From positions 1 to 31,611 of the IMG/VR virus record IMGVR_UViG_3300046001_002113: a stretch of 31,611 nucleotides of DNA; one strand, 5' to 3'. Every line of letters begins with the position of its first letter. Within the stretch, counting starts at the first letter, position 1. The translations under genes and the position numbers were made by a program. Below, piece after piece: positions 1 to 31,611 of the stretch. A model generated the notes under the pieces. The model searched no databases. It saw nothing but the letters and a program-made list of their open reading frames with translations, and had not been told where the DNA came from. The stretch comes from a virus.

Positions 1-29
1 GGTCTTCAAGAGATAAGGGTGGCAAATGA
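1..29 (+). CDS. 3' end of an upstream gene (partial)
   Basis: Only the last codons of a gene are inside the window. Two forward frames stay open from the left edge: one ends at TAA 14-16, the other at TGA 27-29, which overlaps the terminase start as ATGA. The second arrangement matches the many ATGA junctions elsewhere in this genome, so I favour it. By position the gene could be a small terminase subunit or HNH nuclease, but nothing in these few codons shows that. Confidence 0.3.
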
Positions 30-1489
30 ACTTGATCAATACAGGCAACGCAAGTCCAGCGTGGTCGACACCGAAGCTGTATCCGAGGTCTGACGGCCAA
101 CAAGTCACCGACTTTGCTGAGACGTTCTTGCATGTGAGCAAGGGTGTGAGGGCTGGTGAGGGGCTGAGGTTGACGGGTTGGCAGAAGGGTTTGCTGGAAT
201 CCTTGTATGAGCGCAGAGCTGATGGGCTGCTTCGGTACCGGCGCAGCATGATTGGGTTGGCTCGTAAGAACGGCAAGTCGTTGCTGGGTTCGGTCATTGC
301 GTTGTATGGGTTGATCGAGGGTGAGCCTGGAGCTGAGGTGTACTCAGCTGCTGGTGACAGGATGCAGGCACGGATTGTGTTCAACGAGGCCAAGTGGCAG
401 ATCAGCCAGTCACCGGCTTTGTCTGGTGTGTGCAAGGTGTATCGAGATGTGGTGGAGATTCCTTCCACTGGTGCCATTTACCGTGTGTTGTCAGCTGACG
501 CAAAACTGCAACAAGGTCTAAATGCGTCGTGCGTGATTTTTGATGAGGTTCACGTACAGCCCAATGAGGACTTGTGGAACGCACTCACGTTGTCTTCAGG
601 TGCCAGAAAAGACCCTCATATCATCGGTATCACCACAGCAGGGTTCGACCCTGACTCGTTGTGTGGCCGACTCTACAACTATGGCAAACGGGTTATCGCA
701 GGTGATCAGATTGATGAACGGTTTGGGTTTTTTTGGTGGGAAGCTCCAGAGGGTTGTGCAGTTTCAGATCGTGAAGCTTGGGCTGCTGCGAACCCGAACC
801 TAGCTGAAGGGCTGCTGGACATCGAGGACATGGAAGTCAGCATGAACCAGACGGCTGAGGTGGCCTATCGTCGCTATCGCCTAAATCAATGGGTTCGCAC
901 AGATGGTGAGTCCTGGCTACCGGCAGGTGCCTGGGAGTTATGCCGGTCAGATATGCAGCTGAAACCTGATTTGCCTACCTTTGTTGGTGTGGATATGGCC
1001 TTGAAACATGACTCGATAGCTGTGGTTCTGGCTCAACCACAGGATGGTCGTGTGGTTGTGCGCGCAAAGATTTGGCATCCTGATGCGAATGCGATGGATG
1101 TGTCTGCTGTTGAGCAACATATTCGTGACATCAACGGACAGTTCAACGTGGTTGAGAATGCTTATGACCCTGCGTTCTTCCAGCGTTCGGCTGAAGTGTT
1201 GTCGGAGAATCATGTGATGGTGGAGTTCCCTCAGTCAGCTGCACGAATGATCCCAGCATGTGGCAACTTGTACGAACTGATTGTGAACCAGGTGATCGCA
1301 CATGATGGTGATCCGATGTTCACTGATCAAGTGTTGTCGGCTGCGCAACGGCAAACGGAGTCAGGTTGGCGACTGTCTAAAGGTAAGTCGAAGCGCAAGA
1401 TTGACGCTGCGATTGCGTTGGCGATTGCATCAGATCGTGCGACATCTAAACAGGAAGTCGCACCAACACCTGGTTTCTTTGTAGTCTAG
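26..1489 (+). CDS. terL: Terminase large subunit
   Basis: This 487-aa protein is the ATP-driven DNA packaging motor and headful or cos nuclease that docks on the portal. The ATPase half shows a Walker A-like ARKNGKS at residues 79-85, a Walker B segment CVIFDEVH at 169-176 and a coupling-type GITTAG at 201-206. The C-terminal RNase H-like nuclease half shows acidic residues at D323 (FVGVDMALKHD), D381 (AYDPAFF) and D460 (KIDAAIALA). Its length is normal for the HK97-like TerL family. The start is ATG 26, preceded by AAGGGTGG. A small membrane protein and the portal gene follow directly, the usual order of a packaging module. Cut mode cannot be told from the sequence. Confidence 0.95.
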   Translation: MNLINTGNASPAWSTPKLYPRSDGQQVTDFAETFLHVSKGVRAGEGLRLTGWQKGLLESLYERRADGLLRYRRSMIGLARKNGKSLLGSVIALYGLIEGEPGAEVYSAAGDRMQARIVFNEAKWQISQSPALSGVCKVYRDVVEIPSTGAIYRVLSADAKLQQGLNASCVIFDEVHVQPNEDLWNALTLSSGARKDPHIIGITTAGFDPDSLCGRLYNYGKRVIAGDQIDERFGFFWWEAPEGCAVSDREAWAAANPNLAEGLLDIEDMEVSMNQTAEVAYRRYRLNQWVRTDGESWLPAGAWELCRSDMQLKPDLPTFVGVDMALKHDSIAVVLAQPQDGRVVVRAKIWHPDANAMDVSAVEQHIRDINGQFNVVENAYDPAFFQRSAEVLSENHVMVEFPQSAARMIPACGNLYELIVNQVIAHDGDPMFTDQVLSAAQRQTESGWRLSKGKSKRKIDAAIALAIASDRATSKQEVAPTPGFFVV

Positions 1490-1493
1490 GAAC

Positions 1494-1646
1494 ATGACAA
1501 TCTTCCTGCTAGAACTGTTCGCTGTTTCACTCATCGGTTTTGGGGTATTCTTGGTGTCGGTACCCATCGGGCTGATCTTTGTCGGCTTCACAGTTCTATT
1601 GTTCGCATTCGCTTATGAGCGCGGTCAGAGGAAGGTCAAAAAGTAA
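1494..1646 (+). CDS. Small hydrophobic membrane protein (50 aa)
   Basis: A 50-codon ORF starts at ATG 1494, four bases after the terminase stop, and ends with TAA 1644-1646 immediately before the portal ATG. The product begins MTIFLLELFAVSLIGFGVF and continues as one long or two closely spaced hydrophobic segments (residues about 3-40), ending in a basic tail (RGQRKVKK). This looks like a small inner-membrane protein with a cytoplasmic basic C-terminus. Its exact fit between two morphogenesis genes supports it being real. I do not recognise a family. A membrane protein between terminase and portal could be a moron (superinfection exclusion) or a holin-like factor, but that is inference only. 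Confidence 0.7.
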   Translation: MTIFLLELFAVSLIGFGVFLVSVPIGLIFVGFTVLLFAFAYERGQRKVKK

Positions 1647-3191
1647 ATGTTGTCACGACTTCTGAACCAAGGCACCGAGGATCGTGCGATTTCGTTTCAA
1701 TCGTTGTTTGCTTCAGGTGACGGATTTGCTACATCAACAAACTCTGGTACCACAGTCACCCAGATAGATTCTCTGAAGATTGAAGCGGTGTACGCCTGTG
1801 TGCGTCTCATCTCTGATTCAATCTCAACTTTGCCTGTTGATACTTACATTCGGGTTGGTGCAGAACGCAAAGCGTTTCGTCCTCGACCAATGTGGTTGGA
1901 CATCCCTGAAACTGGTGTGACTCGCACCGAACACTTCCAACAGGTGCTGGTGTCGTTGCTGTTGAACGGAAACTCGTTCACACGTATCGTGCGTGACGAT
2001 CAAGGTGTTGCAGCGTTGGTGGTGTTGAACCCTGAGAAGGTTGAATGCAGTCGTGATCAGGCGACGCGCAGACCGATATTCATCTACGACCAACGGGACA
2101 TCATCCAGTCCGATGACATGATTCATATCACGGAACTGCGTTTGCCAGGTGAGTTGCGTGGCCGTTCCAAGATTGATCTAATCAAAGAGAACCTCGGTTT
2201 GGCTAAAGCGTTGGAGGAGTTCGCTGCACGATTCTTCGGTCAAGGCTCATCGGCTTCAGGCATCATCGAGTTCCCAGGCAACCTGACCCGTGAACAAGCA
2301 AAAGATTTAGTGTCCTCGTTTGAGGAAGGTCACAGAGGTTTGCGCCGCTCACATCGTCCAGGAGTGTTGTTCGGTGGAGCAAAGTTCACCAAGACAACCG
2401 TTGACAATGATTCAGCACAGTTCCTAGAATCACGCCGATTCGCCATCGAAGAGATTGGTCGCATATTCAGGTGTCCACCATCAATGCTTGGTGTCACCAC
2501 AGCTGGAGCAATGTCGTATGCGTCAGTGGAACAGAACGGCATTCACTTCGTTCAGCACACGTTGCGTCCGTACATCTCCAAGATCGAGGATGGCTACCAG
2601 AAGTTGTTGGACAGTCGAGCATTCTTGAAGTTCAATGTTGACGGTCTGCTTCGTGGCGATCAGGCTTCACGGTATGCAGCGTTCTCAACAGGTCTGCAAT
2701 CAGGCTTCTTGTCGATCAACGACATCCATCGCATCGAGGATATGGCACCGACTGAGGGTGGGGATGTGTATCGGGTGCCTTTGGCGAACGTGGATATTGC
2801 TGCTGCGAACTTGTCTGAGTTGGATCGTAAGTCTGTCATTGCTCAGCGTTTAATTTTGTCTGGGTTTGATCCTGCTGAGGTGATGGCTGCGTTGGAGTTG
2901 CCAAGGATTGCTCATACTGGTGTTCCTTCGACACAGTTGCAGGCGTTGTCAACGATCAATCCTGCTGATCCTGCTTCGGTGTATGAGGTGAAGTCGCAGG
3001 ATATGAGTATCAATATGCCTGAAGTGGTGTTGAACTATACGCCTCCGGCTGTAAATGTTCCTGCACCAATCATCAATGTTCCCGAGACTGTGGTTCGTGT
3101 GAACATGCCACAGTCGAAGCCAACTGTTCGCACCGTTGAACGTGATGCTGATGGACGCATTCTCACAATCACTGAAAGGGTTGAAGACTAA
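1647..3191 (+). CDS. Portal protein
   Basis: This 514-aa protein belongs to the HK97-type phage portal family, the dodecameric ring at one capsid vertex through which DNA is packaged. The N-terminal part carries the usual VYACVRLISDSISTLPV segment (about residues 50-66), followed by the LVVLNPEKVE and FAARFFGQGSSASGIIEFPG stretches and the region IFRCPPSMLGVTTAGAMSYAS typical of the stem and clip core. The last ~70 residues are unusual: a Val/Pro-rich extension with NVPAP and NVPET, ending in VERDADGRILTITE. The start ATG 1647 has AGAGGAAGG upstream. The stop overlaps the next start (TAATG). Confidence 0.93.
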   Translation: MLSRLLNQGTEDRAISFQSLFASGDGFATSTNSGTTVTQIDSLKIEAVYACVRLISDSISTLPVDTYIRVGAERKAFRPRPMWLDIPETGVTRTEHFQQVLVSLLLNGNSFTRIVRDDQGVAALVVLNPEKVECSRDQATRRPIFIYDQRDIIQSDDMIHITELRLPGELRGRSKIDLIKENLGLAKALEEFAARFFGQGSSASGIIEFPGNLTREQAKDLVSSFEEGHRGLRRSHRPGVLFGGAKFTKTTVDNDSAQFLESRRFAIEEIGRIFRCPPSMLGVTTAGAMSYASVEQNGIHFVQHTLRPYISKIEDGYQKLLDSRAFLKFNVDGLLRGDQASRYAAFSTGLQSGFLSINDIHRIEDMAPTEGGDVYRVPLANVDIAAANLSELDRKSVIAQRLILSGFDPAEVMAALELPRIAHTGVPSTQLQALSTINPADPASVYEVKSQDMSINMPEVVLNYTPPAVNVPAPIINVPETVVRVNMPQSKPTVRTVERDADGRILTITERVED

Positions 3192-3574
3192 TGGCACACG
3201 GAATAGGCGCATACTTAGGCAACGCATGGATGAACGCATTGGGCAACGCAACAGCGTTCTCGGTGGCAGTACCATACGTGAAACTCCACACTGGTGATCC
3301 TGGTGCTGCTGGTACTTCAAACCCTGCTGTGGAGACGACACGGAAGTCGGTGTCGTTTGGTATTTCTACTACAGGTGCGTTGGCTTCTGATGCTGACATC
3401 AGTTGGACGAACATCGCAGGGTCTGAGGATGCAAACCATTTCACTTGTTGGGATGCGTTATCAGGTGGCAACTTCTTATTCTCTGGCACGATTCAAGCGA
3501 ACCCGTACACGGCTGGTGACACTTACACAATTAGTTCAGGCAATCTCACTGTTTCGTTGACTCTCGCAAGTTAG
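3191..3574 (+). CDS. Small phage structural protein, VKLHTGDPG family
   Basis: A 127-aa protein whose N-terminal helix (AYLGNAWMNALGNATAF) is followed by VKLHTGDPGAAGTSNPA and ETTRKSVSF, a pattern I recognise from accessory structural proteins near the portal or tail genes of many actinophages, variously called fiber, decoration or hypothetical proteins. The rest is predicted beta-rich (SGTIQANPYTAGDTYTISSG). It overlaps the portal stop by one base and is followed after seven bases by the repeat protein, so the two are probably cotranslated and may function together. The family assignment is from memory of sequence pattern and the exact role is unknown. Confidence 0.65.
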   Translation: MAHGIGAYLGNAWMNALGNATAFSVAVPYVKLHTGDPGAAGTSNPAVETTRKSVSFGISTTGALASDADISWTNIAGSEDANHFTCWDALSGGNFLFSGTIQANPYTAGDTYTISSGNLTVSLTLAS

Positions 3575-3581
3575 TTCGCCT

Positions 3582-4274
3582 ATGGCGTTCAGCAGGTTTA
3601 CGCTCGACACATCTGAACTGGATGATGCCACAGTTGGTTTGGATGGTTCACCATTCCCGATGAACGCCACTGGCGCATCGTCGCTTGGTGGGACAAGTGC
3701 TACAGCGTCAGCAACAGTCAAACGGTTCGCTACTGGAACATCATCGCTTGGTGGAACAAGTTCTACAGCCACAGCAACAGTGGTGGTGCCTGCTGTTGCG
3801 AGCGCAGACTTGGGTGGGCTTGACGCTTCGGCTAAAGCCAAAGCAAGAAAGAGTGTGTCAGCGAACGCTGATCTGGGTGGGCTTGAAGCTTCTGCAACAA
3901 CGAAGGTTGACAAAGATGTTATTGCGTCAGCGAGTTTGGGTGGGCTTGATGCTTCTGCGACAACGAAGGTGGATAAGTCTGCGATTGCTTCAGCCGATCT
4001 TGGCAGTCTGGTTGGTTCGGCCACAGCTGACATCAATCCTCCTGAACCACCTGTCATACCTCCTTCAGGTTCGCGTTGGTGGAAGCAACCTGCTGCACCG
4101 GTCAAGAAACATGAGCCACCAGAGCAGATCGTCATTGAGATTCCCAAGCCTCGACGACCACTGTTGGTGTCGGCTGAGGCTGGGTCACGGCTTGGTGGTG
4201 CGAACATAGGTGCGTTGGGTTCGGTCACGTTCTCCACGCTTGATGATGATGCTGAAGTATTGTTGTTGGTCTGA
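3582..4274 (+). CDS. Repeat-containing structural protein with LDTSELD motif
   Basis: A 230-aa protein. Residues 6-21 read FTLDTSELDDATVGLD, a motif seen again in the minor tail protein at 15706. Residues ~30-155 consist of about six degenerate 21-residue repeats built on (A/S)xLGG(L/T)xx(S/A)A, rich in Ala, Ser, Thr and Gly; the four most alike are encoded at roughly 3795-4030 with a 63-bp period. A Pro-rich hinge (INPPEPPVIPPSG) and a basic/Pro segment follow, and the C-terminus returns to an LGG-type sequence. The composition suggests a fibrous or decoration protein attached to the capsid or neck. No enzyme motif is visible and the exact role is unknown. Its stop overlaps the next ATG. Confidence 0.6.
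   Translation: MAFSRFTLDTSELDDATVGLDGSPFPMNATGASSLGGTSATASATVKRFATGTSSLGGTSSTATATVVVPAVASADLGGLDASAKAKARKSVSANADLGGLEASATTKVDKDVIASASLGGLDASATTKVDKSAIASADLGSLVGSATADINPPEPPVIPPSGSRWWKQPAAPVKKHEPPEQIVIEIPKPRRPLLVSAEAGSRLGGANIGALGSVTFSTLDDDAEVLLLV
3798..4049 (+). repeat. 63-bp tandem coding repeats
   Basis: Within the 230-aa protein gene, four successive blocks each encode 21 residues starting (A)(D/S)LGGL(D/E)ASA, the middle two sharing ATTKVDK. Nucleotide identity between copies is partial: GGGTGGGCTTGA recurs, but third positions differ. The array is therefore old or diversifying rather than a recent slippage product. Two more divergent copies (SSLGGTS) lie just upstream. Confidence 0.65.
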
Positions 4275-6133
4275 TGCCTTATTTCATTACAGACAAATCA
4301 CCTGATTGTTCAGGTTGGGCAACCGTCAAGGAAGATGGTGAAGTGATTGGTTGCCACACCACGAAGCAGGATGCGATTGATCAGATGGTTGCTGTGTCGA
4401 TTGCTGAGGATATGGAACCTGGTGGTGAACGTGCGTTGCCAGATAACTATCGTCCAGCGTTGGCTTCTGATGTTCCTGAAGGTCGAGCATGTGGGAACTG
4501 TCACTACTACAACGAAGACATGATTCAAGAAGATGGCAAAGAGCTGAAAGCGTATTGCATGAAGTGGGATGCGTATGTTCTTGGCGGTTGGTATTGCAAC
4601 GCTTGGAAACCCCACGAAGAAGAAGACTTTGATGATGTAGCGGAAGATGTCATGGACGATGAGGAGCGTCAGGTGTCGTTGGATGTTCCTGTGTATATTC
4701 GTTCGGCTGCTCGCAAGGGTTTGGATTACTACGGCCAAGGGTTGGCTGGTGACGGTTTGGTTGATCGGACTGTGCGTGAGGCACGGGACATGGCTAGAGG
4801 TGAGGTCACTGAAGACAAGGTGATTCGCACGAACGCTTGGGGTGCGCGTCATCTTGTGGATTTGGATGCGCCAAAGAACTCTGATCCTGATGACAAAGAG
4901 TTCCCTGGTGCCGGTGCGGTTGCGTTCTATCTGTGGGGCATCAACCCACTCGACCCTGAACCTGCGATGAACTGGTTTATGTCTAAGGCTGAAGCGATCA
5001 AGGCTGAACGCGCTGATGCTCCTGCCCCACCGAAGGATCAGATCACGGGATCAGATAAGAATCCTGTTGGGTCTGCCAAGGCTCCTGCTGGGTCTAAGAC
5101 GATTGAGTTGTCAGAAGCCATTGAGACAGGTTTGACAAACAAAGCCAAAGAACACAACGATGAGGTTGGTGACAACCCTGGCAAACGGGCAACGGTTGGT
5201 ATGTTGCGCACAGTGTTCCGTCGAGGAGCTGGAGCGTATTCAACTTCTCATCGTCCAGGTGTCACCCGTGATCAGTGGGCTTATGCAAGGGTTAATGCGT
5301 TCTTGTATTTGTTGCGTAACGGAAGACCCGAGAATGATAAGTACATCGGTGACAATGATCTTCTTCCGAAGTCGCATCCGAAGTCCTCTAGATCGCTTGG
5401 CTATTTTGGTACTAGCATTGGCGACATGGACTCAACTGTTGAAACACGTCGCATCACATCAAACGACTTTGAACTTCGTGCCGATCCAAAAGGTAACGGG
5501 ATGTCGTTCACAGGTTATGCAGCAGTGTTCAACTCTCCTTCAGAACCGTTGCCATTCATTGAACGGATCATGCCAGGCGCATTCTCAAAGTCCCTCAAAT
5601 CAAAGAACAATGTGCGCATGTACATGAACCATGATTCGAGCATGCTTCTTGCCACCACCCGTGCGAAAACACTGCGACTATCTGAGGACTCCAAAGGCTT
5701 ACTCGTTGACGCTTCGTTGCCTGATACTTCCATTGGTCGTGACCTATCGGTGTTGATGCAACGTGGAGATGTCAACTCGATGTCATTCGGTTTCACTGTT
5801 CCATCTGGTGGCGATATGTGGTCTGATGATGGTCAGTCCCGTGAACTGCGTCAGATCAAACTGTATGAAGTCAGCGTTGTCACAGGGTTCCCAGCCTATG
5901 CAGCCACAACCGCAGCAGTCAGGTCGCTCGATGCCCTTGCTACTCGCACAGGGATAGACGCAGATCATCTCGCAGCCGCGATCACCAACCTAGAATCTGG
6001 TCAAACATTGTCGCAAGATCATGCGATGTTGTTGCGTGAAACTGTCGCCAAACTTGAACCGGTGCAGGATGCTGCACCAGCTCGTCTCGGTGTCATGGCG
6101 AAGCACCTTGATTTATTGAAGACCATCGCCTAA
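4274..6133 (+). CDS. Multidomain prohead protease (HK97 gp4/S78-type) with N-terminal Cys-rich and middle domains
   Basis: A 619-aa protein with three parts. Residues 1-120 carry MPYFITDKSPDCSGWATV and a four-cysteine site (C74, C77, C95, C108; CGNC...GGWYCNAW) that could bind metal or an iron-sulfur cluster. Residues ~135-370 contain YIRSAARKGLDYY and a conserved-looking basic domain (KRATVGMLRTVFRRGAGAYS...RDQWAYARVNAFL). Residues ~393-550 are the prohead protease, with catalytic His in MNHDSS (H453) and Ser in NSMSFGF (S504), as in HK97 gp4. The protease trims the capsid protein delta domain in the immature head. HK97 gp4 alone is near 225 aa, so about 390 extra residues precede it. It lies directly before the capsid gene. 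Confidence 0.85.
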   Translation: MPYFITDKSPDCSGWATVKEDGEVIGCHTTKQDAIDQMVAVSIAEDMEPGGERALPDNYRPALASDVPEGRACGNCHYYNEDMIQEDGKELKAYCMKWDAYVLGGWYCNAWKPHEEEDFDDVAEDVMDDEERQVSLDVPVYIRSAARKGLDYYGQGLAGDGLVDRTVREARDMARGEVTEDKVIRTNAWGARHLVDLDAPKNSDPDDKEFPGAGAVAFYLWGINPLDPEPAMNWFMSKAEAIKAERADAPAPPKDQITGSDKNPVGSAKAPAGSKTIELSEAIETGLTNKAKEHNDEVGDNPGKRATVGMLRTVFRRGAGAYSTSHRPGVTRDQWAYARVNAFLYLLRNGRPENDKYIGDNDLLPKSHPKSSRSLGYFGTSIGDMDSTVETRRITSNDFELRADPKGNGMSFTGYAAVFNSPSEPLPFIERIMPGAFSKSLKSKNNVRMYMNHDSSMLLATTRAKTLRLSEDSKGLLVDASLPDTSIGRDLSVLMQRGDVNSMSFGFTVPSGGDMWSDDGQSRELRQIKLYEVSVVTGFPAYAATTAAVRSLDALATRTGIDADHLAAAITNLESGQTLSQDHAMLLRETVAKLEPVQDAAPARLGVMAKHLDLLKTIA

Positions 6134-6150
6134 CATCTGTTCACTGCATC

Positions 6151-6193
6151 GTTGACGGAGCCGTCAACCTTGTTGCTGTATGCGGAGCCGCAT
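6151..6193 (+). promoter_or_regulatory. Twin hairpins sharing a CGGAGCCG core upstream of the capsid gene
   Basis: The 125-bp gap before the major capsid gene has two perfect inverted repeats: GTTGACGGAGCCGTCAAC at 6151-6168 and ATGCGGAGCCGCAT at 6180-6193. Both close on the same CGGAGCCG centre. Neither has a downstream T-tract, so they do not look like intrinsic terminators. They may be RNA processing or stability elements, or protein-binding sites in the leader of a highly expressed gene; this is inference. Confidence 0.5.
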
Positions 6194-6258
6194 CAGGTTG
6201 AGAAGTAGTAACTCCCTGCGTATCCCCATTCACAACAATCCGAAAGCAGAAACAAATC

Positions 6259-7437
6259 ATGAAAGAATATCTAGACCGTCAAGTTGAGATTCGTCAGCAA
6301 GCATGGCACCAAGCCAAAGCAATCATCGACGTGGCCACAGCCGAAAAGCGTGACCTCTCAGCAGAAGAAGAGCAAACCTACAGCCGTCTGAACGACGAAC
6401 TGAACGAGCGAGCAGCAACCATTGCCAAACTCCGTGAAGATGAAACACGCGAACTCCGCATGGACGCAGCAACCCGTGAGATTGCAGACCAAGTTCGTCC
6501 AGTTGCTTCGGCATCAGTGAACGAAGATGTCGCAATGATCCGTGCGCTCATCAAGGGCGAAACACGTTCGGCAAGTTTCGAGCGTCGTGATGTCCTGAAG
6601 TCAAGCACTGGTTCACCAGTACCAACTTCGTTCTACAACCAAGTGATCATGAAGGCACGTTTGGTTGCGCCAGTCTTGGCAACATCAACTGTCCTCAACA
6701 CCGCAAGTGGCGAGAACCTTCAGATTCCACGTTTGTCAACCTACTCCGTAGGAACTGTCAACGCAGAAGCAGCAGCATTGGGCGAATCCGATCCAGCATT
6801 CTCGGCATTCATCACACTCGGAGCATTCAAATACGGTTTCTTGACACAAGTGTCGCAGGAACTTCTTGAAGATTCTGGTGTTGACATGCTCAGCTTCTTG
6901 GCTGATCAAGTCGGTAACGCACTCGGTTTCGCTGTTGGTTCAGCGTTGACCGTCGGAACTGGCACAGTTGAGCCAACCGGTATCGTCGCAGCTTCGTCTG
7001 TTGGTGGTACTTCAGGCACAGCAACTGGCTTCACAGCAGACAACCTCATCGACCTTTACTACTCACTTGATGGTGCTGCTCGTCAGCTCCCAGGTGTTGG
7101 TTGGATGATGACTGGTCAGTCGATTGGTCGCGTTCGCAAGTTGAAGGACACGGCAGGCAACTACGTGTTCCAACCTGGATTGTCGCTTGACGCTCCAGAC
7201 ACCTTGTTGGGCAAGCCAATCTTCGAGAACCCATCAATGGCAGAAGCCACCACAGGATTGAAGTCCGTAATCGTAGGCCACTTGCCTTCGTACTACGTGC
7301 GCAGTGTCGGTGGCATCAAGTTGGATCGTTCCGATGACTTCGCATTCAGCGCAGGACTCGCAACCTTCCGTGCGCAGTTCCGTGTTGACGGCAACTTGCC
7401 ACAAACATCACACGTCAAGCATCTCCTCCAGCCGTAA
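6259..7437 (+). CDS. Major capsid protein, HK97 fold
   Basis: A 392-aa major capsid protein. Residues 1-~105 are a charged, helical coiled-coil region (delta/scaffold domain: LSAEEEQTYSRLNDELNERAATIAKLRE) expected to be removed by the protease encoded just upstream. The mature part starts around residues 105-120 and contains the typical PVPTSFYNQVIMKARLVAPV N-arm/E-loop stretch, LTQVSQELLEDSGVDML, VGTGTVEPTGIV and the C-terminal GVGWMMTGQSIGRVRKLKD and LLGKPIFENP segments shared by Phage_capsid family members. It sits after the twin-hairpin leader and is followed by a strong terminator, consistent with high and separately controlled expression. The SD is weak (AGCAGAAAC). Confidence 0.94.
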   Translation: MKEYLDRQVEIRQQAWHQAKAIIDVATAEKRDLSAEEEQTYSRLNDELNERAATIAKLREDETRELRMDAATREIADQVRPVASASVNEDVAMIRALIKGETRSASFERRDVLKSSTGSPVPTSFYNQVIMKARLVAPVLATSTVLNTASGENLQIPRLSTYSVGTVNAEAAALGESDPAFSAFITLGAFKYGFLTQVSQELLEDSGVDMLSFLADQVGNALGFAVGSALTVGTGTVEPTGIVAASSVGGTSGTATGFTADNLIDLYYSLDGAARQLPGVGWMMTGQSIGRVRKLKDTAGNYVFQPGLSLDAPDTLLGKPIFENPSMAEATTGLKSVIVGHLPSYYVRSVGGIKLDRSDDFAFSAGLATFRAQFRVDGNLPQTSHVKHLLQP

Positions 7438-7482
7438 GGCTTGAGGGGCTTGTCCCCTGACATCCCATAATTCCCCTAGGCT

Positions 7483-7528
7483 TAGGGTCGTATCGAACAC
7501 GCAGGGCGATACGACCCTATTTCTATTT
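7483..7528 (+). terminator. Intrinsic terminator after the capsid gene
   Basis: A perfect 13-bp stem (TAGGGTCGTATCG at 7483-7495 with CGATACGACCCTA at 7507-7519) and an 11-nt loop are followed by TTTCTATTT. This is the best rho-independent terminator in the window. It separates the capsid gene from the glycosyltransferase cassette. A smaller hairpin, AGGGG-CTTGT-CCCCT at 7444-7458, lies just upstream. Confidence 0.88.
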
Positions 7529-7557
7529 GTCCCCTGCGATCTGCGAAGGAGAAGGAA

Positions 7558-8868
7558 GTGAAGAATGCTGGTAATCATCAAAAACACAATGGTCGAACTA
7601 CCACCCCTCGAAGCCGAGCTGTTGTTGCATCGGGGGATAGCGCACTTGCCAGAAGTAGCAGACCTACCAATGTTGACCCGTTACGAATCCTTTGGTATTC
7701 CAACGCTCCCTTCGTCCCCACCGGCTACGGTACGCAAACAGCGCAAGCCGTCACAAGGCTCATCAAAGAAGGTCACGAAGTAGCGATCCATGCAATGTAC
7801 GGACTCGAAGGAGTTTCGTCTAATTGGAATGGCATCAAGATGTATCCACGTGGGATGGCACCGTACAGCGATGATGTGCTGGTCGCTCATGGGATGGATT
7901 GGGCGAATGGGAATCCGAAGTTGCCTTCGTTGATCATGACTCTGTTTGATGTGTGGCCGTTGAAGTCGAAGTCGTTGGATATGGTCAAGAACATTGCGTC
8001 TTGGGTTCCGATTGATCATGCACCGTGTCCTAGCGATGTGGTTGATTGGTGCAAGAAACCAAATGTGAAACCGATTGCGATGTCGTTGTTTGGTCAGAAG
8101 ATGTTGAATGATGCTGATGTTGAATGTTTCTATGCGCCTCATGGCATCGAGTCTGTGTTCAATCCTGAATCCAAAATGGTGAACGGTGGCAGGACATTCA
8201 CTGGTCGTGAGCTGATGGGTATTCCTGACGACAAGTTTGTGGTGATGATGAACGCAGCCAACAAGGGTGCTAGTCCTTCACGCAAATCGTTTGCAGAGAA
8301 CTTGTTGGCGTTCGGTATTTTTGCGCAAGATAAACCTGATGCGATTCTGTATTTGCACACTGAGAAGGATGGTGCGATGGGTGGTGTCAATTTGGATCAT
8401 CTGTTGCATGCGTGTGGGATTCGTGAGGATCAGTACAAGATTGTTGATCAGTATGCGTATCGCACTGGATTCCCTCAGCAGGCGTTGGCTTCAATGTACG
8501 CAGATGCTGATGTGTTGTTGTCTGCATCTATGGGTGAAGGGTTTGGGTTGGCTGTGATCGAGGCTCAAGCGTGTGGCACCAGAGTCATTGTTTCGGACTT
8601 CACTGCTCAGCCGGAGTTGGTTGGGTCTGGGTGGGCTGTGGAGGTGCAACCGTTTTGGGATGCGCATCAGCGTTCTTGGTTTTGTATCCCTCAAGTGGGT
8701 TCGATTGTGGATGCCCTGAAACACGCCTACGAGGCTCCTAGAGGGGTGGATCAGGTGGCTGTGGACTTCGCACAGGCATACAACGCTGACGCTGTTTGGG
8801 AGGCTCATTGGAAGCCGGTGATGAAGGGACTTGCTGAATGGTGCCGTGCATCATCATCCCCGTCCTAA
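7558..8868 (+). CDS. Glycosyltransferase, GT4-like (GT-B fold)
   Basis: The ORF encodes up to 436 aa. From about residue 43 the sequence is a clear GT-B glycosyltransferase: LRILWYSNAPFVPTGYGTQT at the N-terminus of the fold and the nucleotide-sugar-binding EX7E motif (EGFGLAVIE, E327-E335) followed by AQACGTRVIVSD near the C-terminus. It should transfer a sugar from an activated donor to a phage or host acceptor. The first ~42 residues from GTG 7558 (SD AGGAG 7547-7551) do not look like natural protein, and no other usual start codon lies near LRILW. An overlapping ORF at 7565 reads better there. The true start is therefore uncertain and may involve a frameshift or an indel. It overlaps the next gene by 31 bp. 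Confidence 0.88.
   Translation: MKNAGNHQKHNGRTTTPRSRAVVASGDSALARSSRPTNVDPLRILWYSNAPFVPTGYGTQTAQAVTRLIKEGHEVAIHAMYGLEGVSSNWNGIKMYPRGMAPYSDDVLVAHGMDWANGNPKLPSLIMTLFDVWPLKSKSLDMVKNIASWVPIDHAPCPSDVVDWCKKPNVKPIAMSLFGQKMLNDADVECFYAPHGIESVFNPESKMVNGGRTFTGRELMGIPDDKFVVMMNAANKGASPSRKSFAENLLAFGIFAQDKPDAILYLHTEKDGAMGGVNLDHLLHACGIREDQYKIVDQYAYRTGFPQQALASMYADADVLLSASMGEGFGLAVIEAQACGTRVIVSDFTAQPELVGSGWAVEVQPFWDAHQRSWFCIPQVGSIVDALKHAYEAPRGVDQVAVDFAQAYNADAVWEAHWKPVMKGLAEWCRASSSPS
7565..7783 (+). CDS. Overlapping ORF in another frame at the glycosyltransferase start
   Basis: A 72-aa ORF starts at ATG 7565 with AAGGAA seven bases upstream. Its first ~38 residues (MLVIIKNTMVELPPLEAELL, then a short stretch ending DLPML) have a more natural amino-acid pattern than the competing frame and resemble small head-module proteins. 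After about position 7680 it becomes an evident shadow of the glycosyltransferase. Either a short gene overlaps the glycosyltransferase, or the two frames are joined. One inserted base near 7680 would give MLTRLRILWYSNAPF, a normal-looking start for the glycosyltransferase. Confidence 0.4.
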   Translation: MLVIIKNTMVELPPLEAELLLHRGIAHLPEVADLPMLTRYESFGIPTLPSSPPATVRKQRKPSQGSSKKVTK

Positions 8869-9503
8869 ACAGGTACGACTTGATGGAACGGGCGATTCGC
8901 TCGATTGACTATCCCGTCGAGCAGCTCATCATCATTGACAACGGGGACGGGTATGACGCTGACATGTTGGCTTGGACTGCACCTTGGCAGCATGTACAGA
9001 ACTGGTATCTGTGGAGGATGCCAACAAACCTTGGTGTGGCACCATCATGGAATCTTGGTATCAAAGCAACACCTCATGCCGATGGCTGGATTCTGTTGAA
9101 CTCGGATGCTTACTTTGAACCAGGTGGATTGGAAGCGTTCTACAAAGATTGTGAGCCTGAGACAATCACGGTGACAGGTGGGTCGCAGCCTTGGTCGTGT
9201 GCTTGGGTGGGTGCTGGTGTTGTTGAACGGGTTGGTTTGTTTAGTGAGTGTTATGTGCCAGCGTATTTTGAGGATAACGATTTTGAGGATCGGTCACGTG
9301 CGAGCAATGTTCAGGTGAAGGTTTCTCAGGCTGGGATTGTTCACGATAATTCTTCAACGATTAGTTCTGATCCTTCGTTGGCTGAGAAGAACAGCAAGAG
9401 TTTTCAAGCGAATGCTGCACTGCATTCGTTGCGTTGGCAGTCAGGTTTGCCTGACGCTGGGCATTGGGATTTGCAGCGTCGAAGAGAATTGGGTTGGGAT
9501 TGA
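8838..9503 (+). CDS. Glycosyltransferase, GT2 family (GT-A fold)
   Basis: A 221-aa protein. It opens with CIIIPVLNRYDLMERAIRSI and IIIDNGD, the nucleotide-binding start of GT2 enzymes, then NLGVAPSWNLGI (residues ~64-75) and ILLNSDAYF, where NSDA (88-91) stands in the place of the metal-binding DXD. The region ending PAYFEDNDFEDRSR matches the usual GT2 acceptor/catalytic area with D/E residues. It overlaps the preceding GT4 gene by 31 bp and ends one base before the next ATG, so the three genes should be translated as a unit. Likely role: adding a sugar to a capsid or tail protein, or to a host surface polymer. The acceptor cannot be read from the sequence. Confidence 0.85.
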   Translation: MVPCIIIPVLNRYDLMERAIRSIDYPVEQLIIIDNGDGYDADMLAWTAPWQHVQNWYLWRMPTNLGVAPSWNLGIKATPHADGWILLNSDAYFEPGGLEAFYKDCEPETITVTGGSQPWSCAWVGAGVVERVGLFSECYVPAYFEDNDFEDRSRASNVQVKVSQAGIVHDNSSTISSDPSLAEKNSKSFQANAALHSLRWQSGLPDAGHWDLQRRRELGWD

Positions 9504-9504
9504 T

Positions 9505-10161
9505 ATGACATTCTTGATGACTCATTGTTGTTCAGTTGAATACTGGCAGAAGTTTGGTCAGCAATATGTGACCATGATTGAGGCAATGAGTCCGAAGCCT
9601 GATGAAGTGATTCTGTCGTCGTTGGTTCCTTTGGATGTTCCTTCTGGGATTCGCAACATCATCACCAAAGAGTTGTTCTGGGATGGTGTCAATGAAGCTA
9701 TAGAGATGTCTTCTTGTGATTGGGTTGTCCCAGCAGGTGTCGATCAGATCATGCTCCCCGATGCGTTGGTTGGTTTGGATCGGGATTGCGATGTGATTTC
9801 GATTGCTGGACGAACTCAGCATGGTGAGTTATTTCAAGCCAATCCTGATGGCTATCAAACGATCCTTGGTTCGGTAAGTAATCCGATGTCTGGGATGACA
9901 GTTATGAGACGTGAAGTTCATTTGGCTTATCCTGCTAGACGATCCATGTATTCCGATTGGATTCAGTGGATGGAGTTCAGGAAGGCTGAACTACGAGTTG
10001 AGTTTGATACGACTCATAGGTTCATTCATTGGCGACATCCTGAAGCGGTATCCTTCCAAGCACATCCGCAGGGTGAGGCTGATGTTGCCATGTTCCGAAG
10101 TTTGATCAACCAGTTTGAGATTGTGCCTGGTCAAGAGTTCCCTCCTATTCTTGTGAAGTAG
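9505..10161 (+). CDS. Divergent glycosyltransferase-like protein
   Basis: A 218-aa protein from ATG 9505. An upstream in-frame start at 9337 exists but would overlap the GT2 gene and read as its shadow. The sequence begins MTFLMTHCCSVEYWQKFGQQ and has VILSSLVPLD, CDWVVPAGVDQIMLPDALVG (a possible GT-A style strand with acidic residues), GMTVMRREVHLAYP and RFIHWRHPEAVS. The layout resembles GT-A nucleotide-sugar transferases but the motifs are weak, and a clear DXD is missing. Its place as the third gene of a tight cassette with two glycosyltransferases is the main argument for a role in the same glycan modification. Confidence 0.6.
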   Translation: MTFLMTHCCSVEYWQKFGQQYVTMIEAMSPKPDEVILSSLVPLDVPSGIRNIITKELFWDGVNEAIEMSSCDWVVPAGVDQIMLPDALVGLDRDCDVISIAGRTQHGELFQANPDGYQTILGSVSNPMSGMTVMRREVHLAYPARRSMYSDWIQWMEFRKAELRVEFDTTHRFIHWRHPEAVSFQAHPQGEADVAMFRSLINQFEIVPGQEFPPILVK

Positions 10162-10173
10162 TATTAAGGGTCT

Positions 10174-10800
10174 ATGGCAATCACCAACGGCTATACCACA
10201 CGCAATCAAATCAAAGCAGCCTTGCGCATTGGCACGGCTGACACTATCGACGACGAACTGATTGATAACTGTGCTGGTGCTGCGTCACGTCTCATTGATG
10301 GTTACTGCAACCGCAAGTTCTGGGTTGCTGGTTCTGCCACTAGTCGTGTGTTTCAAGCAGAGGATTCATTCTTCTGTTCAGTTGATGACTTCTCTGGTAC
10401 TGCGATTACTTTGCAAACTTCAACGAACGCTGATGGCGTATTCGATACAACATGGACTCCTACCGATTGGCAGTTGGAACCATTGAACGGTGATCTTGAT
10501 GGCATCACTTGGGCGTTTGACAAGATTCGCGCAGTCGGTGACTACCTGTTTCCAACTGTCAATTCCAACTATGGTTCGCAAGCGTTGGTCAAACTCACAG
10601 CAGTCTTTGGTTGGCCGTATGTCCCTGAGCCGGTCACGCAAGCAACGATCATTCAGGCATCGCGTTTGTTCAAACGATATGACAGTCCATTGGGTGTCGC
10701 AGGTTTCGGTGACATGGGTGCTATCAGGGTGAGCCGTGCGCTTGACCCTGACGTGGCACAGCTCGTCGAGCCGTACCGACGCATGCGTCTCTTCGCATGA
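10174..10800 (+). CDS. Head-tail connector (HK97 gp6-like)
   Basis: A 208-aa protein. The N-terminus, YTTRNQIKAALRIGTADTID followed by DELIDNCAGAASRLIDGYCNRKF, is the typical helical start of phage head-tail adaptor/connector proteins that bind below the portal. The C-terminal helical part (PEPVTQATIIQASRLFKRYD and MGAIRVSRALDPDVAQLVEPYRR) also fits that family. The order connector, tail terminator, tail tube continues downstream as in other siphoviruses. Start ATG 10174 has AAGGGT upstream. The stop overlaps the next ATG (ATGA). Confidence 0.8.
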   Translation: MAITNGYTTRNQIKAALRIGTADTIDDELIDNCAGAASRLIDGYCNRKFWVAGSATSRVFQAEDSFFCSVDDFSGTAITLQTSTNADGVFDTTWTPTDWQLEPLNGDLDGITWAFDKIRAVGDYLFPTVNSNYGSQALVKLTAVFGWPYVPEPVTQATIIQASRLFKRYDSPLGVAGFGDMGAIRVSRALDPDVAQLVEPYRRMRLFA

Positions 10801-11210
10801 GTTCAACCACTACCGTCTCCCAGATCAAGGCTGGTTTGGCTGCGAACCTGGCAACTGTGTCAGGGCTTCGGGCTTACGCCTATCAGCCTGACAACGTGAA
10901 CACCCCGTTCGCTTGGCCGTTGCTGGATTCGATTCAGTACAACGGGGCTATGGGTGGGGGTTTGATTACTCATCAGTTCACGGTCAGTGTTGTGGTGGGT
11001 CGTTCGGCTGAGCGTACTGCGCAAACTTTGTTGGATGGCTATCTGTCGTATAAGGGTGCTACTTCGATTCGTCAAGCCATTGAGTCGGATCGGACTTTGG
11101 GTGGGGTTGTGCAGGATTTGATTGTTGAGTCAGCAAACAACATCTCTACCCTTGAAGCGAATGATGCTACTTATTTGGCGATTGATTTCGTTGTCACGGT
11201 GTACGCCTGA
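10797..11210 (+). CDS. Tail terminator/completion protein
   Basis: A 137-aa protein with a pattern like the lambda gpU/HK97 gp10 region terminators of actinophages: an N-terminal helix (VSQIKAGLAANLATVSGLRAY), a beta strand region ending in HQFTVSVVVGRSAERTAQTL, and a C-terminal strand ATYLAIDFVVTVYA. It would cap the tail tube and join it to the head. It overlaps the connector gene by four bases and precedes the tail tube gene, which supports the call. The sequence-level evidence is modest because these proteins are poorly conserved. Confidence 0.7.
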   Translation: MSSTTTVSQIKAGLAANLATVSGLRAYAYQPDNVNTPFAWPLLDSIQYNGAMGGGLITHQFTVSVVVGRSAERTAQTLLDGYLSYKGATSIRQAIESDRTLGGVVQDLIVESANNISTLEANDATYLAIDFVVTVYA

Positions 11211-11214
11211 CCCC

Positions 11215-11244
11215 TTGCCGTAGGTTGCTTGTGGCGTGTAGTGT
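11215..11244 (+). promoter_or_regulatory. Possible promoter upstream of the tail tube gene
   Basis: TTGCCG at 11215-11220 and TAGTGT at 11239-11244 are 18 bp apart, an acceptable fit to an actinobacterial SigA-type promoter (TTGnnn, TAnnnT). They lie in a 94-bp gap that also has the palindrome TCGGCT-C-AGCCGA at 11252-11264. A separate promoter for the abundant tail tube protein would make sense, but the match is weak. Confidence 0.3.
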
Positions 11245-11304
11245 TATGCAATCGGCTCAGCCGAGCAGACATCAACTCGAACGCCGATAGGCAGGAGCAG
11301 AATC

Positions 11305-11727
11305 ATGGCAAAGCAAGTCCTCACGAATGTCGCAGTCACCTACGGTACTGCTGCAACCGACATCAGCCAATACGTCACATCCATAACTCTGTCGTCCAGT
11401 GCAGCTGAAGTTGCCACGACTTCGATGGGTTCGTCAGCTGTGACCCGTATTCAAGGTTTGATTGATAACTCGATCACAATGGAATTGCAACAGGATTACC
11501 CAACGATTGAGAAGTTGTTCTTCGATGCGTTCACTGCTGGTACTGCTGTACCGATGACAGTGAAGCCGAACGGTACTGCTGCTGCTTCTTCTAGCAATCC
11601 ACAGTATGCGTTCTCGGTTCTGCCGACTGCGCATGAGATGGTCAAGGGTGCGATTGGTGACCTCGCTACGATGTCAATCAGTTTCCCAATCTCTGGTGCA
11701 ATCACCAAGACAGGCACTGGCGCGTAG
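11305..11727 (+). CDS. Major tail (tube) protein
   Basis: A 140-aa, Thr/Ser/Ala-rich beta protein: LTNVAVTYGTAATDISQYVT, ITMELQQDYPTIEKLFFDAF, AVPMTVKPNG, YAFSVLPTAHEMVKGAIGDL and MSISFPISGAIT. The pattern of an immunoglobulin-like/tube-fold protein with a central D(Y/F)...LFFDAF is that of short actinophage tail tube proteins. It stands in the canonical place, directly before the frameshifting tail assembly chaperones. The 94-bp leader and the SD GGCAGGAGCAG suggest strong translation. Confidence 0.8.
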   Translation: MAKQVLTNVAVTYGTAATDISQYVTSITLSSSAAEVATTSMGSSAVTRIQGLIDNSITMELQQDYPTIEKLFFDAFTAGTAVPMTVKPNGTAAASSSNPQYAFSVLPTAHEMVKGAIGDLATMSISFPISGAITKTGTGA

Positions 11728-11764
11728 TTCAAATAATTCCAACCCTTACCTGCGGAGGTAAAGA

Positions 11765-12055
11765 ATGAAAATCGCACTCAGTTTGACTAGTGCATTAGAT
11801 GGCAAGCAACGAACAATCGTTGCTGCATTCCCAGACTTCATTGCGTTTGAAAATAAATACAATCGCAGTGTTGCCAAGTTTGAAGCCGAACTCACATTGA
11901 CTGATCTTGCATACCTTGGATGGCATGCAGAACATCGGTTGAAGAAGACAGGTTTGGACTTTGATTCTTGGTGCAATGAGATTGAAGCACTCGAAGTGGG
12001 AGACAGCGCAGACGCAGTGATCGTCCCTTTGGGGATCAGTCAGCCCACTGGGTAA
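11765..12055 (+). CDS. Tail assembly chaperone, short product
   Basis: A 96-aa protein, the zero-frame product equivalent to lambda gpG. Its size, its place between the tail tube and tape measure genes, and the -1 frameshift site near its end identify it. Residues include RTIVAAFPDFIAFENKYNRS and LTDLAYLGWHAEHRL, typical of actinophage chaperones. It would bind the tape measure protein during tail assembly and not remain in the virion. A good SD (GCGGAGGTAAAG) precedes ATG 11765. About 5-10 % of ribosomes would be expected to shift in related systems, but this is not measurable here. Confidence 0.85.
   Translation: MKIALSLTSALDGKQRTIVAAFPDFIAFENKYNRSVAKFEAELTLTDLAYLGWHAEHRLKKTGLDFDSWCNEIEALEVGDSADAVIVPLGISQPTG
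12025..12031 (+). promoter_or_regulatory. -1 ribosomal frameshift slippery heptamer
   Basis: In the chaperone frame the codons read gtC CCT TTG, so CCCTTTG is an exact X XXY YYZ heptamer (CCC, TTT, G) eight codons before the zero-frame stop. Slipping back one base opens a 47-codon frame with the expected chaperone extension sequence. A short palindrome, TCTCGC-TT-GCGAGA at 12063-12076, lies ~32 nt downstream and could act as a stimulator or be incidental. Confidence 0.85.
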
Positions 12056-12174
12056 TTTCGTATCTCGCTTGCGAGACAGGAATTGCACCTTCAGTGTTGC
12101 TGGCAGAAGAACCACGAATGCTGTTCACAATGTTGGCGTACCTTCGATGGAGAGCCATTCATCTAGGCAAGTAG
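12031..12174 (+). CDS. Tail assembly chaperone, -1 frameshift extension
   Basis: Read in the -1 frame from position 12031, this segment encodes GDQSAHWVISYLACETGIAP and then SVLLAEEPRMLFTMLAYLRW, ending at TAG 12172-12174. This matches the known C-terminal extension of actinophage chaperone fusions (…IAPSVLL…PRML.TMLAYLRWR). It has no start codon of its own at the right place, so it is made only as a fusion of about 136 aa with the 11765 product, like lambda gpGT. The T-like part recruits tail tube subunits to the tape measure. Confidence 0.85.
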   Translation, partial: GDQSAHWVISYLACETGIAPSVLLAEEPRMLFTMLAYLRWRAIHLGK

Positions 12175-12184
12175 TATCGGTTGC

Positions 12185-12757
12185 ATGGCACGACCAGTCA
12201 CAGGCACAAGTCGTGCAGGAACATTTCGTTCAAACATTCAGAACGATGCACCGGTACAGATACTCGGTATCACCGAATATCTGAGGGCGGAATCTAAAGC
12301 CAATCCGTTGTTCAACAAATACTTGCGCATCGCCGCACAAGATGTTGCAGAATTATTGGTTGTTGCAGCGAAGTTTGAAGCTGCTTCGATAACTCGTAAT
12401 CGTCAAGCGATGGAAGTTATGAAGGGGATGAGAGCAAGACGTGATCGTGTCCCAACTATCAAACTTGATGAGAACTCGGCGTTCCAATCAACTTCAAGAA
12501 AGTTCACTTCTTCTCGCAACCTTGACACTGGACGCAGGGTGAAGCGGAAGGTGACCAGGGGTGACGTGTTCTTTGGTGCGGAGTTTGGTGGTGGGGCGCG
12601 TCCTACCACTAGACAATTCTTGAGGCATCGAGGACGGTCTGGGTACTTCTTCTGGCCTACTGTGCGCAAACACAAGGGGGATATAGCTGACGCATATTTG
12701 GGTGCCATTCAGAAGGTGTTGGATCAACTGGCTGATACCCCCACAAATAGTGCTTGA
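12185..12757 (+). CDS. Neck/tail completion protein (HK97 gp10-like, tentative)
   Basis: A 190-aa basic protein. The N-terminus contains KYLRIAAQDVAELLVVAAKF and the C-terminal part GAEFGGGARPTTRQF, RHRGRSGYFFWPTV and a final helix, a layout I associate with actinophage head-tail joining or minor tail proteins of the HK97 gp10 type. It begins 11 bases after the chaperone extension. Its stop codon lies inside the -35 hexamer of the promoter for the next gene, so a new transcription unit begins at its end. The precise role is uncertain. Confidence 0.6.
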   Translation: MARPVTGTSRAGTFRSNIQNDAPVQILGITEYLRAESKANPLFNKYLRIAAQDVAELLVVAAKFEAASITRNRQAMEVMKGMRARRDRVPTIKLDENSAFQSTSRKFTSSRNLDTGRRVKRKVTRGDVFFGAEFGGGARPTTRQFLRHRGRSGYFFWPTVRKHKGDIADAYLGAIQKVLDQLADTPTNSA

Positions 12758-12781
12758 CTTTGCCTCGGGGTTCGCTACCCT
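12754..12781 (+). promoter_or_regulatory. Promoter for the primase-like gene in the tail module
   Basis: TTGACT at 12754-12759 and TACCCT at 12776-12781 are separated by 16 bp, a good fit to an actinobacterial housekeeping promoter (TTGAC-, TAnnnT). They are followed by GTAGGTAGGGAGG and ATG 12800. The -35 box overlaps the stop codon of the previous tail gene, the arrangement expected for a moron inserted in an operon. Confidence 0.6.
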
Positions 12782-12799
12782 GTAGGTAGGGAGGCGTTC

Positions 12800-13528
12800 A
12801 TGGTTGTCTATTTTGATTCGGTTAAGTCTGTTCAGCCGAAGCCGTTCGCCTCTAATTGGGTTGACCTCAAGGAACGCTTGATGCACCATGAGGAGAACGC
12901 ACACAAATCTGATGGTGCGTTGTGGTCACCTGTTGAGTACTACCCAGGTAGGACTCGCGGTAATACTGCGATCAGGTTCATTGAAGCGTTGGTGGTTGAC
13001 ATGGACGGTGAATCATTCGCCAACGCCAACCTTGACGGGTTTGAGTATCTTGCCTATTCCACGTATTCGCATCGACTAGATGACCCTCACTACCACTTGG
13101 TTCTGCCACTCGCTGAGCGTGTACCGGCAGGGCTGTGGCGAGCTGTGTGGGCTGAGTTGCATGAACGACTCAACCTACAAGGTGACCCTGCAACCAAAGA
13201 CGCTGCACGTATCTTCTACCTTCCACAACATGCACCAGATCAGCCGTTCGAGTTCCACGAACAATCAGGTGCATTCATTGACACGAACTTCGATTACCAA
13301 CCTGTAATCAATCCGACACCTGCGTCACCACGTCAGTCTGCTCAGCCTCGACGCAAGCGCACTGTTCGTGTTGAGATGAATGATGCTTGGTGGGATGCTG
13401 CTGAGCCTTCTACCAGATATTCACATCTTGAAGGTCAAGCGATGTGGAAGGCAATGGCTGATGATTTCCGTGTGATGGTTGCCGAGTACAGGGAAGCTGT
13501 GCGCTTGGCCAGTCAGGATGTCATCTAG
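12800..13528 (+). CDS. Archaeo-eukaryotic primase (AEP)-like protein
   Basis: A 242-aa protein that carries the three signatures of AEP-type primases: a strand ending in two aspartates, EALVVDMDG (D67, D69); a His-containing strand YSTYSHRLDDPHYHLVLPL (residues 87-104); and DPATKDAARIFYLPQ (129-143, D134). The rest (linker rich in Pro/Arg, C-terminal helix with WWDAAEP and YREAVRLAS) is not recognised. There is no helicase domain. It would synthesise primers or act in initiation of replication, yet it is encoded between the neck protein and the tape measure, with its own promoter and SD (GGGAGG). A second, larger primase lies at 29766. Alternative: a degenerate plasmid-type Rep primase with another use. 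Confidence 0.72.
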   Translation: MVVYFDSVKSVQPKPFASNWVDLKERLMHHEENAHKSDGALWSPVEYYPGRTRGNTAIRFIEALVVDMDGESFANANLDGFEYLAYSTYSHRLDDPHYHLVLPLAERVPAGLWRAVWAELHERLNLQGDPATKDAARIFYLPQHAPDQPFEFHEQSGAFIDTNFDYQPVINPTPASPRQSAQPRRKRTVRVEMNDAWWDAAEPSTRYSHLEGQAMWKAMADDFRVMVAEYREAVRLASQDVI

Positions 13529-13537
13529 AATTGCCGC

Positions 13538-15706
13538 ATGGCTGGCGAACGTACCTTTGTTGTCAAGTTTGTTTCTGACATTGCTGGTGCAACCAAAGGC
13601 ATCAAGAAGGTTGGCGATGATCTAGGTGGGATGGGGAGCAAACTTGGCTCTGTCCTTCCATCATTCAAGACAATGGCTATTGCAGGCACAGCAGCCTTTG
13701 GTGCCGTTGCTGCTTCATCGTTGAAGTTGGTTCAGATGGCTTCCAACTTGGAAGAATCACAATCCAAGGTCAATGTGGTTTTTGGTTCTTCAGCAAAGAT
13801 TGTCAACGACTTTGCTGAAACTTCTGCCAGGTCGTTCGGTATCACGAAGCAGGCCGCGCTAGAAGCGACAGGAACATTCGGAAACTTGTTGCAGGCATTC
13901 GGTACTGGTCAAGGTCAAGCAGCCGAGATGTCAACGACTTTGATTGGCTTGGCTGCTGACTTGGCTTCATTCAACAACACCGGCATTGAGGATGCGATCC
14001 AAGCGTTGCGTTCAGGTTTGTCTGGTGAAACTGAACCGTTGAAAAGATTTGGTGTTGCACTGAATGATGTGCGATTGAAACAAGAAGCAACGACTCTTGG
14101 TTTGTATGACGGCAAAGGCGCATTGGATATTAACGCCAAGACTCAAGCAGCCTACGCATTAATCCTCAAGGACACAGGTTTGGCACAAGGCGACTTTGCT
14201 CGAACCTCTGATGGGTTCGCCAACCAGATGCGAATCTTGAAGGCATCATTGAGCGATGCTGCAACCGAACTCGGTTTGGTCTTATTGCCTTATTTCAAAA
14301 CATTTGTCAAGTTCATCAACGACAACATTGTTCCTGCGGTGTTGGCATTCTCCAACACGATTGGTGAGAAAGGTCTTGTGCCTGCATTGGCTGCTGGTGT
14401 GGCAGCGATGGGGGAGTTCGGTATCACTACCGTCAATGTCCTCGAAGGTTCGTATGTTGCATTGCTCAACTTCACACATGACCTATCTAAGACTGTGCGT
14501 ATTTTGGCTGATGCTGCTGCACTTGGGTTTGGTTTGCAAGGCAACATTGTTGGTGCTGGTAAGTCGTTGGCTGTTGCTGTGGCCATGTCCAAAGTGCAGG
14601 ATGCAACAAATGAGGCGTTGTCTGGTGCCGGTGCAATGTTTGATGGTTTCCGTGCGAAGGTTTATGCTGCGCAGTTGCAGATTGCTCAGATGGGCAAACC
14701 ACCAAAGGATGTTTCAGACTCGTTGGATCGTATGGCTCAATCAACCAGATCGGCAACTAACAGTGTCACAGCGTTTGTTCCTGTGGTCAAAGAATTAGGC
14801 TCAGGTAGTGGTGGTGCAGCCAAGAACATAAAGACTGCTACGGAGAAGTTGAAGGAATATACGGATGCGTTGAAGTCGAGTAACTCTGCACAGAAGGCGT
14901 TCACTGCTGCGCAGAAGGCTTCGGTGCAGGCTGGTCAGTCGTTGACGGCTGCGAACCAGGGTGTGGCTGATGCTGAGGCTGCGTTGGCTAAGGCGGTTGC
15001 TGGGTTCGGTGCTGATTCTCCTGAGGCGAAGAAGGCTGCGAAGGATTTGGAGTTGGCTCAGCGTGGGTTGACACGTGCTGGATATGCCGTTGAGCAATCG
15101 TTGTTTGCTGTGTCTGATGCTGAGGCTGCGTTGGCGAAGGTTCGTGCTGATCCTCTGTCAACTCCTCAAGCGATTCGTGAGGCTGAGATTGATTTGGCTG
15201 AGGCGAAGTTGTCGAGTGCTGATGCGATTGATGCGCAAGCTACAGCGACTATTGATTTGGGTACGGCACAGGGAACATTGAATGAGAAGGTCAGTGGTGC
15301 GTTGACGGATTCTGAGACTTACAAAACTTTGACTAAACAGTTGAAGGATGCGAAGATCGACCAGGCTACTGCGACTGTTGCTGTGACTGAGGCGATTGAA
15401 GATGAGGCTGAGGCATTCACAGCGTTGAAGGATGCGATTGAGGCTGCTGGGAAGGTTGCTGCGTTGTATCCAAAGATTGTGGCTGCGAATCCGATGGCTG
15501 GTGCTGCTGCAACAATCCCTGCAACGGTGACTGGTAACTCGACTGGTTTCAATCCGAATGCTGCTGGTGGGCTAAGCCCTACTATCAATGTGAATGCTGG
15601 TCTGATTAGTGACCCAGCTACGTTGAGTCAAGAGATTTTTGACTTGTTGAAAGGGTATGGAAGGCTTAATGGTTCCGATAGTTTCTTTGGCAAGGTAACC
15701 CTTTAA
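13538..15706 (+). CDS. Tape measure protein
   Basis: A 722-aa protein, the longest complete gene, whose length should set tail length (about 1.5 Å per residue would give roughly 110 nm). It starts FVVKFVSDIAGATKGIKKVG with a hydrophobic stretch TMAIAGTAAFGAVAAS, then the conserved N-terminal tape measure block ESQSKVNVVFGSSAKIVNDF, FGNLLQAFG and FNNTGIEDAIQALRSGLSGE. Residues ~420-640 are Ala-rich coiled coil. Within it an exact 20-bp repeat, encoding DAEAALA, occurs at 14969 and again at 15116. No peptidase domain is seen. The stop overlaps the next ATG (TAATG). No SD is evident before ATG 13538. Confidence 0.92.
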   Translation: MAGERTFVVKFVSDIAGATKGIKKVGDDLGGMGSKLGSVLPSFKTMAIAGTAAFGAVAASSLKLVQMASNLEESQSKVNVVFGSSAKIVNDFAETSARSFGITKQAALEATGTFGNLLQAFGTGQGQAAEMSTTLIGLAADLASFNNTGIEDAIQALRSGLSGETEPLKRFGVALNDVRLKQEATTLGLYDGKGALDINAKTQAAYALILKDTGLAQGDFARTSDGFANQMRILKASLSDAATELGLVLLPYFKTFVKFINDNIVPAVLAFSNTIGEKGLVPALAAGVAAMGEFGITTVNVLEGSYVALLNFTHDLSKTVRILADAAALGFGLQGNIVGAGKSLAVAVAMSKVQDATNEALSGAGAMFDGFRAKVYAAQLQIAQMGKPPKDVSDSLDRMAQSTRSATNSVTAFVPVVKELGSGSGGAAKNIKTATEKLKEYTDALKSSNSAQKAFTAAQKASVQAGQSLTAANQGVADAEAALAKAVAGFGADSPEAKKAAKDLELAQRGLTRAGYAVEQSLFAVSDAEAALAKVRADPLSTPQAIREAEIDLAEAKLSSADAIDAQATATIDLGTAQGTLNEKVSGALTDSETYKTLTKQLKDAKIDQATATVAVTEAIEDEAEAFTALKDAIEAAGKVAALYPKIVAANPMAGAAATIPATVTGNSTGFNPNAAGGLSPTINVNAGLISDPATLSQEIFDLLKGYGRLNGSDSFFGKVTL

Positions 15707-16950
15707 TGGCTAAAGAAACTAAGTGGGGTTCAACGTACAAGGTGTTGTTGGATGTTGGTTTTCTTGCCAACCAGTTTGTGCTTGATACTTCGGAGTTGGA
15801 TGGGTTTGCTGTGTTGGATGGTTCCACAGACTTTGTGGACATCACACAGTATGTGACGAACATCAATATCAATCGTGGCCGTGCTACACAACTTGATCCG
15901 TTCCCTTCATCGAGTTGCACGATTGTTGCTGATGATCGTGCAGCAGACCGATACTTTGATCCGTTGAATGAATCATCAGCCTGGTATTCGGGTGGGACTG
16001 TGGGTATTGCTCCACGTCGCAAGTTTGAGGTGTATGGGGGGACTGCCGGTACGCAAGCAATGTTCTCTGGTTTTGTGTACGACTTGAACATTGACTATGC
16101 CGATCCTGATCTGTCAACAGCAACGATCATGTGTACCGATGCTCTCGGTCAACTTGGTCAAACCGTGCTGAGCGCATTCAACCCTTCTTCACAGTTGACC
16201 TCTGCGCGTGTGTCAGCGATCTTGGATCGACCAGAGGTTGCATTCTCGACAGCTCTGCGAAGCATTGAGACAGGGGTTGCTACTTGTGGGACGGTTGCGT
16301 ATGACGATGCGACGAATGTGTTGCAGGCGTTGAATGATGTGGCGACGGCTGAGGGTGGGCGTTTGTTTGTTGGTCGTTCTGGGTTGGTTAATTTTGATGC
16401 TCGGGTTGGTGCTGCGTTGGGTTCTGCTGTTGCGAACTTTGGTGGTACGGCTGGGTTGCCGATTCAGTCTTTGACGAATGAGTTTGGGGCTGAGACGGTT
16501 TTGAATCGTGTGGCTGTGCAGATTGATGGTGGTACGGCTTCGAGTGTTGCTTCTGGTACTGCGTCTCAGGGTGAGTATGGGATCAAAACTTTGTCGTTGA
16601 CTGGTGTGCCGTTGGTTAATGATGCTGCTGGTTCTGCGTTGGCAGATTTTTTGTTGTCTAGGTTTGAGAATCCGACAGTGAACTTCTCGGGGTTCACAGT
16701 GTTGTTGAATGCGTTGACGGCTGCACAGCAGGACGTTGTGGCAGGGTTGGAGATTGGTGATTTGGTGTCGGTGTCTAAGAGTTTCAATGTTGGTTTGCCT
16801 GCTACCGTTTCACAGAACGTGGTTGTCGAATCAATCCGGCACAGCATCAACCCTCAACGGCATGATGTGACAGTGGGGTTGGGTCAGATTCGGTTAGCCT
16901 TTGTGCTGGACACATCCGACCTCGATAACCCAGATTACGGACTACAATAG
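15706..16950 (+). CDS. Minor tail protein with two LDTS motifs
   Basis: A 414-aa protein directly after the tape measure, where distal tail/baseplate hub proteins are encoded. The N-terminal region has FVLDTSELDGFAVLDG, then FVDITQYVTNININRGR, DDRAADRYFDPLNESSAWY and FSGFVYDLNIDYADPDLS, typical of actinophage minor tail proteins; the middle is beta-rich. The last residues are FVLDTSDLDNPDYGLQ, a second copy of the N-terminal motif, which also appears in the 3582 gene. Codons from ~16300 to ~16800 are strongly G/T-biased. I infer a structural subunit of the tail tip; no enzyme motif is seen. Confidence 0.8.
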   Translation: MAKETKWGSTYKVLLDVGFLANQFVLDTSELDGFAVLDGSTDFVDITQYVTNININRGRATQLDPFPSSSCTIVADDRAADRYFDPLNESSAWYSGGTVGIAPRRKFEVYGGTAGTQAMFSGFVYDLNIDYADPDLSTATIMCTDALGQLGQTVLSAFNPSSQLTSARVSAILDRPEVAFSTALRSIETGVATCGTVAYDDATNVLQALNDVATAEGGRLFVGRSGLVNFDARVGAALGSAVANFGGTAGLPIQSLTNEFGAETVLNRVAVQIDGGTASSVASGTASQGEYGIKTLSLTGVPLVNDAAGSALADFLLSRFENPTVNFSGFTVLLNALTAAQQDVVAGLEIGDLVSVSKSFNVGLPATVSQNVVVESIRHSINPQRHDVTVGLGQIRLAFVLDTSDLDNPDYGLQ

Positions 16951-16957
16951 GAGCATT

Positions 16958-17425
16958 ATGGCAATTTCACCAAACAACAGCTTTACAGTTGGGCAAGTTT
17001 TAACCTCTGCCGAGTGTAATAATTTTCCGTTTGGCGTAGTGGCACTTGCAACAAACGCAAGCGCATCGCAAGCGGGAACAATTAACGTCGTTGACTTAAC
17101 AGGTATGAGCGTGACTTTCACTGCTATTGCAAACAGAAATTATAAAGTTTCATATCATGTTTACGGTATTCCCACTGTGACCAACGCTTGTTTTTCTGTA
17201 AACTTGCAACAAGGCGCAACAATAAAACAAATTGGGATTTCTAACGCCGGCTTGAGTGGGGTTGGAGCTACTACAAGCGCAGTCTATGTAGGCACTTTTT
17301 CTGCTGGTTCGGTCACGCTAAAATTAACAGGCGAACTCACCAGCGGCTCAACTGGTTCTATTACATTTACGGCAGTGTCTGTTCTACCTTGGATATTAGT
17401 AGTTGAGGATATTGGTCCAGCATGA
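16958..17425 (+). CDS. Probable tail tip/fiber protein
   Basis: A 155-aa protein from ATG 16958, chosen because AATAGGAGC precedes it and because the upstream in-frame start at 16901 would overlap the minor tail gene. The sequence is beta-rich and Ser/Thr/Gly-rich: NSFTVGQVLTSAECNNF, VTFTAIANRNYKVSYHVYG, GTFSAGSVTLKLTGELTSGS, ending PWILVVEDIGPA. This is typical of short tail fiber or receptor-binding jelly-roll proteins, without a named family. Base and codon use are visibly more A+T-rich (AAT, AAA, TTA, ATT codons) than the genes on either side, which suggests recent exchange. It overlaps the next gene as ATGA. Confidence 0.55.
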   Translation: MAISPNNSFTVGQVLTSAECNNFPFGVVALATNASASQAGTINVVDLTGMSVTFTAIANRNYKVSYHVYGIPTVTNACFSVNLQQGATIKQIGISNAGLSGVGATTSAVYVGTFSAGSVTLKLTGELTSGSTGSITFTAVSVLPWILVVEDIGPA

Positions 17426-17607
17426 ACGACTTAGACCGTGCTATATATTTGCGTTTAATTGATTGGAAAGACGGCGACAAAACGCTAACAGACGAACAAA
17501 TTACAGACGCTTACAATGCGCTTGTTATGGCCAAACAAACAGCAAAAATAGCATTACTTAACAAACTCGGCATCACAGCCGATGAAGCTGCACTGCTACT
17601 TGGCTAG
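17422..17607 (+). CDS. Small hypothetical protein downstream of the tail tip gene
   Basis: A 61-aa acidic helical protein: LDRAIYLRLIDWKDGDKTLT, DEQITDAYNALVMAKQTAKI and LLNKLGITADEAALLLG. I do not recognise a named family. Small proteins of this type (ending in a LGITADEA..LL helix pair) follow tail fiber genes in other phages and may be assembly factors, which is inference. It shares the A+T-rich base use of the preceding gene and overlaps it by four bases, so the pair probably moved together. Confidence 0.55.
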   Translation: MNDLDRAIYLRLIDWKDGDKTLTDEQITDAYNALVMAKQTAKIALLNKLGITADEAALLLG

Positions 17608-17612
17608 ATGAT

Positions 17613-19001
17613 GTGCGCACTTCTCGTTGGTTGATTGTTGCGCCAGCATTGCTGGCAACAGTTTGGTCGTTTGTTTCACCTGTATCAGCTGAACCTTTAC
17701 CTGGTTTGAACACCAGCTATTACACCATTGATGAGATACCTCCAGTTCAGTCCACAACCGAATACGAGTTGTGTGGTTCTGAGATTGAGAACAACATCAA
17801 TCGAAGCTACGACGGCGAGCCATACCAGGATTGCACTGGCGATTTGTTCATGGTTCACATGACCGGCTTCATCACGATCCCTGAACACAACACGATTGAG
17901 TTTTGGTTGGCTTCAGATGATGGTGGCCGAATCAACATCGGTGGCAACGAGTGGGGCAACTGGTCTGACCAAGGTTGCTCTTGGATGGAGTCTGGGCAGA
18001 TAGACATTAGTGCAGGCGATGCCAACCTAAATCTCTTCATGTACGAGAACGGCGGATCGACCTGTCTGATGCTCGCTTGGAATATCAACAACACAGGTTT
18101 TGAGATTGTTCCTGATGAGGCATTCACCACCAATGGTCAATCAACTACGACTACAACCAGCACAACTACTACCACAACAACTATTCAGGAGACAACAACA
18201 ACATGGGAAACCACAACAACTTCTACGATTGCAGAATCAACAACTGTTCCTGCTACAGACCCACCGACTACTACGACACTTCCAACAACTACCTCTTTGA
18301 GTCCGACAACAACAGAAGAAACAATCCCAGACTCAACAACGACAGAAGCCCCGACACCAACAAGCACCCTGCCACCCAAATCCAATGAAACATCATCTAC
18401 CTCCTCAACTAGTTCTAGCACCACCACCAGTTCAACTACCACCACCACTTCAACCACAAGCACTACAACAACAACCTTGCCCCCACCCACAACAACCCTG
18501 CCCCCACCCATAACCACCATCCCAGAGCCACCACAAGCCCCTGAGACAAGCCAACCAGCCAAAGACGCACCATTGCCACCCATCAGCGATGAGGCTGTAG
18601 TGGAAGCCCTAGCCGATATAGAGCAGGCAACCCCAGCCCAAGTCCAAGCCATCATCACCGAGCTGCTCGCCTTCGACCTCAGCCCAGACCAAGCCGTCTC
18701 CGTTGCATCCGAACCAGCCGTCCTAGAAGTGCTAACTAATGATGAAGCCGAACAAGTATTTGAGCAGGTTGCTGTTGAGGAACTCACATCTGAGCAGGCT
18801 GTTGAGTTGGTGGCTGCTGTGCAAGAAGCACCAACCAAAGTGCGTAAAGCATTCGAGGCTGTGTTGAATCTGTTTGAAGGTTTTGCTGATGATTACGTGA
18901 TGACGAATCAGAATGTGCCAATCAAAACTCGTCGTGCATTGATTGCCTTGGGTGCTGTATTCTTGGTGTCAGCCCCTGCACCAATCCGAAGGAATCGATG
19001 A
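17613..19001 (+). CDS. Secreted PA14-like protein with Thr-rich stalk and C-terminal membrane segment
   Basis: A 462-aa protein from GTG 17613. Residues 1-26 are a Sec signal peptide (RTSRWLIVAPALLATVWSF, cleavage after VSA). Residues ~30-170 resemble a PA14 domain (LNTSYYTID at the start, then FWLASDDGGRINIGGNEWGN) with four cysteines (C54, C74, C122, C151) likely forming disulfides. Residues ~176-310 are an extreme Thr/Ser/Pro stalk. Residues ~325-430 are helical (VVEALADIEQATPAQVQAII). KTRRALIALGAVFLVSAPAP then forms a membrane anchor. PA14 domains bind carbohydrate. It should be displayed on the host envelope, which is unusual for a gene between tail and lysis genes. Possible roles are superinfection exclusion or altered host adhesion. 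Confidence 0.7.
   Translation: MRTSRWLIVAPALLATVWSFVSPVSAEPLPGLNTSYYTIDEIPPVQSTTEYELCGSEIENNINRSYDGEPYQDCTGDLFMVHMTGFITIPEHNTIEFWLASDDGGRINIGGNEWGNWSDQGCSWMESGQIDISAGDANLNLFMYENGGSTCLMLAWNINNTGFEIVPDEAFTTNGQSTTTTTSTTTTTTTIQETTTTWETTTTSTIAESTTVPATDPPTTTTLPTTTSLSPTTTEETIPDSTTTEAPTPTSTLPPKSNETSSTSSTSSSTTTSSTTTTTSTTSTTTTTLPPPTTTLPPPITTIPEPPQAPETSQPAKDAPLPPISDEAVVEALADIEQATPAQVQAIITELLAFDLSPDQAVSVASEPAVLEVLTNDEAEQVFEQVAVEELTSEQAVELVAAVQEAPTKVRKAFEAVLNLFEGFADDYVMTNQNVPIKTRRALIALGAVFLVSAPAPIRRNR
18138..18480 (+). repeat. Low-complexity ACA/ACT (Thr) tract
   Basis: A coding low-complexity region dominated by ACA, ACC and ACT codons, encoding runs such as TTTTTSTTTTTTT. It is the stalk of the secreted PA14-like protein. 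Simple repeats of this kind are prone to slippage and to assembly error, so its exact length should be treated with caution. Confidence 0.75.
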
Positions 19002-19168
19002 TGAAGTTGTGGGGTGAGTTCCATGCGTTGCTGTGGACAATCGCTGCTTCTGTCACCACTATTCTCACGTTGTCTGGGGCTATCCAACGGGTCGTGATCT
19101 GGCTCACTGTTGGGGCATTAATTCTGCACTTGATCGGCGCGCTCACCAAGAAAGAAGAATCAAAATGA
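18998..19168 (+). CDS. Small two-segment membrane protein (holin-like)
   Basis: A 56-aa ORF from ATG 18998 (or ATG 19001, one residue shorter), overlapping the preceding stop and ending as ATGA over the next start. It has two hydrophobic segments, LLWTIAASVTTILTLSGAI and VVIWLTVGALILHLIGAL, and a charged tail KKEESK. Size, topology and position before the holin and endolysin genes suggest a holin or antiholin subunit. There is no family-specific motif. Confidence 0.65.
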   Translation: MMKLWGEFHALLWTIAASVTTILTLSGAIQRVVIWLTVGALILHLIGALTKKEESK

Positions 19169-19398
19169 AAAAGGTACAAGATGTTGCAGGTCGTATCGTC
19201 GCAGTGTTCCTGTCGTCAGCTCTTGCCATCGTTGGTGGTTCAGCAGTCATTGCACCGGAACTTGAGATTTGGAAGTCGGCTGTGTTGGCTGGTTTCGCAG
19301 CTTGTGCAACCGTTGTGCAGAAGTTGGCTCAGGCATCGCTTGATGGCAACCTGACAATGGATGAAATCAACGATGCCTTTGGCGCAAAGAAAAAATAA
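19165..19398 (+). CDS. Putative holin
   Basis: A 77-aa protein from ATG 19165; an upstream in-frame ATG at 19033 would read through the previous gene and is rejected. Hydrophobic segments are RIVAVFLSSALAIVGGSAVI and AVLAGFAACATVVQKLAQ, followed by a charged tail (DGNLTMDEINDAFGAKKK). This matches small actinophage holins that accumulate in the host membrane and time lysis. It lies four bases from the endolysin gene and overlaps the 56-aa membrane protein, so the two may be a holin/antiholin pair. Confidence 0.68.
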   Translation: MKKVQDVAGRIVAVFLSSALAIVGGSAVIAPELEIWKSAVLAGFAACATVVQKLAQASLDGNLTMDEINDAFGAKKK

Positions 19399-19401
19399 CT
19401 C

Positions 19402-19977
19402 ATGACCAAGATGCCTTGGCCTGTAGTCCCAATCAAGTTCTGTGAACACCTCAAAGGCAAGAAGCCTTCAGAGGTATCCCTCACGATGTTGCGACCCATC
19501 AGTGGTGGTGGGCAGTTGCATCATTGTGCAGCTCGGGCTTGGGAAGCAATGAAGCATGCAGCGAAGGCTGAGGCTGGTATCAATTTGAAGCCAACTTCTC
19601 CTGGTGACACTTATCGAAGTATCGCTACGCAGAAGGCTGGATTCCTGCAACGGTTCCAAGTGGAGCCGATTGAAGGCGCACAGACCCGAACCTATGACGG
19701 CAAGAAGTGGTATTTGAAGAAGGGCATGGCTGTACTTGCCAGTCCTGTTGATGATCCTGCAAAGTGTTCACGTCACATGCTGGGTATCGCAGTCGATGTC
19801 GCCAACGCGTCAGGCAAGGTTCTTGCATGGCTGTTGCAGAATGAGCAACGGTTCGGCTTCAGTCACGAAGTTGTTGACATGCCAGGTGCTGAGCCTTGGC
19901 ATCTGCGCTGGACTGATTCAACACCGAACCAAGCCGTCCTCGACTACGAGGCAGCCAATCCGAAGCCGGTTGCATAA
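19402..19977 (+). CDS. Endolysin, M15 (VanY-like) peptidase
   Basis: A 191-aa protein with the M15 peptidase zinc site: SRHMLGIAVDVA provides H125 and D132, and EPWHLRW provides E164 and H167. These enzymes cut peptide cross-links of peptidoglycan (D,D- or L,D-carboxy/endopeptidase). DTYRSIATQKAGFLQRF and GKKWYLKKGMAVLASP also fit the family. The ~70 N-terminal residues (with SEVSLTMLRPISGGGQLHH) have no recognised cell-wall-binding motif. It lacks a signal peptide, so it would depend on the holin encoded just upstream. It overlaps the next gene by one base. Confidence 0.88.
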   Translation: MTKMPWPVVPIKFCEHLKGKKPSEVSLTMLRPISGGGQLHHCAARAWEAMKHAAKAEAGINLKPTSPGDTYRSIATQKAGFLQRFQVEPIEGAQTRTYDGKKWYLKKGMAVLASPVDDPAKCSRHMLGIAVDVANASGKVLAWLLQNEQRFGFSHEVVDMPGAEPWHLRWTDSTPNQAVLDYEAANPKPVA

Positions 19978-20237
19978 TGGATTGGGGCATCGTTCTCGCG
20001 GCGTTGATCACGGCTGTTGGCGGTGCTATGACGACATTGATGTTGATTATGCGTAACGAAAATACGGAAGACCACGCAAAGGTCGTGGATGCTCTAGAGG
20101 TGCTTAGTGGAAATGTGAAGTCGGTTGCGACTAAGTTGGATTCACACATCGACTGGCATCTCAAGGGGATCACCAATGGCGAAACTATTGCAGGAGATAA
20201 AGGCGCAAAGCCTAAGAGGAACCTCAAAGCTAGATGA
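19977..20237 (+). CDS. Small membrane protein, DUF2746-like
   Basis: An 86-aa protein: an N-terminal transmembrane segment (WGIVLAALITAVGGAMTTLMLI), then a cytoplasmic amphipathic helix (HAKVVDALEVLSGNVKSVAT) and LDSHIDWHLKG, ending in a basic tail. This is the layout of the mycobacteriophage lysis-region proteins called DUF2746. In this context it may be an accessory lysis protein or a third holin-like factor. It overlaps the endolysin stop (TAATGG) and the next gene by 62 bp. Family assignment is from pattern only. Confidence 0.55.
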   Translation: MDWGIVLAALITAVGGAMTTLMLIMRNENTEDHAKVVDALEVLSGNVKSVATKLDSHIDWHLKGITNGETIAGDKGAKPKRNLKAR

Positions 20238-20400
20238 GATAGTTGCTCAACTCTCTGCCGAAGATGGCAAAGACCTACGTGACGCAATGCTCGACCCCAC
20301 CATCAGACCCATGCAAATCGTGCATGCCCTGAAGAAGCGTGGATTCAAAATGTCTCCATCGGTAATCACCCGACATCGAGACAACAATGTCACTCGCTGA
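20176..20400 (+). CDS. Helix-turn-helix DNA-binding protein
   Basis: A 74-aa protein from ATG 20176 (AAGGGG upstream). The N-terminal half has a basic helix and LDEIVAQLSAEDGKDLRDAM; the C-terminal half is a helix-turn-helix (IRPMQIVHALKKRGFKMSPS, then VITRHR). Similar small proteins lie before metallophosphoesterase genes in other actinophages, sometimes annotated as DNA-binding or terminase-small-like. It could be a regulator or a small terminase-type DNA binder. Overlaps of 62 bp upstream and 14 bp downstream imply tight coupling. Confidence 0.6.
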   Translation: MAKLLQEIKAQSLRGTSKLDEIVAQLSAEDGKDLRDAMLDPTIRPMQIVHALKKRGFKMSPSVITRHRDNNVTR

Positions 20401-21361
20401 CGACTTACGAGAAGCAGGCGCACCAGCATGGCCTGTCATACAACCTGGCAAACGGTACACAGTCCCCACCCTCAACCCCAAACCAATCCGACAAGGTGAA
20501 TACCAGACGGCAGTGATTCTGCCTGACATGCAACTCGGCTACTTCCATCAACACGGAGGGAACCTAGAACCAATCCACGATGAGCAAGCCATCAAGATTG
20601 CGATGCACATCATCAAAGCATCCAAGCCTGCCCAGATCGTGCTGGTTGGCGACAACCTTGACCTGTGCGAGTTCGGCAAATATCGCTACACCCCAGCGTT
20701 CGCCCGAACGACACAAGCTGCGATAGATCGTGCGACAGAACTGTGCGCACAGTTACGCAAACTGGCACCCCAAGCCACCATCACCTGGATCGCAGGCAAC
20801 CATGAAGAACGGCTCGGCAACTTCATTCTTGACTCAGCCACAGCTGCGTTCGGGCTTCGACGTGGCAACATTCCGTCCGAGTGGCCTGTGATGTCGGTGC
20901 CGTACCTGTGCCGTTTGGATGAGTTTGAAGTGGAGTATCTGAGTGGATACCCAACGGGTGCGCATTGGATCAACAACAATTTGAAGATTATTCATGGCGA
21001 CAAGGTGGCATCTGGTGGCTCAACAGCGCACAAGTATCTGTCATCCGAGAAGGTGTCAGTCATCTTCGGTCATATCCACCGGCGTGAATGGGCTGAACGA
21101 ACTAGGGACTACCACGACGGTGCGCAAACAATCATGGCTGCATCACCAGGATGCTTAGCCCGAACCGATGGAGCTGTGCCAAGCACCAAAGGTGCAACAG
21201 ACCTTGATGGTCGTCCGTTGTATCGGTCAGAGGATTGGCAGACAGGTATCGCAGTCATCGACTATGAACCTGGTGACGGAGCGTTCGTTTATGAACAAGT
21301 TGCGATCCGTAACGGTTGGGCTAGGTGGCGTGGTGTTGATTACTTCGCTGGAGGTAAGTAA
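20387..21361 (+). CDS. Calcineurin-like metallophosphoesterase
   Basis: A 324-aa protein with most signature metal ligands of the calcineurin-like phosphoesterase family: PDMQLGYFH (D47; the usual DxH is replaced here by DMQ), VGDNLD (88-92), GNHEE (137-141), IHGD (H203) and GHIHRR (228-233). The first position is thus atypical. The enzyme hydrolyses phosphomono- or diester bonds, probably on nucleic acid or nucleotide substrates; phage relatives are common but their substrates are poorly known. It starts at ATG 20387 inside the helix-turn-helix gene and ends overlapping the next ATG (TAATGA). Confidence 0.85.
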   Translation: MSLADDLREAGAPAWPVIQPGKRYTVPTLNPKPIRQGEYQTAVILPDMQLGYFHQHGGNLEPIHDEQAIKIAMHIIKASKPAQIVLVGDNLDLCEFGKYRYTPAFARTTQAAIDRATELCAQLRKLAPQATITWIAGNHEERLGNFILDSATAAFGLRRGNIPSEWPVMSVPYLCRLDEFEVEYLSGYPTGAHWINNNLKIIHGDKVASGGSTAHKYLSSEKVSVIFGHIHRREWAERTRDYHDGAQTIMAASPGCLARTDGAVPSTKGATDLDGRPLYRSEDWQTGIAVIDYEPGDGAFVYEQVAIRNGWARWRGVDYFAGGK

Positions 21362-21624
21362 TGAGTAAGCCGATGGTGTTAGTGACTTGGGCTGATGCCC
21401 ATTCAGGTGTCGCAACTTGGACACCGATTGATTCACTCGACAAAGATGAGATGCTTGTCTATACGTGTGGGTTCCTGTTGGCAACCTGTGATGGTGGCAA
21501 ACCTGAACACATCACCATCTATCAGTCACGAACTATGGAAGATGATATTGACCATGTTTTGCACATTCCTGTGGCTATGGTGCGCCATATAGCAATTTGC
21601 ACCCCTGAAACCCTTATGAAATAA
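21361..21624 (+). CDS. Conserved phage hypothetical protein
   Basis: An 87-aa protein: MVLVTWADAHSGVATWTPID, DKDEMLVYTCGFLLATCDGG, HITIYQSR and VLHIPVAMVRHIAICTP. I recognise the V(T)WxDAHSGxATWTP..L pattern from small proteins in early regions of many phages, but no function is known. It overlaps the phosphoesterase stop by one base. The 98 bp after it carry the promoter of the early region. Confidence 0.6.
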   Translation: MSKPMVLVTWADAHSGVATWTPIDSLDKDEMLVYTCGFLLATCDGGKPEHITIYQSRTMEDDIDHVLHIPVAMVRHIAICTPETLMK

Positions 21625-21650
21625 GGCTCAAAAAATATCTGAAACAATGC

Positions 21651-21679
21651 TTGCATTTGTCTTACAATGCCCCTATATT
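21651..21679 (+). promoter_or_regulatory. Early-region promoter
   Basis: TTGCAT at 21651-21656 and TATATT at 21674-21679 are separated by exactly 17 bp, close to a housekeeping consensus. It lies in the only non-coding stretch between the phosphoesterase unit and the early genes. It is followed by a perfect short palindrome (21687-21703) and a strong SD AAAGGAGGG. Confidence 0.72.
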
Positions 21680-21686
21680 GAAGTCA

Positions 21687-21703
21687 TCAAGGAAATACCT
21701 TGA
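21687..21703 (+). promoter_or_regulatory. Palindromic operator or leader hairpin
   Basis: TCAAGGAAATACCTTGA is a perfect 6-bp inverted repeat with a 5-nt centre, 8-24 bp after the -10 box and so at or just after the transcription start. The placement suits a repressor operator (the ribbon-helix-helix gene is three genes downstream) or a 5' leader hairpin. Confidence 0.5.
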
Positions 21704-21722
21704 GTCTCAAAGGAGGGACATC

Positions 21723-21950
21723 ATGCAAGCAGTAACCGAAACATTTTGGTCAGACCTAGGTGGTCGGATCGAATGCCAAAAGCACATCGGATTTGAAGCA
21801 TCATCAAGATTGCAAAGCCGACCATCATCCAAAAGCATCACAACATCAATGACCAAATGGTTCAAGATGACCGAGCAAGAAGCCACCGAGTTCTCCGAAC
21901 TCGTAGGTCTTGACCACACCATTTGTGAATCATGCAGGAGCGCACGATGA
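21723..21950 (+). CDS. Small early protein with Cys/His residues
   Basis: A 75-aa protein from ATG 21723, chosen because of the SD AAAGGAGGG; the longer frame from 21651 would begin inside the promoter. It reads MQAVTETFWSDLGGRIECQK, a Ser-rich middle, MTKWFKMTEQEATEFSELVG and CESCRSAR. Cysteines (CQKH and CESC) could bind zinc. The family is not recognised. As first gene after the early promoter it may be a host-takeover factor, which is inference. It overlaps the next gene as ATGA. Confidence 0.6.
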   Translation: MQAVTETFWSDLGGRIECQKHIGFEASSRLQSRPSSKSITTSMTKWFKMTEQEATEFSELVGLDHTICESCRSAR

Positions 21951-22078
21951 ACACCTACACAGACCATCAAGGCAATATCGTTTGCTCACTCCACATGGAC
22001 GCAAGCGTCATGAACAAGCACGACCAATGTGACGAATGCTTAGATGATGCCCACGAAGCAGAAATCCTCGCACGATGA
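21947..22078 (+). CDS. 43-aa Cys/His mini-protein
   Basis: A 43-codon ORF joined to both neighbours by ATGA overlaps. Its sequence includes IVCSLHMDASVMNKHDQCDE followed by C31, so it has C13, H16, C28 and C31 spaced like a small zinc-binding knuckle. Such very short, tandem-overlapping proteins in an early phage operon are credible. No function is known. Confidence 0.6.
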   Translation: MNTYTDHQGNIVCSLHMDASVMNKHDQCDECLDDAHEAEILAR

Positions 22079-22254
22079 CCTCAATACGCAACCCTCATCA
22101 GCCTGCTCAATACCCAACCCTAACCATACGCATACCCCAATACACGATTGATTGGCTGAATGCTGAAGCAAAAGAATATGACATGACAAAAGCAGAGATT
22201 GTCAGACAAGCCCTCAACCTCTACTACAAGACAAAATACCCATCCAACGACTAG
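22075..22254 (+). CDS. Ribbon-helix-helix (CopG/Arc-type) regulator
   Basis: A 59-aa protein. PTLTIRIPQYTIDWLNAEA is the beta strand and first helix, and DMTKAEIVRQALNLYY the second helix, of the ribbon-helix-helix fold. Such proteins bind DNA as dimers through the N-terminal strand, often at short palindromes. It lies in the operon that starts at the 21651 promoter and could autoregulate at the palindrome 21687-21703; that link is inference. It overlaps the previous gene as ATGA and is followed by a 105-bp gap. Confidence 0.75.
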   Translation: MTSIRNPHQPAQYPTLTIRIPQYTIDWLNAEAKEYDMTKAEIVRQALNLYYKTKYPSND

Positions 22255-22297
22255 GGTGAAGGTTGGCTCGTTCGCACCCATTGGTCGCAGAACAGCC

Positions 22298-22323
22298 CCT
22301 CACCCTTCCTCCTTGGGGTGAGG
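22298..22323 (+). promoter_or_regulatory. Hairpin upstream of the exported lysozyme-like gene
   Basis: CCTCACCC at 22298-22305 pairs perfectly with GGGTGAGG at 22316-22323 around the loop TTCCTCCTTG. There is no T-tract after it, so it is not a typical terminator. It lies 36 bp before ATG 22360, and an in-frame GTG at 22318 would be locked inside the stem. The CCTCC in the loop is complementary to a Shine-Dalgarno sequence. Confidence 0.4.
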
Positions 22324-22359
22324 TCATATATCCACTCACCTGCGAAGATCGGACAGACC

Positions 22360-22887
22360 ATGAGACGCATCACAGCAACCATCGTCACCACACTCACCCT
22401 CACCATAGGCATCGGAACAGCACACGCAGTCCAAGCCCCCGAACCCAGCCACAGCCCTTCCGTCACCCGAACCCAAGTGATACCAAAAGAATCCCAACCG
22501 ACCATCAAGTTCCAACATGGTGACATCTCTTGGTTGCCACAACTTGCACAGCAAGCAGGATGGCCTAAAAAAACTTGGCGCAAATTAGGCATGATTGTCC
22601 TACGTGAGTCAGGTGCCTGCCCCTATCGAAAAGGGGGAGACATTGTGAACAAGAACTGTGAAGTGATTGGACATGACGGCTCAAACCATGCGTCCGATTC
22701 TGGTCTGCTTCAAATCAACGGAGTGAATTACAACCTCAGCCGAAACAAATGGGCTGCTGTTTGCTTGGCGAAGATCGCTTGCACCCAAGAACCTCTGCTG
22801 GATGCGTTGACCAATCTTCGTGCAGGACTTGTTTTGTACAAGATTGCTGGATGGTCGCCTTGGATAGTTCCTCAAGGTGGTTGGTGA
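22360..22887 (+). CDS. Exported lysozyme/transglycosylase-like protein
   Basis: A 175-aa protein from ATG 22360; the in-frame GTG 22318 is less likely because it lies inside a hairpin and would spoil the signal peptide. Residues 1-23 are a Sec signal (RRITATIVTTLTLTIGIGTA, then HA). The domain from ~55 has LGMIVLRESGACP with the candidate catalytic E83, then NHASDSGLLQINGVNY (109-124), as in lytic transglycosylases and lysozyme-fold proteins, and C87/C100 and C135/C141 that may form disulfides. It should cut glycan strands outside the membrane without a holin. It is encoded far from the endolysin, in the early operon, which suggests a role in infection or envelope change rather than final lysis. 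Confidence 0.78.
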   Translation: MRRITATIVTTLTLTIGIGTAHAVQAPEPSHSPSVTRTQVIPKESQPTIKFQHGDISWLPQLAQQAGWPKKTWRKLGMIVLRESGACPYRKGGDIVNKNCEVIGHDGSNHASDSGLLQINGVNYNLSRNKWAAVCLAKIACTQEPLLDALTNLRAGLVLYKIAGWSPWIVPQGGW

Positions 22888-22950
22888 GTATCCACCACCA
22901 TGCAACAGCATTGTTCTACAGTCGAAGATGACCCAAAGGAGGGCAACATA

Positions 22951-23223
22951 ATGGAACCAATGACAGACAGAAACAAGGCAGGCTGGATCATCGCATTCAC
23001 ATTGATTGGATGGATGTTCTTCTTGTTACCAGGTGGAGAAGACATCAACCAGCCAGCACAAGGCGAACCTACACAACGAGCATGGACTATTTGGGTCATC
23101 ATCAACGTGATCCTTCTAATCAAAGTTCATTTGTTGGTTAGTCGTGAGCATCGTGCAGCTAAACGATTCAACCGTGCAATGCAACGGGCAAGAAAACTGC
23201 ACCCAACATGGCGCAATGACTGA
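22951..23223 (+). CDS. Two-segment membrane protein
   Basis: A 90-aa protein from ATG 22951, preceded by AAAGGAGGG; a longer frame from 22900 would include that SD and is rejected. Hydrophobic segments are GWIIAFTLIGWMFFLLPGG and AWTIWVIINVILLIKVHLL, then a strongly basic tail (REHRAAKRFNRAMQRARK). It has no recognised family. As an early membrane protein beside an exported lysozyme it may act in superinfection exclusion or membrane takeover (inference). It overlaps the WhiB gene by eight bases. Confidence 0.65.
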   Translation: MEPMTDRNKAGWIIAFTLIGWMFFLLPGGEDINQPAQGEPTQRAWTIWVIINVILLIKVHLLVSREHRAAKRFNRAMQRARKLHPTWRND

Positions 23224-23512
23224 GGTTCATGTAGTTGAAAGTTGGTCTGAAGGCGCACATGTCTTCAGACCAACACAACCACAATGGATGATTCAAGCCA
23301 AATGCAAAGGGCAAACAGAACTGTTCTTCAACGAAGGCAACAGCATCTATGTTCGTGCAGCAAAAGTTATTTGTGGCACCTGCCCTGTTCGACGTGAATG
23401 CTTGGCGTTCGCAATGAAGAACGATGACCAAGGCATTTGGGCTGGGACATCAACGAACGAGCGTGAACGCATCAGGCGTTCTTTACGCAAGAACATTAGG
23501 GTGTTGTCGTGA
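23216..23512 (+). CDS. WhiB-family iron-sulfur transcription factor
   Basis: A 98-aa protein with the four WhiB cysteines C30, C53, C56 and C62 (AKCKG, then CGTCPVRREC) and the G(I)WAGTS turn at 73-79, followed by a basic helix (NERERIRRSLRKNIRV). WhiB proteins bind a 4Fe-4S cluster, dock on the SigA sigma factor and alter promoter choice; they occur only in Actinobacteria and their phages, which identifies the host phylum. It probably redirects host transcription early in infection. Start ATG 23216 is chosen because the longer frame from 23144 would read through the preceding gene. It overlaps the next gene (GTGA). Confidence 0.93.
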   Translation: MTEVHVVESWSEGAHVFRPTQPQWMIQAKCKGQTELFFNEGNSIYVRAAKVICGTCPVRRECLAFAMKNDDQGIWAGTSTNERERIRRSLRKNIRVLS

Positions 23513-23895
23513 CATCACCACAGAAGCGCAAAGGTTCTTCGGCTGAGTTGGCTGTGGCTAAATGGCTTAACAAACTTGGTTGGACGGGTGCAGAGCGCAG
23601 TCGTGCCGGTTGGACAGATGACCGAGGCGACATAGACGGCATGCCAGGTGTCTGCATTGAAGTTAAGAACGAGAAGCGAATTGATTTGCCAGGTTACTTG
23701 CGTGAGTTAGCTGTTGAGATGGAGAACGCTAAAGCTTGGACGGGAACTGTCATTGTCAAACGGCGTGGAAGCACCGATGTCAACGACTGGTATGCCGTTA
23801 TGCCTGCCTCAGTTTGGGCGCAACTGCTACTCGAATTAGACCAACCAAACAACCCTGTGACACCCTTAGAGCAATATCCTCATCGGCACCGATAA
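23509..23895 (+). CDS. Holliday-junction-resolvase-like PD-(D/E)XK nuclease
   Basis: A 128-aa protein from GTG 23509. The motif order E13 (KGSSAELAVAKWL), D41 (RGDIDGMPG) and E51-x-K53 (CIEVKN) is that of small PD-(D/E)XK nucleases such as archaeal-type Holliday junction resolvases and related phage endonucleases. GTVIVKRRG is the following strand. It would resolve branched replication or recombination DNA before packaging, together with the exonuclease encoded next. It overlaps the WhiB gene by four bases. Confidence 0.8.
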   Translation: MTSPQKRKGSSAELAVAKWLNKLGWTGAERSRAGWTDDRGDIDGMPGVCIEVKNEKRIDLPGYLRELAVEMENAKAWTGTVIVKRRGSTDVNDWYAVMPASVWAQLLLELDQPNNPVTPLEQYPHRHR

Positions 23896-23947
23896 TAGGT
23901 GCTACAGTCACACTTCCAATAATTCCCAAACATCAAGGAGCCCTGCA

Positions 23948-25078
23948 ATGTCCGATCAATTCTTAACTGAAGAAGCACCCAAGGATCGTTGGGGACGGTA
24001 CCTCGTCCAGCAACCCGAAGGCAAAGCACGTGGATATACCCGTGTCACAACGATTGCCAAAACACTTGACGACACAGCATCACTTGCTGATTGGAAAGTT
24101 CGTATGGCCATCACAGGTTTGGTTCAACGACCAGACCTCCTCGCACAAGCATCAACTGCAATAGATGATCGCACTCGACTGAACAAGATTGCCAACGATT
24201 GTGTTGAAGCATCAGGTGGATACAGCCGTGCCAACCTTGGCACTGCGCTTCACGCCATCACCGAGCAGATAGACCTCGGACTCAAGCCTGCAATCCTGCC
24301 TGGATTACAAGCAGACATTGATGCCTATGTTGCAGGTATTGCAGCTTACGGAATCAAAATGCACGACGAGTTCATCGAAGTTCTACTCATCAACGACGAG
24401 TTGGAATACGCTGGGACAGCAGACCGAATCGTCACCCTCATGGATGGTCGTCTGGTCATCTTCGACTTGAAAACAGGCACAGACTTGTCGTACTCCTACG
24501 GCAACATCGCAGTGCAACTCGCCATGTATGCGAACGCTGACTGGATGTACAACTGGAAAACAGGCGAACGCCAACCAATGCCAGACTTAGACAAAACTGT
24601 GGGCATCATCTGCCACCTACCAGCAGGCGACGCAACAGTTGCCTTCCATGAAGTCAACCTTGTCGCAGGATGGGAAGCAGCCAAACAATCATTCACCACA
24701 CGTGAATGGCGCAAACGCAAAGACCTATTCAAGCCATACACATTCAGCGACAAACCACGAACCGTGACCCCACCCAAAGCCGTACCAACCAAAGTTGTCG
24801 AAACAACCAAGTCGTTGACAGCCCGTGCAGGATGGATGAAAGCACGAATCCAAGCGTTGACGGTTCCGGCACAGAAGATGTTGGTGTTGTCATGGCCACA
24901 AGGAGTGCCACACTTTGACCAATGCACCAACGAACACTTTGATGCGTTGCTACGAGTCATTGAGTTGGTTGAGGCTGAACATTCGGCACCGTTCTTTGAA
25001 CCCGATCCAACAACCCCGAAGCCAAAGAAGCGCAACATCGCAGGCTTCGACAACCCCAAGGATGCGTATCCAGGATGA
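23948..25078 (+). CDS. RecB/Cas4-like exonuclease, PD-(D/E)XK
   Basis: A 376-aa protein with the full catalytic set of the RecB-type PD-(D/E)XK family: GTALHAITEQ (H102), EYAGTADRI (D159), IFDLKTG (D173, K175) and NIAVQLAMYA (Q190, Y194). These nucleases resect DNA ends for recombination. The C-terminal ~130 residues include a basic linker and a helical domain (AGWMKARIQALTVPAQKMLV) without assigned role. No cysteine cluster typical of Cas4 is visible. AAGGAG precedes ATG 23948. It overlaps the next gene as ATGA. Confidence 0.85.
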   Translation: MSDQFLTEEAPKDRWGRYLVQQPEGKARGYTRVTTIAKTLDDTASLADWKVRMAITGLVQRPDLLAQASTAIDDRTRLNKIANDCVEASGGYSRANLGTALHAITEQIDLGLKPAILPGLQADIDAYVAGIAAYGIKMHDEFIEVLLINDELEYAGTADRIVTLMDGRLVIFDLKTGTDLSYSYGNIAVQLAMYANADWMYNWKTGERQPMPDLDKTVGIICHLPAGDATVAFHEVNLVAGWEAAKQSFTTREWRKRKDLFKPYTFSDKPRTVTPPKAVPTKVVETTKSLTARAGWMKARIQALTVPAQKMLVLSWPQGVPHFDQCTNEHFDALLRVIELVEAEHSAPFFEPDPTTPKPKKRNIAGFDNPKDAYPG

Positions 25079-25506
25079 CCGACCCAATCGAAGGTCGTGC
25101 CTACGACGTGCGCAGCGAAGACATCTTGGCATTGAACTACATCAAGACACAAATCCAATCGCTTGATCACGAACGACGCAACGAATACTCAACCTTGCTC
25201 ATTGATGCACAGTCAGCGAAACGGAACATCAATCTGAGCGCAAACAAATCTCACAGACGATACGAAATTGCGAGAGGCATCCTGCTTCTCATGCAAGACG
25301 GACAGTTTGACCGAGACTTGGTGAAGGGCATCTGCTCCCACATCACTAAGGAGACATACACAAAGGCAGGCGAAGCACTAGGTCATCTGAATGCTGTACA
25401 GGCTGAGCTGTTCGCTCAAATCTGCTACGGCATCACAGTTGATCAAGTGACAATCCAATACATCCCAGAACAGAACACATTCCGTGTTCAGGAGGTTAGG
25501 CAATGA
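25075..25506 (+). CDS. Hypothetical protein in the recombination operon
   Basis: A 143-aa helical protein: YDVRSEDILALNYIKTQIQS, LLIDAQSAKRNINLSANKSH, GQFDRDLVKGICSHITKETY, YGITVDQVTIQYIPEQNTF. No family is recognised. It lies between the exonuclease and the putative ssDNA-binding protein with four-base overlaps on both sides, so a part in DNA recombination or replication is likely by context only. Confidence 0.6.
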   Translation: MTDPIEGRAYDVRSEDILALNYIKTQIQSLDHERRNEYSTLLIDAQSAKRNINLSANKSHRRYEIARGILLLMQDGQFDRDLVKGICSHITKETYTKAGEALGHLNAVQAELFAQICYGITVDQVTIQYIPEQNTFRVQEVRQ

Positions 25507-25904
25507 CAGACATATTCCTACAAGACGGAGGATCAAAATATCCTGCGCTCAAGTTCGAGACACCAGGCGACACCCATTCGGGCAAAGTCTTGGAAGTTAA
25601 GAAGTTGGAAGATCGTGACCCACAGGGCAACACGAAAACTTGGGACAACGGAGACGTGCGATACGTATTCGTGTTCACCATCAACACCGGCACCGAAATT
25701 GGCAACCTTTGGGCGCGTGGTGCAATGGTCAAAACAATCCGTGAAGCAGCCACAGCTGCGAACGTGACCGCAATGGTTGGCACCAACCTCACCGTCAAAT
25801 ACACAGGTGATGGTGAGAAAAAAACGAAAGGATTTAACGCACCAAAGTTGTACAAGGCCAAAGTTGAGCCAGGTACAACCGACGAATCAGCAGCGATGTG
25901 GTAA
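25503..25904 (+). CDS. Putative ssDNA-binding (OB-fold-like) protein
   Basis: A 133-aa beta-rich protein: YPALKFETPGDTHSGKVLEV, VRYVFVFTINTGTEIGNLWA, AATAANVTAMVGTNLTVKYT and an acidic/aromatic end ESAAMW. Acidic C-terminal tails with a terminal aromatic are typical of phage ssDNA-binding proteins, and the position after a RecB-like exonuclease supports it. I recognise similar small proteins from actinophage early regions, but the OB-fold claim is inference from pattern. It overlaps the preceding gene as ATGA. Confidence 0.6.
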   Translation: MTDIFLQDGGSKYPALKFETPGDTHSGKVLEVKKLEDRDPQGNTKTWDNGDVRYVFVFTINTGTEIGNLWARGAMVKTIREAATAANVTAMVGTNLTVKYTGDGEKKTKGFNAPKLYKAKVEPGTTDESAAMW

Positions 25905-25927
25905 CCCACAGTCGATGACAACAGATT

Positions 25928-25974
25928 TGCTGGGTGGGGAGTCGTTCCCCCGAACCGTTGAACCCCACCTAGCA
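25928..25974 (+). promoter_or_regulatory. Leader with two mutually exclusive hairpins
   Basis: TGCTGGGTGGGG at 25928-25939 pairs with CCCCACCTAGCA at 25963-25974 (12 bp with one G-U). Inside the loop, CCCC at 25947-25950 can instead pair with GGGG 25936-25939, a shorter hairpin that breaks the long stem. The alternative structures lie 22 nt before the SD/ATG of the 44-aa gene. There is no T-tract, so this is not a plain terminator. Confidence 0.45.
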
Positions 25975-25996
25975 ATTCAGTACCACCAGGAGCAAC

Positions 25997-26131
25997 ATGA
26001 CAAAGCAAGACCTAGCAAACGCAATTCAATTCTTGGAGAAGATGGTCATCGGGGTCGCAGACCAAGATCGATTCTTCGCCACATTAGAAGCACTCAAAAC
26101 TGAACTCAACAAAAGGAGCAAACCAAAATGA
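25997..26131 (+). CDS. 44-aa hypothetical protein
   Basis: A 44-codon helical ORF (MTKQDLANAIQFLEKMVIGV, then RFFATLEALKTELNKRSKPK) with a good SD (CCAGGAGCAAC) before ATG 25997, ending as ATGA over the next start. It begins a run of seven tiny overlapping genes. No family is recognised. Confidence 0.65.
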   Translation: MTKQDLANAIQFLEKMVIGVADQDRFFATLEALKTELNKRSKPK

Positions 26132-26343
26132 CACCAGACACCGTGAACCTGATCGCAGAACTCGAACAACGAGTCTCCGAACTATCAGCCGCACTTGAGT
26201 TGGTCACCGAAGACCGTGACAACCTACGAGACGCAGGCAACAGCCTCATGACCGAACTCGAAGCATGTCGCACAACACTCGTCCAAGCCCACTCAGACAT
26301 ATCACGCCTCCGTGTGTACCTAGCCCAAGGCGCAGAACTGTAA
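26128..26343 (+). CDS. Small coiled-coil protein
   Basis: A 71-aa protein with a continuous heptad-like helix: LIAELEQRVSELSAALELVT, DNLRDAGNSLMTELEACRTT and SDISRLRVYLA. It should form a dimeric or higher coiled coil. SD AAAAGGAG precedes ATG 26128. It overlaps its neighbours by four bases and one base. The next gene also encodes a coiled coil, so the two could pair. No function is known. Confidence 0.65.
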   Translation: MTPDTVNLIAELEQRVSELSAALELVTEDRDNLRDAGNSLMTELEACRTTLVQAHSDISRLRVYLAQGAEL

Positions 26344-26567
26344 TGGGAATGTCCGACTACGACCTGCACATCAAAGGTCAGGACTTCCGAATCGCAGAGC
26401 TGATCAGCGAAACAGCATTAGAGCAGTTGGCTGCACGTAAAGCCCAGATCGAGATAGCAGAACTCTGTGTTGAAGTAGCACGACTCAACTCCCACATCCA
26501 AACCCTAGAAACCACGCTGGCAGCAATGTCGGGTGAACTACACGCACTACGAATGGACACACAATGA
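26343..26567 (+). CDS. Second small coiled-coil protein
   Basis: A 74-aa protein from ATG 26343 (a second ATG at 26349 is also possible). YDLHIKGQDFRIAELISE is followed by heptad-like helices LEQLAARKAQIEIAELCVEV and LNSHIQTLETTLAAMSGEL. It overlaps the previous stop (TAATG) and the next start (ATGA). No family is known. Confidence 0.6.
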   Translation: MGMSDYDLHIKGQDFRIAELISETALEQLAARKAQIEIAELCVEVARLNSHIQTLETTLAAMSGELHALRMDTQ

Positions 26568-26740
26568 CACAGTTCAATGTTGGTGACAAAGTAATCCTTG
26601 ACGATGAATCAGGAGTTATCGAATCGGTACTCGTCGGTGCCAACGAAACAAAATATGATGTCCGATACGGCCACACATTTATGATCGCCACCGATGTCCC
26701 AGAAGAAGACATCCAACCTTGGCAAGCAGACCAACAATGA
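26564..26740 (+). CDS. Small SH3-like/KOW-type protein
   Basis: A 58-aa ORF, ATG 26564 to TGA 26738-26740, with ATGA overlaps at both ends. FNVGDKVILDDESGVIESVL followed by KYDVRYGHTFMIATDVPEED has the beta pattern of small SH3-like barrels that bind nucleic acid or protein. The call rests on pattern only. Confidence 0.6.
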   Translation: MTQFNVGDKVILDDESGVIESVLVGANETKYDVRYGHTFMIATDVPEEDIQPWQADQQ

Positions 26741-26910
26741 TCATCCAAGTGCGCTGCAATGCCTGCAAAGGCGTAGTCAAACTAGACACTCAGCGTGTCA
26801 CCGGCTGTTTGTGCGACTCGGACAGTCCAACGTGGGTGGCGTTAAGCCGTGAAGGCAAACTCATTCATTACTCACAAGTTGACCTCACCATTATTGAGCA
26901 AACCGAATGA
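26737..26910 (+). CDS. Small zinc-ribbon-like protein
   Basis: A 57-aa protein from ATG 26737 (a frame from 26719 would overlap the previous gene further without an SD). CNACKGVVKL (CxxC) and GCLCDSDSP (CxC) provide four cysteines for a zinc ribbon, followed by a beta strand region. It has ATGA overlaps on both sides. No function is known. Confidence 0.6.
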   Translation: MIIQVRCNACKGVVKLDTQRVTGCLCDSDSPTWVALSREGKLIHYSQVDLTIIEQTE

Positions 26911-27125
26911 TTGAAGACCCTGTTGCAGAGTTCATCGAAGCAGCAGCAGACGGACTCTGCACGGCCTATGTTGTCGTGGCAACCGTCGAGCGCATTGATG
27001 GTTCGCAGTCGTTTTGGATAACAACCCTGAACAGGCAGACCTCATCCACTACGCTCGGACTACTTGTATCAGCCACCTCAGCTGAACAATACAGAATCGC
27101 TAAGTCACTCACAGAAGGCATGTGA
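26907..27125 (+). CDS. Small hypothetical protein
   Basis: A 72-aa protein: IEDPVAEFIEAAADGLCTAY, VVVATVERIDGSQSFWITTL, LVSATSAEQYRIAKSL. Its alternating helix-strand pattern resembles small phage proteins of unknown function. It closes the train of tiny overlapping ORFs. A 27-bp gap with an A-rich tract and the SD GAAGGA follows. Confidence 0.6.
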   Translation: MIEDPVAEFIEAAADGLCTAYVVVATVERIDGSQSFWITTLNRQTSSTTLGLLVSATSAEQYRIAKSLTEGM

Positions 27126-27152
27126 ATCAAACAAAAAAAAGAAGGATTGAAA

Positions 27153-27830
27153 ATGAATTGTATTATCTGTGATTCTGAGACTGTTGAGATTCAATTAGGG
27201 GAACTCGCTGCGTTTATCGTTCATCGAATCGGAGTACCTGCTCAAGAAGGATTCACCATCCAATGTCACCAATGTGGATTCCGATACAGCAACGTGAGAT
27301 TCACCGATGCGCAAGCACAAGCCATCTACGGCGACTATCGAACCGACAGATACTTTGAAGAACGAGAACGATTTGAACCTAGCTTCATGGCAGAGTATGG
27401 TCATCACTTCAAGCCACGCAACGGCACAGACAAAGTTGAAGCATTCGTTCGCTCACACAAAGAACCAGTAACCGTTTTGGACATTGGTGGAGGCAACGGA
27501 GAAAACACACCGTTCCGTGATCAAGCAACCATCGTTGACATTGGCGACACCATTGAAGGACGCTACGACCTGGTTGTCATGTCACACATTCTTGAACATG
27601 TTGGATCACCACTCCACTTCGTTGACCTAGCTCGCAAACATCTGAATGCAGACGGGCTGATCTACACCGAAACACCAATTGAACCAGCCCACAGTGTTTG
27701 GCATGAACATTGTCAAGTGTTCAGCGAACAAAGCCTCCGTACCCTGCTTGATCCTATGATCGACTACCGAGAAGATAACAATGGAATCTGTGGCATCCGA
27801 ATGACACTCTCAACATCGTTAACGAAGTAA
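27153..27830 (+). CDS. SAM-dependent methyltransferase with N-terminal zinc ribbon
   Basis: A 225-aa protein from ATG 27153 (a TTG at 27147 is possible, but the SD GAAGGA fits the ATG). Residues 1-60 form a zinc ribbon (C3, C6, C38, C41) ending FTDAQAQAIYGDY. Residues ~105-215 are a class I methyltransferase: VLDIGGGNGEN (108-118) binds SAM, and VVMSHILEHV (141-150) follows. Zinc-ribbon plus methyltransferase proteins of this layout commonly modify sugars or small metabolites in polysaccharide and antibiotic pathways. In this phage it may methylate a sugar used by the glycosyltransferase cassette; that link is inference. It stands alone between small ORFs and the DNA methyltransferase region. 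Confidence 0.82.
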   Translation: MNCIICDSETVEIQLGELAAFIVHRIGVPAQEGFTIQCHQCGFRYSNVRFTDAQAQAIYGDYRTDRYFEERERFEPSFMAEYGHHFKPRNGTDKVEAFVRSHKEPVTVLDIGGGNGENTPFRDQATIVDIGDTIEGRYDLVVMSHILEHVGSPLHFVDLARKHLNADGLIYTETPIEPAHSVWHEHCQVFSEQSLRTLLDPMIDYREDNNGICGIRMTLSTSLTK

Positions 27831-27857
27831 CATAACCCAAGCCCTAAGGAGGCATCA

Positions 27858-28100
27858 ATGGCAACACAACCGAAGCAACACAGATACCCAGCAGTCAACT
27901 TGCTGAACACATTCACACCAGGTACCAACGATCAGCAGATAGGTGACATGCTTGGCATCAGCCGATCATGTGTTGTGAGATGGCGCACCGTAGGCAAAAC
28001 ACTGTATGAATATCAAGCAGACATGTATGCAATCAGACTTGGATTCCATCCAGCAGAGATATGGCACAACTGGCTTGATGACGCAATGAGCATCGCATGA
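27858..28100 (+). CDS. Helix-turn-helix DNA-binding protein
   Basis: An 80-aa protein with a strong SD (TAAGGAGG) before ATG 27858. The central NDQQIGDMLGISRSCVVRWR is a helix-turn-helix, followed by YQADMYAIRLGFHPAEIWHN, a tail seen in many actinophage regulators. It would bind DNA near the methyltransferase region or at an early promoter. It overlaps the next gene as ATGA. Confidence 0.75.
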   Translation: MATQPKQHRYPAVNLLNTFTPGTNDQQIGDMLGISRSCVVRWRTVGKTLYEYQADMYAIRLGFHPAEIWHNWLDDAMSIA

Positions 28101-29746
28101 AAGTCCTCAGCCTCTTCAGTGGTGTCGGTGGGTTTGATATGGGTTTAGAGAACGCAGGTATGGAAACAGTGTTCCAATGCGAATGGGATAAACATGCCAA
28201 CAGCATCCTGTATAAGCATTGGCCTGATGTTCCTAAATGGGATGATGTATCAACGCTGACAGGCAAACACATCCTCGCTCACGCACCTGTCATAGATGTC
28301 GTTGCATGGGGTTCACCATGTCAAGACTTATCTGTTGCAGGCAAACGAGCAGGTTTAGAAGGTGGAAGATCAGGACTCTTCCACGAAGGAATCAGAATCA
28401 TCAAAGAACTACAGGAGGAAAGCAATGGACAATATCCAAGAATCTCTATTTGGGAAAACGTCGTCGGAGCCCTCAACTCCAACCGAGGTGCTGACTTCGG
28501 GATCATCCTCGATGAAATGGCTGAAGCAGGGGCGTTGGCAATCGAATGGAGTGTGCTGGATGCACAATACTTCGGAATACCCCAACGACGAAGGCGCGTG
28601 TTCGTCATCGCTATCTTCGATCCTGTCCTCGCCAACCGATGTCCAAGCCCGTTACTACCTGTCGCCGAAAGCTTGCCAGGGCATCTTGCGAAGAGCAAAC
28701 CGAAGAGGCAAAGTACTGCCACCACGCTTACAGAAGGCACTGGAACAGATGGTGCAATCGTCAACGCCATTGGAGCAAGCCTCTACCATAAACAAACAGT
28801 TGTGAATCAAGACGTGAATGCTGGTCATCTGGTGACAGAAGGATTTACACCCTCATCATTTGCCAACTATACGGAAGGTGTCGGCACACTTCGATCTAAC
28901 GGGGGTGACTTGGGAGGTGGAAGCGAAACTTTAGTTACTGAACCGTTCGTGAAGTCAAGCCGTGCGCAAACATCAGAAGATTCAGAAACATGGATACCAG
29001 GCGAAGTGAACCCCACACTCAACTCGTTTGATGTTGGTGACACCCGTGCCACAACAGCCATCGTTGAACCTGTTCTGATTGACGGGCAACGGGTTGGTGA
29101 TGTACGCATCTACACAGAACCAGTACAAACATTAGGCGCACGAATGGGAACAGGAGGCAACAACGTGCCAATGCTTGCGTTTGACACACAGTTTGGCAGT
29201 AATGCCAACGTGACAGAAGATGTCGCACCAACCCTCAAAGCATCACAACAATCACCGAGCGTTGCCTATCCAATAGATACTCGCAATGCGTTGCGTGATC
29301 CTGAAAAGTATGATGCACAAAACCGTCAAGGACTTGGCATTGGTGCAGACGGCGACCCGATGGCGACACTCACCTCAGCCCATGTGAACGCTGTTGCTTA
29401 CGATGAATACAACGACACCACTAACGAGGTGCATCAAGCGTTGCGAGCAGGCACCAAACAATCCACAGGTGTGTTGCTTGGCAGTGAAGTCGCTGCCACG
29501 TTGCGGTCAGGAGGTGATGGTGGCGTACCATCAAGCCGAGGCGAACATTTAGTTGCTGAACCAACAATGGCTGTGCGTAGGTTGACCCCACTCGAATGTG
29601 AACGCTTGATGGGTTGGCCTGATGATCACACTCGATACAAAGCTGACGGCACTGAGCAAGCCGACACCCACCGATACAAACAGTGTGGCAACGGAGTCGC
29701 GTCACCAGTAGCCCAATGGATAGCCAAACACATTCTCAACATCTAA
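28097..29746 (+). CDS. DNA cytosine-C5 methyltransferase with an expanded repeat region
   Basis: A 549-aa protein with the cytosine-C5 methyltransferase motifs: I FSGVGGFD (7-14), IV GSPCQDLS with catalytic C75, VI ENV (120-122), VIII QRRRRVFVI (163-171), and near the C-terminus RRLTPLECERLMGWPDDH and CGNGVASPVAQWI (motifs IX-X). The region from ~200 to ~480, where target recognition should lie, is made of about seven degenerate units of the pattern (P/A)TL(x)(S/A)..G...(V)AEP/AYD. It would protect phage DNA against restriction or regulate expression. No restriction endonuclease is nearby. A second gene, 28425-28805, is nested in another frame over motifs VI-VIII. Confidence 0.92.
   Translation: MKVLSLFSGVGGFDMGLENAGMETVFQCEWDKHANSILYKHWPDVPKWDDVSTLTGKHILAHAPVIDVVAWGSPCQDLSVAGKRAGLEGGRSGLFHEGIRIIKELQEESNGQYPRISIWENVVGALNSNRGADFGIILDEMAEAGALAIEWSVLDAQYFGIPQRRRRVFVIAIFDPVLANRCPSPLLPVAESLPGHLAKSKPKRQSTATTLTEGTGTDGAIVNAIGASLYHKQTVVNQDVNAGHLVTEGFTPSSFANYTEGVGTLRSNGGDLGGGSETLVTEPFVKSSRAQTSEDSETWIPGEVNPTLNSFDVGDTRATTAIVEPVLIDGQRVGDVRIYTEPVQTLGARMGTGGNNVPMLAFDTQFGSNANVTEDVAPTLKASQQSPSVAYPIDTRNALRDPEKYDAQNRQGLGIGADGDPMATLTSAHVNAVAYDEYNDTTNEVHQALRAGTKQSTGVLLGSEVAATLRSGGDGGVPSSRGEHLVAEPTMAVRRLTPLECERLMGWPDDHTRYKADGTEQADTHRYKQCGNGVASPVAQWIAKHILNI
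28425..28805 (+). CDS. Gene nested in another frame inside the DNA methyltransferase gene
   Basis: A 126-aa ORF from ATG 28425 with a perfect AGGAGG six bases upstream (28413-28418), although it lies wholly inside the methyltransferase gene. Its sequence is not a random shadow: MDNIQESLFGKTSSEPSTPT, MKWLKQGRWQSNGVCWMHNT, then LSPKACQGILRRANRRGK and LPPRLQKALEQM are patterns I recognise from a widespread phage protein found beside or within DNA methylase genes (…LSPKACxGILRRAxRRGKxLPPxLxxAL). At the same place the other frame encodes the conserved methyltransferase motifs VI and VIII, so both frames appear constrained. The protein's function is unknown; a partner or regulator of the methyltransferase is a reasonable guess. 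Confidence 0.75.
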   Translation: MDNIQESLFGKTSSEPSTPTEVLTSGSSSMKWLKQGRWQSNGVCWMHNTSEYPNDEGACSSSLSSILSSPTDVQARYYLSPKACQGILRRANRRGKVLPPRLQKALEQMVQSSTPLEQASTINKQL

Positions 29747-29765
29747 CTGAAAGCAACCCTGCGCA

Positions 29766-31611
29766 ATGACAACACTAGATACAGCACTCGCCTATACACG
29801 ATTAGGTATCAGAGTGGTACCAATCAAACCTGGACACAAATACCCTGGGATTGACAACTGGCAGAACCTCGCCACCGATGACACCGATGTGGTCACATCA
29901 TGGTTCACTGGTGACTACAAGAGCTACGGAATCGGTATCGCTACAGGTCGCACCAAACACGGACAGATATTTGTGGTCGATGTGGACGATAGGGATGAGT
30001 ACCGAGGGTCAGACACTTTGCACGACTTGGAGCAGCGTTACGGTGCGTTACCTGAAACGGTCACAGCAATTACCGGCACAGGAGGACAACACCTGTACTT
30101 CTACTCACCGGTTGAGGTACGGAATGATGCTGGGTCACGGCTTGGTGTGGGGTTAGATATTCGTGGTGAGGGTGGGCAGGTGTTAGCTGCACCGACAACA
30201 CATCCGAACGGCAAGCAATACCAGTGGGTTGATGGTTGGTCGCCTATGGAGAAACGGCCTGCTAACGCACCACAGTGGCTCCTAACGCTTCTCACCACCC
30301 AACCAGCCATGATCAAGCCCCAAGGCACAACAGACCTGTTCCTAGCTGACCCAACCACCCCGTCTGCTCGATACTGTGCGCAGACAACTTGGGAGCAGCT
30401 CCTCATCCCTGACGGCTGGACATTGGCAAAGACTGACCGACATGGTGAACAGCATTGGACACGACCAGGCAAAGACACCCGTGATGGCATCAGTGCCACC
30501 ATTGGACACAACGGCAACGATGCACTCATCGTGTTCACCTCAACCATCCCCTGGCTACCAGAAGGTGGCTACAACAGGTTTGGCTACATGGCTGCACGTG
30601 ACCACAACGGAGACTGGAAACAAGCAGCCAAAACCTTCCTAGCCCACAACACCACCCCAGCCGACACCACCATCATCACCCCCGACGAAATGCTCGACAT
30701 GCTCGTTGACTGGAAAACCTTCTGGAACCAAGACCACATCGTCGAAGACTGGATCGCCAAACCGTTGATCGCACGGGCAAGACAAACAGCCCTCTTCGCA
30801 GGAGCCAAAACAGGCAAGAGTTGGCTCACCCTCAATGTTGTTGCAGCCCTAGCCACAGGCAAACCAATCCTCGGACACCCACCCCAAACCCAAGTCCACT
30901 GCCTCTACCTTGACTACGAAATGGTTGAAGCCGACCTCTACGAACGCCTAGAACAATTCGGCTACACAGAAGACGACGACCTCTCACACCTCCACTACGC
31001 ACTTATCCCATCCCTACCACCACTCAACACAGCAGAAGGAGCCTCAGCCCTGATGCGCCTCTGTGAGCTGACCAAGGCTGAAGTGGTAGTGATAGACACC
31101 ACAGGACGAGCCATCGAAGGTGAAGAGAACTCTGCTGATAGTTATCGTGAGTTCGCCAGGACAACAGGACTCGGCCTCAAACGTGCCGGTATCGCCTGTG
31201 TACGCACAGACCACGCAGGCAAAGACGGTGGCAAGAAGCACGGCCAACGAGGCTCATCAGCCAAGAACGACGACGTGGACATCGTGTACCGATTAGACAA
31301 GACCGATGACGGACTGATGCTTGTACGCACCCACACACGGATCAGCTGGGTACCAGACAAAATAGACCTCATCGTCGAAGACATAGACGACATCACCACC
31401 ATCAGACAACGCACCAGAGCGACCAAAGGATGGACAGTCCAAGAGATAGACCTAGCCAAACACCTAGACACACTAGGCATCCCCAAGAACGCTGGAGTCA
31501 ACGAAGCGCAACGCATCGCCAAAGAACTTGGTGCCAAACTCGGACGCAAATCTGTACTCAGCCGAGCCATCCAATGTCGCCAACTACCCTCACCTGACCC
31601 CCTTCAAATCT
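29766..31611 (+). CDS. Bifunctional primase-polymerase with RepA-like helicase domain (3' partial)
   Basis: The ORF is open from ATG 29766 to the window edge (615 complete codons, no stop). The N-terminal prim-pol domain has GIRVVPIKPGHKYPGIDNWQ, FVVDVDD (D72, D74), GTGGQHLYF (H109) and LDIRGEGGQVLAAPTTHPNG (130-149). The middle is a RecA/AAA ATPase with Walker A GAKTGKS (346-352), HCLYLDYEM (378-386), VVVIDT (440-445) and HAGKDGG, as in RepA-type hexameric helicases. A winged-helix-like end starts near 555. It should unwind and prime the phage replication fork. The start is supported by position rather than by a clear SD. The C-terminus is missing. Confidence 0.9.
   Translation, partial: MTTLDTALAYTRLGIRVVPIKPGHKYPGIDNWQNLATDDTDVVTSWFTGDYKSYGIGIATGRTKHGQIFVVDVDDRDEYRGSDTLHDLEQRYGALPETVTAITGTGGQHLYFYSPVEVRNDAGSRLGVGLDIRGEGGQVLAAPTTHPNGKQYQWVDGWSPMEKRPANAPQWLLTLLTTQPAMIKPQGTTDLFLADPTTPSARYCAQTTWEQLLIPDGWTLAKTDRHGEQHWTRPGKDTRDGISATIGHNGNDALIVFTSTIPWLPEGGYNRFGYMAARDHNGDWKQAAKTFLAHNTTPADTTIITPDEMLDMLVDWKTFWNQDHIVEDWIAKPLIARARQTALFAGAKTGKSWLTLNVVAALATGKPILGHPPQTQVHCLYLDYEMVEADLYERLEQFGYTEDDDLSHLHYALIPSLPPLNTAEGASALMRLCELTKAEVVVIDTTGRAIEGEENSADSYREFARTTGLGLKRAGIACVRTDHAGKDGGKKHGQRGSSAKNDDVDIVYRLDKTDDGLMLVRTHTRISWVPDKIDLIVEDIDDITTIRQRTRATKGWTVQEIDLAKHLDTLGIPKNAGVNEAQRIAKELGAKLGRKSVLSRAIQCRQLPSPDPLQI

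Follow-up and report, generated by a model that had tools for sequence, protein, structure and literature searches.

Freshwater phages of a large and mostly uncultivated group encode, among their tail genes, a small standalone protein with a predicted AEP (primase-polymerase) fold, whose gene carries a conserved promoter and ribosome-binding site of its own. We propose, with moderate confidence, that this protein acts as an auxiliary priming or polymerising enzyme beside a larger Prim-Pol-helicase. The phages have genes for two AEP enzymes but for no DNA polymerase of family A, B, or C. Abundant freshwater phages would in this way retain a replication-type enzyme within their structural operon, as a cassette that drives its own expression. 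The window, by which the whole analyzed stretch of 31,611 nucleotides from IMG/VR record IMGVR_UViG_3300046001_002113 is meant, holds the gene (242 aa) at positions 12800-13528 on the + strand, and its characterization combines a profile match to phrog_9765, an AlphaFold model, Foldseek searches, and dN/dS analysis.

The protein had been described as AEP-like in an earlier note on this DNA on account of the motifs VVDMDG, PHYHLVLPL, and DAARIFYLP, all of which are located within the ORF at 12800-13528. Structure prediction, the check named in that note, confirms the fold at the level of the model. While an AlphaFold alignment with 20 close relatives gave a pLDDT of 33, a diverse alignment including distant relatives from viral contigs raised it to 82.6, with residues 1-160 mostly above 90. 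The top PDB match of this model in Foldseek is the AEP domain of the cyanophage S-2L PrimPol (6ZP9, E = 7e-5, probability 1.00). No other PDB hit falls below 0.001; LigD polymerase and CAPP Prim-Pol come next (E 0.02-0.3), and RepB' trails them. AEP enzymes account for the first 14 PDB matches, and the named matches in the viral library are mostly primases, primase-helicases, and VirE-type proteins. In sequence searches, the product matched phrog_9765 (DNA primase) at 3e-16; Pfam, NCBIfam, and PDB returned nothing useful, Pfam being without any match. A search of Rfam for an RNA element and a search for tRNAs found none.

The predicted active site is strongly conserved across the 79 members compared. 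Motif I, D67-M-D69 (12998-13006, + strand), contains a predicted metal-binding pair of aspartates, each invariant in 79/79 members, as are D134 and R137 of motif III (13199-13210, + strand). Also invariant in all 79 are R53, N55, S90, D129, T132, K133, Y140, P142, W198, and a few others. Motif II, H97-Y98-H99 (13088-13096, + strand), is HYH in 35 of the 36 tail-module members and HFH in the remaining one, in contrast to the KFR of all 43 other members, the form of the standalone primases of T4-like phages. In AEPs, motif I usually reads hhhDxD/E, motif II sxH (or a basic residue), and motif III hD plus an Arg. The protein therefore presents the AEP pattern of a DxD in motif I, an H-x-H in motif II (in the tail group), and an Asp plus an Arg in motif III. 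A candidate steric-gate tyrosine, Y47 (12938-12940, + strand), is Y or F in 79/79 members and is likened by spacing to Y63 of S-2L PrimPol. The catalytic residues of the latter are E85/D87, H118, D146, and R157, with Y63 as steric gate (PMC8065100), and D67/D69, H99, D134, R137, and Y47 plausibly correspond to them, the catalytic residues being matched by spacing. Apart from this best structural match, the two proteins differ: S-2L PrimPol is a long protein in which PriCT-2 and a VirE-type helicase domain are fused to the AEP domain, has E-x-D where the small protein has D-x-D, and shares 12% identity with it.

The closest sequence relatives outside the tail modules are standalone "DNA primase" proteins of about 310 aa, found by tblastn on phage genomes plus two further scans; the clade of the small AEP itself was gathered by several scans. 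In the Vibrio phages henriette 12B8 and V6Aob, the primase gene adjoins helicase and UvsY genes, and in the Kyanoviridae phage C48C1 it lies near a DNA polymerase gene. The phrog_9765 profile matches the Vibrio and cyanophage proteins at 1.5e-94 and 2e-39, and the orthologues of the window's protein in loci L097 and L148 at 1e-18 and 4e-14. Both kinds are short separate proteins of the same PHROG with an AEP core, and they share the invariant DxD, TKD..R, R-x-N, and W198 positions as well as local similarity near the first helix of the C-terminal domain. They differ in motif II (KFR-type against HYH), in length (229-242 aa in the tail-module proteins), and in setting, since the neighborhood of helicase, UvsY, or polymerase genes is replaced throughout the tail-module clade by that of the neck and tape measure genes. 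The tail-module AEPs form one clade on a long branch (support 95/98). Some 65 residues are missing from the helical C-terminal domain seen in their relatives, of which a variable helix at residues 212-239 (13433-13516, + strand) would be the remnant. In the relatives, this domain is thought to help initiation. Because it is incomplete here, the small AEP is filed as a truncated relative of phrog_9765 and not as a full member. Taken together with purifying selection on the gene (dN/dS 0.15 and 0.25), the sequence comparisons describe an intact-looking gene whose product is a variation on a known family of standalone phage primases, being truncated and of the HYH type.

The promoter of this gene consists of a -35 box TTGACT (12754-12759, + strand), which includes the TGA stop codon (12755-12757) of the upstream neck-type gene, and a -10 box TACCCT (12776-12781, + strand), of the form TAnnnT, at a spacing of 16 nt. 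Taken alone, the match in this one sequence is weak: TTGAC-N17-TANNNT occurs once in 31.6 kb, where about 0.7 occurrences are expected by chance. It is the conservation across 186 related loci, sampled as the regions upstream of AEP orthologues in IMG/VR contigs, that leads us to call the promoter real. At the best-scoring site, the -35 box is TTGACT in 169, TTGACA in 9, and TTGATT in 6 (184 of the 186 regions), the spacer is exactly 16 in 185/186, and the -10 box is TAnnnT in 186/186, with six different middles (TACCCT 155, TAGGGT 17, TACTGT 5, TAACCT 5, TATCCT 3, and TAGCCT 1). A score of at least 8 of 9 was reached by 179/186 loci and by 21/930 shuffles. The SigA-type promoter overlapping the previous stop codon, as first noticed in the single sequence, is thus both present and conserved. 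The strong Shine-Dalgarno noticed with it, AGGGAGG (12788-12794, + strand), is followed by the ATG of the gene and has the strongest anti-Shine-Dalgarno pairing (-10.9 kcal/mol) when approximately 30 of the window's main gene starts are compared.

The position of the gene is as constant as its promoter. In the window, its left neighbor is a conserved neck-type gene (neck190, 12185-12757, + strand), whose L147 homologue is weakly similar to phrog_5 (tail completion/Neck1, E = 0.007), and its right neighbor is the conserved gene for the tape measure protein (TMP; 13538-15706, + strand; phrog_1535, 4e-26). Among about 190 loci with the gene, it always lies between these two wherever the contig is long enough to tell, and it was never found at another site. 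When loci were instead sampled by the neck protein, the gene was present in 76 and missing from 5, all of them from one lineage (L147/L406-L410), which comprises four contigs from four metagenomes, L147 and L408 being an identical contig. What this lineage retains is a -35 box TTGATT and the 3' end of the AEP gene, TGAAGTAG, which includes TAGAAT and is followed by the TMP start; the -10 box is gone together with the gene. Such a junction is a deletion scar, and the absence is therefore most simply a secondary loss. In the outgroup, formed by phiPsal1 and four contigs, the neck and TMP genes overlap by 1 bp with no AEP gene between them.

The simplest history is a single insertion of promoter plus gene, followed by long retention and one observed loss. 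The moron-like insertion suggested in the earlier note agrees with both ends of this history, namely the outgroup with its overlapping genes and the inner lineage that lost promoter and gene. Constant presence with the tail genes in all relatives, which the note would have counted against its reading if joined to a structural role, was not observed: almost every relative has the gene at this locus, but the outgroup and one inner lineage do not. Over deep divergences, it is coinherited with the tail genes (r 0.75-0.83). The small AEP is thus neither a transient passenger nor needed for building the virion. A structural role in virions, considered in the same note as evidence against its reading, is judged unlikely because the gene is dispensable, as the L147 lineage demonstrates.

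The comparison with phage morons holds in several respects: this is an extra, dispensable gene that brings a promoter along and separates two genes which in relatives lie side by side. Unlike morons, it is not followed by a terminator, its end lying only 9-13 nt from the TMP start, it is fixed at one site in the clade, the phages are apparently non-lysogenic, and the neighboring genes bear promoter-like elements of their own. A TAnnnT hexamer stands 6-7 nt before the start codon of the neck gene in 166/166 loci and of the TMP gene in 186/186. Before the neck gene, the element is TAGTAT in the window (12172-12177), overlapping the stop codon of the upstream gene, and TAGTAT, TAGTCT, TAATCT, or TAGTGT across loci. 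Before the TMP gene it is TAGAAT (13526-13531, + strand), formed by the AEP stop codon plus AAT, 6 nt ahead of the start, and found in 186/186 loci and in the AEP-less lineage too. Given that the stop codon itself provides the TA of these hexamers, the independent evidence consists of the fixed final T and the fixed distance. Both genes have almost no Shine-Dalgarno. Leaderless messages are common in actinobacteria, and elements of this kind are their signature, so that TAGTAT and TAGAAT may serve as leaderless-type -10 boxes. Readthrough of the TAG to give an AEP-TMP fusion was also considered and discarded: the two genes share a frame in 174/181 loci but differ in the remaining 7, and a -10 box is the better account of TAGAAT, since a TAnnnT precedes the neck gene too. 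From their sequences, the neck, AEP, and TMP genes seem to be three successive genes each with its own promoter, among which only the AEP gene has a near-consensus -35 box and a leader with a strong Shine-Dalgarno. With such elements at both neighbors, a promoter of its own is not unique to this gene here and is a less telling sign of a moron. The cassette is independently backed by the insertion history and by the loss of the -10 box along with the gene in the AEP-less lineage.

The window also encodes the second primase with helicase that had been noticed at 29766, now identified as a Prim-Pol (PF09250, 7e-40) joined to an AAA_25 helicase-type domain (29766-31610, + strand, open at the end of the record). 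Although both are AEP enzymes of the same genome, this one belongs to another Pfam family, is a helicase-type fusion, and is encoded in the replication module. It was found in the window and in every other AEP-carrying record longer than 30 kb, as well as in two records below that length, and is absent from phiPsal1. No DNA polymerase of family A, B, or C was detected in nine AEP-carrying records of about 30-35 kb (G000-G007 and G011); the recognized nucleotide polymerases of these phages are therefore their two AEP enzymes. The hosts are probably actinobacteria, judging from the ORF at 23144-23512, which we take to be a WhiB-type gene, and from the Pontimonas host of phiPsal1. The latter has been described as lytic (PMC6106888). 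The AEP-carrying phages are apparently lytic as well: a search of related records, some of which may be incomplete, turned up neither a tyrosine integrase nor a serine recombinase.

In the mechanism that we favor, the small AEP is a relative, and probably a descendant, of standalone DNA primases encoded by large phages, and an ancestor of this actinophage clade would have gained the promoter-plus-gene cassette once, exactly between the neck and TMP genes. The promoter, being of the host housekeeping-sigma type, and the strong ribosome site would allow strong expression without a phage activator. D67, D69, and D134 most likely bind two metal ions and the nucleotide, with the HYH motif and R137 nearby. 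A metal-dependent primase or polymerase is the most likely activity, judging from the conservation of the active-site residues and from what the relatives are. The protein would then make or extend short primers where phage DNA is single-stranded, assisting the Prim-Pol-helicase as a helpful but dispensable enzyme that takes no part in building the virion. The earlier suggestion of a role other than fork priming is not borne out, the nearest sequence relatives being phage DNA primases encoded among replication genes. On the other side, the C-terminal domain is truncated, the change from KFR to HYH may mean a different chemistry, the phage already owns a Prim-Pol, and one lineage manages without the small AEP.

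The main rival to the auxiliary enzyme, though an unlikely one, is an AEP associated with the virion, which would be loaded into the tail or head through a C-terminal segment matched to the neck protein and TMP, delivered with the DNA, and used to prime or repair the incoming genome. Its late-gene placement, at a fixed site between neck and TMP, could point to a virion-linked role, and so could the way its C-terminus covaries with the neighboring proteins. Among the 46-60 loci of group 1, this segment tracks the neck protein (r about 0.6) and the N-terminus of TMP (r about 0.6-0.75), but the correlation is far weaker (about 0.0-0.3) for the AEP core, which lies between neck gene and C-terminus; the pattern is present at both the amino-acid and third-position level. 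The link between neck and AEP C-terminus is repeated in a subgroup of 14 loci. However, a subgroup of 45 loci with proteins of 236 aa shows no excess covariation of the C-terminus, which makes one of three subsets without the effect, and pure linkage may be the cause; the C-terminus adjoins the TMP gene, so that linkage can explain part of the signal. The dispensability of the gene in the L147 lineage also argues against this role. The more specific proposal that the C-terminal segment is co-adapted with neck and TMP, so that a primase/polymerase rides in the particle and starts DNA synthesis at once in slow-growing freshwater actinobacteria, we consider quite unlikely.

A factor for host takeover or exclusion, expressed early from the host-type promoter and interfering with host replication or with competing phages, would suit a dispensable cassette with a strong Shine-Dalgarno outside the replication module, but it likewise appears unlikely. 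The small AEP matched none of the PADLOC defense models at E up to 1, no relatives were confirmed in 84,980 bacterial and archaeal genomes, and no integrase was found in the relatives searched, which makes protection of a lysogen improbable and leaves the defense role once suggested for this gene without backing; its nearest relatives are, moreover, phage primases among replication genes. A catalytically dead AEP that binds DNA or nucleotides as a regulator, for instance of the late tail operon, would agree with the truncated C-terminal domain, the unusual motif II, and the location at a cluster of three promoter-like elements. We regard it as very unlikely, as the predicted metal-binding and nucleotide-contact positions are invariant, and motif II, now H-x-H, is close to the usual AEP sxH and not decayed. 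Satellite-like replication, another suggestion of the earlier note, or a decayed remnant could draw on the unusual presence of a second primase per genome and is extremely improbable. The relatives are whole phage genomes in which the structural and replication modules are complete, and on this ground the satellite reading was rejected; about 190 loci have the gene in intact form and under purifying selection, neither a helicase nor an origin module adjoins it, and its site is always the same.

If the auxiliary enzyme that we propose is active, it would represent a compact natural primase/polymerase of about 240 aa in which the helical C-terminal domain is incomplete, and thus a means of studying how this domain contributes to primer initiation. 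It also raises the question of why a second primer-making enzyme should be expressed from the tail region.

Two further elements were observed in the structural region of the window. A tail assembly chaperone is probably produced by -1 frameshifting from a 96-aa ORF at 11765-12055 with the slippery sequence C CCT TTG at 12025-12031; its conserved -1 frame, SAHWVISYLACETGIAPSVLLAEEPRMLFTMLAYLRWRAIHLGK, ends at the TAG at 12172-12174 and is also open in L097, L148, L180, and L012, and in phiPsal1 after an A-run. A second promoter-like site, TTGATT-17-TAACAT at 6108-6136, lies ahead of the gene for the major capsid protein and is also found in the related record G007.
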